Shown here piece by piece: positions 1-64,000 of a stretch of DNA of 64,000 nt. The notes beneath the pieces were generated by a model that saw nothing but the letters and a program-made list of their open reading frames with translations, was not told where the DNA came from and made no database searches. The position numbers and the translations under genes are program-made. How positions within the stretch are numbered: position 1 is the first letter of the stretch; the number at the start of each line of letters is the position of its first letter. The DNA comes from Foetidibacter luteolus. Lineage in GTDB: Bacteria > Bacteroidota > Bacteroidia > Chitinophagales > Chitinophagaceae. The DNA lies in assembly GCF_009650435.1 (NCBI RefSeq), contig NZ_VVIP01000058.1, positions 124,001 to 188,000 on the forward strand, read 5' to 3'.

Positions 1-13
1 TTGCAATTTCCAT
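1..13 (-). CDS. Possible start of the next gene downstream (partial)
   Basis: Five bases after the stop codon of the DUF5107 gene, an ATG on the minus strand opens a frame reading M-E-I-A and runs off the window. The tight spacing would fit a second gene of the same operon. Only four codons are visible, so nothing can be said about its product. Confidence 0.3.
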
Positions 14-18
14 GGTAA

Positions 19-3000
19 TTATTTTTCATTGATTAACGCAGGGATGGCCCCGGTGTACAGCAGAAAGTCTTTGATGCGGGAATGAAAACTTGCACCGGTA
101 TGGTAACGTTGTATATTATTCACCTGCATAAAAAATTCGTCGGCAGCCCCAAACTCACCTAATCCTAAATGCCCCAGCGCCTGCAGGTAATAGCAATGCG
201 CTTTGTTTAGCTGCTGTAAGTCCTGGTCAAAAACCAACAGGTCTGGCAATGAGACCGCGAAATAATCTATCCGCACTTCATCTTCTATATGCCTGCTGCC
301 AAAGCTTATTAACTTCCTGAAAACAGTCACTGCTTTTTCAGGCCTGCCAAGCTTATACCAGGCCATGCCCTGGTAAAATATTTTATCAGGTTGCGGATCG
401 TTATAGAATATCGCCCGGGCAGGTTCAGATGACCCCTTTGTTGCTTTATCATAATACCTGGCCGCCTCTTCCTCATTGCCCAGCAACCGGCAGGCGCATG
501 CCCGCAGGTAATCCAGGTCATTTTCCGGTTTGCCGTACAGCTTTCCTTCCCCAAAGTTTTCGGGGTAATGGTCCAGCAACTGCAATAACGATAATGCTTT
601 GGCGGGGTTTTCTTCACACATGGCAATCTTTGCCATTTCCGTTAAACAAACCTGGTATTGTTCAGCAACCTTTCCTTCTCCCCCCTCCCATGGATGAAAC
701 TTACGTTCAAGCAGCAAGGTTTTTGCTTCTTCGTGCCTGCCTGATAAATTCAGCAATGCAACCCTTTCAAGATAAACATCATCCCGTTCTGTTACCGCAT
801 GCATGTTCTCGTCAAGAAAGCCCAGCCTCAGCTCAACCGGCATATTCAATATCTTATACAACTGGTCCAGTTCCATCAATATTCTCGTGTCTGATTTATC
901 CAGCACAAAGGCACGCTCCATAGCGGCAAGTGATTTTTGGGGCTTGCGTTCTTTGTTAAAGTATGCCAGGGCCAGGTTTCTATACGCGGCGGGAAATTGA
1001 TTGTCCAGTTTAACAGATTGCTCCCAGCAGCCAACAGCTTCTTTGTATTGCTTTTTATCATACCACAAGTTACCGAGGTAATACCAGGGCTTTGCATTAC
1101 CCGTTTCTACCTTTATAGCATCCTGCAAAATGAGTACTTCATCAATTTTATTGGGAAAACAAAAATCAGGTGAAACCCCTTCCGCTTCGGCATAATATTT
1201 AAATTGCTGTTCAGTGTTACCCTCCTTGCCGGCCAGCCATCCAAGGTAATACAAAGGCAATGGCGAAACTTTTTCCGTATGTGGAAGAAGGGTGTGGATA
1301 AACGCCATCGCGTCCTTGTACAGCCCTGCAGATGCGTAATCAAGCGCATACTCAAGCAGGTTTTGCAGGCGGTTGCCTTGTATGGCCTTCATGTCCTGCA
1401 AAATGCAGGCAGCTTCTTCCGCCTTCTGCTGCATCAGTAAAAGATGGTACCATTCGTAATAAGCGCCATAGTTAAATGGGTCATCCATCAGCAGCTTTTT
1501 TATCAAAGCATTTACCTGCTCCAGTTTGCCTTTTTTTCGCAGCACTGCAATCTCAAGGTGCCTGGCTGTATAACTGTTGTAATTTCTTGCCAGCGATTGA
1601 TGGATGAACCGCAGCGCATCATCCCATTTTTCCCGGCGGCCGGCTATCCTTGCCAGGGCCAGGAATGCACTGTGCTGGTACGCATCGCTCCATATTGCTT
1701 TGAAAAAGGCGTCATACGCCTCTTCAAAGCGTTCCTGCATTTGAAGGCAAATACCCAAATTAAACCAGGGCCCGCCATCAGCAGGGTTTAAGTTCCTTTC
1801 CGTAAGGGTTTCAATGGCCCTTTTAAAGAAAAATTCGGATTGGGCAAATTGTGCCCTGCGCAGTAACAACGCCCCCATCGCGTTGTTACAGGTACTGTTG
1901 CCAGGCTCCCGCCCCAATGCCTCTTTGTAATAATCAGCAGCATCAAATGTTGCATGACGGTACTGCTCCAGGTGTGTGCCGGTAAGGTATAGCTGTTCAA
2001 GGCTGTCAATTTCATGCGGCAGCTTTGCAGGCTGAGCCGCCGGGGGCACATTTTGGTCGCCTGCGGTTTCCGGCTTAAAATTTACAAGCAGGTTATTGGC
2101 ACTGTCCGTAACTGATATGTTAAGCGATGGCCATGATATTGCCGGCGAAAGGTCAATTGTTTCAGCAAACAAGTCACCTGGGCACACATCACAGGCAAAC
2201 GCCGCTATCAAGTTATCTCCGGCATGTGCCTTAACCTGCATGTTATTGTAGATGGCCGTAACGTATATTTTTATGGTCACTCTGCCCTCTGCCTTTTCTA
2301 CATTAATAACCGCATTTTTTGATGCATTCTTTATGCCGCCCGTTCCTGCATAGGGCATAAAGTATTGTTCAAATTCCTTGTGTTCATTTGGCTGCAGCCA
2401 GGTAAAATCGGGCTGGTTGTCTGTAAACACGCCTGTCATTAGTTCAGCATAAGGCCCATCTTCGTCTGTAAGGTTTTTATCCCAGGCTTTTCCAAAATCG
2501 CCGTTGCCCCATGTCCATTGCTTTTTACCCGGTGCAATATGGCTATCCGCAATATGTACCATGCCTGCCTGTGTATCATGCTCATAACAGCCAATGAAAT
2601 CATATTTAGACCGGATTGCCATATAGGATGTGGGCACGGGGATGTTTTTATAACGGGAAATATCAGTACCTGGCGCATAATTTACTTTGTAATAGTCGCC
2701 TGTAGCTATAGGAAAGCCCGAAACATCCCGTTTACCATGATCGAAGACAGCGTACACATCCGGAGGAAATACGGATTGATAATGATCATTAACTTTTACT
2801 GCGGGGTTAGCCCACCACAGAAAACTTTGGCGCAAGGTTGTCCCGTTAAAAACCCTTCCTTTTACCTCCAGGTAGGCCTTACCGGGATATAAGGTAAACC
2901 CTGCCATACCCTTTGTCCGGAACATAGCCTCTACCTCATTTACCCATATTGTTTTGCTCCCGTCCTTATTATCCACAACAGTACAATCAACAGGCAAAAA

Positions 3001-3384
3001 TGTGCTTGGGCGGTGGTGCTGCGGCCAGTTAAACTCAATGCCACCGGATATCCAGGGGCCAGTTAACCCAACCAATGCCGGTTTTATAACCTGGTTGTAA
3101 TAAACAAAATCACGCTGCTTTATTTTATCATAGGCCCGGTGTACCCTTCCCCCCAGTTCAGGCAATACCATTATACGCAGGTATTCGTTTTCAATAAAAA
3201 ATGCACGGTATTTTTTGATTACTTTCTCATCATAAATTTTTTCGATCACCGGGTATGGATATACCGTACCGCTGCTGCCCTGGTAAACGCGTTTTTCAAG
3301 AAATAAAGGATTTTTTTCAGGCTTGCCTGTTTCGTAAGCGGGCAACTCAACCCATTCTTCCCAGGCTTTAACTTCCTGTTTCAT
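19..3384 (-). CDS. DUF5107 domain protein with C-terminal TPR repeats
   Basis: A protein of 1121 residues. Roughly the first 350 residues resemble the DUF5107 domain often found beside carbohydrate genes in Bacteroidota; it has aldose-epimerase or glycosidase-like features (GGRVHRAYDK, a WPQHH motif near residue 120). From about residue 460 to the end it is made of tetratricopeptide-like helical pairs (for example WFNLGICLQMQERFEEAYDA, WYYLGNLWYDKKQYKEAVGC). The known role of this family is unclear; I infer a sugar-binding or sugar-processing domain fused to a protein-interaction scaffold. No signal peptide is evident, so it is probably cytosolic. The start ATG has a TAnnTTTG match 41 bp upstream. 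It is divergent from the MFS transporter operon, which suggests a shared sugar theme. Confidence 0.85.
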   Translation of the reverse strand: MKQEVKAWEEWVELPAYETGKPEKNPLFLEKRVYQGSSGTVYPYPVIEKIYDEKVIKKYRAFFIENEYLRIMVLPELGGRVHRAYDKIKQRDFVYYNQVIKPALVGLTGPWISGGIEFNWPQHHRPSTFLPVDCTVVDNKDGSKTIWVNEVEAMFRTKGMAGFTLYPGKAYLEVKGRVFNGTTLRQSFLWWANPAVKVNDHYQSVFPPDVYAVFDHGKRDVSGFPIATGDYYKVNYAPGTDISRYKNIPVPTSYMAIRSKYDFIGCYEHDTQAGMVHIADSHIAPGKKQWTWGNGDFGKAWDKNLTDEDGPYAELMTGVFTDNQPDFTWLQPNEHKEFEQYFMPYAGTGGIKNASKNAVINVEKAEGRVTIKIYVTAIYNNMQVKAHAGDNLIAAFACDVCPGDLFAETIDLSPAISWPSLNISVTDSANNLLVNFKPETAGDQNVPPAAQPAKLPHEIDSLEQLYLTGTHLEQYRHATFDAADYYKEALGREPGNSTCNNAMGALLLRRAQFAQSEFFFKRAIETLTERNLNPADGGPWFNLGICLQMQERFEEAYDAFFKAIWSDAYQHSAFLALARIAGRREKWDDALRFIHQSLARNYNSYTARHLEIAVLRKKGKLEQVNALIKKLLMDDPFNYGAYYEWYHLLLMQQKAEEAACILQDMKAIQGNRLQNLLEYALDYASAGLYKDAMAFIHTLLPHTEKVSPLPLYYLGWLAGKEGNTEQQFKYYAEAEGVSPDFCFPNKIDEVLILQDAIKVETGNAKPWYYLGNLWYDKKQYKEAVGCWEQSVKLDNQFPAAYRNLALAYFNKERKPQKSLAAMERAFVLDKSDTRILMELDQLYKILNMPVELRLGFLDENMHAVTERDDVYLERVALLNLSGRHEEAKTLLLERKFHPWEGGEGKVAEQYQVCLTEMAKIAMCEENPAKALSLLQLLDHYPENFGEGKLYGKPENDLDYLRACACRLLGNEEEAARYYDKATKGSSEPARAIFYNDPQPDKIFYQGMAWYKLGRPEKAVTVFRKLISFGSRHIEDEVRIDYFAVSLPDLLVFDQDLQQLNKAHCYYLQALGHLGLGEFGAADEFFMQVNNIQRYHTGASFHSRIKDFLLYTGAIPALINEK

Positions 3385-3424
3385 GTAAAAAGTATATAGA
3401 GTAATAAACAGTGAAAATGAAACT

Positions 3425-3432
3425 CAAAATTA
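3425..3432 (-). promoter_or_regulatory. Candidate Bacteroidota -7 element for the DUF5107 gene
   Basis: On the minus strand this reads TAATTTTG, an exact match to the Bacteroidota -7 consensus TAnnTTTG, 41 bp before the ATG. No clear TTG -33 element lies at the usual distance. Confidence 0.35.
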
Positions 3433-3558
3433 GAATGCCACATAAGCGGCCATATATCGAAAACAACTATTTTAATGGATAATCCAACACAACAGCAATG
3501 GTTAATATGTAAGAGCCCCGGGGTGGCATTTTAAACTTCAGAGACCTTGACTTTCATT

Positions 3559-3650
3559 TTTTTGGACCCGGCGGCAACACCCTGTGGCAGCTTCGTTGCG
3601 TCGCACTACTTTCATCTGCATATCATTGTGGCATCTTTTATCTAAGCGAA
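3559..3650 (+). repeat. TTGCGTCGCAA-type dispersed repeat, copy a
   Basis: This is one copy of a roughly 90-bp element repeated about twelve times between genes of this window. The core GTTGCGTCGCA is at 3595-3605, with an ACCCGGC motif about 30 bp upstream and a GGCATCTTTT motif downstream. It sits in the 489-bp gap (3385-3873) between two divergent genes; nothing else of note was seen there apart from the two promoter matches. Confidence 0.7.
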
Positions 3651-3792
3651 AATTTAAGACACATTCAACAGGCAGCCCCGGCGTGGAGGGCTGTCATTTT
3701 CGGGCAACGCCGGGCTAACGCCGTTATGGCTGCAGAATGCTATTATCCATTAATAGCATTAAATACTCCATTAGGCCGCTTTCCATCTTGCC

Positions 3793-3800
3793 TACATTTG
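3793..3800 (+). promoter_or_regulatory. Candidate -7 element for the MFS/esterase/GH35 operon
   Basis: TACATTTG matches the Bacteroidota consensus TAnnTTTG exactly, 73 bp before the transporter ATG. A TTA at 3771-3773, 19 bp upstream, could be a weak -33 element. Confidence 0.4.
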
Positions 3801-3873
3801 CCGTATCTCATCAGCCGGGCCTTCTTTACAGGCTATACAAAAGCAAGCCATCATATCACCCACTTACAGGTTC

Positions 3874-5211
3874 ATGAAAAAACAAATGATCAACATTGTA
3901 CTCATTAGCCTTACCGCCGCCCTGGGTGGGCTACTGTTTGGTTTTGACTTTGCGATTTTTGCAGGCACAATACCCTTCCTCAAACCTGCATTCAATCTTA
4001 CAGATGCACAACTTGGCTGGACCAGCAGTTCTATTTATATGGGCTGCATTGCAGGCTCTCTCTCCACGGGTTACCTTGCGGACCGTTTTGGAAGGCAACT
4101 GCCCTTAGTTATTTCCGCTGCTATTTTTGCTGTTTCCGCTGTAATGATGGGTTGGTCCGGCAGCTATAACATCTTCATTGCATGGCGCATTATAGCCGGC
4201 ATTGGCATGGGGGCCGCCTCTATGCTTTCACCGTTGTACATAGCAGAAATATCCCCGCCCTCCATACGGGGCAAAATGGTTTCCCTTAACCAGTTTACAA
4301 TTGTAACCGGCATCCTGCTTGCTTATCTCACCAGTTATTTGCTCTCGGGCTATCCAAACAACTGGCGGTGGATGTTTTCTTCTGCCGCGGTACCTGCCAC
4401 CATCTTCTTTCTTTCGGCTATCGCTTTACCTGAAAGCCCCCGTTGGCTGGTGGTAAAAGGGGGCCTGCAAAAAGGCAGAAAAACATTATACCACCTGATG
4501 GCGCAGGACGAAGCCGAAAAAGAAATTGTTGCCATTCGCTCTTCCATACATGCTGGTACAAACAGCAGTTTCCGCAACTTGTTTTCAAAAGATATTGCCC
4601 GCATTGTAATGATAGGTATGGCGGTGGCGGTGTTCCAGCAAATATCCGGGGCCAATATTGTATTTGCTTATGCCCCTTTAATTTTTGAGAAAGCTGGAAT
4701 GGATGTAAGCAACCAACTCTTCCAGCAAATACTCATTGGTTTTGTAAACCTTTTATTTACTGTGTTAGCTATGCAGATAATTGACAAAACCGGCCGCAGA
4801 AAAATGATGACAGCCGGCGCTTTGGGCATGTGCTTGTTACTGCTGCTTATCAGCTCCGCATTTTATTTTAACTGGCTTGATGGCCCCTGGCTAAGTTTGT
4901 TTACCCTGCTTTTCATAGCTGTTTATGCCACTACGCTTGCACCGGTAACATGGGTGTTGATTGCTGAAATATTTCCCAACCGGGTACGGGGCATGGCCAT
5001 GTCGGCAGCCACCACCATGTTGTGGCTCGCCTGTTTTGGCGTAGCTTATATTTTTCCAATATTGATCGGACATTTCAAACAGAACGTTTACATAAGTTTT
5101 TTAATTTTTGCAGGCATTTGCTTTATCTATTTTATTTTCCTTCTGCAAAATGTGCCTGAAACAAAAAATAAAAGCCTTGAACAGATTGAAAAGGAATTTT
5201 TAAACCGATGA
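3874..5211 (+). CDS. MFS sugar porter (sugar:proton symporter family)
   Basis: A 445-residue inner-membrane transporter with about twelve hydrophobic segments. It carries the classical sugar-porter motifs: DRFGRQ near residue 70 (loop 2-3), PESPRWL at the end of TM6, DKTGRRKMM in loop 8-9 and VPETK at the C terminus. The family (XylE/GLUT-like) imports monosaccharides, usually with protons. It is the first gene of a tight operon: its stop codon overlaps the ATG of the secreted esterase by four bases (ATGA). It probably takes up the monosaccharide released by the GH35-like enzyme. The exact sugar cannot be told from sequence; xylose, arabinose or galactose are reasonable candidates. Confidence 0.92.
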   Translation: MKKQMINIVLISLTAALGGLLFGFDFAIFAGTIPFLKPAFNLTDAQLGWTSSSIYMGCIAGSLSTGYLADRFGRQLPLVISAAIFAVSAVMMGWSGSYNIFIAWRIIAGIGMGAASMLSPLYIAEISPPSIRGKMVSLNQFTIVTGILLAYLTSYLLSGYPNNWRWMFSSAAVPATIFFLSAIALPESPRWLVVKGGLQKGRKTLYHLMAQDEAEKEIVAIRSSIHAGTNSSFRNLFSKDIARIVMIGMAVAVFQQISGANIVFAYAPLIFEKAGMDVSNQLFQQILIGFVNLLFTVLAMQIIDKTGRRKMMTAGALGMCLLLLLISSAFYFNWLDGPWLSLFTLLFIAVYATTLAPVTWVLIAEIFPNRVRGMAMSAATTMLWLACFGVAYIFPILIGHFKQNVYISFLIFAGICFIYFIFLLQNVPETKNKSLEQIEKEFLNR

Positions 5212-7106
5212 AGATGAAATACAGCTACGCCTTTGGGGCCATCGCCATTTGTTTTTCCTGGCTAACCGGCTTTTCACAAACCAATGGGGCTTACATTGAT
5301 ACAGCGCATTACAGCAAAGTATTTGGCCATCCTAAATATTACCGGCTGTACCTTCCTGAAGGATATGGAAGGGCAGGTAAAAGATACCCGGTTATCTATT
5401 TTTTTCACGGCTGGGGCGGACGGCATTTTAAAGACGATAATGCCTTGCTGGAATATGAAAAAATAAAAACACTTGCCGATAAATACCAGGTATTGCTGGT
5501 AATGTGGGATGGCAATATTGATACCGCGGAACCACGGCCATACAATACCGGCAACCATGAGGATATTAAGTTCAGCGTTCAGATGAAAGACTATTTTCCT
5601 GAACTTATCAGCCATATAGATTCGGCTTACCTTACCTTAACAGACCGGCAGCACCGTGGCATCATCGGCTTCAGCATGGGTGGGTTCATGTCTTTTTTCC
5701 TGGCAGGAAAATATCCCGAAAAAATCAGCGCTGCCGTAAGCCTTGCCGGCAGCCCTGAATTCTTTATCGGCTATCCGCAAAACCACACCCTGTACCCGCT
5801 GCGCTACACATTTAAGAACCTGCAGGATGTAAATATCCGCATGCACAATGGCGATTCGGATATATTGTATTACCTGAATGATGAAGTAAAACAGGGGGCA
5901 AAGTGGGAAGGCATCCCCGTTGACTACTGGAAATTTCATGGCGGCCACATGGTGGACATAGCAGGAGAAACAAAAGTTTTTGAAACGGCCATGCGTTTTA
6001 TTACAGAAACATTCAACAATCCGGCACCGAGAAAACCACGCTGGTCACACTATGATTTGTATCCTGCTTTCAGCGCCTGGGATTACCAGGTGAATACAAG
6101 CAAAAGTGTTCCGGGATTTGTTCTTTTAAAGAATGTTGACAAAAACGGGTGTGGCCTGTACAGTTACCAATGGCTGCCGGATGGCCCATCCATACCATTG
6201 GACACCATTACCGTTTTAACTGCCCCATTGTACCAGCCCGGCAAAACCTATCGCATTCTAACCTGCAATACACACATGGGAACAACAGTTACCAATACAC
6301 AAAAAGCAGATGAAACCGGCAGGCTATCGTTCCGTTACACACAAACATCCATCGAAACAGGAATTTATGACGACAATGACAGTCCAAACCTGGTAGTAAT
6401 GGGCTACAGGGTTGATAAAGGCAGCCGCTACCTGCGGCAGGGTAAACCAGCAAAGCTCTCGATACAGTTGCTGAACAGGGTATCTGATATATCTCCCTTC
6501 ACCATCAGGGTGGCCATATCCGCATCAGACAGTGCGGTGCAGCTCATAAAAACAGCAACAACAATAACAGTACCGCCCAACACAAGGCTTATCGCTTTTC
6601 CGCCCGTTACTATTGTGCCGGCAATAAAAGCGCCTGCCCATGGGGAACCACCGCAAGTGAAGCTTAACATCACCATGCAAACCGGCAAAACAATTTATAC
6701 TGATGATATAACCATCCCGGTTCTTTACAATGCCCCCATGCTCGACAGCATACAAACAGACGATGGGCTGAAAATAAGGGACAAGCCTATGGGTACAGGA
6801 AACGGCAATGGTATTGCAGAAGCCGGCGAAACCCTGCTGCTTTATTCAGGCGCCCACCGCCTGCGGTTATATACTGAAGACAAATGGGTTATAAAGGAAA
6901 CGTTGGCAGACGAAATGATACCGGCAAGATGGCCGGATGGGTTTACCGTAAACTCATTGATTTCTATTTCACCGGATTGCCCGGATGGACATGTGATAGA
7001 ACTGCATGCCAGCTATGAAACAAAAACATTCAACCCCATTGAAAGAAAAACCACCTGGGGCAGGTTAAGGTTAACCATACAAAACAAAAGCAAACCTGGA
7101 AAATGA
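5208..7106 (+). CDS. Secreted esterase (alpha/beta hydrolase, esterase D/feruloyl-esterase type)
   Basis: 632 residues with an N-terminal signal peptide (cleavage probably after GFSQ, residue 24). An alpha/beta-hydrolase domain of the PF00756 type covers about residues 40-265: oxyanion region YFFHGWGG, nucleophile elbow GFSMG with Ser156, a likely acid in NGDSD near residue 216 and a likely His in FHGGHMVD near 248. The remaining 360 residues form a C-terminal extension of probable beta-sandwich character with no recognised catalytic motif. Such enzymes remove acetyl, feruloyl or similar esters from plant polysaccharides. The start ATG overlaps the transporter stop, and its own stop overlaps the next ATG, so the three genes are translationally coupled. 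Confidence 0.85.
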   Translation: MKMKYSYAFGAIAICFSWLTGFSQTNGAYIDTAHYSKVFGHPKYYRLYLPEGYGRAGKRYPVIYFFHGWGGRHFKDDNALLEYEKIKTLADKYQVLLVMWDGNIDTAEPRPYNTGNHEDIKFSVQMKDYFPELISHIDSAYLTLTDRQHRGIIGFSMGGFMSFFLAGKYPEKISAAVSLAGSPEFFIGYPQNHTLYPLRYTFKNLQDVNIRMHNGDSDILYYLNDEVKQGAKWEGIPVDYWKFHGGHMVDIAGETKVFETAMRFITETFNNPAPRKPRWSHYDLYPAFSAWDYQVNTSKSVPGFVLLKNVDKNGCGLYSYQWLPDGPSIPLDTITVLTAPLYQPGKTYRILTCNTHMGTTVTNTQKADETGRLSFRYTQTSIETGIYDDNDSPNLVVMGYRVDKGSRYLRQGKPAKLSIQLLNRVSDISPFTIRVAISASDSAVQLIKTATTITVPPNTRLIAFPPVTIVPAIKAPAHGEPPQVKLNITMQTGKTIYTDDITIPVLYNAPMLDSIQTDDGLKIRDKPMGTGNGNGIAEAGETLLLYSGAHRLRLYTEDKWVIKETLADEMIPARWPDGFTVNSLISISPDCPDGHVIELHASYETKTFNPIERKTTWGRLRLTIQNKSKPGK

Positions 7107-8734
7107 AACATCTTACATTTTGGAGGGTCATACTCACAGTTACTTTATACGGTTTTACCGTGCCGGCCTATGCACAAAAACAACTGCCTGCCATTGTAAA
7201 AAAGAAGAACGGCGGATATAATTTCATGGTGGACGGTAAGCCTTACATAGTTCTTGGCGCCCAACTCTGGAACAGCAGTGCATGGCCTTTTGTGCTTGAT
7301 AAAACCTGGCCGCAACTGCGGGAACTTGGGTGCAATACGCTTGAAGCCCCCATTTACTGGCAGAATATAGAACCAGTGCCCGGGCAATATAATTTTAAAG
7401 AACTGGATTACCTGGTTACAGGCGCCCGAAAGGAAGGATTGCGTTTAATACTGCTTTGGTTTGGCTCGTTTAAAAACGGCAGCTCTCAATACCCGCCGGA
7501 ATGGGTACTTACACAACCGGATAAATACCCGCGCATGAAAAACAGTGCGGGGGGAGAAATGCTGTTATTATCCACCCTATCGAAGGCAAATGTTGATGCT
7601 GATAAAAAAGCATTCAGCGCAATGATGCGGCATATAAAAGAAGTGGATGCTGCGCATCAAACCGTAATTATGGTACAGGTAGAAAATGAAGCCGGTTCCC
7701 TGGGAACAGACAGGGACTATTCAGAAACGGCAAATACCCTGTTTAAAGAAACAGTGCCAGCCCAACTGGCACAGGGTCTTAACTTAAAAAGCGGCACCTG
7801 GCAGGAAACCTTTCCCGTATACGCCGCAGAGGCATTCAGTGCGTGGCACATGGCTAAATACATCAATGAAGTGGCTGTTGCGGGAAAAAAAGAATATGAT
7901 TTGCCAATGTACGTAAACGCCTGGCCGAAAGAACATGCTTTTCAGCGGCCGGGCGAATACCCAAGCGGCGGGCCGGTATCGCACATGCTGGATATATGGA
8001 AGATAGCCGCCCCCGCTATTTCGTTGATAGCGGTTGACATTTATATGGGCAATTACACCGCTTTTAATGATTTGTGCGCTAAATATAACCGGCCAGATAA
8101 CCCGCTGTTTATACCTGAAATGGGCAAAGGCGCAGATTTTGCCCGCAACCAGTTTTATGCCCTGGGCAATTTTAACGCCATTGGGGTTGCCCCTTATGGA
8201 ATAGATCCTTTTCATGCCGACCCCAATGATGAACGCGATAAAGAAAAGCTGGATAATAAATTCGCTTATTTTAAAGATAATTACCGCTTGCTGAAAGGGG
8301 CCGTTTCATCTATCGCCATGCTGCAGGGTACCGGAAAGCTGCAGGCCGTAAGTGAGGATTATAACCTGAAAGAACAACTGGTGCAGGCAGGGGATTATGA
8401 TATCCTTTTTTCCTACGGGTTTCCGGCATACAAACCGGGCAAACCGTTAACAGGCCGTGCACTGATTGGGCAGTTAGGGGAAGATGAATTCCTCATCATT
8501 GGTTTTGATACAAGGTTTCAGTTTAAGCCAAAGTATGGATCTGGCTACAGTACCGCCGAACTGATAATAGTGGAAGAAGGATATTACGAAGATGATAAAT
8601 GGATACAAAAAAGAATCTGGAACGGGGATGAAGTATGGCATTCAACCCTTACGCCGGAGGGCGTAATACTTAAAATAAAATTGCGGAAAACCAAAAATTC
8701 AACAAACGGCAAATTGAAAGCAAATTTTGAATAG
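7103..8734 (+). CDS. GH35-like beta-galactosidase family protein with DUF5597 domain
   Basis: 543 residues with a signal peptide ending near AYAQ (residue 25), so probably periplasmic. The TIM barrel has features of the GH35/GH42 clan: NTLEAPIYWQNIEP after strand 2, a probable acid/base Glu in QVENEAG near residue 195 and a probable nucleophile Glu in IPEMGKG near residue 339. The C-terminal 170 residues look like the beta-rich DUF5597 domain that often follows this barrel in Bacteroidota. Family members cleave terminal beta-galactosides, but this subgroup is poorly characterised. It is the last gene of the transporter/esterase operon and converges on the isomerase-like gene with only 8 bp between the stops. 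Confidence 0.85.
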   Translation: MKHLTFWRVILTVTLYGFTVPAYAQKQLPAIVKKKNGGYNFMVDGKPYIVLGAQLWNSSAWPFVLDKTWPQLRELGCNTLEAPIYWQNIEPVPGQYNFKELDYLVTGARKEGLRLILLWFGSFKNGSSQYPPEWVLTQPDKYPRMKNSAGGEMLLLSTLSKANVDADKKAFSAMMRHIKEVDAAHQTVIMVQVENEAGSLGTDRDYSETANTLFKETVPAQLAQGLNLKSGTWQETFPVYAAEAFSAWHMAKYINEVAVAGKKEYDLPMYVNAWPKEHAFQRPGEYPSGGPVSHMLDIWKIAAPAISLIAVDIYMGNYTAFNDLCAKYNRPDNPLFIPEMGKGADFARNQFYALGNFNAIGVAPYGIDPFHADPNDERDKEKLDNKFAYFKDNYRLLKGAVSSIAMLQGTGKLQAVSEDYNLKEQLVQAGDYDILFSYGFPAYKPGKPLTGRALIGQLGEDEFLIIGFDTRFQFKPKYGSGYSTAELIIVEEGYYEDDKWIQKRIWNGDEVWHSTLTPEGVILKIKLRKTKNSTNGKLKANFE

Positions 8735-8742
8735 CAGCTTCT

Positions 8743-10173
8743 TTAGCAAACCTGAACAACCTCCATTTTCAGCAACGCCCCCAGCTTCCTGATTTTTGCA
8801 CTTATATGACCTGTACCTACCGCGCAATGGTGTGCAGGCCCATAACTGTTCCAGTTGTTCACAAACCCTCTTGCCCCTATCGGAAATTTATACCGGCTAT
8901 TCGTGTTCCCTATCTGAAGGATGGGGCCCGGCACCGATTCTCCCTCTGCGAGAAGCAGCATCAGTTTTCCATTAGCTGTTTCCGTTATGCCCAACAATGT
9001 TACAGGCCCGTTACGCACACTCATCTCTACGGATACGCCTTTGCCAACTTTACCATGATAAACTTGCAGCGGCCTTACTTTCGTTTTACCCTCTGCAATG
9101 GCTATATGCCCCGGTCCGTCATGCCCCATTAAAACCACGTCATCATTAAAATCCATGGCATAGTATTCCGTAAAAGAACCACCGGCGTTAAAACTGTCCA
9201 TAATTTTCATGGCTATGGCGTTTTTAATTTCATATTCCCCCGCAACGGGTACCCCGTTTGCCGTAAGTAACGATGTACCCAGTATTATTGAGCTTATTGC
9301 CTCTTCATTTTCTTCATTCCCTGTGCCCTTGTAGTAGTAGGCCATTGAGCCCAGTTTATGAATTTCAACCAGCTTATCAAGCGCAACGGAAGTAACAGCG
9401 GCCTGGTACAATGCCTCTGTTGAGCAGTCGGGCTGAATGTCGAATGATTCGGCAAATAAAGCCAGCCTGCCGGTTACGGCCCCGGCCACAACAGATTTGC
9501 GCAGTGTGGCCAACTCTTCTACTTCAAGCAACTCAATATGCCCGCCAAAATGGGCATACACTTTTGTAAGGTCTGTATATATATCCAGCATCCCGCTGTA
9601 ATAATGCCCCATACAGCCCAACCGGTTATTAAAAAGTTTCTTTGCCACGGCCGCTGCCATTACCCACTCCATCACCTCTTTCCAGGCACCCTCATCATTG
9701 TTCAGCATACCTGTAACCTGGTGAAATGGTATGCCGCAACGGTTAAACACGTTGGCAATTTCAGGCACCGGGCAGGCCGGGCAATAAGCCAGCCATTCCC
9801 CGGTCATTTTGGTGCGGTCATTCATTGCGTTAAAAGCAGTGTAATCTATCGCTGCTTCGGGCGAAAGGTTTAAAATTACAACCGGTACTTTTGCACGTTG
9901 TATTACCGGCAGCACGGTAGATGAAAGAGCGTAAGTAGTTACATACAGAAAAATCAGGTCAACACCCTCTCTCCTGAAATGGTCGCCGGTTTCAAAAGCT
10001 CTATCCGCACTGTCAACAAGCCCCGCGTTAATAACACAAGGGTTAACTTCCTTAATTTTCGCTTCTACTTCGCCAAGGTACCCTTCCAGCCGCTCCTTTA
10101 AGCCAGCAAACTGCGGCCAGTAAGTGTTAAGGCCTATTCCAAACAATCCTATGTTACAGGGCCTGTCTATCAT
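8743..10173 (-). CDS. L-arabinose/L-fucose isomerase family protein
   Basis: 476 residues resembling the AraA/FucI fold, a cytosolic aldose-ketose isomerase family. Family-like segments include GIGLNTYWPQFAGLKERL at the N terminus, VVILNLSPEAAIDY, and the acidic/His-rich C-terminal half with GHDGPGH. Characterised relatives use a divalent metal and convert L-arabinose to L-ribulose or L-fucose to L-fuculose, but many divergent members in Bacteroidota PULs have no known substrate. No kinase or aldolase gene follows, so the downstream steps are elsewhere. It lies about 540 bp after the susD gene on the same strand, with repeats in between, and may be the distal gene of that transcription unit. 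Confidence 0.75.
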   Translation of the reverse strand: MIDRPCNIGLFGIGLNTYWPQFAGLKERLEGYLGEVEAKIKEVNPCVINAGLVDSADRAFETGDHFRREGVDLIFLYVTTYALSSTVLPVIQRAKVPVVILNLSPEAAIDYTAFNAMNDRTKMTGEWLAYCPACPVPEIANVFNRCGIPFHQVTGMLNNDEGAWKEVMEWVMAAAVAKKLFNNRLGCMGHYYSGMLDIYTDLTKVYAHFGGHIELLEVEELATLRKSVVAGAVTGRLALFAESFDIQPDCSTEALYQAAVTSVALDKLVEIHKLGSMAYYYKGTGNEENEEAISSIILGTSLLTANGVPVAGEYEIKNAIAMKIMDSFNAGGSFTEYYAMDFNDDVVLMGHDGPGHIAIAEGKTKVRPLQVYHGKVGKGVSVEMSVRNGPVTLLGITETANGKLMLLLAEGESVPGPILQIGNTNSRYKFPIGARGFVNNWNSYGPAHHCAVGTGHISAKIRKLGALLKMEVVQVC

Positions 10174-10263
10174 TTTAATTTACATTGGTTCATAATAAAA
10201 GGATCAGCTCCGGGAACTTTATCCCTGCGTTTTAAAATTTCGCCGGATATTGATGTATGCAGG

Positions 10264-10385
10264 TGGTGGCCGGCAATATATCGCTGTGGCATCGCCTGTT
10301 GCGCAATTTGCGTGTTGAAGCAGCAAATTGGAAACTACGTTCATCTGCAACAATACTTTCAGCTTTTACCTAAGCGTAGGGTAGG
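10264..10385 (+). repeat. TTGCGTCGCAA-type dispersed repeat, copy b (interrupted)
   Basis: The outer parts match the ~90-bp repeat (CCGGCAATA, TGTGGCATCGCCTGTTGCG, then ACTACGTTCATC). The core is interrupted after GTTGCG by about 32 bases bounded by the inverted pair CAATTTGC/GCAAATTG (10304-10311 and 10324-10331). It lies in the 541-bp gap between susD 1 and the isomerase gene. Confidence 0.55.
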
Positions 10386-10497
10386 CCCATGCCCCACCAT
10401 TAGTTCAGCATATTTACCATTGTCATTTCACATCTCATGGGTATCGGTTGTGTGCTAAAGAGAATGCTGCCTGCAAAAAAGCAGCGTGCCGCACTTT

Positions 10498-10600
10498 GGG
10501 TGAGGGATTGAAGCGGATACCCCGGTGAAGCCCATGTGTATGGGCCCTGTGCCGGAGTAGCAGCGGAAAGCCCGACCCGAGGCACGAGGGGCACCCCCTG
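10498..10600 (+). repeat. AGCGGAAAGCC-type structured repeat, copy A
   Basis: A ~100-bp GC-rich element with two related motifs, TTGAAGCGGATACCCC and CAGCGGAAAGCCCGACCC, joined by complementary GGCCC-type segments and ending in GGGGCACCCCCTG. It is closely matched at 34209-34315, and a looser relative is at 19975-20092. Similar elements are, from memory, widespread between genes of Bacteroidota. Function unknown; hairpins are likely in RNA or single-stranded DNA. Confidence 0.65.
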
Positions 10601-10714
10601 AAAATGGCTTTTATCTCAGCACACAACAACCGTTCAGCATATCACCGCAGGCCACCATTTACTTGCCGGCCAAACAAAAACCTTCCATCTGCTTTTGCGT
10701 AAAATACAGCACCG

Positions 10715-12388
10715 TTAGTAACCTGGATTTTGCTGGCCCTGCAATTTGGGGTTCTGGTCAATTGCGTACTGTGGTATGGGGAATAAATAATTTTTTGACT
10801 CAAAAAACTTCTTGCTGCCCCCGGGGATAGTAACCGGTGTGTAAGTGAGGGGGCCTGGGGCACCTGAAATTGCGATGCCGTGCAACGGGTTATTGAGCAC
10901 AATATGGGCTGTTCTCCAGCGGACAAGATCCCAATAGCGCTTATCTTCAAAAGCAAGTTCCACTCTTCTTTCATGGCGGATAGCGTTACGCATTTCAGAT
11001 TGGCTAAGGCCCGTGGCAAGGTCTGGTAATTCTGCACGTTTACGTATTTCATTAATAGCTGCATAAACAGTTGCATCAGGCCCCACTGCCTCATTTTGCG
11101 CTTCAGCATAATTCAGCAGCACTTCTGCGTACCTGAAATAATAATAGTTCTGTGCGCTGGTACCAGGGTTGTTCCAATTGTCGGCGCCTAAGGTAATTTT
11201 ATCATTGAGCCTTTTACGCAAATAATAGCCGGTATTGGTAGCATCATTCCTGTCAGCAAGATCAATCTCGTTGGGGCTGCCTATGCCCTGGCGGGTATAA
11301 ATGGTATCATTATACCACCAGGTAGCATCGTAGACTATGGATTGATAAAACCTTTTTTCCCTGTTAACATAAGGGTTTTGCGGGTCGTAACCGGAAGTTG
11401 GGTCTGTTATGGATTTGCCATTGGCCATAAAGTAGGCATCAACCATTTCCTGCGTAGGGCCTATGCCCCCCCAACTCGTCTCCGCCCCACCTTTGGTGAA
11501 AGTAGGCCCCAAATAAGAGTCTGCCCTGCCGCCCCATACCCTGGGCAGATACTGGCGATAAAATATGCCTTCTTTATTATTGTTGTTCTCCGGCATAAAG
11601 AAATTTCCGTAATCGGGAAAAAGCGTATAAACCGATCCGCCAAATTCGTCAATTACCTGCTTATTAGTAGCCGCGGCTGCAGCAAATTTGCCAGCAAATA
11701 ATTCGCACCACCCTTTTAAAGTTAATGCCGCCCCTTTTGTAGCACGCCCGGTTTGGCCTGGCACCTGGGGCAAATCGGCAGAAGCGGCTGCACATTCTGA
11801 AGTAATGAAGCCAAGGGTTTCCTCAAACGTACTTCTTGCAACAAAAATAGCGTCGCCCTGTTCTGCGCTGTTCAGTACATCTGTTATAACGGGAACACCG
11901 CCATACGTCATCCAGAGCAAATGATAAAAATAGCTACGCAAAAAACGGGCTTCAGCAATGCGCAGTTTTTTATAACTGTCCGTGAGTTGCGAAGATGCCG
12001 TTACGGATTCAATAAACAAATTGCACTTGCGTATGTAACCATACTGTAGCCTCCAGTCATACGGCAAAAAACCATACGATGGGTTGAAAATTTGTGTAAA
12101 AGGATTGTACGATGCTTCCTGGATAATGTTTCTTGAAGGCGTCCAGTTATAGCCGCACACTGAATTATCACTAAAGTTTTCCATGGGGTCGTACCAATTA
12201 TTACCATCGGGCAGTTTTCCATAAATATCATTTAAAAACACATCCGCTGTATTTGGATCTGTCCATACCGTAGCGTCTGACAGCCTGTCCCTTGGAATAA
12301 CATCCAGCGATTCGTCTTTTTTACAGGATACAATAAACAGGAGCAGTAATATAACAATGGGGCTATTTGTATTATTAGTCTTTTTCAT
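10715..12388 (-). CDS. SusD/RagB-family outer-membrane lipoprotein 1
   Basis: 557 residues with a lipoprotein signal peptide (lipobox FIVSC, Cys near residue 22, followed by KKDE). The N-terminal RagB/SusD helical domain includes the family-like segment KLRIAEARFLRSYFYHLLWMTYGGVP; the C-terminal SusD domain includes ELAFEDKRYWDLVRWR and the terminal motif QNPGY. SusD proteins are surface lipoproteins that close over the paired SusC transporter and bind a glycan. It follows susC 1 by 11 bp, so the two are certainly cotranscribed. The glycan is probably a plant polysaccharide given the GH35, GH43 and GH2 neighbours, but this is inference. Confidence 0.95.
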   Translation of the reverse strand: MKKTNNTNSPIVILLLLFIVSCKKDESLDVIPRDRLSDATVWTDPNTADVFLNDIYGKLPDGNNWYDPMENFSDNSVCGYNWTPSRNIIQEASYNPFTQIFNPSYGFLPYDWRLQYGYIRKCNLFIESVTASSQLTDSYKKLRIAEARFLRSYFYHLLWMTYGGVPVITDVLNSAEQGDAIFVARSTFEETLGFITSECAAASADLPQVPGQTGRATKGAALTLKGWCELFAGKFAAAAATNKQVIDEFGGSVYTLFPDYGNFFMPENNNNKEGIFYRQYLPRVWGGRADSYLGPTFTKGGAETSWGGIGPTQEMVDAYFMANGKSITDPTSGYDPQNPYVNREKRFYQSIVYDATWWYNDTIYTRQGIGSPNEIDLADRNDATNTGYYLRKRLNDKITLGADNWNNPGTSAQNYYYFRYAEVLLNYAEAQNEAVGPDATVYAAINEIRKRAELPDLATGLSQSEMRNAIRHERRVELAFEDKRYWDLVRWRTAHIVLNNPLHGIAISGAPGPLTYTPVTIPGGSKKFFESKNYLFPIPQYAIDQNPKLQGQQNPGY

Positions 12389-12399
12389 TTGGCTGCCAT

Positions 12400-15300
12400 T
12401 TAGAAATTAAGATTTAAACCTATAGTAACTACTTTTTGTTGCGGATAATACTCGCCATTAGAAACACTTACCTCAGGGTCAAAATTTTTGACGGGGCTCC
12501 AGGTAAGCAGGTTTTGACCAGAAACAAAAACCCTTGCAGACTGCATGCCTGCCTTACGGGCTACCTGGTAAGGGAGATTGTACCCCAATTCGCCTGTTTT
12601 TAAACGCAGATAGCTGGCATCCCTTATCCACCAGGAGGAGTAAGCTGTATTATTGGCAGTGGGCGTTGGTGTTAGGCGGGGATTTTTTGCGTTGGTATTT
12701 TCGGACGTCCAGTAATCCAGGTTTTCTGTTGTGGCAGAAGCGCCGTTTACAAACGGCCATGCGGCAGTAGCTGAAAGATAGAAATTTCTGCCGGCAGCAC
12801 CCTGGAACAACAATGTTATATCAAAGCCCTTGTACCTTATTGTTGGCGAAAACCCATATACCACCTGCGGCACGGCGGATTTGCCAATTTCCACTTCATC
12901 ATCCGGAGAAATAAGGCCATCACCGTTAACGTCTTCGTATTTTATGTCGCCGGGGTGCAAGTCTCCAAAAGGCTGGGATACAGGATACTCAGACGCGTCT
13001 ATTATACCATTGCCATTCTTATCATCAGATACCTGAAAATATCCCAGGGCACGATATCCGAATTGTGTATTGAGAGGCCTGCCTGTGCGCCTGCGGTTTG
13101 GATTATCATAAGTGGAAGAAGTTTCAAAAACACGTTCCAGCTTATTTCTTGCGTATGTAATATTACCGGTAAGGCCTATGCGAAAATCCTTTGAAAAAGC
13201 ATAAGAACTACCAAGGGTAAGTTCAAACCCGCGGTTGCTCATTTTACCTGAATTTACCTGTGAAAGGGAGATACCGTATTCAGCCGGTACCACTACATCT
13301 GGTGCGAAGAGCATGTTATCCCTTTTTTCCCGGAAATAGTCTGCTTCTATTGTAAGCAGGCCATTCCATAATACGGCCTCTATACCGATATCTGTTTTTT
13401 TGGCCCTCTCCCATGTAATGGATCTGTTTGGCTCCGCATTTTCATACAACCCCTGCCCGGCAATTCCATTTATAATTGCCGCATTGCCATACAAAGTGTA
13501 AGAACTTAAATATTGAAAAGGCGCCCCAGCAAGTGCCCCGGATTCGCCATAAGATGCACGCAATTTTAGATTGGATATCCAGGTGATACTTTTTATGAAA
13601 TTTTCTTCAGACAAACGCCAGCCTGCCGAAAAAGCGGGGAAGAAACCAAATCGTTTACCGGGTGCGAAGTAGTAGTTTCCATCATAGCGGCCAGATGCTT
13701 CAAGCAGGTATTTATTGCCGAAGCCATAACTAAGGCGGTAGAGGGCAGATCGTTGTTTTGCTTCTGAAGAATATCCATAATTGCTGATATCCGTTGCATT
13801 GGAACTGCCATTGTTTAACTCCGGGACATTAACGCTGAAATTACTGCGGCTAGCCCCAAAAACAGAAGACTTTGTATTCCTGGCTTCAAGCACTATCAGC
13901 AAACCGAGATCATGCAGCCCGAATTTGTTATTGTAATTGATAAAGCCCTGGTAGGTGAAAGCCTGGCTTTGGTTATAATATTGCGTGTAAACCGGTTTTG
14001 CAGGGCCATCATTGCCAGCAAGCGTGTACTCGTATGGGCGCTTGGTTGTATCAACGGCATAAAACGGTATTGGAGTTGACCATATTTTACCCTGGCTGAC
14101 AATACCTGAACCAGGATTGTTTGCATTGGTAGGGCTGAAAGGGTTAAAGTCGTAGCTGGCCGCTATTTTTACACTAAGGCCTTTTACAGGCAGTTGCTGT
14201 TCTACAGACAACTGGTTAAGCATTGTATAACCGGTTGTTCTTGCCCAACCACTATGGTGTAAATTACCGTATGCGGTACGACCTATATAGCTGCCCCATA
14301 ACCCATTGCTGAAGGTAAGCGGCGCTACGGCAGGGGTACGGAATGCCTGATAAAAAATGAACCCTGTATTTACTGCTGCCTGGTTGCGGTCTTCTACCCT
14401 TCCATTCATTGAAAGAGATACTTTAGTGGTCTTAGTGGCCTGTACATCCAAATTGCCGATAAGGTTATACTGGTTATAAGCAGAGCGGGCCCACATGCCA
14501 TCCTGTTTCAGGTAGCTAAAGCCAGCATAATAGCGAACTTTTTCACTACCCCCGGATAAGGAAAGGTTGTGGCTTGTTATGATACGGTTACGGCTTATCA
14601 ACTCCTCAAGCACATTATGGTTGGGGTGCCCGTCGGGGTCTGATCCGTCCCTGAACTTCTGCAGGCTGTATTCAGAATACACCGGCAGGGCCCCCACATT
14701 GGCGTTAGCCACGTTGCGCATGGTAGCATATTGATAGGCATCCACAAATTCTGTAAGCTTGGTTGGGTTCTGCCAACCCACATAACCGTTATAACTCAGC
14801 GATGAAGCACCCGCTTTTCCACGTTTGGTGGTAATGAGGATAACACCATTGGCGCCTGCCATGCCATAAGGGGCAACCGCCGCCGCGTCTTTCAATACTG
14901 AAATGGATGCTATGCTGTTGGGATCTACCTGGGAGTAATTTCTTGGAACACCATCCACTATTACCAATGGCTGTGTATTACCGGTAGTGCTGATGCCCCG
15001 TATGATAATATTAGAGCCGTCGAAACCCGGCTCCCCCGTTCCCTGCATGGCTACAATGCCTGCCGCACGGCCCGCAAGGCTGTTGGTAATATTTGCAACC
15101 GGTTGCGAAGCGATATCAGAACCATTGATGGTACTGATGGAAGATGTAAGGGAAGATTTTTTTTGTGTACCGTAAGCTACTACAACCACGGAATCCAGTC
15201 TTGCTTCTGAAGTTAGTAACAGAACCAGCACCTCCCGGTCTTTAACAGCACGCATTTCTTTAGACTGGTAGCCGGTGGAGGAAAAGACAAGCGTAGCATT

Positions 15301-15528
15301 CTCTGAAGGTACCCGAATTGAAAATGCCCCGTTGGCATCTGTTATGGCGCCGATAGAGGAACCCTTTACCTGCACGGTTACATTGCTTAACCCCTGCCCT
15401 TTATCATCCGTTACCTTGCCGGAAACAGTAAAACCGTTCTGCGCAAGTACGTGGGTAAAGCAAAAGATAACCAAAAGCAAAATGAGGCAGCAAGCCTTTG
15501 CTCCAAAGGCAGCTAAAAATCTTTTCAT
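12400..15528 (-). CDS. SusC/RagA-family TonB-dependent outer-membrane transporter 1
   Basis: 1042 residues. A signal peptide (to about VLAQ, residue 30) is followed by a carboxypeptidase-regulatory-like domain (about residues 33-110), the TonB box/plug start LDSVVVVAYGTQKK, the plug with NIIIRGISTTGNTQPLVIVDGVP, and a beta-barrel ending in VVTIGLNLNF with the usual terminal aromatic. SusC-type transporters import oligosaccharides across the outer membrane with energy from TonB-ExbBD. It is first in the susC-susD operon and lies about 200 bp downstream of an AraC regulator on the same strand, which may control it. Confidence 0.96.
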   Translation of the reverse strand: MKRFLAAFGAKACCLILLLVIFCFTHVLAQNGFTVSGKVTDDKGQGLSNVTVQVKGSSIGAITDANGAFSIRVPSENATLVFSSTGYQSKEMRAVKDREVLVLLLTSEARLDSVVVVAYGTQKKSSLTSSISTINGSDIASQPVANITNSLAGRAAGIVAMQGTGEPGFDGSNIIIRGISTTGNTQPLVIVDGVPRNYSQVDPNSIASISVLKDAAAVAPYGMAGANGVILITTKRGKAGASSLSYNGYVGWQNPTKLTEFVDAYQYATMRNVANANVGALPVYSEYSLQKFRDGSDPDGHPNHNVLEELISRNRIITSHNLSLSGGSEKVRYYAGFSYLKQDGMWARSAYNQYNLIGNLDVQATKTTKVSLSMNGRVEDRNQAAVNTGFIFYQAFRTPAVAPLTFSNGLWGSYIGRTAYGNLHHSGWARTTGYTMLNQLSVEQQLPVKGLSVKIAASYDFNPFSPTNANNPGSGIVSQGKIWSTPIPFYAVDTTKRPYEYTLAGNDGPAKPVYTQYYNQSQAFTYQGFINYNNKFGLHDLGLLIVLEARNTKSSVFGASRSNFSVNVPELNNGSSNATDISNYGYSSEAKQRSALYRLSYGFGNKYLLEASGRYDGNYYFAPGKRFGFFPAFSAGWRLSEENFIKSITWISNLKLRASYGESGALAGAPFQYLSSYTLYGNAAIINGIAGQGLYENAEPNRSITWERAKKTDIGIEAVLWNGLLTIEADYFREKRDNMLFAPDVVVPAEYGISLSQVNSGKMSNRGFELTLGSSYAFSKDFRIGLTGNITYARNKLERVFETSSTYDNPNRRRTGRPLNTQFGYRALGYFQVSDDKNGNGIIDASEYPVSQPFGDLHPGDIKYEDVNGDGLISPDDEVEIGKSAVPQVVYGFSPTIRYKGFDITLLFQGAAGRNFYLSATAAWPFVNGASATTENLDYWTSENTNAKNPRLTPTPTANNTAYSSWWIRDASYLRLKTGELGYNLPYQVARKAGMQSARVFVSGQNLLTWSPVKNFDPEVSVSNGEYYPQQKVVTIGLNLNF

Positions 15529-15684
15529 ATAGCTTGTTTAGTTTTGGTTGATTGAAAATGAACCTGTTTGTAACGATAAAATTAGAACTGGCCTAAGCCT
15601 GTATAAATGGATGATTTACCTTTTAGCATGGAGAATTCTATGGGTAAAACTGTTAAAGCATGCCATATAGAAAAATTATAATGG

Positions 15685-15708
15685 CCGCTTCCCTTAACGA
15701 TGAAGCGG
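15685..15708 (-). terminator. Possible terminator of the minus-strand AraC gene
   Basis: CCGCTTC and GAAGCGG form a 7-bp stem with a 10-base loop. On the minus strand it comes about 20 bases after the AraC stop codon and is followed by an A/T-rich stretch including ATTTTTC. It may separate AraC from susC 1. Confidence 0.4.
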
Positions 15709-15729
15709 ACTGAAGTTTTTTAGTAACCG

Positions 15730-16668
15730 TTAATGCGGGAAAGAAGCATTTTGCTCCGCTGTGCGGGATTTGCGGCTTCGGTATTCTGCCGGCGGCATGC
15801 CCATTACATTATTAAAAAGCCTGGAAAAATAAAAGGGATCATCTACGCCAAGCTTGCAGGCAATTTCTTTAATATGCATATCAGTAAACAGCAGGTACTG
15901 ACATGCCTTTTGAATTTTGATGTGGTTAAAATAATCAAGGGGCGAATAGCCTGTTTTTCTTTTGAAAAGGCTTGAGAAATATGATACCGATATGTGCACC
16001 TGCGAAGCAAGTTCATGTAATTGAAGGGGCTTGTGCAGGTTTTGCCGCATATAGTCAACCACTATCTCAATCAAGTCCTTAAACTCCTTACGCTGGGGCA
16101 GCAGGAAGATATCCGGAAAACAAAAAGAAGAAAGGAAGTGCACCAGGCACATATTTACATACCCGATTTTGTCTGCACTATACCCGGTCTCCAGAACGCA
16201 GAACATCCGTTCAAATAATTTAATCCGCTCTTCGCTGAACGCTACAGACTGGCACATACGGGTGTTTTCAACCGTCAGCAAGGCATCAAGCTGCCCCGCG
16301 CCTGAGCCGGCAAAATGCACCCAATAAATTGACCATGGGCGCAGTTCTGATGAGCCATAAGCATGTGGCGCCCCGGCGGGAATAACAATAAACTGGTCCT
16401 TTTCAGCCATAAAACGGCCTTTGTCGGTTTCCACCCAACCCAGGCCATCACTGCAATAAATCAGGATGCTTTGATCGCACCCGTTATCACGGTGCCGGAA
16501 GTGGTGCCTGGCACGTGGGTAATAACCAATATCTGTAAGCGCCAGCCCGGGCAGGCCGCCCGCTGACAAGCAGGATTCTACAATTGTACGGGGGATAACA
16601 ATTGCTTTCTGGCCATTGAAACCATCCTTCTTTTGCCGGCAATCTGTATCGTTTACATTAAGCATCAT
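15730..16668 (-). CDS. AraC-family transcriptional regulator 1
   Basis: 312 residues. The N-terminal part looks like the AraC cupin-type sugar-binding domain (FIVIPAGAPHAYGSSELRPW near residues 100-120). The C-terminal 100 residues carry the double helix-turn-helix: LHELASQVHISVSYFSSLFK and IKEIACKLGVDDPFYFSRLF, ending with the PPAEYR signature. Such proteins usually activate nearby sugar genes on binding a monosaccharide or oligosaccharide. It is upstream of susC 1 on the same strand and divergent from a second AraC gene. Confidence 0.93.
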   Translation of the reverse strand: MMLNVNDTDCRQKKDGFNGQKAIVIPRTIVESCLSAGGLPGLALTDIGYYPRARHHFRHRDNGCDQSILIYCSDGLGWVETDKGRFMAEKDQFIVIPAGAPHAYGSSELRPWSIYWVHFAGSGAGQLDALLTVENTRMCQSVAFSEERIKLFERMFCVLETGYSADKIGYVNMCLVHFLSSFCFPDIFLLPQRKEFKDLIEIVVDYMRQNLHKPLQLHELASQVHISVSYFSSLFKRKTGYSPLDYFNHIKIQKACQYLLFTDMHIKEIACKLGVDDPFYFSRLFNNVMGMPPAEYRSRKSRTAEQNASFPH

Positions 16669-16767
16669 ATTTTGCAGCCCGTATTTCCTAAGAAGAGGCT
16701 AAGCAATCATTTTACGGGTGAATTCTTAACTTACCTTCACAAACAATTCATGGTTAGTAAAGACAAT

Positions 16768-16775
16768 CAAATTTA
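16768..16775 (-). promoter_or_regulatory. Candidate -7 element for AraC regulator 1
   Basis: On the minus strand this reads TAAATTTG, matching TAnnTTTG, about 100 bp before the AraC 1 ATG in the 179-bp gap between two divergent AraC genes. No clear -33 partner was seen. Confidence 0.3.
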
Positions 16776-16847
16776 CTTTATGACCTGAAGCGGAAAAATG
16801 CGCAAAATGATATTTTGCATATAGAATTTGACATAGATAAGCCAGCC

Positions 16848-17753
16848 ATGACTAACTATTACAAATACCTTCCCTTTTCCCAACAGGATGAAGATTGGGG
16901 CCTGCATGTACTTAACGCAGGGTGTACACGTATTGAAAAGGGCCAGGAATACCCGGCACACACACATCCCGGCCATCATTATTTCAATTGGCAGAAAGGC
17001 AGGGTACTGCGCGAATTTCAATTAATTTATATAGCAAAAGGCGGCGGTTTTTTTGAATCTCTCCATTGTAAAAAAACAACCATTACTGAAGGGTCTGTCT
17101 TTATCCTTTTCCCTGGTGAATGGCATCGCTTTAGGCCAGACCCCGCCATAGGATGGGATGAATACTGGGTGGGGTTTAATGGTAATATAGCAACCTCTCT
17201 TCTCAAAAACAGTTTTTTTCCCCTTGATGAACCAATAAAGCAAGTTGGGCTGCGGGAGAGCATACTGCTGTTGTTTGCAGAGATACTTGAAACAACACGC
17301 CACGAGAAAGCCGGGTACCAGCCATTAATCTCGGGAGCCGTTTTGCACCTATTAGGTACCATCTACTCACTGATACGCCAGCAAAAGCTGCCGTCTGACG
17401 ACGTTACGGAAACAATTATCGGAAAGGCAAGGGCCCTTCTCCGGTCTGGGGAATATAATAAACTCTCTTTTGAAAAGCTGGCAAATGAATTAGGGGTGAG
17501 TTACTCCTGGTTCCGGAAAACATTTAAAGCGTACACCGGCATGGCCCCGGGCCAATATCTACAGCAACTACGCTTAGAGCAAGCGAAAATAATGCTGACC
17601 AACACTATAAAACCATTAAAACAAATTGCTGACGACCTGAATTTTGAGTCAGCATTCTACTTTTCCAGTTTATTCAAAAAAAAGATGGGGGTTTCTCCCG
17701 AACAATACCGGCGGCAAATAGCGGCATTAAATAAACAAAACCTGGACAATTGA
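16848..17753 (+). CDS. AraC-family transcriptional regulator 2
   Basis: 301 residues from the ATG at 16848; the frame stays open to a TTG at 16815, but the ATG fits better. The N-terminal half is a cupin-like sensor domain (YPAHTHPGHHYFNW, then FILFPGEWHRFRPD). The C-terminal helix-turn-helix pair is LSFEKLANELGVSYSWFRKT and LKQIADDLNFESAFYFSSLF, ending with the SPEQYR signature. It is divergent from AraC regulator 1 and converges on the GH43-like gene. The divergent pair shares one intergenic region, so cross-regulation is plausible. Confidence 0.92.
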   Translation: MTNYYKYLPFSQQDEDWGLHVLNAGCTRIEKGQEYPAHTHPGHHYFNWQKGRVLREFQLIYIAKGGGFFESLHCKKTTITEGSVFILFPGEWHRFRPDPAIGWDEYWVGFNGNIATSLLKNSFFPLDEPIKQVGLRESILLLFAEILETTRHEKAGYQPLISGAVLHLLGTIYSLIRQQKLPSDDVTETIIGKARALLRSGEYNKLSFEKLANELGVSYSWFRKTFKAYTGMAPGQYLQQLRLEQAKIMLTNTIKPLKQIADDLNFESAFYFSSLFKKKMGVSPEQYRRQIAALNKQNLDN

Positions 17754-17872
17754 TTATAAAGCAACGCGCCGTAATTGTATGAGATACTTTAAGGCAAAAA
17801 GCCATGTGCCGGCTTAATGAAGCACAATCAAATAGCTTATATCGTTTTTTCAAAACCATACTGATGTTAAAG

Positions 17873-19555
17873 CTATTTTTTGGTGGTAAAGCCTTGGGCG
17901 CCAGTTATAGTTTTGGCATTATTTAGATAGTTATAGCTGAACGAAGCTATATCCACAAATCCTTTTTCAGAAATAGTGTTATAATTATATATTCCGATTC
18001 GGTCGCCCCGGTAGCTTCCCCATTTCAGTTGCGAAGGCATGTTTAGCGTAATGAAAGTCTTTCCATCAAAGCTGTAGGAATACCTATTGATACCGTTTAC
18101 ATTCCACGTTGATTGCAGCCAGATACTTTTTCTGATTATTGCCGTTATTACAGTGTCCTTGCCGTTGTTATCGTAAACAAGGTATTTTTTTCCATTTTGT
18201 TGCTTTACACCCAGGGTACTATAGCAAGCTGTGGAAAAATGGGTTAGCCCGGCGCATTGCCCGTTGGCCATACTGTCAACATCCATTTTTACAGTTACAA
18301 TGCTTAAACGTGTCCTCATGCTGCGTTGGGTTATGGTATTGCCTGCTCTTAGTATTTGTGGCACTTTATTTCCGTCATCCAACGGCTTAAATGCATATAG
18401 CCGTAAATGGCCTTTTCGTTCGGTAAGGGACCATTTGTCCGCTCTCGGCTGATAATTCCACTCCCATTGCACATTCAGTTTTGCTGTATTAAACTCATCG
18501 TTTGTTTCGATGGATAACTTCCTTTTTGTATTGATTGGTTTGTTTGCAGCCCATACCATTTCCCCAATTGTATCCTTGCCCACTTTACCAATAATTGGCC
18601 AATTGTTTATCCAGGTTACAGGTAACAAACTGGCCGGCCTACCCTCCCAATCGCCACTGCCATGATGTGTCAGGAAATACCAGCGATTGTTTTGCGCTTT
18701 TACAAGACCGCCCTGGTTAGGTTCCCTGTCTTTCAGTTGATCAACTTTGTTAAGCTGTTTATATTCGTAAGGCCCATATATGTTTTTGGAACGGCCCATC
18801 ATGATATAACGTTCCCCAAGCGTATTTACCTGGCTGAAATAATGATAGTAAAAGCCATTTATTTTATACAGCTTGTTTGCTTCGCTTCCTTTGGACTGAT
18901 AAATTATGCGGTCGGTCTCCATAACGAGATTCTTACCATCCGGCGTCATTTTAAATAGATGGATATTGTATTGTTTATTGGTTACAGTATCGAGCGCAAA
19001 GTTGGTGGCAATAAAATAGAGTTGCCCGTCGTCATCAAGAAAAGAAGAGCAATCGTCCCAGCCGGCTACGCCCCATACCTGGTGCAGGGGTTCCCAGGGG
19101 CCCGCGGGGTTGGTTGCCGAGCTCATAAAAAATCCTTCATCGGGAGTGCCGAAGTAAACCCAGAATTTATTTTTGTAATAACGTAAGGAACCAGCCCAAA
19201 TGCCCTTGCCGTACCGGTTCATTTTATCCCAGTTAAGTTCAGGGCTTATTTTAGTAAGGTCGCTCACTACATGGCTTTTAATTTCCCAATTCACCAAATC
19301 AACCGAGTGCAGCACCACCATACCTGGAGAAAACTGCATAGTGGAAGAGATGGCGTAATAATCATTACCAACACGAATAACATCCAGGTCACTGTAATCC
19401 GCAGGGAGCACAGGGTTAACGTAAGTCCCATCGCCCTGGTCGCCCCACCGGTCAAACATTTGTCCATAAGAGGAAAAACAAAAAAAATAAAAACAAAAAA
19501 AGGCGGCAAGCGCTCTTTTTATAGTATCACTGACAATCAAATATTCCTGTATCAT
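17873..19555 (-). CDS. GH43-like beta-xylosidase/alpha-L-arabinofuranosidase
   Basis: 560 residues with a signal peptide (residues 1 to about 32, ending SSYGQ), so probably periplasmic or outer-membrane-facing. A five-bladed beta-propeller of GH43 type covers about residues 40-340: YVNPVLPADYSDLDVIRVGN with the probable catalytic base Asp, GIWAGSLRY, a WDD motif, and a later Glu in KGSEANKLYKING as candidate acid. The last 200 residues resemble the beta-sandwich domain that follows many GH43 beta-xylosidases. The family removes xylose or arabinofuranose from hemicellulose or pectin side chains. A TAnnTTTG match lies 58 bp before the ATG. Confidence 0.88.
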   Translation of the reverse strand: MIQEYLIVSDTIKRALAAFFCFYFFCFSSYGQMFDRWGDQGDGTYVNPVLPADYSDLDVIRVGNDYYAISSTMQFSPGMVVLHSVDLVNWEIKSHVVSDLTKISPELNWDKMNRYGKGIWAGSLRYYKNKFWVYFGTPDEGFFMSSATNPAGPWEPLHQVWGVAGWDDCSSFLDDDGQLYFIATNFALDTVTNKQYNIHLFKMTPDGKNLVMETDRIIYQSKGSEANKLYKINGFYYHYFSQVNTLGERYIMMGRSKNIYGPYEYKQLNKVDQLKDREPNQGGLVKAQNNRWYFLTHHGSGDWEGRPASLLPVTWINNWPIIGKVGKDTIGEMVWAANKPINTKRKLSIETNDEFNTAKLNVQWEWNYQPRADKWSLTERKGHLRLYAFKPLDDGNKVPQILRAGNTITQRSMRTRLSIVTVKMDVDSMANGQCAGLTHFSTACYSTLGVKQQNGKKYLVYDNNGKDTVITAIIRKSIWLQSTWNVNGINRYSYSFDGKTFITLNMPSQLKWGSYRGDRIGIYNYNTISEKGFVDIASFSYNYLNNAKTITGAQGFTTKK

Positions 19556-19612
19556 AAATCCTGAAGTGTTTAGAACGACAGCCTGGCCAATACCATAGTT
19601 AGGTTATCAAGG

Positions 19613-19620
19613 CAAATATA
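19613..19620 (-). promoter_or_regulatory. Candidate -7 element for the GH43-like gene
   Basis: On the minus strand this reads TATATTTG, matching TAnnTTTG, 58 bp before the ATG at 19555. No TTG was seen at the usual -33 distance. Confidence 0.35.
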
Positions 19621-19974
19621 AAATTAGTTAGTGCTTACTATTTATTGCTTGTTTCAATGGCTTTACATCTGATGGGAGAATGAATTTATTCGTGAGCTAA
19701 TGCATGGCACATCGTGGGTGATGCTTTGAGAATGCGAAATAATTAACCGTTGACAATTTATAAAGGAGAATTTCGTGAACCCAGGGAAACGTTCACAATA
19801 CAGGCTATATCCAGTTTTTACGAACCGCACGAGGAGCATAGAGGTACGGAGGATAATCTGCATCAATCAAATCTGGTTATCGCGAAAATCCGTATCCAGC
19901 CGGTTTATGAGTCAGGCACACCCCATGAAGGGGGAACGTAAAGCCATAAGCTGGGTAACGCGGTAAAGCCTGAC

Positions 19975-20092
19975 TGGCTGCCGGATTGAAGCGGAAAGCC
20001 CGCAGACACGAGGTACGAGTGGCGAGGACTTGCAGCGGAAAGCCGGAACCGCAGCTACATTGAAACGCCGTAGCTGAAAGCCCCAACATAAT
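19975..20092 (+). repeat. AGCGGAAAGCC-type structured repeat, copy C (divergent)
   Basis: Two motifs, GGATTGAAGCGGAAAGCCCG and TTGCAGCGGAAAGCCGG, and a third decayed one (GTAGCTGAAAGCCCC) occur in 120 bp with CACGAGGTACGAG between. They match the motif of copies A and B, but the arrangement differs. Confidence 0.55.
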
Positions 20093-20152
20093 TCTGTAAT
20101 GGATGATTTAACAGGGCACCCAGGTATCCGCTTTGTAACAGCCTGTATGCTG

Positions 20153-20317
20153 TTAACAGTCTATGCGCTGGGCGACTGAAGCATCTGCACCCGTTGCATT
20201 ATTCTTACTGTCATCATTGATGTTCATTGAAGCAGCATGCGCTGGTGCCAGGTTTTCGCGGGACTCTGCCGCGATAGATTCGATGTCAAAAGAATTCCTG
20301 AAGATTGATTCATTCAT
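20153..20317 (-). CDS. Doubtful small ORF, 54 residues
   Basis: An ATG-started frame of 54 codons, beginning MNESIFRNSFDIESIAAESR and ending in RIDC. It is acidic, without a signal peptide or membrane segment, and resembles no family I know. Codon choice is not unlike its neighbours, but length alone gives weak support. Confidence 0.2.
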   Translation of the reverse strand: MNESIFRNSFDIESIAAESRENLAPAHAASMNINDDSKNNATGADASVAQRIDC

Positions 20318-20731
20318 AGTGTTAACTTTTAGGATGCGTAGAAATGGCTTTAGCGTAAAAAAAGGGTCTTCTGTAGAAACAGACGACCTCTAACGATTGC
20401 TTGCCATATGAAAAAGTTCAAAAAATCTTTTGGAGAAAAAGTTCCGGCTATCTTATCCACCTCTCCATCCAATCACCTTTCTTTAGCTGCACCAGGCTCT
20501 GATAAAGACTGCCTTTTAACTTTCTTACATAAAGATAAAACCAACCATACGCCTGCGCAATACAAATTTCAGCCGCTTTTATTATGTCCAGTAACACATG
20601 GCAGGCCCCAATCCCTTGCCAGTAAAGGGTTTTAGTAAAATTTTATATTGGCCGCCAGTTGAGAAATTAATAGGGCAATGGTACGGTCGGCCGGTTTTAT
20701 ACGTTATTGACAAAAACAAGAATAAACAGGT

Positions 20732-22543
20732 ATGGATATTAGAAATAGAATGCTGTTGCTGCCGGTATTGCTGATCGTTGCGGCTGGTTTGCCGGCGCAA
20801 AAATGCCCCTTACCTACGGCCTGGACGCCTGTAGCCAACGCCGCAGCAGTTCCGCTTGCTGAATATCCCAGGCCCCAGTTGCAACGCAAGGAATGGCTTT
20901 GCCTGAATGGATATTGGGATTACCTGGGCGGCAGGAACGCCCCGGATGCCCAAAGCCCGGAAAGCGTGGCTTCATTTTCGGCCAAACCAGAAAAAATAAA
21001 AGTGCCTTATTGCCCCGAATCAGCCCTTTCCGGCATCCAGCGCATGCAGGAGACAAATATGTGGTACCGTAAATCTATCCGCATACCGGCAACATGGAAA
21101 GGCCGGCAGGTACTGTTACACCTGGAAGCGGTTGACCATACCGCTACCGTGTTTGTTAACGGTCACAAAGCCGGCACACACCAGGGCGGCTATGACAGTT
21201 TTGTTTTCAACATCACTTCCTATCTGCAGCCGGGCGACAACAGTATTGTCATTGCCGCTTATGATGCCAATGATGGCCGCACGCCATCCGGCAAAAATGG
21301 CCCGAGGGGGGACTATACTTTTACCTCCGGCATCTGGCAAACCGTATGGCTTGAACCTGTTAATACCGCATACATAGAAAATGTACGCCTTACACCCGAC
21401 CTGCAAAACAGCAGGCTGGCCATCAAAATTCAATCATCGCCGGGCACCCGCGTAAAAGCCACGGCACTTCAAAACAACAAGCCCGTTTCCACCATAACTG
21501 CTTCCTGCAACGAGACGTTTTTCTTACCCATCAACCACCCTGTGTATTGGTCGCCTGACAAACCTTTCCTGTACGACCTTCAACTTACCCTGCTGGATGA
21601 TAAAGGTGCCGTTAGGGATGAAGCGCTAAGCTATTTTGGTATGCGGGATATAAAACTGGGCATGGTCAATGGCATTCCCCGGCCCTTGCTAAACGGCAAA
21701 TTTGAAATGCAGTTGGGTCTGCTTGACCAGGGATACTGGCCAGACGGGATTCTTACCGCACCCACAGATGAAGCACTTCAATACGACATCAGGTTTACAA
21801 AACAGGCGGGCTACAACCTTATACGTAAACACATGAAAACAGAGCCCCAACGCTTTTACTACTGGGCGGATAAACTTGGCCTGCTGGTATGGCAGGATAT
21901 GCCCGCCATCTGGTACCAGGATGAAGACACTGCCGTAAACAGGCCGCGTTTCCGTAAAGAATGGAAAGCCATTATGGATGACCACTATAATTCTCCATCC
22001 ATTATTGCATGGGTGCCCTTCAACGAAAACTGGGGGGCTTTTGATGTTAAAGAAATTACAGACTGGGTTAAGGCTTACGATCCCTCACGGCTGGTTAACG
22101 GCAACTCCGGCTTTAACAACAACCCCTCCTATCAAAAAGCTTATGGAGACCCCGGCAATGGAGATTTTGTAGATACGCATATTTATGTAGGGCCGTACAA
22201 GGCCTCGGTGCCTGATGAAAAAAGGGCGGCATCACTAGGTGAATTTGGCGGAGTGGGTTTGTTTGTACGTGGGCACATGTGGCCTGTTGAAAACAACGCT
22301 TATGATTATGCCCCAACCAAAACCTCGCTTACCGACCGCTACATTTTATTGATGGACCAGGTGGAGCAGCTTATGAAATATCGTGGACTAAGTGTGGCCA
22401 TCTATACACAAACTACCGACGTAGAGCATGAGGTGAATGGGCTGCTTACTTATGACAGAGCTTTTGAAAAAATGGAATTGCCCCGCATCAAATCTGTAAA
22501 CAAGGCTGTTATTGAATCCGGCAGAAAACTGAATGAGGAATAG
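20732..22543 (+). CDS. GH2-family secreted glycosidase (beta-galactosidase/beta-glucuronidase type)
   Basis: 603 residues with a signal peptide ending near GLPAQ. Domain order is that of GH2: sugar-binding jelly-roll (about 45-215, with MWYRKSIRIPATWKGRQVLL and DHTATVFVNGHKAG), Ig-like sandwich (about 215-305), then a TIM barrel. Probable acid/base Glu is in VPFNENWG and the nucleophile in SLGEFGG. At 603 residues it is shorter than LacZ and typical of compact Bacteroidota GH2 exo-enzymes. It probably removes a terminal beta-linked sugar from the glycan of this PUL; specificity (galactose, glucuronate, mannose) cannot be read by eye. Confidence 0.92.
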   Translation: MDIRNRMLLLPVLLIVAAGLPAQKCPLPTAWTPVANAAAVPLAEYPRPQLQRKEWLCLNGYWDYLGGRNAPDAQSPESVASFSAKPEKIKVPYCPESALSGIQRMQETNMWYRKSIRIPATWKGRQVLLHLEAVDHTATVFVNGHKAGTHQGGYDSFVFNITSYLQPGDNSIVIAAYDANDGRTPSGKNGPRGDYTFTSGIWQTVWLEPVNTAYIENVRLTPDLQNSRLAIKIQSSPGTRVKATALQNNKPVSTITASCNETFFLPINHPVYWSPDKPFLYDLQLTLLDDKGAVRDEALSYFGMRDIKLGMVNGIPRPLLNGKFEMQLGLLDQGYWPDGILTAPTDEALQYDIRFTKQAGYNLIRKHMKTEPQRFYYWADKLGLLVWQDMPAIWYQDEDTAVNRPRFRKEWKAIMDDHYNSPSIIAWVPFNENWGAFDVKEITDWVKAYDPSRLVNGNSGFNNNPSYQKAYGDPGNGDFVDTHIYVGPYKASVPDEKRAASLGEFGGVGLFVRGHMWPVENNAYDYAPTKTSLTDRYILLMDQVEQLMKYRGLSVAIYTQTTDVEHEVNGLLTYDRAFEKMELPRIKSVNKAVIESGRKLNEE

Positions 22544-22774
22544 CAACCGCAGATGTTATTATTAAACTATCAGTTATAGTATAGGCTTCGCCACAAAAAA
22601 ATTCTTCTTTTAATGATGACCTCTTTCTACTTTTTGCGATGTAGATAAAACATGCCTTGCCAACCTGCATAGCACCTTTAATCCACTCCTACCCTTTCAG
22701 AATTATTACAATGCAGGCAGGCTTACAGCAACCTGGCGCCAGGCATGGCTACTGAAAAACAAAAACAGAGTGTC

Positions 22775-24001
22775 ATGATACTTCATAAAACTGCTTTTCT
22801 AAAGCTGGCAGCGTTGCTAATGGCAACCAGCGCCTGCAACGCGCAACCCAGTCCTGCCGCAAAAAACAAAACCACCATGCAACAAACCGCAACAGGAAAA
22901 AATTTTACAGCCGGTAAGGATTATTTTGAATTCACCCGGGTAAAAATAATGGACAACGAGGCTTTTACCGAGCCTGCCGAAGCCTACAGCATTTTGCTGC
23001 CGCAAGGCTGGCTTTCAGAAGGTGGCGTATTCTGGACTGCCCCGGGCAATGCCTGCGCCGGAACCAATGTGCGTTTCTCGGCCAAATCCCCCGACGGCAA
23101 ATCATCGTTTTCAATTTATCCGGCCATAATATGGTCGTGGAGCAGCAACCCCCAAAGCGTTGAAATGAGCAGGCAATTCAACACTTCGCAATACTGCGGC
23201 GTTGGGCAGCCGGTAGATGCTGTGCAATACCTGGAAAATGTGTGGCTGCGTGAATTACAGAATCCCGGTATTACCGATAAAAAAAACAATCCGGAAGTAG
23301 TGCAGGCCATGAGCGAAAATGATGAAAAGGGCCGTACGGAATTAATGCGCTACGGGGCAGCCCAGGTAAATTACAGGCACACTGCCGTAACTGCCCGCCT
23401 TAAATGGAATGATGGCATGGCCGGCATTGCCCTTTGCGGTGTAACCAATACAGAAACATATATACCCAATGTTTATAATGGCACTTACGATATTAGCTAC
23501 ACAAGTTACGCCACACGCATGCTGTTTGTTTTTCCCGAAAGCGAAACCGCTGCCGCTGAAAAAATAATGACAGTAATGGTGGCGGGTGTGCGTACTAACC
23601 CGGCATGGAAACAGGCCACCAATGACTACTGGAAAGATGTGCGTGAAAAAAAACACCAGCAGCACCTGGGCACCATCAGGATGATAGATGAACGCACACA
23701 ACAAATAGCGAAGAGCGCCATAGAAAACGGCAACCGCCGCCTGTCCGATATGGATAACCAGATGCGTAGCTGGGAAGCCCGCCAAAGCCAGCAGGACAGA
23801 ACACATACCAATTTTATTAAAGCCATCAGAGAGGTAGAAACTTACAGGGACGACAATGGAAAAGTTGAGCTAAGCGCCGGTTACGACCATGCCTGGAGCC
23901 GCAGCGATGGCACGCATTTCATTATGTCCAACAATCCCAATTTCGATCCATCATCCGTATTGCAGGATAACCGCTGGAAAGAGATGCGCAAAGTTGATTG
24001 A
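22775..24001 (+). CDS. Conserved-looking lipoprotein of unknown function
   Basis: 408 residues from the ATG at 22775; the frame is open from 22745, but the later start puts a lipoprotein signal (ending LLMATSAC, then NAQ) at the N terminus. The mature protein is mixed alpha/beta with a Lys/Gln/Arg-rich helical region near residues 290-350 and a C-terminal motif HFIMSNNPNFDPSSVLQDNR. I do not recognise the family. It follows the GH2 gene by 230 bp on the same strand and ends before a repeat-rich convergent gap. A role at the periplasmic or outer-membrane surface is the only safe inference. Confidence 0.75.
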   Translation: MILHKTAFLKLAALLMATSACNAQPSPAAKNKTTMQQTATGKNFTAGKDYFEFTRVKIMDNEAFTEPAEAYSILLPQGWLSEGGVFWTAPGNACAGTNVRFSAKSPDGKSSFSIYPAIIWSWSSNPQSVEMSRQFNTSQYCGVGQPVDAVQYLENVWLRELQNPGITDKKNNPEVVQAMSENDEKGRTELMRYGAAQVNYRHTAVTARLKWNDGMAGIALCGVTNTETYIPNVYNGTYDISYTSYATRMLFVFPESETAAAEKIMTVMVAGVRTNPAWKQATNDYWKDVREKKHQQHLGTIRMIDERTQQIAKSAIENGNRRLSDMDNQMRSWEARQSQQDRTHTNFIKAIREVETYRDDNGKVELSAGYDHAWSRSDGTHFIMSNNPNFDPSSVLQDNRWKEMRKVD

Positions 24002-24060
24002 CCCATTCCATTAACTACATCTGCCGGTAACTTACCGCGGCGTACGATCAATACAATTTT

Positions 24061-24152
24061 TGATACCGGCAGTAGTACGCTGTGGCTACTTCGTTGCGTC
24101 GCAATCCGTTCATCGTCCGGTTCAATAAGCATCTTTTCAGACCCGGATAGGT
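24061..24152 (+). repeat. TTGCGTCGCAA-type dispersed repeat, copy c
   Basis: A well-preserved copy: GATACCGGCAGTAGTACG, then CTTCGTTGCGTCGCAATC (24089-24106), TTCATCGTCCGGTTCA and CATCTTTTCAGACCCGG. It lies in the convergent gap 24002-24520, which otherwise holds two hairpins and a second repeat. Confidence 0.75.
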
Positions 24153-24173
24153 TCCCAAGAAAGACCCGGGTTA

Positions 24174-24202
24174 TGTGTCTGCCAGCTTTGCTGCCAGACA
24201 CA
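24174..24202. repeat. Hairpin with single C-C mismatch, copy 1
   Basis: TGTGTCTGCCAGC (24174-24186), loop TTT, GCTGCCAGACACA (24190-24202). It is a 13-bp stem with one internal C-C mismatch. Related hairpins at 24254-24280 and 28234-28258 keep the pairing and the mismatch position while changing bases. Confidence 0.65.
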
Positions 24203-24253
24203 TTGTCTCAACCAGGATTTCAACTGATTTTGCTGATTACACTGATGGCTGTA

Positions 24254-24280
24254 GTGTCTGCCGCCTTTGGCGCCAGACAC
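24254..24280. repeat. Hairpin with single C-C mismatch, copy 2
   Basis: GTGTCTGCCGCC, loop TTT, GGCGCCAGACAC. The loop-closing pairs differ from copy 1 (CGCC/GGCG against CAGC/GCTG), but both sides have changed together, so the stem is kept. Confidence 0.65.
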
Positions 24281-24373
24281 GTTAGCACTCGTAGTCTCAA
24301 AATTTGTTAGGAGATATCAACTTTATATAACTAAGAAACATAGTTGATATTCATTGGCAAATAGCGGGTATTC

Positions 24374-24500
24374 CATTGATATGACGGTGATGTGATTGAT
24401 TATTATTTGTTCTTTCAGTGAAAGAGGTAATAACAAAATCATAGTTGCAAGGGATCCCGAAATTTTGGGACCAGATAAAACCATAGCTGGGTATCCAAAA
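24374..24500. repeat. Repeat shared with 41849-41967, joined to a degenerate core
   Basis: The stretch 24374-24444 matches 41849-41918, including TTATTTGTTCTTTCAGTGAAAG with the palindrome TCTTTCA-G-TGAAAGA. It is followed by GTTGCAAGG, the hairpin TCCCGAAATTTTGGGA and GGTATCC, which look like a decayed TTGCGTCGCAA element whose middle is replaced by a hairpin. Confidence 0.5.
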
Positions 24501-24520
24501 AAAGATGACACCACTGCTGG

Positions 24521-25642
24521 TTAAAAAATAACCCTGCTCTTACCCATATCTTTTGAGGTAGCCACGGCTATGCCCCGTTGGTCTTTTTTGTTTACCGCGC
24601 AATAGAAATGGTACACAACTCCATCGTGTTTAATTACGTAAGACTTGTGTGCGTAAAGGTTGTCATACTCTTCAGAAGGCTCGATGAGATTGGGGCCGTT
24701 CCAATCCGTCCAGTTAACCATATCGTACGAACAGGCAAACCGGTTAAATGCGCCTTGTGTATTGGCCCAGAAAGCACCAAAATAAAACATGACCCAGGTA
24801 TCGTTGATCTTTTGGATAACGGCATCGCCGGTGATGCCACTGCCATGCATAAGCACGGGCTCTTTATGAAAACGCTTCCAATGCAGCATATCGTTGGATA
24901 CGGCCATACCAATACGCTCATCAGACTGCATTTCCTTTATATCAGTCGTATCTCCATTGGCATTATAATACATTACAAAAGGGTAGCCTGTAGTTTTATT
25001 TTCATCCTGCAAAACAGTGCTCTTGTATAGCTTGCGGTTCTCCCACCACCGTACATCGCTGTCTGAAGCACTTAACACAGGATTTTTAAACCGTTGCCAC
25101 TCATGCGGGCTGGCAACATCGGCGTTTGTATAAGCCATACCTATGCCAAGTTTGCCAGCCTCGTATCCACGGCTACTGCCACCTATATAACTCATCCAGT
25201 ATTTGTTGTCGTATTGCTGCAACTGGTAGCTGCCACCCCAACGGGTATCCTGCAAAACCGCATACCCTGCTTTTTGATTGTTATCCCAGTCTGTGGTATC
25301 GGAGAAAGACATAAGGCGGCCCATTGTTTTCCAGTCAAGCAGGTTATTGCTTTGCGCCAGCCATGTTTCATAACCGCGGCCATCAAAAACAATGTAGGTC
25401 ATATACCAAAGGCTGTCTTTCCTGAATACAGTTGGACTATCCAGTTTTTTTGAATCATCCTCCGGCACCAATATAAGGCCATACTTGTATGGTGTTTTTA
25501 CTTCTTCGTAAACCTGCTGCATGCGCTGCTGGGGAACAGGGTTAACCTTAACCTGCGATGAAGCCTGCCTGCCGCAGAATATAAGACAAAGAGTAACGGT
25601 TATATACAAAAAGAATGGATGTTTCCGGCGTTTTACCTTCAT
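24521..25642 (-). CDS. Secreted five-bladed beta-propeller glycosidase (GH43/GH117/GH130-like)
   Basis: 373 residues with a signal peptide ending near QASSQ (residue 30). Repeated propeller-blade patterns are visible: SPTVFRKDSLWYMTYIVFDG, YETWLAQSNNLLDWKTMG, QYDNKYWMSYIGG, GMAVSNDMLHWKRF and QKINDTWVMFYFGA. These are typical of the GH43/GH32/GH117/GH130 superfamily; I cannot assign the family with certainty. The C terminus ends in GIAVATSKDMGKSRVIF. It is probably a periplasmic exo-glycosidase. A convergent repeat-rich gap separates it from the lipoprotein gene upstream. Confidence 0.8.
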   Translation of the reverse strand: MKVKRRKHPFFLYITVTLCLIFCGRQASSQVKVNPVPQQRMQQVYEEVKTPYKYGLILVPEDDSKKLDSPTVFRKDSLWYMTYIVFDGRGYETWLAQSNNLLDWKTMGRLMSFSDTTDWDNNQKAGYAVLQDTRWGGSYQLQQYDNKYWMSYIGGSSRGYEAGKLGIGMAYTNADVASPHEWQRFKNPVLSASDSDVRWWENRKLYKSTVLQDENKTTGYPFVMYYNANGDTTDIKEMQSDERIGMAVSNDMLHWKRFHKEPVLMHGSGITGDAVIQKINDTWVMFYFGAFWANTQGAFNRFACSYDMVNWTDWNGPNLIEPSEEYDNLYAHKSYVIKHDGVVYHFYCAVNKKDQRGIAVATSKDMGKSRVIF

Positions 25643-25819
25643 AGTTAACCTGGTATTATTTATTGCTATTAATGACCGAATCTATGTGCCCGCCAATGTA
25701 TGCAAGCTGTTATATAGCCACTATATTAACCCGGTAAACTTAAGAAATAAACATGCTTATTCAGCAGATAAAGCAATGACGCCAAAAAGCTTTGGCTTGC
25801 CGCAGGGTATAAAAGAAAA

Positions 25820-25841
25820 AAGGAGGGTAGAAACCCTCCTT
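25820..25841 (-). terminator. Rho-independent terminator of the DMT transporter gene
   Basis: AAGGAGGGT and ACCCTCCTT form a 9-bp stem with a 4-base loop. On the minus strand the hairpin is followed at once by TTTTTTCTTTT, a classical terminator tract, 36 bp after the stop codon. Confidence 0.8.
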
Positions 25842-25877
25842 GTTCAGACTGCTTATGCGCCTTAATCAAGATAAATT

Positions 25878-26321
25878 TTATTTAGCAAAGGTTACAATGC
25901 ATGCGCCTGCCACCAATAGCAGCGCACCGGTGATTTTAACATATGATACCGGCTCTACAGGAGAGCCCAGCATGCCAAAGTGTGAAAAAAGCATACCGGT
26001 AACCACCTGGCCGGCAATCATTAATACAAAAGCAGGCCCTGCGCCGATTTTGGGTATAACCCATGCTATACCAAATACAAGGGCGGCGCCCATAACACCT
26101 GCTGTTAACAGCCATAACGGCACATGTTTTATACGGTCAAACACGCTGCTGTCCCAGCCTGTGGCGCCAATAAGCAAAGCCGCAACACCACCGATGGTCC
26201 AGAAGATAGCGTTGCCCATTTTTGCATTTTTAAGTATAGCACCTACCTGGGCGTTCATAGCTAAATGAAGGGTGAGTACAACACCTATCAAAAGCATTAA
26301 AAGCGAAAGAAAAATTTTCAT
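25878..26321 (-). CDS. DMT-type small transporter (DUF606/YdcZ family)
   Basis: 147 residues with five hydrophobic segments and almost no soluble part, the usual size for the DUF606/YdcZ family (half-size drug/metabolite transporter superfamily proteins). Typical segments are GNAIFWTIGGVAALLIGATG and PAFVLMIAGQVVTGMLFSHF. The family is inner-membrane and believed to act as an exporter or solute carrier, possibly as a dimer; the substrate is unknown. A strong terminator follows it, so it ends its transcription unit. Confidence 0.85.
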   Translation of the reverse strand: MKIFLSLLMLLIGVVLTLHLAMNAQVGAILKNAKMGNAIFWTIGGVAALLIGATGWDSSVFDRIKHVPLWLLTAGVMGAALVFGIAWVIPKIGAGPAFVLMIAGQVVTGMLFSHFGMLGSPVEPVSYVKITGALLLVAGACIVTFAK

Positions 26322-26474
26322 GATCGTATGGCAATTAGTAGTTAAGAATTAATATGCAAGGTGGCTTTGAGCGAAAGCTGCAAAATCATTGCAACTGTTT
26401 AGTATAAAGGCCTGAACCGATAAAACGATACCGGGGATATACAACTATTTTACCGTTTATTTTCAAAGGCAGCA

Positions 26475-27104
26475 TCAGGCATTCGCAAAAAAGGTGCGCA
26501 GTTGCTTTAAGCTGCGGTACATTACCCTCCTGGCAGACGATACATGTGAAAAGTTGAACTGTTGTGCTATCTGGTCGTACCCCATGCCCTTAAAGTAGAA
26601 ATAATAAATAGCCTTTTGTTCAATACCATCCAGCGCTGTTAATGCTCTGCCAAGGCGCTCCATTAACTCTTTGTTGGCCTGCCGGGTTAAATAAGTAGCC
26701 TCGCTTCGTAGTTCAGGTTCAAAGTCTGCCATTTCAAACTGATCTGTAACCTTTAATATATTGCGCTCTTTCTTCTGGTAATCTATTATCCTTCTCTTAA
26801 AAGATTTTAACAGGTAATACTTTATTGAAGTAGTGGCACTGAAGCCCTGGCGGTTCTCTTTCAGGTACACAAAGAAATCGTGAAGGCAGTCCCTTACCAG
26901 TTCTTTGTCTGCAGTGTACCTGCAGCCATACTCGTAAAGAAGTGTTGAATAGTTATCGTAGATAACAGTAAAAGCATATTCGCTCCCTTTTTTAAAGGCT
27001 TCCCATAGCTGCTTATCCGGAACCTTACTTTCAGCATCCTGGTAATAACAAACCGGGGCAGTACGGGGGGCACAGCCTGGTGCCAATTGTTCTTCATACA
27101 GCAT
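26475..27104 (-). CDS. ECF-type RNA polymerase sigma factor
   Basis: 209 residues. Region sigma-2 is visible at about residues 40-105 (EYAFTVIYDNYSTLLYEYG, DCLHDFFVYLKENRQ, KYYLLKSFKRRIIDY) and region sigma-4 at about 145-205 (ALDGIEQKAIYYFYFKGMGY, DQIAQQFNFSHVSSARRVMY). In Bacteroidota such ECF factors usually sit with a FecR-type anti-sigma and a SusC carrying an N-terminal signalling domain. None is adjacent here, so its control is unknown. The neighbour upstream is a divergent AraC gene 200 bp away. Confidence 0.92.
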   Translation of the reverse strand: MLYEEQLAPGCAPRTAPVCYYQDAESKVPDKQLWEAFKKGSEYAFTVIYDNYSTLLYEYGCRYTADKELVRDCLHDFFVYLKENRQGFSATTSIKYYLLKSFKRRIIDYQKKERNILKVTDQFEMADFEPELRSEATYLTRQANKELMERLGRALTALDGIEQKAIYYFYFKGMGYDQIAQQFNFSHVSSARRVMYRSLKQLRTFFANA

Positions 27105-27301
27105 AAAGTGGAGGTTTTAAATGTGCGCCGAAGCGTTGGTTAGTATTAAATTATTAATTGGGGTGTTGCTAGCAATCAATAACCAAATTTCATTTAATAC
27201 ATCCACAATTTTTTCCAACCAATTCACCAGAAGTTATACTATAGTAACATAAATGACAAATACCGGCCGCCTTATGCTGGGAAATTTAATATCTTACATG
27301 T

Positions 27302-28177
27302 ATGAAACCGCATTTGCTGAAAGTTTCTATAGAACCTGAAACATCTTTTAACATACGCCTTAATAAAGGCGCCAATTTTTATAACCAATGGCACTTTCAC
27401 CCGGAGATAGAATTGATATACATACACCAGGGAAGGGGCACCAGGTTTATAGGCAACAACGTATCCAGGTTTGATGCCAATGAGCTGATGCTGATAGGTT
27501 CTAACCTTGACCACATGTGGCGGTGCGACCCTGAATATTTCAGGAAAGATTCTACGCTTACGGCAGAAGTTACCGTTATCTATTTTCACCGTAGTTTTTT
27601 GGGAGACCGCTTCTTTGATAGCCCTGAGCTGGCCACCATTAACAACCTGCTGGAAAAAGCAAAACGGGGAATTAAACTTACCGGTGGCGCCAGGTTTGAA
27701 TTGAGGGACCTGATAGCGCAACTGGTAAAAGCCACAGGCACATTAAAGATTGTGCTTTTACTTACCATACTTGAAAAAATAGCTAACACGCAGGAGAAAG
27801 AATTTGTAAATGCCATGTATCACCCTGTTGATTTTGAAGAAGACGAGGCCAACCGTTTAAACAGGATATTTCACCATACACTTACCAACTTTCAACGCAC
27901 TATACCACTGGAAGAAATAGCAGGTATAGCCAACCTTACACCCAAGGCTTTCTGCCGGTATTTCAAATCCAAAACAAGAAAAACCTACTATAATTTTTTG
28001 CTGGAGGTAAGGGTTGCACATGCCTGCAACCTGTTGGTATCAAAAGACAATACCATTTACAGCGTATGTTACGAAAGTGGCTTTAACAACATATCTAACT
28101 TTAACCGCTACTTTAAAAAAATAACCGGCAAAACACCGTTTACTTACCGCAGGGAACACTATGTGGCAGACGATTAA
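27302..28177 (+). CDS. AraC-family transcriptional regulator 3
   Basis: 291 residues. A cupin sensor domain at the N terminus (FYNQWHFHPEIELIYIHQG, ELMLIGSNLDHMW) is followed by a C-terminal helix-turn-helix pair: EEIAGIANLTPKAFCRYFK and VCYESGFNNISNFNRYFKK, ending TPFTYRREH. This is the subgroup of AraC regulators common in Bacteroidota sugar loci. It is divergent from the ECF sigma gene and convergent with the PPC-domain gene; which genes it controls is not visible. Confidence 0.93.
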   Translation: MKPHLLKVSIEPETSFNIRLNKGANFYNQWHFHPEIELIYIHQGRGTRFIGNNVSRFDANELMLIGSNLDHMWRCDPEYFRKDSTLTAEVTVIYFHRSFLGDRFFDSPELATINNLLEKAKRGIKLTGGARFELRDLIAQLVKATGTLKIVLLLTILEKIANTQEKEFVNAMYHPVDFEEDEANRLNRIFHHTLTNFQRTIPLEEIAGIANLTPKAFCRYFKSKTRKTYYNFLLEVRVAHACNLLVSKDNTIYSVCYESGFNNISNFNRYFKKITGKTPFTYRREHYVADD

Positions 28178-28233
28178 AAGCAATGTTCTTTTGTTCAATG
28201 TTTAATGTTAGCGGCATTTTCCATGCTGAATCA

Positions 28234-28258
28234 TTTCTGGCAGCGAAGCTGGCAGAAA
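28234..28258. repeat. Hairpin with single mismatch, copy 3
   Basis: TTTCTGGCAGC, loop GAA, GCTGGCAGAAA. Read on the minus strand it matches hairpin copies 1 and 2, with the mismatch (C-C in that reading) at the same position, and like copy 1 it touches a TTGCGTCGCAA repeat. Confidence 0.6.
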
Positions 28259-28266
28259 CATAACCC

Positions 28267-28368
28267 ATCTACCAGGGTCTGAAAAGATGCCATGAAAAAC
28301 CGGCCGACGAACGGATTGCGACGCAACAGGCGATGCCACAGGGCTATATCGCCGGTACCATAAAAATG
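28267..28368 (-). repeat. TTGCGTCGCAA-type dispersed repeat, copy d
   Basis: A full copy on the minus strand: GGTACCGGCGATATAGCC, CATCGCCTGTTGCGTCGCAA, GTTCGTCGGCCGG and GGCATCTTTTCAGACCCTGG. It lies in the convergent gap between AraC 3 and the PPC-domain gene. Confidence 0.75.
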
Positions 28369-28389
28369 CTTTGCCTGCAAGCGGAAGAG

Positions 28390-28905
28390 CTATTCTTTTT
28401 TGAGTGTTTTAATGGTACGCAGTTCCGGAAACTCCTTACTCCATTCGCGGGTTATTTTTTCCTGTGTTGGTATAATAAAAATCTCCAGCAGCAACGATAC
28501 TTCTGCTTCTTTCAGGTGGCCGCCATGTACGGTAAAATCTGGTGCTCCCAGGTTTACATGCGGGTGCACAATCGGCTTGCCTTCAAACCAGCCAAGGTTG
28601 CCAAGCAGCGAAAGTACTTCCATAGAGCCCTTAAATTTTTTGTAGTTGTAGTGCTTGGCATTAACGTCGTAATAAGCCACTTCCGGGTTTTGCACGGCGC
28701 CAAGGCCGGTAAAAGTAGCGCCGGGCAGTTTTTCTTTTTCGAGGAATGCATTTAAACTGGCCACCACCGGCTGCCCCTTTTTAAGTACGAGCAAATAATT
28801 ATTTCCATCCTTGCGGTAATCAAGGTCAGCAGCGGTAACGGTTGCAGTTTGAGATACCAGTTTTGACGCAATTAAAAGGAAAATAAAAGGAAGTAATTTC
28901 TTCAT
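28390..28905 (-). CDS. PPC/DUF296-domain protein with an export signal
   Basis: 171 residues. After a clear signal peptide (MKKLLPFIFLLIASKLVSQ) comes a single PPC/DUF296 domain (about 30-155), with FTGLGAVQNPEVAYYD and the metal-site-like HPHVNLGAPDFTVHGGHL. The family is called DNA-binding because of plant AT-hook proteins, but bacterial members bind metal through the His residues and their role is unknown. An exported copy cannot be a DNA-binding protein in the cytosol, so a periplasmic enzymatic or binding role is more likely. It is the last gene of the long minus-strand block and follows the DUF1080/FG-GAP gene after 115 bp. Confidence 0.82.
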   Translation of the reverse strand: MKKLLPFIFLLIASKLVSQTATVTAADLDYRKDGNNYLLVLKKGQPVVASLNAFLEKEKLPGATFTGLGAVQNPEVAYYDVNAKHYNYKKFKGSMEVLSLLGNLGWFEGKPIVHPHVNLGAPDFTVHGGHLKEAEVSLLLEIFIIPTQEKITREWSKEFPELRTIKTLKKE

Positions 28906-29020
28906 GAGTTATTTATTTTGTGTGGCAGATAAATGCACTTAACAGGCAAGGTTACAATGCCCTGCACAAATGGCGAATACACGCCGGCGAACAATTTAAA
29001 AGTGCTGAAAAATGGGTCGG

Positions 29021-30922
29021 TTATTTTCCTTTGTTCCAGAAAATAAATGTGCCACGGTTGGTAGCGGTTATAATGTCTGGTGCGCCGTCTTTGTTAAGGT
29101 CAACCACGGTTACTTCAGAGCCTGCGCCGGAACGGTTGTGTATAAGCTCGGGCACAAACCTGGCGCCGCCGGGTGCATTTTTGTCCCGCACGGTTTTGTA
29201 CCAATAAAGTACGGGCGGCCCGTAGGAGTCGGGATCATACATATTGTCAAGATGTGTAAAGTAACGTTTACCCACTACAAAATCAGGAATACCATCCTTG
29301 TCTATATCGGCAAAAGCTGCGCCATGCGCCTGCGAAAAAGTTACATCGCCTGCGTTCTGCTGCGAGTAATCGTCGCTGATAATATGCCGCTCAAAACTAA
29401 TATTGCCCGCAGCGTCTCTCTTTTGCTCAAACCAAGCCAGGCCAAAGCCATGCACATTTAAGTTACACACCACATCGTTAAGGCCATCGCCGTTGGCATC
29501 ATATACAGCCATTAGTGCGCCGCCCACATTAGAAGCCCTGTTCTTGTACCGTCCAAAAGCAACAGGGTGATATTTCCAGGTAATGTTTTGTTTCAACTCC
29601 GCTGGCTGCTCCCACCAGCCGTTGGCGCCAAGTATATCTATGCGGCCATCGCCGTTAATATCGCCGGTGCCAATGCCATGCGCCAATGCATAGCCGGGTT
29701 CTGATACATTGTACTCTATCCATTTTTTGGTAGGATCCGACGGGTCTGGTTTGGCAAAACGAAAAGCACCGCCCGCCGCATACACCAGCTCTGGTTTGCC
29801 ATCCTTATCAATATCAATAAAATCCGTTGTTTCGCTTTGTACAGCGGGCAGTACATCGTAACCTGCCCAGCGGCGTGATTCTTTGCCCGGGTTTACATAC
29901 AATGTTGCAATAGGCGGCGTATTCAGTATATCCGGCCATCCGTCGTTATTAAAATCGTAGGTGAATTGTATATGCGTACGGCTGAATTCCTTTGAAGGGC
30001 CTACTGCCACGGCGGGGTAAATTTCCCGGTGCCTGGTAAAATCCGGGCCAAAGTAAATGTAGGGGCCAGATACCACATCCATGTGGCCGTCTTTATCATA
30101 ATCGCCTGCATCAGCGCCCCAGGAATAATACATATCGCTTATCTGCTGTACGGTAAAGCGTGGTGACACCTGCTCGGCAGGGTTAACCCGCACGGCAACA
30201 TCCTTGTACATAATATCTTTAAAGCTTGCCTGGCCATTACCGCCTACATACAATGCCAGCGGACCAAAACCGGTAATGCCATATGTGCCTTCCACTGCGC
30301 CGCCATTTTCCCGGCCATCATTTAAAAAACTCCTGATAACATTTGTTTCCAAAAAAACTTCAATGCCGTTCCATTCATTGTCGCGGAAATCTGTAGCAGG
30401 CCTAACCATGGGTACATCAGCCGGTTGTTTGGCGGGTGGCAGGCGTGGCACTTCCCTTAAAGTACCGGTATCCGGCGGCGGCGCCATACGGTAAAAAATA
30501 CCGCCTGCGGGCCTTAGCTTTTCCCTTTTTATTTCTTTGCCCTGCGCATCTAAATAAACCTGGCAGGGCAATGCACCTTCTTTACCCGGCGATACCAATA
30601 CCCCGGTGTAGCCTTCAGCGGTTTTCTGCATCCTGAACAATATGGCCGTATTGGCCTGCCCCGTAGCCCTAAACATGGCATGAAAGCCAATATCCTGGTA
30701 GCCGTTATCCATTACCAGCCAGCCACCTGCGGCATCTTTAGCCTTCCCGGTAATTTCCCCGTCTTTGGCCGTCCACTCTACGTTGCCCATTGCATGCCAG
30801 CCGCTAAGCCCGCTGCCTTTAAACTTATGGTCTGGCAGAAAGGTTAGCCCCAGGCTTTGTTGCTGCCCGTAACAAAAAACAAAGCCGGTAAAAAAGAACA
30901 AGCAAACAAGCATCTGCTTCAT
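29021..30922 (-). CDS. Secreted DUF1080-like plus FG-GAP/VCBS propeller protein
   Basis: 633 residues from the ATG at 30922; the frame extends 14 codons upstream, but this start places the signal peptide (MKQMLVCLFFFTGFVFCYGQ) at the N terminus. Residues 25-210 look like the DUF1080 (3-keto-disaccharide hydrolase) jelly-roll (GLSGWHAMGNVEWTAKDGEI). The rest carries seven FG-GAP/VCBS-like calcium loops of the type DxDxDG: DYDKDGHMD, DFNNDGWPD, DIDKDGKPE, DINGDGRID, DANGDGLND, DIDKDGIPD and DLNKDGAPD, indicating a seven-bladed propeller. The protein is probably periplasmic or surface-exposed and may bind or cleave an oxidised sugar. It follows the PQQ dehydrogenase gene on the same strand. Confidence 0.85.
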   Translation of the reverse strand: MKQMLVCLFFFTGFVFCYGQQQSLGLTFLPDHKFKGSGLSGWHAMGNVEWTAKDGEITGKAKDAAGGWLVMDNGYQDIGFHAMFRATGQANTAILFRMQKTAEGYTGVLVSPGKEGALPCQVYLDAQGKEIKREKLRPAGGIFYRMAPPPDTGTLREVPRLPPAKQPADVPMVRPATDFRDNEWNGIEVFLETNVIRSFLNDGRENGGAVEGTYGITGFGPLALYVGGNGQASFKDIMYKDVAVRVNPAEQVSPRFTVQQISDMYYSWGADAGDYDKDGHMDVVSGPYIYFGPDFTRHREIYPAVAVGPSKEFSRTHIQFTYDFNNDGWPDILNTPPIATLYVNPGKESRRWAGYDVLPAVQSETTDFIDIDKDGKPELVYAAGGAFRFAKPDPSDPTKKWIEYNVSEPGYALAHGIGTGDINGDGRIDILGANGWWEQPAELKQNITWKYHPVAFGRYKNRASNVGGALMAVYDANGDGLNDVVCNLNVHGFGLAWFEQKRDAAGNISFERHIISDDYSQQNAGDVTFSQAHGAAFADIDKDGIPDFVVGKRYFTHLDNMYDPDSYGPPVLYWYKTVRDKNAPGGARFVPELIHNRSGAGSEVTVVDLNKDGAPDIITATNRGTFIFWNKGK

Positions 30923-31010
30923 AATATCATAAATTTTAGTTTGGCTAACGCCATGTGCGGCCATCAGCCTGTTTTGTTTTACTATTTTTTCAGCCCTGGC
31001 TTATTTTAGA

Positions 31011-31097
31011 TACCAGCGACGGTATTTTATGGCATCGCCTGTTGCGTCGCAATCACTTCATCGTTCGGTTCATTGGGCAGCTTTTCAGCCCAGGTAG
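31011..31097 (+). repeat. TTGCGTCGCAA-type dispersed repeat, copy e
   Basis: A full copy: TACCAGCGACGGTATTTTAT, GGCATCGCCTGTTGCGTCGC, TTCATCGTTCGGTTCATTGG and GCAGCTTTTCAGCCCAGGTA. It lies between the FG-GAP gene and the PQQ dehydrogenase gene. Confidence 0.75.
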
Positions 31098-31098
31098 A

Positions 31099-31290
31099 GA
31101 ATATCGAACAAGGAACAAGGAATGTTGAATGAAGAATTACTCACCATTCACCACTCACCAAATGAATATCGAACAAGGAACAAGGAATGTTGAATGAAGA
31201 ATGAATGCCCCACACTCACCATTCACCATTCACCATTCACGATTCACTACTCCCTACTCACCACTCACCATTCACCACTCACCACTCACT
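31099..31290. repeat. 39-bp direct duplication and CACCATT/CACCACT simple repeat
   Basis: A 39-base segment starting GAATATCGAACAAGGAACAA occurs twice (31099-31137 and 31164-31202). It is followed by a run of short units ACTCACC/ATTCACC up to the stop codon of the PQQ dehydrogenase at 31286-31288. This is a decayed microsatellite of the kind seen between genes in Bacteroidota; no function is evident. Confidence 0.7.
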
Positions 31291-33610
31291 TCTCCGGCAA
31301 CGCAAACACCACATACGCCCCGGGTATTTTTTCCGGTGGTGTAGCCGGGCCTTTTGCCGTATCCCGCTTTTCTTCCTGCTGCCTGCCAAATACCAGTGGC
31401 GCGGTAGCACATAACGCCAGGTAATGCTTTCCGTTAATTTCATACATGGCAGGTATTGCCTCGGTAACAGCGGGCAGTTCGTACGACCATAACTGCCTGC
31501 CATTATCCACATCAAAGGCGTACAGCTTTCCGTCTTTGCCTGTGCAAAAGAGCACTCCGGTAGAAGTAACCACCATGCCCTGGCGCTGCGCCCTCAGCAT
31601 ACCCGTATTTTTAGCACCCAGCTTTTCAGCTTCCTTGTCAGAGCCAATGGGTATCTGCCATTTTATTTTGCCGGTATTAAGGTCGTAAGCCGTTATGGTT
31701 GACCACGGCGGGCTAATAATGTACGGAAAGTTAAGGCCCCATCCCGGTGGGATAAAATACCTGTCAAGCGGCACATCCGCATCTTCGGGATAAGGAACGC
31801 CATACTGTTGCCCAAACATGGCAGCGCCATTTAAGCCAGTCACTTCCCGCTGCTCTAACCCGCCGGGCGCCCCGCCTGAATCTACCACTGGGCCTGTAAC
31901 TTTAAACGGAATATTGTCCATAAAGGGGAACCGGCCACCACCCGGGCCGCTTGTAATATACTGGTATAGTTTCTTTACATCTTCTTCCTTAAGGCCGGGA
32001 AAAGCAGGCATTTCGCCTTTACCGCTATGCAGCACCTGTTGAAAATCTTTGAAACTGTGCCTCGATTTTAGCGATAGTAATTCGGGGCCTACGCCTCCCC
32101 TCCTGTCTGCGCCATGGCAGGCCATACAGGTGGTCATGTAAATTTTTTGCCCGCTTGCCGAAGCCTGCTGTGCCTCCAGCTCTTCTTTTGTTGGCGGTGA
32201 TATTTTTTTCACTTTGCCATAAACGGATGGCCATTCTACCGTACGTACAAACATCAGCCCTTTTTCCGGTATGGATGCTGTACTGCCCCAGCTTGCGCCA
32301 CCAACAGCACCCGGCATGGATATGGTTTCCCTGTCCATGGAAACGGGTACAAAAAGGCCGGAAGGTATGGTATCCACTCTTGCTTGCCAGTCCACTTTTT
32401 CAGCGTCTGAAAGAAAATAGGGATTAAGGTCTGCCGAGGTGAGTTTTTGCCTGTTAAAGGGAGGCACTACTGTTGGGTGAGGTTGGGTAGGCCATGCCTG
32501 TTCGCCGGGTATATCACTGGCGGGTACCGGCTTTTCTTCAATAGGCCACAAAGGCTCGCCGGTAACACGGTCAAACACGTACAGGAAGCCGTTTTTGCCG
32601 GCAACGGCAACGGCATCTGTTTTCTTTCCATCATGGTCAACAGTAATAAGCTGGGGCGCCGCTGCAAGGTCGTAATCCCAGAGATCGTGGTGCACGGTTT
32701 GATAATGCCACAGCCGTTTGCCGGTACGGGCATCCACAGCCAGCAGGCAGTTACCAAACAGGTTAGCGCCCACCCTGTCTCCCCCGTAATAATCATACGT
32801 GGGAGAACCCAGCGGGAAGTAAGCTATGCCGCGCTTATCATCAACGGTTATTTCTCCCCAGGTATTAACACCGCCGATATATTTATAAGCGTCTTTAGGC
32901 CAGGTATCATAGCCAAATTCGCCGGGCTGTGGCACGGTATGAAATATCCAAACCAGTTTACCGGTAACAACGTCATAAGCCCTGCAGTGGCCGGGTGTGG
33001 AAACATGATTTTCGCCAGGCGCCGAGCCGAGTATGATAAGGTTCTCAAATATTTTTCCAGGCGTGCCGGATTGCACCCTTGCTATTTTTTTCGGGTCTCC
33101 ACCAAGAGCCTCCTTCAGGTCAACCAGGCCTTTGTTGCCAAAACTTAGTATAGACTTACCGGTAGTGGCATCTATGGCCTGCAGGTAATTGTTTATCTGG
33201 AAAATCAGGCGCCGGTCTTTACGGTCTTTGCTTTCCCAGTAATTAATACCGCGCCTGGCAATGCCGGTAAGGTTGGCATGTATCCATATTTCCTTAGCTG
33301 TAACAGCGTTTAATGCAACCAGTGAACTGTTTTTAGCCAGCACATACATTACAGTATCTACTATAACCGGGTTCCACTGGTAAGTTTTACCATCTTCTAC
33401 GGCGTAAGACCAGGCCACCTGCAGTTGGTTGACGTTTTCTTTGGTAATGTCATCTACAACTACATATTTTGATTGGTCTGGCCCGCCACCATAATCCATC
33501 CAGGTAGTATGCTCATCTGAGCCGCTTTTGCATGCAAACAGAGAGACTAATGCAAAGGCCGGGATAATTGCGTTAATGTAACGGGGCCTTGAGTGTTTTA
33601 CAAACTTCAT
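31286..33610 (-). CDS. PQQ-dependent dehydrogenase with inserted cytochrome c domain (lipoprotein)
   Basis: 774 residues from the ATG at 33610; a lipoprotein signal ends in ALVSLFAC. The sequence is a quinoprotein beta-propeller with tryptophan-rich blade ends (VITGKLVWIFHT-like VVTGKLVWIFHT, ARTGKRLWHYQTVHHDLWDY). A cytochrome c domain interrupts it near residues 480-560: haem motif CMACHG (Cys near 495) and a probable axial Met in GEMPAFP. The propeller then resumes (TAYDLNTGKIKWQIPIG, KLYAFDVDNGRQLWSYELP). PQQ enzymes of this kind oxidise sugars or polyols in the periplasm and pass electrons through haem c to the respiratory chain. No PQQ-synthesis genes are in the window. It ends the susC2/susD2 strand order after a repeat-rich gap. 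Confidence 0.92.
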   Translation of the reverse strand: MKFVKHSRPRYINAIIPAFALVSLFACKSGSDEHTTWMDYGGGPDQSKYVVVDDITKENVNQLQVAWSYAVEDGKTYQWNPVIVDTVMYVLAKNSSLVALNAVTAKEIWIHANLTGIARRGINYWESKDRKDRRLIFQINNYLQAIDATTGKSILSFGNKGLVDLKEALGGDPKKIARVQSGTPGKIFENLIILGSAPGENHVSTPGHCRAYDVVTGKLVWIFHTVPQPGEFGYDTWPKDAYKYIGGVNTWGEITVDDKRGIAYFPLGSPTYDYYGGDRVGANLFGNCLLAVDARTGKRLWHYQTVHHDLWDYDLAAAPQLITVDHDGKKTDAVAVAGKNGFLYVFDRVTGEPLWPIEEKPVPASDIPGEQAWPTQPHPTVVPPFNRQKLTSADLNPYFLSDAEKVDWQARVDTIPSGLFVPVSMDRETISMPGAVGGASWGSTASIPEKGLMFVRTVEWPSVYGKVKKISPPTKEELEAQQASASGQKIYMTTCMACHGADRRGGVGPELLSLKSRHSFKDFQQVLHSGKGEMPAFPGLKEEDVKKLYQYITSGPGGGRFPFMDNIPFKVTGPVVDSGGAPGGLEQREVTGLNGAAMFGQQYGVPYPEDADVPLDRYFIPPGWGLNFPYIISPPWSTITAYDLNTGKIKWQIPIGSDKEAEKLGAKNTGMLRAQRQGMVVTSTGVLFCTGKDGKLYAFDVDNGRQLWSYELPAVTEAIPAMYEINGKHYLALCATAPLVFGRQQEEKRDTAKGPATPPEKIPGAYVVFALPEK

Positions 33611-33650
33611 AATGACAGCCATTGCTAAGAGCTATTATAAATAAGAGATA

Positions 33651-34022
33651 CCAAGTACGATTTACGAAGTACGAAGTACTATTTGCTATCTGCGATTCAG
33701 GAGGCATATAGCACCACTTACCAAGTACGATTTACGAAGTACGAAGTACTATTCGCTATCTGCGATTCAGGAGGCATATAGCACCATTTACCAAGTACGA
33801 TTTACGAAGTACGAAGTACTATTTGCCACCTATGATTCAGGAGGCATATAGCACCATTTACCAAGTACGATTTACGAAGTACGAAGTACTATTTGCCACC
33901 TATGATTCATGAGGCATATAGCACCATTTACCAAGTATGATTTACGAAGTACGAAGTACTATATGCTATATGTGATTCACGAAACATAGGCACCTTTCAT
34001 TAAGTACGATTTAGGAAGTACT
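33651..34022. repeat. 70-bp tandem repeat, five copies plus a partial sixth
   Basis: Units begin at 33651, 33721, 33791, 33861 and 33931, exactly 70 bases apart, with a partial unit at 34001. Each starts CCAAGTACGATTTACGAAGT and ends near GCATATAGCACCATTTA. Copies differ by a few bases. An inverted copy of the first 28 bases follows at 34140-34167 and a short one at 34081-34096. The array lies in the 796-bp gap between susD 2 and the PQQ dehydrogenase. Confidence 0.9.
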
Positions 34023-34080
34023 CAAACCAAATAAGAAGCACCATGCGGGATGAATGCAACACGATGCAAGCTTTAGGTGG

Positions 34081-34167
34081 TCGTACTTCGTACTTAATGC
34101 TGTTAAACAGCGTAGCCTACAAACAAGCACCTTGCAAAGAGTACTTCGTACTTCGTAAATCGTACTT
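34081..34167 (-). repeat. Inverted copies of the 70-bp array motif
   Basis: 34140-34167 is an exact reverse complement of the 28 bases at the head of each 70-bp unit (starting AGTACTTCGTACTTCGTAAA). A shorter match, TCGTACTTCGTACTTA, is at 34081-34096. Together with the direct array they could form long cruciforms or RNA stems. Confidence 0.8.
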
Positions 34168-34208
34168 AAACAAGCAACCCGCCTGCAAAGAGCCAACCTG
34201 TTACACCC

Positions 34209-34315
34209 GGGTGAGGGATTGCAGCGGATACCCCGGTGAGGGCCTGTGCATTGGCCTTTGTGCCGGAGTATGAGCGGAAAGCCCGACCCCTTGCGATAGC
34301 TTGGGGGCACCCCCT
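34209..34315 (+). repeat. AGCGGAAAGCC-type structured repeat, copy B
   Basis: A close match to copy A at 10498-10600: GGGTGAGGGATTGCAGCGGA, ATACCCCGGTGAGGG, GTGCCGGAGTATGAGCGGAA and GGGGGCACCCCCTG in the same order. Both lie downstream of a susD gene on the opposite strand. Confidence 0.7.
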
Positions 34316-34406
34316 GATTTAATACTGCTATGAATTTTAAAACGTGAAGTGACAAACATGCGTTTATAATTTTTACCATGCCTGACGCTTCACGTTTTAA
34401 TAAATA

Positions 34407-35909
34407 CTAATACCCGGGATTTTGCGTTATTTTTCCTTTGCTCAGGTTGATTTCGCTGAGCGGAATGGGGAAAATTTCATTTACACCATCCGTAAAGCCT
34501 TCACCTTTGGCAGTGTTGTATTTTGTCGCATAAGCCCTAAGCACCTGCCCTGCACGGCCCTGCCTAACCAACTCGAAAAAGCGTTCGTACTCCTGCCCGA
34601 ATTCCACCCGCTGCTCTTTCCAGATAAGCTGCCGTAAAGCATCTTTACCGGTAACAGTAACATCCGGCAGAATATTGGCATTACCCTGCCTTGCCCGGCG
34701 CCTTACCTCGTTAAGGTATTGCAGGGCTTCGTTGGTTTTACCCACTTCGTTGGCGGCTTCTGCATACCACAGGTACACTTTGCCAAGCCTCATATAAATA
34801 TCATCTTTACCAGCCTGCAATGTGCCTTGTATTTTCTCATTTTCCAGCACAAGTACCTTTTTATTAAGATAGCCGGTAGTGCTGTTGCCCACATTGGCAA
34901 CCCTGCTATCGGGCAACACATCGCCGTTTTTATAAACTGTTTGCCAAAGCCGGGGATCGCCTGGTTCAAAGGCGTCTACAAAGTCCTGCGTGGGCAGGTT
35001 AAAGCCCCACCCGTTCATAGCCCGGCTGCCCATAACGATGCCCAACTGGTTGTTGGCAGGCTGAGGGCCCAGGTCGTTAAGAAATTTAACCTGGAACACA
35101 TGTTCTTTGCTTGTTTCGCCATTTCGTGTAAACAGGAAATAATAATCTGATTCAAGCGCATACTCATGCGATGCGATAAGTTTGCCGAACCATTCTTCTG
35201 CTTTGGCAAAATCGTGCAGGTAGAGGTACACTTTACCGAGGTAGGCCTGGGCAGCGCCCTGGGTGGCCCTGCCATGGTCTGCCGCCGGGTAAGCAGTAGC
35301 TTTGGGCAAAACGGCTTCGGCCTCAGTAAGGTCTTTGATGATCTGCGCATATACATCCGCTTTGGGGGAGCGGGTAAGATCGTAAGATTCGAACTGGGAA
35401 GTTAGCACCAGGGGAACATCGCCGAATGTTTTTACCAGGTTAATATAATACCAGGCCCTCATGAATTTTGCTTCTGCGAGGTAACGTTCTTTAAGGGTTG
35501 CATCCATTTCGATGTTAGGAATGTTTTCCAGGGCAAGGTTGGTTCTGTTTACACCAACATACGAAACCTGGTATGCAAACCTTGTAGCATCATTATCTGC
35601 AGGGATGTTAAATAGCTGCACCTGCTGGGCGTATAACTGGTCAGAGCCAGACTCGCCGCCTTTGTCAGTATCATCAGAAGCCACATTACCCAGCACCCAA
35701 TGCATAAAACCGGGAGATACGTAAGTACAGCACCAGTTGTTGCCGGCAGCGGGTGCATACGCGGCTGTTATGGCACGGCGTGCATCGTCTGCCGTTATGT
35801 AGTTTACATCTGTACTAAGCTGCGCTACAGGATCTTTATACAAAGTTTTGCGGCAACCGGTAACCACCAGCAGCAGTGAGGCCGAGAATATATATATTAT
35901 GCGTTTCAT
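34407..35909 (-). CDS. SusD/RagB-family outer-membrane lipoprotein 2
   Basis: 500 residues with a lipobox (LLLVVTGC, Cys near residue 19). The RagB/SusD domain shows YLAEAKFMRAWYYINLVKTF and FGDVPLVLTS. The C-terminal SusD domain has EQRVEFGQEYERFFELVRQG and the terminal QNPGY. It pairs with susC 2 (35 bp between them). The surrounding genes suggest that this pair imports the compound fed to the PQQ dehydrogenase or to the transketolase set, rather than a classical plant polysaccharide. Confidence 0.95.
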   Translation of the reverse strand: MKRIIYIFSASLLLVVTGCRKTLYKDPVAQLSTDVNYITADDARRAITAAYAPAAGNNWCCTYVSPGFMHWVLGNVASDDTDKGGESGSDQLYAQQVQLFNIPADNDATRFAYQVSYVGVNRTNLALENIPNIEMDATLKERYLAEAKFMRAWYYINLVKTFGDVPLVLTSQFESYDLTRSPKADVYAQIIKDLTEAEAVLPKATAYPAADHGRATQGAAQAYLGKVYLYLHDFAKAEEWFGKLIASHEYALESDYYFLFTRNGETSKEHVFQVKFLNDLGPQPANNQLGIVMGSRAMNGWGFNLPTQDFVDAFEPGDPRLWQTVYKNGDVLPDSRVANVGNSTTGYLNKKVLVLENEKIQGTLQAGKDDIYMRLGKVYLWYAEAANEVGKTNEALQYLNEVRRRARQGNANILPDVTVTGKDALRQLIWKEQRVEFGQEYERFFELVRQGRAGQVLRAYATKYNTAKGEGFTDGVNEIFPIPLSEINLSKGKITQNPGY

Positions 35910-35944
35910 GTTAAATGAGTTGTTTTAGTTTTTACAATCAGGTG

Positions 35945-38900
35945 TCAGAGGCCGATATTAAGGCCTATCGTGTAAGTGCGTGGTATAGGGTAATTGGTTT
36001 CATCAATACCTATGTACAATGGGTTATTGGCACGATTGGTACCCATTTCAGGATCGAACCCTGAATAGTTGGTAATAGTGAAAGCATTTTGCACTGACGC
36101 ATATACCCTTGCACTTCTTAATTTGGATATGCTGGAAGGTATCCTGTAACCTATCTGGATGTTTCTTACCCTTAGATAAGAACCATCTTCAACATAGTAA
36201 GTGGATGAACGCATGTTGTTATTAGGATCGCTGGTTATTAAACGCGGCATCGTATTGCTGGTGCCGGGGCCTGTCCACCTGTTGTCCCAGACATTTTTGG
36301 TATAGTTGAAAAAGTTGGCGCCTTCTGTCCTGAACTTAAAGCCCTGGAAAATATCGTTACCGTAAGTGCCCTGTATCTGCACACGGAAGTCGAAGCCTTT
36401 ATATGACATGGTTCCTGTAAGACCGTAAGTGGCTTTGGGCCAGGGGTTGCCGATGATTGTCTGGTCCCGTGCATTGATAGTATCGTTGCCATCAAGGTCG
36501 CGGAAGCGGAAATCACCAGGCGCAGTACCATTGCTTTGATAAGCATGATCCTGCACTTCCCTCTCAGACTGGAAAACACCATCTACCTGCCAGCCAAAGA
36601 AAGAAGCGATGGGAGCACCTATCTGGGTAGAATTTACCAGGCCCACAAAACTGATGAACTGCTGGATGGCCGTACCTGCATTGCTTAACTGAGTTACTTC
36701 ATTTCTGTTGAAAGCGATATTGCCGGTAATGCTATAGCTGAAACCTTTGGAAGCCCTTTTATCGTAGCCAACCATAATTTCAACGCCTTTGTTTACCACA
36801 TTACCTCCATTAACATAGGGCGCTGTTGTAATACCACTATAACCTACCAGGGGCACCTGGAGCAACATATCGTTGGTTTTCTTATTATACCAGTCGAATG
36901 AAGCAGTTAGTTTTCCATCAAAGCCGGTAAAGTCAAAACCCAGGTTTATTTCCTTGGTTGCCTCCCACCTGAGATCCGGGTTACCCAGCGTGGTGGGCGC
37001 CTGGCCCCTTACTACAGAGCCGGGAGCGCCAAAAGAATAATTGATATTTGGCGTAACCAGGTTAGCAAAAGCATAGTTAGGCAAAGAGCTTTGATTACCG
37101 AGTGAGCCCCATCCGCCACGTATCATCAGGTTGTTGATCCACTTAACATTTTTCAGGAAATTTTCTTCTGACATTTTCCATCCTACAGAGAAAGAAGGGA
37201 AATAACCGAATTTGTTATTAGCGCCGAATTTGGAAGAACCATCGGCCCTGAAGTTTACGGTAGTAAAGTATTTACCGCCATAGTTATAGTTTACACGGCC
37301 AAGGTAAGAAAGGATTCCCCACTCGCCAGCGCCGCCGGCAACCCTGTTATTAGAAGTAGACAAGTCGAGATAGCGCAGATTTTCATTGTCTGTGGCGTTG
37401 GCTGGCAAGCCCTGGGCCTCTGCGACTATCGTTTGGGTAAAAGAGTTTTGGTCTGTCATACCTGCAAGCAACTCCAACGTATGTTCTCCGAAATTTTTTG
37501 TATAGGTAAGCGTATTGGCCCAGCTTGTTTCACGAAACCTGGTTGTTGTTTCTGTAAGCCTGGCTACATCATTAAAGTTAGAAGTGGAAATACGGTAAAC
37601 AGGCACGAACACTTTTTGTTCAGCATAACCTATATTGACATTGTATTGAGAGCGAAATACCAGCCCCTTGAATGGCGTAATTTCAATATAGGCGTTACCA
37701 TTAACCACAGGTCTTCTTGTATCATCATTGGTATAATGAATAGAAGCGGCAGGATTAGCGGAGTTAAGTGAGGTTGCAGAGTAACCCCAACTGCCGTCGG
37801 GCATTTTAACCGGAATCTCAGGGTTTGCAGTTAGCGTGTTACCGAGGATAGAACCAAAATTAAACTCGGCGATGTTGCTATACCTTGCCATACTTGCAGA
37901 CAGGTTCTGCCCCAGCTTTATAAACTTATTGATAGAATGTGATGAATTGATGCGCAGGTTAACCCTGTCGAACGAGGAACCTGTTATAATACCATCCTGT
38001 TTGGTGTAACCAGCCGAAAAGAAAAATTTGCTGAACTCGTTGCCACCGGAAGCACCAATATTTACATCTACCATAGGCGCCACCCTGAAAATGGCTTTCT
38101 GCCAGTCAGTGCCTTCACCCAGGCTTTCAGGATCCGGGTACAATGGGTTTTGCCCGGCGTTTCTTAAGCCTTCGTTATACAGTGTGGCATATTGCGTGGC
38201 ATTGGTTACAGGAAAGTAACGCTGTATCTGTTGCCAGCCTTGTGAAAAACTCACATCCAGTTGAGACTTACCCGAACGGCCCTGCTTGGTAGTAATAAGA
38301 ACAACACCATTAGCGCCCTGTGCGCCATAGATGGCCGCCGCGCTGGCACTCTTTAATACCTGTATGCTTTCTATCTGGTCCGGTGCAATATCCAGCGGGT
38401 TAGCATTGGGGTTGCCATCAATTACGTAGAGAGGCTCAGCATTGTTTACAGTACCACTGCCCCTTACACGTATCAATAAAGCCGAACCCGGCGCACCGGA
38501 GTTTTGCGACACCTGCAGACCGGCCACCTTACCCTGCAATGCCTGGCCAACCTGTATTACCGGTTCATCCGCTATTTCCTTAGCGCTCACTGTTCCGATA
38601 GCGCCTGTAACATCACTGCGTTTTTGGGTACCATAACCAACTACCACAACACCTTCCAGCGGGTTTGTTGAAGCCTGCAGCGCTACCCTTATCGTTGTTT
38701 TATCTCCTATAAAAACTGTTTGCGACTCTCTGCCGATAAACGTTACTGTAAGAGAATCGTAACCGGGCTGAACAGTTATGGAAAAATTACCGTTCACATC
38801 CGTTTGGGTTGCTTCTTTGGCCCCCTTAACGGTAACCGAGGCACCAACCACTGCCTCATTATTTGAGTCAACCACCGTACCGGTTACCTTTTTTTGCGCA

Positions 38901-38974
38901 TAGGTTAACATGCCGGTAAAGAGAAGCAGCAGGAATATTGTCAGCCTCCGTATCCAAAATGTAGTAGTCATCAT
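35945..38974 (-). CDS. SusC/RagA-family TonB-dependent outer-membrane transporter 2
   Basis: 1009 residues. A signal peptide (ending LTYAQ) is followed by a carboxypeptidase-regulatory-like domain (about 28-105), LEGVVVVGYGTQKRSDVTGA at the plug start, a plug with LLIRVRGSGTVNNAEPLYVI, and a beta-barrel ending PRTYTIGLNIGL. It imports an oligosaccharide or other large solute with TonB. It is upstream of susD 2 in the same operon, and the transketolase/cupin genes lie 300 bp upstream of it on the same strand. Confidence 0.96.
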   Translation of the reverse strand: MMTTTFWIRRLTIFLLLLFTGMLTYAQKKVTGTVVDSNNEAVVGASVTVKGAKEATQTDVNGNFSITVQPGYDSLTVTFIGRESQTVFIGDKTTIRVALQASTNPLEGVVVVGYGTQKRSDVTGAIGTVSAKEIADEPVIQVGQALQGKVAGLQVSQNSGAPGSALLIRVRGSGTVNNAEPLYVIDGNPNANPLDIAPDQIESIQVLKSASAAAIYGAQGANGVVLITTKQGRSGKSQLDVSFSQGWQQIQRYFPVTNATQYATLYNEGLRNAGQNPLYPDPESLGEGTDWQKAIFRVAPMVDVNIGASGGNEFSKFFFSAGYTKQDGIITGSSFDRVNLRINSSHSINKFIKLGQNLSASMARYSNIAEFNFGSILGNTLTANPEIPVKMPDGSWGYSATSLNSANPAASIHYTNDDTRRPVVNGNAYIEITPFKGLVFRSQYNVNIGYAEQKVFVPVYRISTSNFNDVARLTETTTRFRETSWANTLTYTKNFGEHTLELLAGMTDQNSFTQTIVAEAQGLPANATDNENLRYLDLSTSNNRVAGGAGEWGILSYLGRVNYNYGGKYFTTVNFRADGSSKFGANNKFGYFPSFSVGWKMSEENFLKNVKWINNLMIRGGWGSLGNQSSLPNYAFANLVTPNINYSFGAPGSVVRGQAPTTLGNPDLRWEATKEINLGFDFTGFDGKLTASFDWYNKKTNDMLLQVPLVGYSGITTAPYVNGGNVVNKGVEIMVGYDKRASKGFSYSITGNIAFNRNEVTQLSNAGTAIQQFISFVGLVNSTQIGAPIASFFGWQVDGVFQSEREVQDHAYQSNGTAPGDFRFRDLDGNDTINARDQTIIGNPWPKATYGLTGTMSYKGFDFRVQIQGTYGNDIFQGFKFRTEGANFFNYTKNVWDNRWTGPGTSNTMPRLITSDPNNNMRSSTYYVEDGSYLRVRNIQIGYRIPSSISKLRSARVYASVQNAFTITNYSGFDPEMGTNRANNPLYIGIDETNYPIPRTYTIGLNIGL

Positions 38975-39272
38975 AACAAGCGTCGTTTTATGGTTTATGG
39001 AATTTTAGGTAAATAGTCAGCAAGCAGTAAGGTGTGCGAAGTTTATGTTCAGTTAACAATACACATCAGTCTTATATATTGCCAGTAAAGGCGTTGTTAT
39101 GCCGGCAAGCAATATGTATGCATGGTGTACTCTATGTAAAGGGCGGAAACGATGAAATGATGCCCGGTTCCTGCAGGTTTTTTTAAAAAATTATGTGAAA
39201 GAATTACAACGCATCTTCAACACCTGATCATGATTGTTTCTTTGTTGAAAGATGGGGTAAAAGAAAAACATA

Positions 39273-39653
39273 TCATTCAGGAAAAGAAATATCCTCAAAC
39301 ATTTTATAGTTGTCAAGGTTGGTCATAGGCGCAAAAAAACAGATCACTTTCATTTCTGTATCGCCGGTATTGCGCAGCATGTGTACTTTACCTTGCTCAA
39401 ACAATATGGCGGAGCCTGTTCTTACATCGCCCACCTCTCCTTCTATCATTACTTTACCGGTGCCTGTGATAATATAAATTAACTCTTCGCTGTTGGGATG
39501 TGAATGGGCAGGTCTTACTGTTTCGCCGGGCAGTACACGTATCACACAAACGGACAGGTTTTTTGCCGGCAGAGAATCTTCATTGGCCAGCCAGCGCATA
39601 AACCTGCCGGGGTGTGCCACTTCAGGCACTTCGCTTTCGTTGATAATGGTCAT
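39273..39653 (-). CDS. Single-domain cupin protein
   Basis: 126 residues, one cupin domain. Motif 1 is HSHPNSEELIYIITGTGKV-like (PAHSHPNSEELIYIITG, with the metal His and Glu), and motif 2 is KVHMLRNTGDTEMKVICFF. It probably binds a divalent metal in the cytosol; small cupins of this type are isomerases, oxidoreductases or sugar-binding accessory proteins. Its ATG overlaps the stop codon of the transketolase gene by four bases, so the two are translationally coupled and it may act on the same intermediate. Confidence 0.88.
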   Translation of the reverse strand: MTIINESEVPEVAHPGRFMRWLANEDSLPAKNLSVCVIRVLPGETVRPAHSHPNSEELIYIITGTGKVMIEGEVGDVRTGSAILFEQGKVHMLRNTGDTEMKVICFFAPMTNLDNYKMFEDISFPE

Positions 39654-41752
39654 GCTGTTACTGGTTTAAATTTTAGATGGCCTGCAAGTGTTTCGCTGAT
39701 ATGCGCCGCATCCAGCCCGTAAGCTGCAGCAAGCTCCGCATACGTGCCTGAATGTATGTAGTGCGGTGTGCCGTTATGTGTTGTATTAATGGGTATAAGC
39801 TTTTTTGTGTGAATATTGTTTTCACGGGCAAACAGTACCCTGCGGAAATTAGTCCAGATGTAGCCGTTGTTCTGCTCTGCAATAAATACAGGCCGGCCGG
39901 ATTCATATAATTCCACCATCGCATCTTCATCTATAGAAGGCATGTCAACTACATTTACAGGTAAGCCTTTTTTGCCGAGCAATTCAGCAGCGCCCAATGC
40001 TTCATATACACCACGGCCTGAGGTTACAATCGTAGCCACCGCATCCGGCGTATCTTTTAAGGTGTAAGCTTTGCCAAACTCAAATTCAAAATCACTGTCA
40101 TAAACAACAGCCGAAGCCGCTCTTAAAATGCGGAGGTAAATGATGCCTTTGTTGCCTTCCATTATCCATTTCATAACGCCCAGCAACTGTTGCGGGCAGC
40201 ATACATTGATAATCTTTACATGCGCCGCTTCATTAAGTAAAAGAACATCATCATTACCCATGTGGGTAGCGCCGTTGGATTGTGTTTCCAGGTCAGCAGC
40301 CGTGGCAACCATCGTATAATCAAGCCCGTGGCCTTCTGACAACCAGCCCTTGCTTTCTATCACCTCCAGCCTTTCCTGGTGGCCCACAGCAATTCTCCGC
40401 AGCACTTTCCAATCGTAAAAAGGGCAGAAAGTACTTACCCATGTGTTGGCGCCAAGTATGGCAAAAGCCTCTCCTATCAGCATCATGTTTGCTTCTGCCA
40501 CGCCTACGTTTAATGCACGGTATTTATCTACAAAACCTACGCCTGCCTGCAGGCCGCTGGTAGATGCCAGGTCTGAATCTATGGATACCACCCGCTCATC
40601 CTGTGCAAAAGATTTCATGGCAGCCTGTATCACCTGCTGGGCACCTGCTGACTTTCCTTTTTCCAGCTTTGGCAGTGCAGCCGGTAAGTAATCAATGCGC
40701 TTGTTTCTCTCCGGCGCTTTTACGGTTTTGACAACCGCTTCTTGTGTGGTAATGCCTGTAAAAGAACCATTCTCTTCCCCAATTGTGTAGCCCATCTTAC
40801 CGGCATGGACCAGTATTGTTTTTAATGCGGAAGAATATTCATCACCACTGTTTAATTCATTGAGAAAACCACACAGCTCCTGCACCCTCGCCACCCGTTG
40901 TATATTCTGCAACTTTTCTTCCTGGATAAGCGTATCACCAACAATAGTGGTTTTGTGGTTGTTCATGTAATCAGAGAAGCCGCCATGCCCTTTGGTTGAT
41001 TTACAAATAATCACTGTAGGCCGGCCATCCCTTTCACCATACTTAAACGCCTGTAAGGCATTGTAAACAGAGTGGTACTTTGTAGCGTCTACTTCCATTA
41101 CCCGCCACCCGAAACTGGCGAAGCTTGCGCTGAGGCTGTTGTAAGGAAAGTGCAGCGTATTCACTATATCCAGTTGGCCGCCGTTATTGTCTACCAGTAC
41201 GCACAGGTTTTCCAGGCGTTTATAACCTGCATACATTACCGATTCCCAGATTGGACCTTCCTGCAATTCACCATCGCCGGTTACGGCAAACACATCAAAG
41301 GCCGGTGCCTTTTGCCCTGCAATGGCAAAGCCCTGTGCAACACCCATGCCCTGCCCCATTGGGCCTGTAGCCACATGAACACCAGGCAGCAGTGGCCCCG
41401 GGTGCCCGTTGAGTATGCTTGATACAGAACGTGAATTGTTTAGCACGGAATGGTCAAAATAGCCAAGGTCTGCATATATAGATGCAAGTGTTGCCACCGC
41501 ATGGCCTTTACTTAATACAAACATATCCTGGCCGGGCGCCGTAGGCTGTTCTACCTTCAGGTTGATGATACCGCCATAAAACAGGCTTACCATAGGTATA
41601 ATGGCGGAGGAGGCGCCACCGATATGAATAGAGTTATCCACCGCGTACCTGCATTGATGAATATTCAGCAACCTGATATCGGAATCCTTTACCTGTAACA
41701 GGTAATTTATTCCTTTGGTGACCAGGGATGATTTGTTTTCCAGATAAATCAC
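39650..41752 (-). CDS. Full-length transketolase-family protein (GTG start)
   Basis: 700 residues containing both transketolase halves in one chain. The N-terminal thiamine-diphosphate module shows NSIHIGGASSAI, SKGHA, GPMGQGMGVAQG and the metal/ThDP motif GDGELQEGPIWES. The C-terminal pyrimidine module shows GVAEANMMLIGEAFAI. Canonical housekeeping transketolases are similar in length, but the motifs here are divergent. No ATG fits the N terminus and an in-frame stop lies four codons upstream, so GTG at 41752 is the likely start. It is coupled to the cupin gene and clustered with dehydrogenases, so I infer a catabolic ketose, possibly unphosphorylated, rather than the pentose phosphate pathway. 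Confidence 0.9.
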   Translation of the reverse strand: MIYLENKSSLVTKGINYLLQVKDSDIRLLNIHQCRYAVDNSIHIGGASSAIIPMVSLFYGGIINLKVEQPTAPGQDMFVLSKGHAVATLASIYADLGYFDHSVLNNSRSVSSILNGHPGPLLPGVHVATGPMGQGMGVAQGFAIAGQKAPAFDVFAVTGDGELQEGPIWESVMYAGYKRLENLCVLVDNNGGQLDIVNTLHFPYNSLSASFASFGWRVMEVDATKYHSVYNALQAFKYGERDGRPTVIICKSTKGHGGFSDYMNNHKTTIVGDTLIQEEKLQNIQRVARVQELCGFLNELNSGDEYSSALKTILVHAGKMGYTIGEENGSFTGITTQEAVVKTVKAPERNKRIDYLPAALPKLEKGKSAGAQQVIQAAMKSFAQDERVVSIDSDLASTSGLQAGVGFVDKYRALNVGVAEANMMLIGEAFAILGANTWVSTFCPFYDWKVLRRIAVGHQERLEVIESKGWLSEGHGLDYTMVATAADLETQSNGATHMGNDDVLLLNEAAHVKIINVCCPQQLLGVMKWIMEGNKGIIYLRILRAASAVVYDSDFEFEFGKAYTLKDTPDAVATIVTSGRGVYEALGAAELLGKKGLPVNVVDMPSIDEDAMVELYESGRPVFIAEQNNGYIWTNFRRVLFARENNIHTKKLIPINTTHNGTPHYIHSGTYAELAAAYGLDAAHISETLAGHLKFKPVTA

Positions 41753-41848
41753 GAGGTATATTATTTAGTGCGTTTACGAATTGTATTTGCATGGCAATAG
41801 AGTGGCCATGGATAGCAAACAGGTTTACACAGCAGCCTGCAGCCGCCC

Positions 41849-41967
41849 ATTGATATACAGATGAACGGATTGATTTTTATTTGTTCTTTCACTGAAAGAC
41901 CAAATAATAACAAAACCATGTTTGGAACAGGCGATGCCACGAAGTACTAATGCTGGTATCTAAAAAT
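41849..41967. repeat. Repeat matching 24374-24500 with half of a TTGCGTCGCAA element (copy l)
   Basis: 41849-41918 resembles 24374-24444 (shared TTATTTGTTCTTTCACTGAAAG palindrome). It is followed by GGAACAGGCGATGCCACGAA and GCTGGTATC (41924-41967), the distal half of the dispersed repeat as in copy d. The gap lies upstream of the transketolase gene. Confidence 0.5.
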
Positions 41968-41995
41968 GTCCTATGTTGATTGAATGATTTTTTTC

Positions 41996-42751
41996 TTACA
42001 TAATTGACCAGCCGCCATCTACAAAATAGGCAGCACCGGTAACAAATGAAGCTTCGTCTGAAGCAAGAAAATACATAACGTTGGCTACCTCGGCCGATGT
42101 ACCCATGCGGCCAAACACACTCTTTGAACCCAGCACCTTTTCTGTTTCGGCGGGGTTGGGAGAATCGTTGATGGAGCCGCGCAACAATGGCGTATCTATA
42201 GCGCCGGGCACTACGCAGTTAACCCTTATATTATCCTTTGCCAGATCAAACGCCATGCTGCGTGTAAGGGTGTCTATAGCGCCTTTGGAAGAAGAGTAAG
42301 CAGCCCTTTCCCCTACCGTGCGGTAGCCAAGTATAGAGCCTGTATTTACAATGGCGCCACCACCCTGTTCCAGCATCATGGGAACAAAAGCGTTGGACAT
42401 GTAGTACATGCCTTTAAGGTTGATATCATACAACTTTACCCAATCATCTTCGGTGCATTGCAATATGCTGCCACGCACTTCCAGGCCGGCATTATTGATT
42501 AATACATCGGCCCTGCCAAAAGCTTCTTTGGTGGCTTTTGCAGCCTGCTGCACCTGTGATTTATCAGATATATCGCACAGGCAGAAGATCGCATCCACAC
42601 CAAGCGCTTTAATCTTCTGTTCAGCCAGTTTACCCTTTTCTTCGTTCACATCAATCAGCACAATATCGTAACCATTTTTGGCAAATTTTTCTGCCGCTGC
42701 CAATCCCAAGCCCGATGCCCCGCCACTTACTATCATTACTTTGTTGCTCAT
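41996..42751 (-). CDS. Short-chain dehydrogenase/reductase (SDR, classical)
   Basis: 251 residues, cytosolic. The cofactor motif is VSGGASGLGLAAAEKFA (residues 9-25), with Asp in VLIDVNEE suggesting NAD preference. NNAG is present, and the catalytic set is Ser in NTGSILGYR plus YSSSK (Tyr-x3-Lys). The C terminus reads GAAYFVDGGWS. Family members oxidise or reduce sugars, polyols and ketoacids. It lies between the transketolase and the zinc dehydrogenase, all on the same strand, so an oxidation step of the same pathway is inferred. Confidence 0.93.
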   Translation of the reverse strand: MSNKVMIVSGGASGLGLAAAEKFAKNGYDIVLIDVNEEKGKLAEQKIKALGVDAIFCLCDISDKSQVQQAAKATKEAFGRADVLINNAGLEVRGSILQCTEDDWVKLYDINLKGMYYMSNAFVPMMLEQGGGAIVNTGSILGYRTVGERAAYSSSKGAIDTLTRSMAFDLAKDNIRVNCVVPGAIDTPLLRGSINDSPNPAETEKVLGSKSVFGRMGTSAEVANVMYFLASDEASFVTGAAYFVDGGWSIM

Positions 42752-42810
42752 GGTAATAGTTGTTTTGTTTTATAGGTACTGTATCAATTTATTTTCCCTA
42801 AAAAAATCAA

Positions 42811-42890
42811 TGTCAGGTTGAGCTTGTCGAAACCGTGCCAAAATAAGCATGCTTGACAAACCCGCCTTCGACAGGCTCAGGCTGACGACA
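42811..42890. repeat. Inverted repeat of the TCGACAGGCTCAGGCTGACA type
   Basis: TGTCAGGTTGAGCTTGTCGA (42811-42830) and the complementary TTCGACAGGCTCAGGCTGAC (42867-42886) form a long imperfect stem. It lies between the zinc-dehydrogenase and SDR genes and could stop or slow transcription between them. A weaker, related pair is at 46662-46724. This element type is common in Bacteroidota, from memory. Confidence 0.7.
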
Positions 42891-42894
42891 TTAA

Positions 42895-43971
42895 TTAGTT
42901 TAATCCGTTAGGTTTGGTAGCCACTTTAACAGCGCCTTCTTTTCTTTTTTCAAATACATCCAAAGCTTTGTCAAAATCCTTCAGGTCAAATCGGTGCGTT
43001 AGCAGTGGGGAAAGGTCAACACGGCCATTTACCAGTAAATCAATTGCAGCCTGTGCCGTGTTTGGATTGGCCCTGTTGCCAATAATTTCCACCTCATCCA
43101 ATACAATGCGCTTTAATGGCAGTGCAGGGTCTGCATGCGGAATACCAATAACAGACACCACACCTCCTTTTGACGCGGCGAAGCAGGCAAGCCTTATAGA
43201 CTCAGCGGTTCCCGCACACTCCAGTACGGCAGGCACGCCAAGGCCATTGGTAAACTCTTTTACTTTTTCAACAACATCGCCTTCCCTGTAATTAATAGGT
43301 ATGGCGCCAAGTGAAGTTGCTTTTTCTAACCTTTCACCGCTGCCTGCGGCAAAAATTCTTGCAGCGCCCAACGCTTTAGCCACCAGTATTGCCATAAGGC
43401 CTTGCGGGCCGGTGCCCAACACAAGTATATCATCTCCGGGCTGCATGCGTGAACGTTTTACCGTGTACAATGCAATACTTAACGGGTCAACACATGCCGC
43501 GTATTCCAGCGACATGGAATCTGGTATTTTATAAATGCTTTTAACGGATGTACGCATGTATTGTGCGTAAGCACCAGGCGTATAGTGCCCGTACTGGCGG
43601 TGGCCGCGTTCTTCATGGCCATAGTTAAGGCAAAGATTGTAACGCCCCTTTAAACATTTTTCGCAGTAGCCGCAACCACAGTGAGAGATAGCGCAAACAC
43701 GGTCGCCTTCTTTCCATCCAAGCTGCCCGGCCCTTTTGCCTGTTTGCACCACCGTGCCAGACCATTCATGCCCCGGCACAAAAGGAAAACCTTTTGGCCA
43801 GAAGCCCGGAAAATCGCCGGATATAATGTGCGGGTCTGTTCCGCATATGTAAGTAGTATCCACTTTGCAGATAACTTCATCCGTGTCGGGCACGGGTACC
43901 GGTACAGACATAATTTCAAAATCCCTGATGCCTTTTAAAACAAGCGCATCCATTTCTTTTGGCAGCGTCAT
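42895..43971 (-). CDS. Zinc-dependent medium-chain alcohol/polyol dehydrogenase
   Basis: 358 residues. Catalytic zinc residues are in YICGTDPH (Cys) and GHEWSGTV (His). The structural zinc loop is CGCGYCEKCLKGRYNLC with four Cys. The cofactor motif is GTGPQGLMAILVAKALG. This pattern fits sorbitol/threonine/butanediol dehydrogenases that oxidise a secondary alcohol with NAD(P). The gene is preceded by the cyclase-family gene with 3 bp between them, so they are clearly cotranscribed; a keto product opened or hydrolysed by the cyclase-family enzyme is a natural inference. Confidence 0.93.
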   Translation of the reverse strand: MTLPKEMDALVLKGIRDFEIMSVPVPVPDTDEVICKVDTTYICGTDPHIISGDFPGFWPKGFPFVPGHEWSGTVVQTGKRAGQLGWKEGDRVCAISHCGCGYCEKCLKGRYNLCLNYGHEERGHRQYGHYTPGAYAQYMRTSVKSIYKIPDSMSLEYAACVDPLSIALYTVKRSRMQPGDDILVLGTGPQGLMAILVAKALGAARIFAAGSGERLEKATSLGAIPINYREGDVVEKVKEFTNGLGVPAVLECAGTAESIRLACFAASKGGVVSVIGIPHADPALPLKRIVLDEVEIIGNRANPNTAQAAIDLLVNGRVDLSPLLTHRFDLKDFDKALDVFEKRKEGAVKVATKPNGLN

Positions 43972-43974
43972 AAA

Positions 43975-44766
43975 TTATTTCAGTTTATTTTCAGGAACAA
44001 TAGCAACTCCTCTAAATGGCGAACCTGAACCGTCCTTTATTTTCAGCGGCAGGCCCACAAACCAAAATTCATGGGCGGGTATCATATCCACCTGCGCCAG
44101 GTTTTCAATATTCAGTATTTCTCTTTCGCGGCAAACAATATGCGCCGGCTGTTCCTTTACCACCGCTACTTCATGATAGCTGTCAATACTCGGCGCATCA
44201 GCGCCAATGCTAATGGCGCCCAGGTCGTTCAGGTATTCAATGGCGCTTCTGTCAACCCCCGGGTAATTGCGGATGTATTCAAAAGGTTTATGCCATTTTT
44301 TATACCACCCTGTATAGTACAACACTACCGATTGCGGCTGAATGGTTACGCCGGTTGCTTCAATGGCTTCTTCCACATCGGCTTTGGTAATGTAACTGTT
44401 GGGCGCTTTATGCGAAAAATCGAACCATACCGCAGGCGCCATAAACCATTCCAGCGGCAACTCGTTTACAGCCCTTGCGCCGGGCTCGTTTACCACATGG
44501 TTAATGGCATCCACATGCGTATTGGAATGGTCGCACATGGTAAAGCCAACCACCTTATAAGAATAAGGGGGCTTGGTTAAACCCATCTTCTGCGTTTCTT
44601 CATGCGAAAGATGGTTCCATATTAATGTGCGTTGATGGCCTATGAAGGTGGGGTCTTCCCTGCTGATGGTATGGCTAAGATCGGTAACAACACAATCCGT
44701 TCCTAAAAAATTCAATTTTGTTTGTAGCTGGAAAGGTGGGCAAAAGGCTTTTTTCAAAGTAAGCAT
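43975..44766 (-). CDS. Cyclase-family metal-dependent hydrolase
   Basis: 263 residues of the cyclase family (PF04199), which includes kynurenine formamidase (KynB) and isatin hydrolase. The metal-binding motif is CDHSNTHVDAINHV, fitting H-x-[GN]-T-H-x-D-x3-H. Known members hydrolyse amides, lactones or cyclic ketones with a divalent metal. No tryptophan-pathway gene is nearby, and the gene is 3 bp from a zinc dehydrogenase, so a sugar lactone or cyclic ketone is a better guess. The protein is cytosolic by sequence. Confidence 0.85.
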   Translation of the reverse strand: MLTLKKAFCPPFQLQTKLNFLGTDCVVTDLSHTISREDPTFIGHQRTLIWNHLSHEETQKMGLTKPPYSYKVVGFTMCDHSNTHVDAINHVVNEPGARAVNELPLEWFMAPAVWFDFSHKAPNSYITKADVEEAIEATGVTIQPQSVVLYYTGWYKKWHKPFEYIRNYPGVDRSAIEYLNDLGAISIGADAPSIDSYHEVAVVKEQPAHIVCREREILNIENLAQVDMIPAHEFWFVGLPLKIKDGSGSPFRGVAIVPENKLK

Positions 44767-44860
44767 TCATGTGTTGATTAGAGTTAACAATCGTTGTTTA
44801 TCGTTACAATAGATGTCTCATTACATTTCTTAACGCCCCGTTACTTAAAGGGGAGTTTTT

Positions 44861-44953
44861 ATGGGCCCGGCAGCAGGAACAGGTATGTTTCTTCCGTTGC
44901 GTCGCACTCTTGTACGTCCGGATTCACTGTGCAGCTTTTCCCACCGTGCAGAT
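44861..44953 (+). repeat. TTGCGTCGCAA-type dispersed repeat, copy f
   Basis: GGGCCCGGCAGCAG, TTCCGTTGCGTCGCACTC, GTACGTCCGGATTCA and GCAGCTTTTCCCACCG. It is the copy most like the partial copy g; both contain GTACAAGAGTGCGACGCAA (read on the minus strand). Confidence 0.7.
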
Positions 44954-45030
44954 ATAGCGCAAAGAATTACCTGCCCCAGTCTGCAACATGCAGCTACGGC
45001 CACTTCAATTAAGCAGTATCAGTTGTTGTT

Positions 45031-46503
45031 CTAAAACTTACGCGACCATTCTTTGGGCCATCTTTCAACTACTATCTTGGTTTGTGTAAAAAATTCAATG
45101 GCGTGGCGGCCCTGGCCATGCAGGTCTCCGAAAAAGCTTTCCTTCCAGCCACTGAAAGGAAACTGTGCCATGGGCGCCGCTACGCCTATGTTGATGCCGA
45201 TATTACCGGCATTGGCAAGGCTCCTGAACTTTCTTGCATTGGCGCCGCTGCTGGTAAACAGGCAGGCCATATTACCGTATTGTCCGTTATTGATAAAGTC
45301 AAGCGCTTCATCAACGGTGTTTAGTTCAATAAGGCTCATTACAGGCCCAAAAATTTCTGTTCTTACGGTTTCACCCTGCAGGGGCAAGCCTTCCAATATA
45401 GTAGGTCTTATAAAATTACCTTGTTCAAAACCATCAATCTTTGCATTGCGGCCATCCAGCAAAACCTTACCGCCTTCGTGTATAGCTTTATCAATAAGGC
45501 TTTCCACTCTTACCCTGCTTTCCATACTGATAACCGGGCCCATTTCCATTTTTTCATCCAGCCCAAAACCAGTTTTCCTGTTTTTTGCAGACTCGTATAA
45601 AGCGTCTTTTATGTTGCCGTTATCGCCCACTGTAATAATATTGGATGCTGCCAGGCAACGCTGGCCGGCACAACCATACACGCTGTCTGCAATGATCTGT
45701 ACAGACATGTCTATATCCGCATCAGGAAGTATTACAACAGGGTTCTTGGCGCCGCCTTGCGCCTGCACCCTTTTGCCATTGGCAGCGGCCCTTGAATAGA
45801 TATAACGGGCAATATTGGATGAGCCTACAAAGCTGATGGCCCTTACCTCGGGATGGTCCAGCAGGGCATCTACTGTTTCCTTGCCGCCATGCACCAGGCT
45901 GATGACGCCTTTAGGCAGGTCAATTTGCTCCAGCAGGCCAAAAACTTTTGTCATGGTCAGCGGCACTTTTTCCGATGGCTTCAGTATGAATGTATTGCCG
46001 CAGGCTATGGCATAAGGCAAAAACCAAAACGGTATCATGCCCGGAAAGTTAAAGGGCGCAATACAGGCGCAAACCCCAAGCGGCTGCCGTATCATGAATT
46101 CATCAATACCGCCGGCAATGTTTTCAGAAAATTCGCTTTGAATCAGCATGGGTGTACCACAGGCAACCTCCACATTTTCTATCGCACGCTGTAGTTCCCC
46201 TCTTGATTCAGCGAGGGTTTTACCGCATTCTGTAGTAATAGTCCTTGCAATATCTTCCGCATGTTCTTCCAGCAGTTGCTTTAGCTTATACAAGGGTTGT
46301 ACCCGCTTCATTACAGGCACCTGGCTCCAGGCCTTAAATGCCTGCGAGGCAGCCTCCACGGCATTGGCTACATCGGTTGCCGTATGCGTACCATAAGGTA
46401 CACGGCCCAGCACTTCCTGTGTGGCAGGGTTAATTACATCCCTGTAGTTGTTTTCTTTACTTGCGCTCCAACTGCCATTAATATAGTTTTCTAAAACTTT
46501 CAT
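45031..46503 (-). CDS. mmsA: CoA-acylating methylmalonate-semialdehyde-type dehydrogenase
   Basis: 490 residues, aldehyde-dehydrogenase superfamily. The motif [16 protein letters not shown], in place of the usual ELGGK, and the active-site segment [11 protein letters not shown] with Cys near residue 290 fit MmsA/IolA enzymes. These convert methylmalonate semialdehyde or malonate semialdehyde to propionyl- or acetyl-CoA with CO2 release. MmsA acts in valine breakdown and IolA in inositol breakdown. No other valine gene is present, so the context favours a sugar or cyclitol route. It lies 260 bp upstream of the cyclase-family gene on the same strand, with repeat f in between. Confidence 0.88.
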
Positions 46504-46898
46504 ATACGATATATCAGTTCCTTTAAGTTATTAATTTTTCTCAAGTTTAAATAGCAGTCTTCACAACTGTCCATCCAACATACCAATAGCAGGCCGGTAA
46601 TGCTTTTGGGCTGTGAAAAGGAATGCCGGGTAAAATATTGTCCTGCTGAGTTTATGGAAGCATTGTCGAAACCGGCTTAAGCCGCTTTCACCCATCCGCC
46701 TTTGACAGGCTCAGGCTGACAGCTTAGATTAATTACCTAATGCTGAGGGGTGCCGCATTTGCTGCCGCGTAAAGCGGTACAGTACAAGAGTGCGACGCAA
46801 TCCCGATGTTTCGGGACCTCAGAATAGTTCCTCTGCCGGGCTCAAAAAAATTTCGCTTCACTTTTTAACGCAGGCCAAACTGGCGTTGTATTGCTTGC
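46504..46898. repeat. Repeat-bearing gap with partial copy g and a decayed inverted pair
   Basis: 46662-46724 holds a weaker version of the TCGACAGGCTCAGGCTGACA inverted repeat. 46771-46817 holds half of a TTGCGTCGCAA element on the minus strand, followed by the hairpin TCCCGATGTTTCGGGA. No gene was found in this 395-bp gap. Confidence 0.6.
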
Positions 46899-47837
46899 TC
46901 AGGCGTTGAATGAGTAGCCCAGTTTCTGCAGGTAGTCGTGAGAAACCCTGGCCGCCTCATATTGGGTATAAGCGGGTTTTATTTTGTTGTCATGGTCCAG
47001 TTCAAACATAATCATGCCGGCCATTTCATGCTTTCTTTTTTCCAGCAGGTTAAGTATTTTTTCAATTTTAACCTTGCCCGTTCCCAATGGTGCATAACCA
47101 AGATAACCGTTATCGCCGCCGGCATAGTCTTTCAGGTGCACATGCTCTATCAGCGGCATAAAATCTTTTACAATCTTTACCGGGTCGGCGCCGCCTTTTT
47201 GAAGCTGGCCTACATCAGGTCCAAACTTCATATAGTCTGTGTTAAGGTTTTCCATAATAAAATACACTTCTTCTTCCGTTTCTATGGGCGTTCCCGTATG
47301 CGGGTGCAAGGCGCATACCAGCCCTTCATCAGTAACGGCTTTGGCATATTCGTTCATGGATTCAACCAGGTTTTTTTTGTGGTCTTTGTAATTATAGCCT
47401 TCGCGTTTAATACCAGTAGGGCAATACTCAACCACTTTGCCACCACTTGCCTTAAGCAGCTTTGCCCACCTCACCAACTTTTCCGTTTCATCTTTTCTTT
47501 TGGAAGGGTCAAGCACATCGGTCATACAAAAAGCAGAAACAATAGGCACTTTATATTTTTCAACCACCTGTTTAAAGCCGCCCCGGTTCTTTTCCCACTC
47601 TTCAATCACCTGTCCAAAGGTTTCAAAAGAATGATACCCAAGTTTGGCAATGTCGCTCAGTGCCGGCTCCAGGTTATCTGCGCCGTAACCCCAAAGAATA
47701 AACGTTGAGCCAATACTGAAATTCCTTTTTCTTGCCTCATCTGCAAGCACAAGGTTCGGGGCCAGCAAAGCAGCGGCGCCGGCAGTGCCTGCAAGCTTCA
47801 TAAAATCCCTGCGTGTAAACGTGTTGTTGTTGTTCAT
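46899..47837 (-). CDS. Tat-exported TIM-barrel sugar isomerase/epimerase-like protein
   Basis: 312 residues. The N terminus has a twin-arginine signal (TRRDFMKLAGTAGAAALLAP), so the folded protein is exported to the periplasm. The mature part is a xylose-isomerase-type TIM barrel (AP endonuclease 2 superfamily), with metal-site-like segments VCALHPHTGTPIETEEEVYF, DVGQLQKGGADP and HVHLKDYAGG. Relatives are sugar-phosphate epimerases or inosose/keto-sugar enzymes; phosphorylated substrates are unlikely in the periplasm. In other Bacteroidota such Tat-exported barrels sit beside DUF1080 hydrolases and keto-glycoside genes. It is the most upstream gene of the minus-strand block. Confidence 0.88.
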   Translation of the reverse strand: MNNNNTFTRRDFMKLAGTAGAAALLAPNLVLADEARKRNFSIGSTFILWGYGADNLEPALSDIAKLGYHSFETFGQVIEEWEKNRGGFKQVVEKYKVPIVSAFCMTDVLDPSKRKDETEKLVRWAKLLKASGGKVVEYCPTGIKREGYNYKDHKKNLVESMNEYAKAVTDEGLVCALHPHTGTPIETEEEVYFIMENLNTDYMKFGPDVGQLQKGGADPVKIVKDFMPLIEHVHLKDYAGGDNGYLGYAPLGTGKVKIEKILNLLEKRKHEMAGMIMFELDHDNKIKPAYTQYEAARVSHDYLQKLGYSFNA

Positions 47838-48041
47838 ATCAATTCTTTTTCAGTAACGCCTTTGATATGCGTTTAAAACCACTATGGCTTGCAACCGTAT
47901 ATAATTTTCTGGCGTTCAATATTGTAAAGGCAAAAAACTGTAAAATGATACCCGGTTTTCAATTTTTTTTCAAAAACGCCGGCCACCCACCTGTTATTGG
48001 GTACCGATTTTTACATAATCCTAAACGCTGGCGCATAAAAA

Positions 48042-48059
48042 AAGCCTGTTACCAGGCTT
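48042..48059 (-). terminator. Rho-independent terminator of the SWIB gene
   Basis: AAGCCTG and CAGGCTT form a 7-bp stem with loop TTAC. On the minus strand it is followed by a run of T (48037-48043 in complement), 28 bp after the stop codon. Confidence 0.75.
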
Positions 48060-48086
48060 AATCTAATGCACGGAAGATGCAGAAAC

Positions 48087-48449
48087 TTATTTTACATGTT
48101 GGCCAACAATCTTCGCAAGTTCAAACATACTCACCTGGTCTTTACCGAAAACAGCTTTCAGTTTGTCGTCGGCGTTAATCATACGCTTGTTAGCAGTATC
48201 CTGCAGCTTGTTTTTCTTAATGTAGTCCCATATTTTTTTAATGATCTCAGTTCTTGGAAGAGGCTTGTTGCCCACAACTTTGGCCAATGCATCGCTGGGG
48301 GTTAGTGGCGCCATAAATGCGGCGTTTACTTTTTTAGCGGCTTTTTTCGGCGCTGCTTTTTTCGGCGCAGCAGAAGCTTTTTTAGGTGCTGCCTTTTTCG
48401 CGGCAGGCGCGGCCTTTTTAGGAGCCGCCTTTTTTACAGTTTTTGCCAT
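48087..48449 (-). CDS. SWIB/MDM2-domain protein with histone-H1-like Lys/Ala tail
   Basis: 120 residues from the ATG at 48449; the frame runs six codons further, but this start is the natural one. Residues 1 to about 45 are a Lys/Ala/Pro repeat (KKAAPKKAAPAAKKAAPKK), like histone-H1 or AlgP-type DNA-compacting tails. The rest is a SWIB domain: PLTPSDALAKVVGNKPLPRT, EIIKKIWDYIKKNKLQD and DDKLKAVFGK. In bacteria SWIB proteins are known in Chlamydiae and some Bacteroidota and are thought to act on DNA. It probably binds and condenses the nucleoid. A strong terminator follows it; the tail comes from short repeated codon units. Confidence 0.9.
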   Translation of the reverse strand: MAKTVKKAAPKKAAPAAKKAAPKKASAAPKKAAPKKAAKKVNAAFMAPLTPSDALAKVVGNKPLPRTEIIKKIWDYIKKNKLQDTANKRMINADDKLKAVFGKDQVSMFELAKIVGQHVK

Positions 48450-48775
48450 GGTATTTAATTTAACCATCTAAATTATAATAGTATAATTCACTCTCTGTTA
48501 TTGTTTATGCACATAGTGTGAATCAGTTAATTTGCACGTTTACCGGCAGTAAAGGGTATTTAACATTCCCTACTGATTACCCTGCCGGAAAGCCGGTTAA
48601 TTAGTTGTATATTTGCCGCCGCAAAACAGGCTTCTTATTTACAGTTCCCTTCCCTATTAGGTTACAACAACCATTTAAAATATCAGTTAAACCCCGCCAA
48701 GCCTTAATTACAGTTTAGCCTGCATGCGGGCAACGTTTTTGAATAACAGATTAATTTTTTCACGAAAGAATACAT
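48450..48775. other. Divergent promoter region between SWIB and cold-shock-like genes
   Basis: The 326-bp gap contains a TATATTTG match at 48608-48615 on the plus strand, 160 bp before the next ATG, which would give an unusually long 5' leader. No repeat of the main families was seen. Confidence 0.5.
48608..48615 (+). promoter_or_regulatory. Candidate -7 element for the cold-shock-like small gene
   Basis: TATATTTG matches TAnnTTTG exactly; the start codon is at 48776, so the transcript would have a leader of about 150 nt. No TTG was found at the usual spacing. Confidence 0.35.
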
Positions 48776-49054
48776 ATGAGCAAATCAAAAGAAACATTTT
48801 TAAAAAGAGAGAAAGAAAAGAAAAGGTTACAAAAGAGAACGGAGAAAGAATCCAGGAAACAGGAGCGTAAAGCTCATTCCCTCAGTGGTAAACCTTTAAG
48901 CGAGATGCTGGTATATGTTGATGAAAACGGCAATTTCAGCGATACGCCGCCACAGGCAGCCAGGCCGTCACATCCATCACCCGGTAATTACAGAACGGAA
49001 AGCCATTCCAACTCACGCATCAACAGTTTCAATAAAAACCGCCAGGCACGTTAG
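48776..49054 (+). CDS. Small basic protein like the N-terminal module of Bacteroidota cold-shock proteins
   Basis: 92 residues. It begins with a highly charged Lys/Glu/Arg helix (KRLQKRTEKESRKQERKAHS), followed by LSEMLVYVDENGNFSDTPPQ. From memory, Bacteroidota cold-shock proteins carry exactly such a leader before their beta-barrel cold-shock domain. Here the sequence ends after a Ser/Asn/Arg tail, with the next gene's stop only 26 bp on, so no cold-shock domain is present in any frame. It is either a natural stand-alone RNA-associated peptide or a truncated cold-shock protein. The long leader would suit cold-dependent control. Confidence 0.75.
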   Translation: MSKSKETFLKREKEKKRLQKRTEKESRKQERKAHSLSGKPLSEMLVYVDENGNFSDTPPQAARPSHPSPGNYRTESHSNSRINSFNKNRQAR

Positions 49055-49080
49055 CCGTGCAACAGGGCAGTGAGATACCC

Positions 49081-49869
49081 TTATTCGGCCGCTAACTGAA
49101 GTGTAAAAAGCACCGGCATGTGATCGGAATAGCTAACAGGTATTACCTGCACATCCACCACCTTCCAGCTATGCGGTTTTGAAAGAAAAGCATAGTCAAT
49201 TCTTACCGCCGGTTTTTTGTAACTGAAAGAATTTTGCGGATTACCTTTTACATCAGCGGCATCGAACCAGGCCTTCGCCATAAGCTGGTAAGGCCTGCTG
49301 CCGCTGGTAAAATTGAAATCACCGCAAACAACGGAAGGGTAAGCGCTTGAGCCCATCACTTTGTTAATGGCCGCTACCTGCGCCACCTTATTGGCTTCAT
49401 GTTCATGGCACAGATGCGTGCCGCCCAACAATATAACGCGGCCACCGGGCAAGGTATAATGCGCATATAGTAATGCACGTGGTTCGCCGCCGGACGGGTT
49501 AGGCAACACCACTGTGCTGGCCGTTACAGGATTTTTAGTTAACAGCCCTTCCCCATAACCGCCGCCATCAAAATCCATCGCTTTGCCAAAATAACCGTAC
49601 ATACCCGTTTTTTTTGCAAGCTCCTGCATAAGGTCAATACGCTGGCCATAAATTTTTGCCACACGCCCTGTAGCACTGTCAACTTCCTGGCAGGCAACAA
49701 AATCCGGCTGCAGTTTTCGTATTAAAGCAGCTATACTGTCAAGGCTGGCTTTACCAGGTTGGTAATTCAGTTCGCCATGATAAATGTTATAAGACAATAC
49801 TTTCAGGCTGGTTTGGGCCCGGGCCTGCAGCATCAGAAGCAGCGAGACAATTAAAAAAAGTTTTTTCAT
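49081..49869 (-). CDS. Secreted endonuclease/exonuclease/phosphatase-family protein
   Basis: 262 residues with a signal peptide (to about LQARAQ, residue 19). EEP-family motifs in order: LKVLSYNIYHGE, FVACQEVDSATGR, GGTHLCHEHE, VVCGDFNFTSGSRPYQLM and the C-terminal SDHMPVLFTL (catalytic Asp-His). Members are metal-dependent phosphodiesterases acting on nucleic acids, inositol phosphates or lipids. Export points to an extracellular phosphoester substrate or scavenging role. It converges on the small cold-shock-like gene and is divergent from the DUF1080 gene. Confidence 0.9.
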   Translation of the reverse strand: MKKLFLIVSLLLMLQARAQTSLKVLSYNIYHGELNYQPGKASLDSIAALIRKLQPDFVACQEVDSATGRVAKIYGQRIDLMQELAKKTGMYGYFGKAMDFDGGGYGEGLLTKNPVTASTVVLPNPSGGEPRALLYAHYTLPGGRVILLGGTHLCHEHEANKVAQVAAINKVMGSSAYPSVVCGDFNFTSGSRPYQLMAKAWFDAADVKGNPQNSFSYKKPAVRIDYAFLSKPHSWKVVDVQVIPVSYSDHMPVLFTLQLAAE

Positions 49870-49998
49870 GCGGGTGTTTGTTTAGCAACCTGTTTAGAAT
49901 GGCTAAAAATACATAAGCCAGCATTCAAGTGCTGGTATTTTTCGCCGTATTTTAACCTCAATACCCAGGTGGAGTCTTGCGTGGTTCAACATAAAACA

Positions 49999-50094
49999 TC
50001 TACCCGGGCTGAAAAGCCGCCCATAGAACCGGACGATGAAAGGATTGCGACGCAACGAAGCTCCCATGAAAAACCGAACGCCGGTATCCAAAAT
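49999..50094 (-). repeat. TTGCGTCGCAA-type dispersed repeat, copy h
   Basis: A full copy on the minus strand: GGATACCGGCGTTCGG, CTTCGTTGCGTCGCAATC, TTTCATCGTCCGGTTCT and GGCGGCTTTTCAGCCCGGGT. It lies in the 397-bp divergent gap between the EEP and DUF1080 genes. Confidence 0.75.
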
Positions 50095-50266
50095 TACCTT
50101 CCCTGTTGCATGTTTCCGCGCAATAACATCTTGCATTTTAAACTTTCCCGGTTAATGAGAGTTCAGCTCCTCTTATAAATTTCACCGTAATGTAACCTGT
50201 TTAGCCCGATAATACCGGTTTGGTTACCTGCAGTTGACTTACCTTGGTACGCTCAAAACAGGCATC

Positions 50267-50989
50267 ATGAAAAACACAAGACTTATTCTACCGTTACTGG
50301 CAACGCTTTGTGGTACGGCTATGGCGCAAACCCCAAACACATTAACCAAAAAAGAAAAAAAGGAAGGCTGGCAATTGCTGTTTGACGGAAAAACCACCAA
50401 CGGCTGGCATACCTACTTGCGTGACACCGTTGGCGCCAAATGGCAGGTAAAGGATGGCGCCCTGGTATTTGACCCAACCCAGCCAAAAGAAGGGGGCGGC
50501 GACCTGGTAACCAACAGCGAATACGAAAATTTTGAACTGCACCTTGAATGGAAAATATCCAAAGGCGGCAACAGTGGGATAATCTTTGACATACAGGAAG
50601 CCCCTGAAAACAGGGCCACTTATTTAACAGGCCCGGAAATGCAGGTATTGGATAATATTGATGCCGATGACAACAAAAAGCAGAACCACCTGGCCGGCTG
50701 TTTGTATGATATGCACGGCGATACCAGCGTATCTAAACCTAACCCTGTTGGCGAATGGAACCAGGTAAAAATAATCCAGGATAAAGGCCACCTTACTTTT
50801 TGGCTTAACGGCATTAAAACATTTGAAGGGCAAATAGGCAGCGAAGAATGGAACAACATGGTAGCCAACAGCAAATTTAAAAACCCGGTATTTGCCAATT
50901 TTGCCAAAGTTGCCAAAGGCAAAATAGCACTGCAGGAGCACCCGGGATCAAGCCAATGGAGGAATATTAAAATAAGGCCGTTATCTTAA
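50267..50989 (+). CDS. DUF1080 / 3-keto-disaccharide hydrolase-like secreted protein
   Basis: 240 residues from the ATG at 50267; the frame opens at 50234, but this start puts the signal peptide (ending GTAMAQ) first. The rest is one DUF1080 domain: GWQLLFDGKTTNGWHTYL, WQVKDGALVFDP, LHLEWKISKGGNSGIIFDIQ and TGPEMQVLDNIDADD. Members of this family hydrolyse 3-keto-glycosides or bind related sugars in the periplasm. The next gene on the same strand is a membrane regulator, which might sense the product. A terminator follows the gene. Confidence 0.9.
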   Translation: MKNTRLILPLLATLCGTAMAQTPNTLTKKEKKEGWQLLFDGKTTNGWHTYLRDTVGAKWQVKDGALVFDPTQPKEGGGDLVTNSEYENFELHLEWKISKGGNSGIIFDIQEAPENRATYLTGPEMQVLDNIDADDNKKQNHLAGCLYDMHGDTSVSKPNPVGEWNQVKIIQDKGHLTFWLNGIKTFEGQIGSEEWNNMVANSKFKNPVFANFAKVAKGKIALQEHPGSSQWRNIKIRPLS

Positions 50990-51013
50990 AATTTACCGGC
51001 AGCATATTTTACC

Positions 51014-51051
51014 AAAACAGCGTGCCGCAGTGTTTGTGTGCACGCTGTTTT
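51014..51051 (+). terminator. Probable terminator of the DUF1080 gene
   Basis: AAAACAGCGTGC and GCACGCTGTTTT form a 12-bp stem with a 14-base loop and a short T run, 25 bp after the stop codon. Confidence 0.65.
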
Positions 51052-51126
51052 GTTGGCATCATAGTTATACGGGGTTCACAATAAAACGGAATTCCCTAAT
51101 TTGTGGCCGTTATTGTAAGACTGACT

Positions 51127-53682
51127 ATGGGGAAACGCATCTTGCCTGTTTTATGCATGTTATTATTGTTCTGTACAGCTATGGGCCAGTCTCATGGCCT
51201 GCAGTTTTTAAGCCATGAAGTGGTGCAGGAGAAAAGAACTTCGCTGAATTTAACGCCATCGGAACCATTTTGCATCAAAGAGAACACAGAGATTTCGTTC
51301 GACATAAGCTTTTCGCCCGATATGGAAACCTATTTTGGTTACGTGGTACGCATAGTAACAAAGGACAACCAGAATATTGACATTGTTTACAACCAGCGCC
51401 TGCTGAACTTTAATTTTGTTATAGGAGAAAATTTTTCGGTGGTTTTTACTGTGGAGCAGGCCCGCCTTTATGGGCAATGGAATAATTTTAAAATACAATT
51501 TGCAGGCCCGGCCAAAGACCCCTGCTTTTACCTTAACAACAAACTGATAGCAAGAGGCAAGCTTAAACCCGGCAGTAATGCCTGCAGCAGGATTTGTTTT
51601 GGCGCCAGCGACCTTGCCGGCTTTCAAACCGTTGACATACCGCCCATGCGTATTAAAGACATACGCATTAACGATGCTGGTAAACCGGTTTACTTTTATC
51701 CTTTGTCAGAAAGCACCGGCCTGCAGGCTACCGACGATATCCGCAACCAGGCAGCCATTGTAAAAAACCCGGTTTGGATAAAACCCCGCCACCAAAACTG
51801 GCAAGCGGTTAACAATTTTGCCACCAGGGGCTCTGCCAGCATTGCTTTTAACGCACGTACCGAAACGCTGTACGTTATAACAGAAGACACTTTATACAAA
51901 CTGGCCGTTAAAAACATGCAACTCGCCAGTACGCCGCTATCCGCCCGGCATGATAGCCTGTTGCCGGGCAACCAGAGTTTATACAGCACATTTACCAATA
52001 AGCTGTATAATTTTTACATAGACCAACAAAAAGTAAGCATATACGACACAACCAACCGGCGGTGGACCCAAAACTTTACCCCTGCCCTGCTTACTGAGTT
52101 CTGGCATGCCAACAAGTTTTTTTCAACGTTAGACACCAGCTTGTACATTTTTGGCGGTTATGGGCAGTTGCATTATAAAAACCAGTTGCAGCGTTATGCT
52201 GTTAACACCGGCAAATGGGAAACTGTTATAACCAGTGGCGGCGAAGTATCCCCCAGGTACCTTGCAGCCGTAGGTCTTAACGCACAAGGCGATACAGCCT
52301 ATATACTGGGCGGTTATGGCAGCAAAACCGGCGACCAAACGATAAATCCCCGTTACAATTACGAACTGGCCGCTTACGATATTAAGCGCAAAACCTACAG
52401 CCATATTTTACAATTACAGGAGCCGGCACTGCAGTTTTGCTTTGCCAACAGCCTTATTATTGATTCCGCTACCCGCAACTATTATGCGCTTACTTACCCC
52501 ATTGACAGGTTTAACTCATCCCTGCAGTTGATAAAGGGCTCGCTACATTCGCCGGTTTACGAAATAATGGCAGACAGCATACCCTACCCCTACCATGATA
52601 TAGAGTCTTATGCGGACCTGTTTTATTGCCCGGTTAGTAAAAAACTGGTAGCGGTAACCCTGTTTTCAGCCAGGCACAGCAGTACAGAGGTAAAAGTGTA
52701 CACCCTTGATTTTCCACCGAATATACCCGAAACAGCGAAACAGGCTACCAACGGGATGCCCGGCTACTGGCCTTATGCGTTGGCGGCTTTACTGGTTGTA
52801 TCTGCGGGGGCATCCTATTATTACATGAGGCGTAAAAAAGCCATTGTCGCCCAGGCCCCTCGGCAGGTGGCAACTGCATACGTACCGCCTGCTGAAAGTA
52901 TTGCCACTGCCCCCGCCCAGCAAACGCCAGTGTATGCTGCCGGTGAGAAAAAGCAGGAAGCCCTGCTGCAATTGTTTGGCGGCTTTGAGGCTTTTGACAA
53001 AAGCGGCACTAATATTACCAAGCAGTTTACCCCTTTGCTTAAAGAGCTGTTTCTGCTGATACTGGTGTACAGCTACCGCGAAGCCAGGGGCATAACGGCT
53101 GAAAAACTGTACGAAATACTCTGGCACGATAAACCACTGAAAGATGCTAAAAACAATTTTTCAGTAAATGTGGTGAAGCTGAAAACCATACTGGAAAAAG
53201 TAGGTGAATGCCATATAGGAAAAGAATCCGGCAAATGGAAATTCGAGGTTACAAATGATTCAATTTATACTGACTACCAGGAATATATGTCACTTATCGG
53301 CAATATAAGTGCAACAGATAAGGCTGCAATAATGCGGCTTGCTGATATTGTTGGTAAAGGAGCATTTTTAACTGAATTGCACTATAACTGGCTTGACGAT
53401 ATTAAGGCGGATATTTCCAGCCAGGTGATTGATAAGCTGCTCGGTTATATTGTTACTGCAGACACCGCCGCCGAAGCAGAGTTTATCATCAGGCTTTGCA
53501 ATTGCATTTTCCTGTTCGACCAGTTGAATGAAGACGCCCTGAAGTATAAATGCCGCAGCCTTGTAACACTGGGCCGCCATGGCATGGCCAAAGAGGCATG
53601 GCTGAAATTCTCCAAAGAGTACCGCGAAAATTATGGAGAAGAGGTAACCACCAGCTTTAAAGAAATTACCGGGGTAGAGTAA
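51127..53682 (+). CDS. Membrane-tethered regulator: lectin-like and Kelch sensor, one TM, SARP-like winged helix
   Basis: 851 residues from the ATG at 51127 (a GTG at 51103 is the alternative). A signal peptide (ending AMGQ) is followed by a concanavalin-like domain (about 20-200), then a Kelch-type propeller with YIFGGYGQLHYKNQLQRYAV and YILGGYGSKTGD. One hydrophobic segment, WPYALAALLVVSAGASYYYM near residue 550, is followed by RRKK. The cytosolic part has an OmpR/SARP-type winged helix (about 615-715: RGITAEKLYEILWHD, FSVNVVKLKTILEK) and a bacterial-transcriptional-activator-like helical domain to the end. It would bind DNA directly in response to an extracytoplasmic ligand without a phosphorelay. 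Its target is unknown; the DUF1080 gene is just upstream. Confidence 0.82.
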   Translation: MGKRILPVLCMLLLFCTAMGQSHGLQFLSHEVVQEKRTSLNLTPSEPFCIKENTEISFDISFSPDMETYFGYVVRIVTKDNQNIDIVYNQRLLNFNFVIGENFSVVFTVEQARLYGQWNNFKIQFAGPAKDPCFYLNNKLIARGKLKPGSNACSRICFGASDLAGFQTVDIPPMRIKDIRINDAGKPVYFYPLSESTGLQATDDIRNQAAIVKNPVWIKPRHQNWQAVNNFATRGSASIAFNARTETLYVITEDTLYKLAVKNMQLASTPLSARHDSLLPGNQSLYSTFTNKLYNFYIDQQKVSIYDTTNRRWTQNFTPALLTEFWHANKFFSTLDTSLYIFGGYGQLHYKNQLQRYAVNTGKWETVITSGGEVSPRYLAAVGLNAQGDTAYILGGYGSKTGDQTINPRYNYELAAYDIKRKTYSHILQLQEPALQFCFANSLIIDSATRNYYALTYPIDRFNSSLQLIKGSLHSPVYEIMADSIPYPYHDIESYADLFYCPVSKKLVAVTLFSARHSSTEVKVYTLDFPPNIPETAKQATNGMPGYWPYALAALLVVSAGASYYYMRRKKAIVAQAPRQVATAYVPPAESIATAPAQQTPVYAAGEKKQEALLQLFGGFEAFDKSGTNITKQFTPLLKELFLLILVYSYREARGITAEKLYEILWHDKPLKDAKNNFSVNVVKLKTILEKVGECHIGKESGKWKFEVTNDSIYTDYQEYMSLIGNISATDKAAIMRLADIVGKGAFLTELHYNWLDDIKADISSQVIDKLLGYIVTADTAAEAEFIIRLCNCIFLFDQLNEDALKYKCRSLVTLGRHGMAKEAWLKFSKEYRENYGEEVTTSFKEITGVE

Positions 53683-53832
53683 TTTGTGGGTGTTACCGGC
53701 GAGAGTAGCGAGTGGGGAGAGGTAAATGACTAGTAGCGAGAGGCGGAGCCGGTTTCGTACTTTTACCGGCTTACATCATACATTCAAATTAAATGGGATT
53801 GGGTTATTGCGAGGTATAATGCTAAAAAATAA

Positions 53833-53872
53833 CCGTCGCTAAAGGTTATCGAAACATACCCGGTAGCGACGG
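53833..53872 (-). terminator. Probable terminator of the small lipoprotein gene
   Basis: CCGTCGCTA and TAGCGACGG form a 9-bp stem with a 22-base loop. On the minus strand it follows the stop codon by 27 bp and runs into TTATTTTTT. Confidence 0.6.
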
Positions 53873-53899
53873 CTATTTCTATGAGTCTTTGATTTACTA

Positions 53900-54334
53900 T
53901 TATTCTTTGGGCACCATTACAGCACGAACATGATTGATCTCATCTAAAAATTTCATTTGCTTATCAGTAAGTGACTCAATCGTTGCATCATTAGAGAATT
54001 GGTAATCGTACGTAATTAGATGGGTAGAATCGTTGTTAAAATACCACCAGCCATTTCTCAATCCGCCATTTGGAAGAACTTCATTAAAGGTCCCATCTTT
54101 ATTAAACTTCACTTCTTCAAGCGACCAGTCTTCTGCATTATTATCGCTGCCTTTAATATAAATAGTTGACTGTTTAGGCAACCCCCAGTAACGGTAAATA
54201 GTGTCATACACCCATGTTGGGCCGGTAAGCAGCTCAGTTTTGCCTTTCGGTTTTTGGGGTATATCGTAACATTTTCTACATGAATAAAAGGACAATACAG
54301 TTAGGGCACATACCAATAAGAGATTCTTGTTCAT
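53900..54334 (-). CDS. Small lipoprotein, lipocalin-like, unknown role
   Basis: 144 residues with a lipobox (LTVLSFYSC, then RKCYDI). The mature part has alternating strands typical of the lipocalin-like domains common in Bacteroidota (LTGPTWVYDTIYRYWG, EVKFNKDGTFNEVLPNGG, WWYFNNDSTHLITYDYQF). These domains are structural or ligand-binding; nothing more specific is visible. It is convergent with the membrane regulator and has its own terminator. A TAnnTTTG-type match (TAGGTTTG on the minus strand, 54429-54436) is 95 bp before the ATG. Confidence 0.8.
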   Translation of the reverse strand: MNKNLLLVCALTVLSFYSCRKCYDIPQKPKGKTELLTGPTWVYDTIYRYWGLPKQSTIYIKGSDNNAEDWSLEEVKFNKDGTFNEVLPNGGLRNGWWYFNNDSTHLITYDYQFSNDATIESLTDKQMKFLDEINHVRAVMVPKE

Positions 54335-54647
54335 TTTTTAAGTTTTAGTTTTATTGTGAAAGCGGTAGGTAATTTTTATGCAGAAAAAGGGTATAAATCG
54401 GTTTAAAGTTTGCGAGTTAGTTAAAGCGCAAACCTATAAATAATAAGTGAAGCCATAAAATTTTTATTTACTAAGAAAATTGCCATTCCCTTAATCCCTG
54501 CATAAAACTGTTGCTATTTCACCTATTTCCTCCCTAATTTCCTGCAAATCAGAAAATTAATTTCCCAATTAATGGGTTTATTAGCCGGTTTATTAATACC
54601 GCACGGGTTTCTTGCAGTCATATTCAATCAACCGAAACGATTGCCGT
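54335..54647. other. Divergent gap between the small lipoprotein and GH92 genes
   Basis: A 313-bp A/T-rich region with the TAGGTTTG match for the lipoprotein gene at 54429-54436. No repeat of the main families and no clear promoter for GH92 was seen. Confidence 0.45.
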
Positions 54648-56999
54648 ATGATGCGAATACTGACTCTTTTGTTCACTTTTTTCTGTTGCAGCCTGCAAAG
54701 TTTTGGCTGGCAGGCCGCTCACAAAGATGGCCACAGCAACCCGGCTTCAGCCCAGCCAAAAACCAAAAAATCAAATTCTGCCGCCGGCAATCAAAATATT
54801 CATATACCCCCCAATGCTTCAACTTCTAATCCGTCAAGCAGCGTTGAGACCTATGTTGACCCAACAATTGGAAATATCGGGCAGTTGCTGGAGCCTACCC
54901 GGCCAACCGTGCAACTGCCTAACCAGTTGGTAAGGTTTACACCACAGCGCAAGGATTACCTGGATGACGAAATCTCCAGCTTTCCCCTTACAATCGTATC
55001 GCACCGCATAGGGCAGGTCTTTTCTATTAAGCCCACCATAAAGCCACTCACACTTCAAAGCTGGAATGAACGTATGCCCTACGATCACCAACTGGAAATA
55101 AACCGCCCATGGTCTTATTCCACTTACCTGGTTGAGGATGAGATAACGGTTGAATTCACGCCGGGTAAGAAGGCCGGCATTTTTACATTTAAATTTCCGG
55201 TATCTAACTCAAGAAACTTATTATTAAATACTTATAACGGGGATGAACACAACTGGCAGTTTCCTTCCCCGGGTGAAATTACCGGCCTGGAAACCTTTCA
55301 TGGTGACATTAAAGTGTTCATGTATGGCCGCTTTAGCGAGACATTCTCTGTTTCCGTTGCTGACAAAACCGGCATCGCCAACTTACAGGGAAACAATACA
55401 GCCAACCCCAGAGCGGCCCTATCTTTCCCGCCTTCGGTAAAAGAGCTGGAGTTTCGTTATGCTATCAGCTATATCAGCCCGGAGCAGGCCAAAAAGAATT
55501 TCGATGAGGAGCTTTCCGGCAAAAGCTTCCAGGCTTTGGCAGATGCTGGCAAAAAAGCCTGGGATGCTGTTCTTGGCCAGGTGCAGGTTGAAGGCGGTAC
55601 GGATGCACAGCGCCGTAGTTTTTATACATCCCTGTACAGGTGCTATGAGCGAATGGTTAATATTTCCGAAGATGGCGCCTACTACAGCGGTTTCAATAAA
55701 CAAATCAACAAAGACACCCGCCCCTTTTACGTGGATGACTGGAGTTGGGACACGTACCTTGCCCACCATCCTTTGCGCATGATTTTGAATCCACAACAGG
55801 AGGAAGATATGCTGCAATCCTACATAAAAATGTACGAGCAAAGCGGATGGCTGCCCACTTTCCCGGTGCTTTATGGCGACCATGCCTGCATGAATGGCTT
55901 TCACTCTTCCATTGTTTTCCTGGATGCTTACCGCAAGGGCCTGAAAAATTTTGACATCAGCAAAGCTTATGAAGCCATACGCAAAAACGCTACCGATGCC
56001 ACGATGATACCCTGGCAAAATGGCCCCAAGACCACGCTGGATGATTTTTACCACGAAAAAGGCTGGTTTCCGGCATTGCATGAAAACGAAAAGGAGACTA
56101 TTCCGCAGGTACATCATTTTGAAAGAAGGCAGGCGGTGGCGGTAACATTGGGCCACAGTTACGACGACTGGGCGTTGGGCCAGTTTGCCAAAGAGCTTGG
56201 TAAAGCCGGTGACGCAGATTTGTTTGGCAAAAGGGCTTACAACTATAAAAATTTATGGCATGCAGACAAGCAATTGTTTATGCCCAAAGACGATAAAGGC
56301 AACTGGATTAATATAGACCCCAGGTTTGACGGTGGCCCCGGTGGTCGCGACTACTACGATGAAAACAACGGCTATACTTATGCCTGGCAGGTACAGCAGG
56401 ATATTCCCGGCCTGATATATCTTGTAGGTGGCAAAGCTGCTTTTGAACAAAAGCTCGACCAGCTTTTTCGTGAGGGCTTAGGCCGCAGCAAGCACGATTT
56501 CTGGTACAAGTTTCCTGATGCTACAGGCCTGGTAGGCCAATACTCTATGGGTAACGAGCCCAGTTTCCATATTCCCTATCTCTACAATTTCACGAATGCG
56601 CCGTGGAAAACACAAAAAAGAATTCGCTTCCTGCTGGATGTGTGGTTTAAAGATAATGTTCATGGCATTCCCGGCGATGAGGATGGCGGTGGCATGACTG
56701 CTTTTGTGGTGTTTTCTTCCATGGGTTTTTATCCCGTAACGCCCGGCCTGCCGCTATATACCATCGGAAGCCCTGTATTCAGCAAAGTGAGCATTGCATT
56801 AACCAACGGAAAGACATTTACCATTAAAGCCAACAACTGCTCCGTGGTAAATAAATATATACAAAGCGCTACAATAAACGGCAAAACCCTCAACACACCC
56901 TGGTTTACGCACAACCAGTTGGCGGATGGCGGTACGCTGGAGCTGGAAATGGGGCCAAAGCCAAACAAAAGCTGGGGAACCGCAACAGCCGCTTTGTAG
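54648..56999 (+). CDS. GH92 alpha-mannosidase
   Basis: 783 residues from the first ATG of an MMRIL start (the frame extends upstream to a TTG at 54612, which is less likely). A signal peptide ends near SFGW. The N-terminal beta-sandwich begins YVDPTIGNIGQLLEPTRPTV; the (alpha/alpha)6 barrel has DDWSWDTYLAHHPLRMIL, HFERRQAVAVTLGHSYDDWA, GNEPSFHIPYLYNFTNAPWK and the catalytic-type region GIPGDEDGGGMTAFVVFSSM. GH92 enzymes are calcium-dependent exo-acting alpha-mannosidases, inverting, common in Bacteroidota that attack N-glycans or yeast mannan. It precedes susC 3 on the same strand by 405 bp. Confidence 0.93.
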   Translation: MMRILTLLFTFFCCSLQSFGWQAAHKDGHSNPASAQPKTKKSNSAAGNQNIHIPPNASTSNPSSSVETYVDPTIGNIGQLLEPTRPTVQLPNQLVRFTPQRKDYLDDEISSFPLTIVSHRIGQVFSIKPTIKPLTLQSWNERMPYDHQLEINRPWSYSTYLVEDEITVEFTPGKKAGIFTFKFPVSNSRNLLLNTYNGDEHNWQFPSPGEITGLETFHGDIKVFMYGRFSETFSVSVADKTGIANLQGNNTANPRAALSFPPSVKELEFRYAISYISPEQAKKNFDEELSGKSFQALADAGKKAWDAVLGQVQVEGGTDAQRRSFYTSLYRCYERMVNISEDGAYYSGFNKQINKDTRPFYVDDWSWDTYLAHHPLRMILNPQQEEDMLQSYIKMYEQSGWLPTFPVLYGDHACMNGFHSSIVFLDAYRKGLKNFDISKAYEAIRKNATDATMIPWQNGPKTTLDDFYHEKGWFPALHENEKETIPQVHHFERRQAVAVTLGHSYDDWALGQFAKELGKAGDADLFGKRAYNYKNLWHADKQLFMPKDDKGNWINIDPRFDGGPGGRDYYDENNGYTYAWQVQQDIPGLIYLVGGKAAFEQKLDQLFREGLGRSKHDFWYKFPDATGLVGQYSMGNEPSFHIPYLYNFTNAPWKTQKRIRFLLDVWFKDNVHGIPGDEDGGGMTAFVVFSSMGFYPVTPGLPLYTIGSPVFSKVSIALTNGKTFTIKANNCSVVNKYIQSATINGKTLNTPWFTHNQLADGGTLELEMGPKPNKSWGTATAAL

Positions 57000-57404
57000 T
57001 CTTTGCTGCTTACGCTAAGTAACCTGATTATTCACCCAAAACTGCTGCCATGCTACATGCCATATTTTTTCCGCCGTAAGATTCATGTCCAGAAAAGGAT
57101 AAATGCAGAGACGGATTGATGCCATAAGTACTACAGATGAATCCCGAGGTTTCGGGACGACGCAACGATGATGCCATAAAAAACTATCGCTGGTATCCAC
57201 ATTGTTTAAAGAATTGACCTGCCAATGTTTCTATACAAATATTTTGGGACGGGCTGGATTGCTACTATGGGGCTTTACTTGTGTCACTCACTTGTACTGC
57301 AACAATTCTATTCACCGTGGTGCGGCACCTGTCTAAACCAGCCAGCCAGTTCTCTGCATACAAACTGCCATTACTCATTTGTCAACTAACACCGAATAAC
57401 TGAT
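57000..57404. repeat. Gap with TTGCGTCGCAA-type repeat copy i (hairpin-interrupted)
   Basis: Copy i spans 57111-57198 on the minus strand. Its core is GTTGCGTCG, but the following half is replaced by the hairpin TCCCGAAACCTCGGGA, then TTCATCTGTAGTAC. Outer parts GGATACCAGCGATAG and ATGGCATCATCG match other copies. The remaining bases up to susC 3 are A/T-rich with no clear TAnnTTTG match. Confidence 0.65.
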
Positions 57405-60400
57405 ATGAAAAAAATCTATTACCTCTTATTATGGGTGTTCCTGCTGCCGGTTTTTGCTTCTGCCCAACAGAAGACCATTACCGGTAAAGTAACCGACACC
57501 AAAGACGGTGCCCCTGTTTCCGGCGCTACTGTATATGCGCAGGACAACAGTGGCAAACAGGTGGCTATTACAGCTACTGACGCATTAGGCGCTTACAGCA
57601 TTACCGTTAACGGAAGCGCCACGCAGTTGGTATTCTCATTTATTGGTATGAAGGACATTACCGAAACAATAGGCAACCGCACTACCATCAACATTTCCCT
57701 GGCCGCGACAGACGAACAGTTGGGTAATGTGGTAGTAGTAGGTTACGGCGTTAAAAGAAAAGAAACGCTAACCGGCTCCGTTGCTAATATTACCAATAAA
57801 GAAATACAAACCAGCACCAACGTTAGCCTTGCACAAAAACTACAGGGCAAAGTAGCCGGCCTGCAAATACGCCAGTTAGGCGGCGAGCCGGGCACTTTCG
57901 ACAATATGATTAACATACGTGGTTTTGGAACACCGCTGTACGTTATTGATGGTATTGTACGTGACGGTTCTTCCGAATTTCAGCGGCTGAACCCGGAAGA
58001 CATTGAAAGCATTTCTTTTTTGAAAGATGCTTCTGCCGCTATCTACGGTTTTGGCTCTGCCAACGGTGTAGTAATTGTTACCACCCGTAAAGGCGCCAAA
58101 GGCAAGACGGCTTTTTCTTATAACGGCGTGGTGGGCATTGGTAAACCAACCGATGTACCCAGAATGGCTAATGCCAGCGAATGGATGCAGATGCGCAACG
58201 ATGCTGCTATTCTTTCCGGCGGGCAACCCTTTGTAACAAGGGAAGAGCTGGACAAATGGATGGCAGGCGGCCCCGGCTATCAAAGTACAGACTGGTATGA
58301 TGTTACCATGAAAGGACAGTCTATACAACAGCAGCACAACCTCTCAGCATCCGGCGGTAATGAAAAAACCCAATACTACATGGGCCTGGCTTACTTTGAC
58401 GAAGGTGGCCTGCTGCGCAGTAACGATATGGGCTACAAACGGTACAACCTGCGCTCTAACATTACTACCGAACTGGCTAAAAACCTGAAAGCGGAAATAC
58501 TCATCGGCGGCCGTTACGACAAAAAAAGCAGCCCCGGTGAAAACTTCTTCAACATCTTTAAAGGCACCCGTGTTACCCTGCCAACAGAACAACCATTTGC
58601 CAATGGCAACCCGTTGTACCCGGCAGTAGTAACACCGAGCAACCAAAACCCATTAACGCTTTCCCAACGCAGTATTACCGGCTACAGTGAAACAGTAAAC
58701 CGCAACCTGCAAACAAGCCTTGCATTAATGTATGATGTTCCTTTTGTAAAAGGACTGTCACTAAAGGGACTGGCCTCTTACGACATGAACAATTACCAGG
58801 GCAAGGATGTAGGCAAGCCTTATAAACTTTACACGTATGTGAATGACACGTATATAGAGTCTCCACAGCGTGTAGGTACCGGCGGTATAGGGGAAGGTTT
58901 TAGCAATAGCAACAGGGTTACTTTACAGGCGCAGGCTTTTTATAACCGCACCATTGCCAGCCTGCACAACATTAGCGTAATGGGAACTTTTGAGCAGCGC
59001 CAGGAGTGGGACCGCTATGCCAACCTTAGCAGGCTGTACGACTTCTACACACTTGACCAGATTGACCGGGCCAGCGCCAATCCCAATGGCGTAAAAAACT
59101 CCGGTAATGAAGGCCGCTCTGCTTCACAGGCTGTTTTGGGCCGCTTTAATTACGATTTTGACAAAAAATACCTGTTGGAGTTCGCCTTCCGTTACATGGG
59201 CACTTACGCATTTCCGCCGGAAAGCCGGTGGGGATTTTTCCCGATTGTAAGTGGCGGCTGGAGAATCTCAGAAGAAAAGTTCATTAAAAATCACCTGCCT
59301 GTTGTTTCTAATTTAAAGCTGCGTGCATCTTATGGTAAAGTGGGCGCCAGCGATGGCATAGGCGCTTACCAATGGATACCCGGTTTTGCGCTGGCAGGTG
59401 GCGGCTTATACGAGTTTGACAACGGCGTTATTACCAATGGCGCACTGGCTCCGGGCCTGGTTAACCCCACACTTACCTGGAAAACCGCTAAAACAACAGA
59501 TATTGGCATTGATATCGGCTTATGGAACAACAAGCTCACCTTAGAATTTGATGTTTACCGCAGGGATATGGAAGGCATACCGGCCCGCAAAAATGTGTCG
59601 CTGCCCAACACTTTTGGCACAACACTGCCGGAAGAAAACCTGAACAGCCAACGCACACAGGGATTTGAGTTTACCGTATCACACAACAACCGCATCGGTG
59701 AATTTTCATACAATGTATCCGCCAACTTCAACTATGCCCGCACCATGAACCTGTATGTAGAAAGGGGGCCCTTCCTCAGCAGCTACGACAGGTGGAGAAG
59801 CGGCGAAAACAACCGTTATAACGATATCGTTTGGGGTTATACCTACCTGGGCCAGTTTCAAAACATGGATGAGATTGCCAACTGGCCATTGCAAAACGGC
59901 GACCAGGCAAATATTCGTGAACTGCCCGGCGATTTTAAATATGCCGACGTAAACAATGACGGGGTAATTGACGGCAGGGATGAGCTTCCACTGTTCACCG
60001 GCGCTTTTGGTAACAATGGCGACCTGAATGCAGGCGGCAGAAAAAACCCACGCATCAACTACGGTTTTACGTTGAATGGCTCCTGGAGAGGTTTTGATAT
60101 AAACCTGCTCTTCCAGGGTTCTGCCATGTACACTGTAAGGTTTAGTGAAGTATATGCTGAAATGCTGGCCTTCCGCGGTAATACACCTGCCTACTTCTTT
60201 GACCGTTGGCACAAGGCCGACCCTTACGATCCTAAAAGTGAATGGATACCCGGCAAATGGCCTGCTACCAGGTTTAACGGTGATGTGGGCGCCATGTACA
60301 GGGAAAGCTCTGTATGGCGTAAAGATGCTTCTTACCTGCGCCTGAAGAGCCTGGAGTTAGGTTATACACTTAACCCCAAATGGTACAGGGCTGCAGGCAT

Positions 60401-60560
60401 ACAAAAGCTGCGTATATATGCCAGCGGCTTTAACCTGCTAACTTTTGCTGATGAGTTTGTAAAGCCATTTGATCCTGAAAGATTGGAAGGCCTTTTTAAC
60501 GCAGGCTTTAATTACCCACTGATGAAGACTTACAATTTCGGCATGAACCTCACTTTCTAA
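57405..60560 (+). CDS. SusC/RagA-family TonB-dependent outer-membrane transporter 3
   Basis: 1051 residues. A signal peptide (ending ASAQ) is followed by a carboxypeptidase-regulatory-like domain (about 22-105), the plug start LGNVVVVGYGVKRKETLTGS, a plug with MINIRGFGTPLYVIDGIV, and a barrel ending PLMKTYNFGMNLTF. It imports oligosaccharides with TonB. Its partner susD 3 follows after 12 bp. With GH92 upstream and a GH99/71-like gene downstream, mannan-type oligosaccharides are the likely cargo. Confidence 0.96.
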   Translation: MKKIYYLLLWVFLLPVFASAQQKTITGKVTDTKDGAPVSGATVYAQDNSGKQVAITATDALGAYSITVNGSATQLVFSFIGMKDITETIGNRTTINISLAATDEQLGNVVVVGYGVKRKETLTGSVANITNKEIQTSTNVSLAQKLQGKVAGLQIRQLGGEPGTFDNMINIRGFGTPLYVIDGIVRDGSSEFQRLNPEDIESISFLKDASAAIYGFGSANGVVIVTTRKGAKGKTAFSYNGVVGIGKPTDVPRMANASEWMQMRNDAAILSGGQPFVTREELDKWMAGGPGYQSTDWYDVTMKGQSIQQQHNLSASGGNEKTQYYMGLAYFDEGGLLRSNDMGYKRYNLRSNITTELAKNLKAEILIGGRYDKKSSPGENFFNIFKGTRVTLPTEQPFANGNPLYPAVVTPSNQNPLTLSQRSITGYSETVNRNLQTSLALMYDVPFVKGLSLKGLASYDMNNYQGKDVGKPYKLYTYVNDTYIESPQRVGTGGIGEGFSNSNRVTLQAQAFYNRTIASLHNISVMGTFEQRQEWDRYANLSRLYDFYTLDQIDRASANPNGVKNSGNEGRSASQAVLGRFNYDFDKKYLLEFAFRYMGTYAFPPESRWGFFPIVSGGWRISEEKFIKNHLPVVSNLKLRASYGKVGASDGIGAYQWIPGFALAGGGLYEFDNGVITNGALAPGLVNPTLTWKTAKTTDIGIDIGLWNNKLTLEFDVYRRDMEGIPARKNVSLPNTFGTTLPEENLNSQRTQGFEFTVSHNNRIGEFSYNVSANFNYARTMNLYVERGPFLSSYDRWRSGENNRYNDIVWGYTYLGQFQNMDEIANWPLQNGDQANIRELPGDFKYADVNNDGVIDGRDELPLFTGAFGNNGDLNAGGRKNPRINYGFTLNGSWRGFDINLLFQGSAMYTVRFSEVYAEMLAFRGNTPAYFFDRWHKADPYDPKSEWIPGKWPATRFNGDVGAMYRESSVWRKDASYLRLKSLELGYTLNPKWYRAAGIQKLRIYASGFNLLTFADEFVKPFDPERLEGLFNAGFNYPLMKTYNFGMNLTF

Positions 60561-60572
60561 AAAGTTCTATTT

Positions 60573-62474
60573 ATGAAATGGAAAAAAGCAAGAATCTATA
60601 TATTTTCTGTCGCCCTGTTTACTGCGTCATGTGCCAAAGTGCTTGACCTGGAACCTACAGACAGAATTACCGCCGATGTGATCTTTGGCGACCCACAGGG
60701 CGTGAAGCTTTACATGGCCGACCTTTATTCGCAGCTACCTATTGAAGACTTTGCCTATTTCAGGCAGGGCTTTAACTGGAACGGCAGCCCCGGTACCGGC
60801 GATGTGAACAATGGCGGGTTTGCGCCGGCCATGTCAACCGACGAAGCCGTACATAGCGAGTTCGGCGACTTTGTTGGCAACGATGATTTTCAGTGGTGGG
60901 ATAAAGGTTATAAACTGATACGCGATGTAAACCTGTTGATTGATGTAATACCTACCCTAAACATCAAGGATGATGAAAGGGCGGCACTTACCGGTGAAAG
61001 CGCTTTTATTAAAGCTTACGCGTATTTTGCTTTGGCTAAACGATACGGTGGCGTTCCCCTCATTAAAGAATCGCAGAAATACGATGGTACGGCAGAAAGC
61101 CTTAAAGTGCCGCGTAGCACGGAAAAACAAACCTGGGATTATGTAATGGAACTTTGCGATGCCGCCATCGCCAACCTTGCTCCAGGTAAAGGCAGGCGTG
61201 CAAGCAAATGGACCGCCTATGCGTTGAAATCAAGGGCCGCACTGCATGCAGCTTCCCTGGCAAAGTTTGGCCCCCGTGCCCCCATGTCAGGCGATGCTGT
61301 TTCGCAAAACCTGATTGGCCTCAATACATCCGATGCAGCCGGTTACTACAGCGCCTGCATTGCTGCATGCGAAGCCATCATTAATTCCGGGGAATTCCGC
61401 CTGTTCAGGCCCAGTCCTGCCAATGCGAATGAAGCAGCGGAAAATTACAGGTTGCTTTTCCAGGATCCTAACGGAGCAACAGATGAAGCTATTTTCATCA
61501 AAGGATTTACCATCCCCGGCAATGGTACCGGCCAGAACTACGATATCTGGTACCAGCCCGCACAGGTTGCCAATGGCTGGCCACACCCCGGACGTATGAA
61601 CCCCACACTAGACCTGGTGGACTTATACGAGAGCTATGATAACCCCGGGCAGAGCGCACCTATTGTTACCACGACAGATGGCAACGTGAACGATTACAAT
61701 GGTTACAGTACCGCCAAAACTTACCTGCGGTTTGATACACCCAATGACATCTTTAAAAATAAAGATGCCCGCCTCTGGGGCACTGCCATACTGCCGCAAA
61801 CAAACTGGAAAGGCATACCCATTATTATACAGGCGGGTTATGTAAAACCAGACGGCCAGGCAGTAATACGTGTGAAGGATGAAATTACCATAAACGGCAC
61901 TACTTACTATACTTACGGAGCGCCCAGCACTACCATGTATTCTGGTTTTGATACCTATGGAGGCAACAATACCCGCACTGGTTTTTCTTTTAAAAAATTC
62001 ATGAACCAGAATGCGCCGGTGGTGCCAGGCTGGAACCAGGGCACAACAGATTTCATTGAATTTCGCTATGCTGAAATTCTTTTAAACTACGCCGAAGCTG
62101 TTGTAGAAAGCGGTACCGGTAATGCAGCGGCAGCAGCGGCGGGGCTAAATGATATACGCAAGCGTGCAGGACATACCAGTACCGTGGCGCTTACGTCAGA
62201 TAATGTTCAAAGGGAAAGAAGAGTGGAGCTGGCTTTTGAAAACAAACGTTTCTGGGACCTCATCCGCCGCAGGGAGTTTCACACCCAGTTCAACAACCGG
62301 TTTATGCACTCCATTCTGCCCTTACAGGACCTGAGGGCATTGCCTGATAAGAAATACATTTTTGTGCGGGTGAATGTACCCAACACCAATCCCAAAACAT
62401 TTGAAACAAGGGCTTATTACCGTTACATACCGGGCATAGGTTCTAATGGCCTGGTGCAAAATCCACAGTATTAA
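60573..62474 (+). CDS. SusD/RagB-family outer-membrane lipoprotein 3
   Basis: 633 residues with a lipobox (SVALFTASC, then AKVLDLEPTDRI). Family segments include GESAFIKAYAYFALAKRYGG and VPLIKESQKYDG in the first half and RRVELAFENKRFWDLIRRRE in the second, ending in VQNPQY. At 633 residues it is longer than the two other SusD proteins here, mainly through insertions in the C-terminal SusD half. It is the surface glycan-binding partner of susC 3. A stem-loop separates it from the DUF3823 gene. Confidence 0.95.
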   Translation: MKWKKARIYIFSVALFTASCAKVLDLEPTDRITADVIFGDPQGVKLYMADLYSQLPIEDFAYFRQGFNWNGSPGTGDVNNGGFAPAMSTDEAVHSEFGDFVGNDDFQWWDKGYKLIRDVNLLIDVIPTLNIKDDERAALTGESAFIKAYAYFALAKRYGGVPLIKESQKYDGTAESLKVPRSTEKQTWDYVMELCDAAIANLAPGKGRRASKWTAYALKSRAALHAASLAKFGPRAPMSGDAVSQNLIGLNTSDAAGYYSACIAACEAIINSGEFRLFRPSPANANEAAENYRLLFQDPNGATDEAIFIKGFTIPGNGTGQNYDIWYQPAQVANGWPHPGRMNPTLDLVDLYESYDNPGQSAPIVTTTDGNVNDYNGYSTAKTYLRFDTPNDIFKNKDARLWGTAILPQTNWKGIPIIIQAGYVKPDGQAVIRVKDEITINGTTYYTYGAPSTTMYSGFDTYGGNNTRTGFSFKKFMNQNAPVVPGWNQGTTDFIEFRYAEILLNYAEAVVESGTGNAAAAAAGLNDIRKRAGHTSTVALTSDNVQRERRVELAFENKRFWDLIRRREFHTQFNNRFMHSILPLQDLRALPDKKYIFVRVNVPNTNPKTFETRAYYRYIPGIGSNGLVQNPQY

Positions 62475-62489
62475 TTTTTCATTCTCCTT

Positions 62490-62518
62490 CTAACCCCTCT
62501 GCTTCAGGGAGGGGTTAG
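62490..62518. repeat. Stem-loop between susD 3 and the DUF3823 gene
   Basis: CTAACCCCTC and GAGGGGTTAG form a perfect 10-bp stem with loop TGCTTCAGG, in the 65-bp intercistronic gap. It has no T tract behind it, so it is more likely a processing or attenuation element than a full terminator. From memory, this hairpin type is a common Bacteroidota intergenic repeat. Confidence 0.65.
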
Positions 62519-62539
62519 GGGCGAGGTTAACTACTTCTT

Positions 62540-63217
62540 ATGAACAAGATAATTTCAATTTTATTCATCGGCCTTCTGGCATTCACATCTTGTAAAAAAG
62601 ATAATTACGACGCCCCCAATGCCGGGCTTTCCGGCCGTTTTGTTGATGCCGAAACCGGTGAACTGGTGCAGCAGGACATCATCCGAGGCACACAAATAGA
62701 AATATTTGAGCATGGCTATGGTACCGGCCAACTGCAGTACCTTATTGTAAAAAATGATGGCACGTACGAGAACAGCCTGTTATTCGCCAACACATACACT
62801 ATCAAGCCGGTAAGGGGCAATTTTATCGCCGTTGAACCCCAGGATATTAATATCCAGGGCAAAACCACGCTCGACTTTACGGTAACGCCTTATATACGAC
62901 TGAAGGATGTAAGCATCAACAAGAATGGCAACAAGGTAGTAGCCAGCTTTAAGCTGGAACAAAAGGTTATTAATAACATCAAGAAAATTGGTTTGTATGC
63001 GCATTCCGATTCAAGGGTTGGCGAACCCATGCGGCTGGTGGCTGCGGAACAGGAGCTGAACGCGGTGTCTGATCCTAACCATACTTATACGTTAGAAATT
63101 GACCTGGATGCCAACAGCAGTGTATTGAAAGCCGGCACCTCCTATTACTTCAGGGCGGGTGCTTTAATAGATATTGGCGACGCCAAATTGAATTACGCAC
63201 CGGCGGTAAAGCTATAA
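62540..63217 (+). CDS. DUF3823 outer-membrane lipoprotein (SusE-like position)
   Basis: 225 residues with a lipobox (GLLAFTSC, then KKDNYDAPN). The N-terminal half looks like a carboxypeptidase-regulatory-like sandwich (LSGRFVDAETGELVQQDIIR), the C-terminal half a second beta-sandwich (PYIRLKDVSINKNGNKVVAS). This two-domain arrangement is the DUF3823 family, which in Bacteroidota follows susD genes and is thought to be a surface glycan-binding protein. It sits directly after susD 3 and before the GH99/71-like gene. Confidence 0.88.
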   Translation: MNKIISILFIGLLAFTSCKKDNYDAPNAGLSGRFVDAETGELVQQDIIRGTQIEIFEHGYGTGQLQYLIVKNDGTYENSLLFANTYTIKPVRGNFIAVEPQDINIQGKTTLDFTVTPYIRLKDVSINKNGNKVVASFKLEQKVINNIKKIGLYAHSDSRVGEPMRLVAAEQELNAVSDPNHTYTLEIDLDANSSVLKAGTSYYFRAGALIDIGDAKLNYAPAVKL

Positions 63218-63233
63218 CCAAAGACATTTTTTT

Positions 63234-63321
63234 GGTGGCCAGCGACTGGTTTTTCAATTGAGCATCGTTGCGTCGCACTACGTTCATCGTCCGGTATTTC
63301 ATGGCGGCATGTAAGCGTAGG
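63234..63321 (+). repeat. TTGCGTCGCAA-type dispersed repeat, copy j
   Basis: GGTGGCCAGCGACTGG, AGCATCGTTGCGTCGCACTA, GTTCATCGTCCGGTATTTCA, GGCGGCATGTAAGCGTAGG. It is paired in inverted orientation with copy k. Confidence 0.75.
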
Positions 63322-63336
63322 AATTGCCTCGTAATG

Positions 63337-63369
63337 GTAACAGGTTTGGGCATAGCCCAAACCTGTTAC
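63337..63369. repeat. Perfect 15-bp hairpin between inverted repeat copies j and k
   Basis: GTAACAGGTTTGGGC, loop ATA, GCCCAAACCTGTTAC. No T tract follows. It is at the tip of a larger inverted repeat made of copies j and k, upstream of the GH99/71-like gene. Confidence 0.85.
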
Positions 63370-63377
63370 ATCAACTG

Positions 63378-63470
63378 CCTACGCTTAAATGCCGCCCAAT
63401 GAACAGAACGATGAAGTGATTGCGACGCAACGAAGTCGCCATGAAATACTATTGCCGGTACCATAAAAAA
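63378..63470 (-). repeat. TTGCGTCGCAA-type dispersed repeat, copy k
   Basis: A full copy on the minus strand: GGTACCGGCAATAGTATTTC, GACTTCGTTGCGTCGCAATC, TTCATCGTTCTGTTCATTGG and GGCGGCATTTAAGCGTAGG. Its tail pairs with the tail of copy j (TAAGCGTAGG at 63312-63321 with CCTACGCTTA at 63378-63387). Confidence 0.8.
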
Positions 63471-63507
63471 TTTATTGTAAATCTTCCATATTATTCAAAA
63501 GCTAATT

Positions 63508-64000
63508 ATGAAAAAACTCACCACAGTTTTATTAATGCCGCTGTTGCTGGCTATAACCTGTTGTTCTAAGAAAACGCAGAGTGGTGGCGATAATAACCCG
63601 CCCCCCAATCCACCGCAAGAGGTGGAAGAAGCAGTGTATGATGAAACGGGCTGTTTATATACATCGTACAGGAACCTGGTAATGGCTGGGTACCAGGGCT
63701 GGTTTGCGGCTGAAGGAGATGAATCAAACCGCGGCTGGTACCATTTTCAAAACGGCAGTTGCGGTGGGTTTAAGCCAGGCTGCAGCGCTGTTGACTTCTG
63801 GCCCGACATGACCGAATACACAAAGAAATATCCATCGCCATTTTCATTTGCAAACGGCAGCAATGCGCCATTGTACAGCCCGTACGATGAAGAAAGTGTT
63901 GACCTGCATTTTAAATGGATGAAAGATTATGGTATTGATGGTGTGTTTATGCAACGCTTTGTGGTAGAAATAAAAGAGTCTAACCCAAGTGGCAAAAGGC
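63508..64000 (+). CDS. GH99/GH71-like lipoprotein, N-terminal part (cut by window end)
   Basis: 164 codons are visible before the window ends. A lipobox (LLLAITCC, then SKKTQSGG) marks an outer-membrane lipoprotein. After a Pro-rich linker comes RNLVMAGYQGWFAAEGD, then SAVDFWPDMTEYTKKYPSPF, YSPYDEESVDLHFKWMKDYG and IDGVFMQRFV. These fit the GH99/GH71-like TIM-barrel family, which includes endo-alpha-mannosidases and endo-mannanases. Next to GH92 and susCD 3 it supports an alpha-mannan or N-glycan locus. The catalytic residues lie beyond the window. Confidence 0.82.
   Translation, partial: MKKLTTVLLMPLLLAITCCSKKTQSGGDNNPPPNPPQEVEEAVYDETGCLYTSYRNLVMAGYQGWFAAEGDESNRGWYHFQNGSCGGFKPGCSAVDFWPDMTEYTKKYPSPFSFANGSNAPLYSPYDEESVDLHFKWMKDYGIDGVFMQRFVVEIKESNPSGKR

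Follow-up and report, generated by a model that had tools for sequence, protein, structure and literature searches.

In this study, we describe a gene of Foetidibacter luteolus that probably encodes a one-component transmembrane activator of the SARP type, which would control an alpha-mannan-type PUL by acting on arrays of TTA(A/G) repeats. The gene lies in the window, by which we mean the whole 64,000-nucleotide stretch of DNA that was analysed. The features of the gene and its product are as follows:

51127..53682, + strand: regulator gene, 851 aa, from ATG 51127 to the stop ending at 53682
51127..51186, + strand: putative signal peptide, residues 1-20 (MGKRILPVLCMLLLFCTAMG), from sequence and hydropathy; Q21 is conserved in the alignment
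51187..51726, + strand: N-terminal all-beta region, possibly a ConA/LamG-like lectin, residues ~21-200, from a moderate-confidence model
51769..52716, + strand: extracytoplasmic Kelch-type beta-propeller, residues ~215-530, from Pfam, the model and Foldseek
52768..52824, + strand: predicted single transmembrane segment, residues ~548-566, followed by MRRKK on the cytosolic side, from hydropathy and alignment
52960..53271, + strand: winged-helix DNA-binding domain, residues ~612-715, from the model and Foldseek
53137..53202, + strand: putative recognition helix, residues ~671-692 (..KDAKNNFSVNVVKLKTILEKV), the most conserved cytosolic stretch
53272..53670, + strand: BTAD-like helical repeat (bacterial transcriptional activation domain), residues ~716-848, from the model and Foldseek

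The domain order is signal peptide, beta-sandwich, Kelch propeller, transmembrane segment, linker, winged helix and BTAD. The open reading frame at 51127-53682 reported in the first-pass annotation proved to be real, its longest possible start being a GTG at 51103, and the gene is single-copy in its own 7.28 Mb genome. Of 150 genomes sampled from the same family, 17 (in 15 of 103 genera) contained full-length or near full-length homologues, a count that includes the weak partial match of one genome, G072. A scan of public genome contigs gave 22 loci, mostly Chitinophagaceae by title, and a profile of the cytosolic part matched 8 of 297 genomes across the phylum, in several families, the matches being sparse outside Chitinophagaceae. 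Conservation over dozens of genomes excludes a chance origin. The search for homologues that the annotation had proposed recovered related proteins in genomes of the family and, sparsely, elsewhere in the phylum.

Locus L029 (contig CAJCIQ010000238.1) is titled Beijerinckiaceae (Alphaproteobacteria) and carries a Bacteroidota-type regulator and PUL; the title looks wrong, and the match position is identical to that in contig C238 of G147, a genome of the window's own family. At L064:7902-10459 the regulator is split into two open reading frames, with the break between the Kelch part and the transmembrane/winged-helix part, which may be a real split or a sequencing error. At L067:8325-12819 two regulator paralogues are arranged in tandem and overlap, one of them with only partial similarity in the Kelch part.

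Analysis of the extracytoplasmic part identified Kelch-type Pfam matches at residues ~289-431 of the window protein (best 3.1e-12) and in all 17 members of the extracytoplasmic alignment. For residues 21-540 the model was all-beta with a mean pLDDT of 77, and its Foldseek list consisted mostly of Kelch structures and included sialidases that combine a lectin domain with a propeller. In this model the first ~180 residues probably form a separate sandwich, the N-terminal all-beta region being modelled at moderate confidence only. Laminin_G_3 matched one of the 17 aligned members (E 0.005). Of the lectin/Kelch sensor proposed in the first-pass annotation, the Kelch portion therefore stands, while the lectin identity of the N-terminal region is tentative; this region may bind a ligand.

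The segment at residues ~548-566 of the window protein is of moderate hydrophobicity (Kyte-Doolittle 1.18). A hydrophobic segment (1.2-3.2) followed by a net charge of +2 to +7 was present at this position in 38/38 aligned homologues, and on these features the protein is predicted to have a single-span topology with a positive-inside flank. The alignment thus gave no sign that the hydrophobic stretch does not span the membrane, the outcome that had been named as refuting, and together with the predicted fold it bears out the one-component, single-span architecture that had been read from the open reading frame.

The AlphaFold model of the cytosolic part had a pLDDT of 90. Its six best PDB matches in Foldseek were all EmbR and AfsR, matched over the full length of the model with a probability of 1.00 and E values of 4.5e-6 to 1.9e-5, and the next match (E 0.16) followed after a gap of about four orders of magnitude. 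Sequence identity to EmbR and AfsR was 12-16%. A single-sequence Pfam scan of the window protein gave no significant match in the cytosolic part; among 32 members, PF00486 (Trans_reg_C) matched weakly in four (best E 0.04) and PF03704 (BTAD) weakly in three (best E 0.0022), and the distant relatives at L068 and L069 showed a clear BTAD match. A search of PDB sequences with the cytosolic profile also returned weak matches only (SaeR, E 0.72), so that the fold comparison was needed for this part. The full-length fold matches and the gap in E value indicate that the call of a SARP-like DNA-binding end was right, the predicted structure showing a winged helix followed by a BTAD, which is the SARP arrangement. 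Few stretches of the chain are as conserved as the recognition-helix region, NN[RF]SVN..KLK. Between the span and the winged helix lies a poorly conserved linker of ~45 residues. A search of the genome itself gave no paralogue of the cytosolic domain. Related output domains occur at L069:9040-10218, in a response regulator of the order receiver, winged helix and BTAD, and at L068:10503-12662, in a BTAD protein with C-terminal TPRs.

The genes and sites around the regulator are listed below:

50264..50989, + strand: DUF1080 (PF06439) gene, judged an incidental neighbour
53900-54334, opposite strand: small gene of unknown function between the regulator and GH92 genes
54557..54597, + strand: candidate operator, four direct repeats TTAAT / TTAAT / TTAGC / TTAAT
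54608..54615, + strand: -7-like element TTTCTTGC, 15 nt after the start of the last repeat, a spacing that is the same in relatives
54648..56999, + strand: GH92 gene, the conserved downstream partner, with ATG 54648 as its likely start
57405..60560, + strand: SusC gene, with no STN domain match
60573..62474, + strand: SusD gene
62540..63217, + strand: DUF3823 lipoprotein gene of the PUL
63508..64000, + strand: first of two GH99-like genes, running past the end of the window
L077:4945-6207: second GH99-like gene, wholly beyond the window

Because the -7-like element lies at 54608, the GH92 gene is likely to start at ATG 54648 and not at TTG 54612. The two GH99-like genes were assigned from a sub-threshold Pfam match for one of them, and we take their sequences to resemble GH71/GH99-type enzymes. 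The order regulator, GH92, SusC and SusD recurs in L060, L061 and L041, GH92 identity being 66-72%, and GH92, GH99-like and SusC genes recur around many other regulator loci. Of 23 regulators, 14 had a GH92 gene at most 12 kb away, where random placement would give 0.73 (P 2.6e-16, with related genomes taken as independent), and the regulator's own genome has only four GH92 genes. Several members of the regulator family adjoin PULs that have no GH92 gene. GH92 enzymes are exo-alpha-mannosidases and GH99 enzymes act on alpha-mannan as endo-enzymes, which points to a substrate of the alpha-mannan type. These conserved neighbours make an alpha-mannan-type PUL the probable target of the regulator and uphold the PUL link suggested earlier. 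No other regulator gene was seen in the PUL of the window, and, as its SusC has no STN domain match, signalling of the ECF-sigma type through SusC is not indicated.

At six loci (L032, L042, L044, L074, L079 and L087), the first gene that follows the regulator with its array encodes a protein of ~375-690 aa with an N-terminal membrane segment of the form LLPFLxLxLLExxLRxxxYGxN. At 48087-48467, the window encodes a 126-aa protein with a lysine/alanine-rich N-terminus and a C-terminal sequence that is presumably SWIB-like.

When the intergenic regions upstream of GH92 were read side by side, four TTAAT/TTAG units at a 12-bp pitch appeared in the window and in L027, L028, L060 and L061. The repeats of the window start at 54557, 54569, 54581 and 54593, a pitch of exactly 12, and cover the -33 region of the putative GH92 promoter. 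Over the loci the arrays consist of three to four direct repeats of TTA(A/G) at a pitch of 11-12 bp, mostly 12 or mixed 11/12, and it is 15 nt from the start of the last repeat to a following box that reads roughly TTn(A/C)TT. The -7 element of Bacteroidota is TAnnTTTG, and by sequence this box resembles it.

Perfect triple repeats over all loci numbered 50 at pitch 12 and 0-9 at other pitches, except for 37 at pitch 7, which we take to be a heptamer repeat. Most pitch-12 triples precede SusC, GH92 or GH99-like genes, and many of the others are the same sites mirrored on the other strand. Such triples were found before 21 of 59 PUL genes and 1 of 219 other genes at the regulator loci (the latter in L071, where it is the first gene after the regulator), and before none of the 40 other SusC/GH92 genes of the window's own genome (37 SusC and three GH92). 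Arrays of pitch 11-12 before a gene were present at 38 of 47 loci, while other pitches gave 1-5 and the control set one in 40; the loci had been chosen for holding a regulator, and related loci are not independent. No recognised array was seen at L066, L067 and L088-L091, of which L089 ends at a contig edge.

A composite pattern of the repeats and the -7 box gave 34 matches, all intergenic. A control with 12 nt in place of 15 nt scored 19, which may be explained by the next repeat itself fitting the loose -7 pattern. With the strict scan (pitch 12 with the -7 box), the PUL adjoining the regulator was matched in no genomes other than that of the window and those of its two closest relatives, so that a pitch of 11-12 was needed. 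In a composite scan of the same 150 genomes that were sampled for homologues, matches occurred in 12 of 17 regulator-bearing genomes and in 17 of 133 others (Fisher P 1e-6; 5e-6 when the weak G072 match is moved). Two of the scan hits are remote from any regulator and directly precede GH99-like genes, in G065 (L162, 53% identity to that of the window) and G048 (L165, 73%); since GH99-like genes behind such remote sites played no part in the design of the pattern, they support a shared regulon. In the window's genome the composite pattern matched once, at the GH92 promoter, so the regulon there looks local. The fourfold repeat pattern alone was not enriched in this genome (16 matches versus 12 for the reversed pattern). 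No array precedes the SusC gene of the window, which lies 405 bp beyond GH92, so that this gene is only possibly co-regulated. Before this SusC gene an exact 11-nt direct repeat, TGATGCCATAA, is present at 57117-57127 and 57169-57179, 52 nt apart; it was dropped as an operator, as no array of it was found in relatives and, within the window, the number of one-mismatch matches is close to chance.

Regulators that are very distantly related (25-28% identity) and have no PUL beside them, at L063 and L064, are likewise followed by arrays. These regulators adjoin a prolyl-tRNA-synthetase-like gene, and after both of them a TTAACCC array, a similar GC-rich hairpin and an open reading frame for a ~45-aa zinc ribbon were observed (L063:11729-12050 and L064:10459-10780); no Rfam match was obtained in L063. 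At L062:8900-10150 an array precedes an apparent ECF sigma-factor gene with a SusC gene further downstream, a possible two-tier circuit.

Typical SARPs are cytosolic proteins with an N-terminal winged helix, whereas the regulator carries this domain at its C-terminal end, after a large extracytoplasmic sensor and a membrane span. With the SARP/EmbR-AfsR proteins of Actinomycetota it shares the two-domain fold over its full length and direct repeats of about one helical turn that overlap the upstream promoter box. The sites bound by SARPs are direct repeats of classical 11-bp units that in most cases overlap the -35 element, and the monomers are thought to lie on one face of the DNA (PMC10972967, PMC5930380). 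The predicted site of the regulator likewise has direct repeats of ~11 bp (11-12) overlapping the -35/-33 region, but its pitch of 11-12 bp is not the classical 11 and its half-site is TTA(A/G).

Among PUL regulators, SusR-like proteins are also single-chain membrane proteins with a periplasmic sensor, a cytosolic DNA-binding domain and an adjacent PUL (PMC3878776). In SusR, the motifs are two boxes at a distance of 67 or 77 bp, and the DNA-binding domain is described as unlike known ones (PMC3878776). By description only, the regulator differs in its Kelch sensor, its SARP-type output and its tandem repeats, three to four boxes at 11-12 bp in place of the two SusR boxes. The HTCSs used by the alpha-mannan PULs of B. 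thetaiotaomicron, such as HTCS_Man, are membrane-anchored as well, and in the HTCS_Man motifs two 16-bp sites flank a 5-bp spacer (PMC3878776); no HisKA, HATPase, receiver or AraC match was found in the regulator, its significant matches being Kelch-type. Like the ToxR/CadC-type TTRs (as defined in PMC10269533), it appears to be a one-component protein with one span and a winged helix acting from the membrane, the predicted span and DNA-binding domain lying on one chain; unlike ToxR, it has the opposite order, with the sensor N-terminal and the output C-terminal, and an added BTAD. In Bacteroidota, transmembrane regulators are frequent, and the TTR survey relied on Pfam DNA-binding models (PMC10269533), so the regulator, which has no Pfam DNA-binding match, would be expected to escape a survey of that kind.

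Given that the array logic is the same as that of SARPs, we propose that the regulator, while in the membrane, binds side by side and activates transcription directly. The periplasmic beta-sandwich and Kelch propeller would sense a glycan fragment or a protein partner, and the signal would pass through the one membrane helix predicted from sequence and conservation. The cytosolic winged helix and BTAD would then bind side by side on the three to four TTA(A/G) repeats, 11-12 bp apart. Bound there, over the -33 region and at a fixed distance from the -7-like box, the regulator would recruit RNA polymerase, and transcription of GH92, or in relatives of SusC/SusD or GH99-like genes, would follow.

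The array might instead be the site of another factor, or a general promoter feature of GH92/GH99-type PULs, with which the Kelch-SARP protein merely co-travels. In favour of this reading, the loci that gave the arrays had been picked because they hold the regulator, and the composite match also occurs in the 17 genomes with no detected regulator. We consider it unlikely, as the three other GH92 and 37 SusC upstream regions of the genome have no perfect arrays, composite sites number 1.24 per genome with the regulator and 0.14 without (the reversed pattern giving a background of similar order), and arrays lie beside the distant regulators of L063 and L064 and before other genes such as the apparent sigma-factor gene of L062. 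It is less likely still that the C-terminal SARP fold no longer binds DNA and works through protein contacts. The lack of a DNA-binding Pfam match above cut-off in single-sequence scans would agree with such a loss, but the recognition-helix region is strongly conserved, and helix groups and repeats differ together when compared by eye, TTAGG occurring with KDAQNN and TTAACCC with KTKNIRG.

The regulator could also be a membrane-tethered precursor from which proteolysis, after ligand sensing, frees the winged helix and BTAD into the cytosol. The poorly conserved linker between span and winged helix would agree with this, but no cleavage motif was identified in the regulator and no protease gene was noticed among the labelled conserved neighbours, and we regard release by proteolysis as rather unlikely. 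The first-pass annotation had named the DUF1080 gene as a candidate ligand source, in which case the sensor would respond to the product of this 3-keto-disaccharide hydrolase and regulate its gene. The DUF1080 gene directly precedes the regulator gene on the same strand, some 110-140 nt away, so co-transcription with the regulator is possible in the window's genome. This partnership was nevertheless rejected as highly improbable: DUF1080 adjoins the regulator only in the window, DUF1080-like genes occur just twice among 46 other loci (2.2 and 6.1 kb off, 29-34% identity), and no array or other candidate operator was found before the DUF1080 gene.

PUL regulation is known mainly from gut Bacteroides, the named classes being SusR-like, HTCS and ECF-sigma (PMC3878776). 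One-component membrane PUL regulators of the SusR-like kind and transmembrane regulators were already known, and what is new here is the candidate operator. In the open-access literature searched, no paper was found that joins Kelch with BTAD, or Kelch, Chitinophaga, regulator and glycoside hydrolase, nor was the combination of Kelch sensor, single span, SARP-type output and tandem-repeat operator found. Taken across the phylum, it is reasonably likely that Kelch-sensing transmembrane SARPs form a further class of membrane-anchored PUL regulators, which act on tandem arrays of 11-12 bp repeats and in which recognition helix and half-site co-vary. If so, this class, invisible to Pfam, would come with a readable operator from which regulons and substrates could be predicted in environmental Bacteroidota, and it would provide a testable case of three to four membrane-tethered monomers lining up on one promoter.
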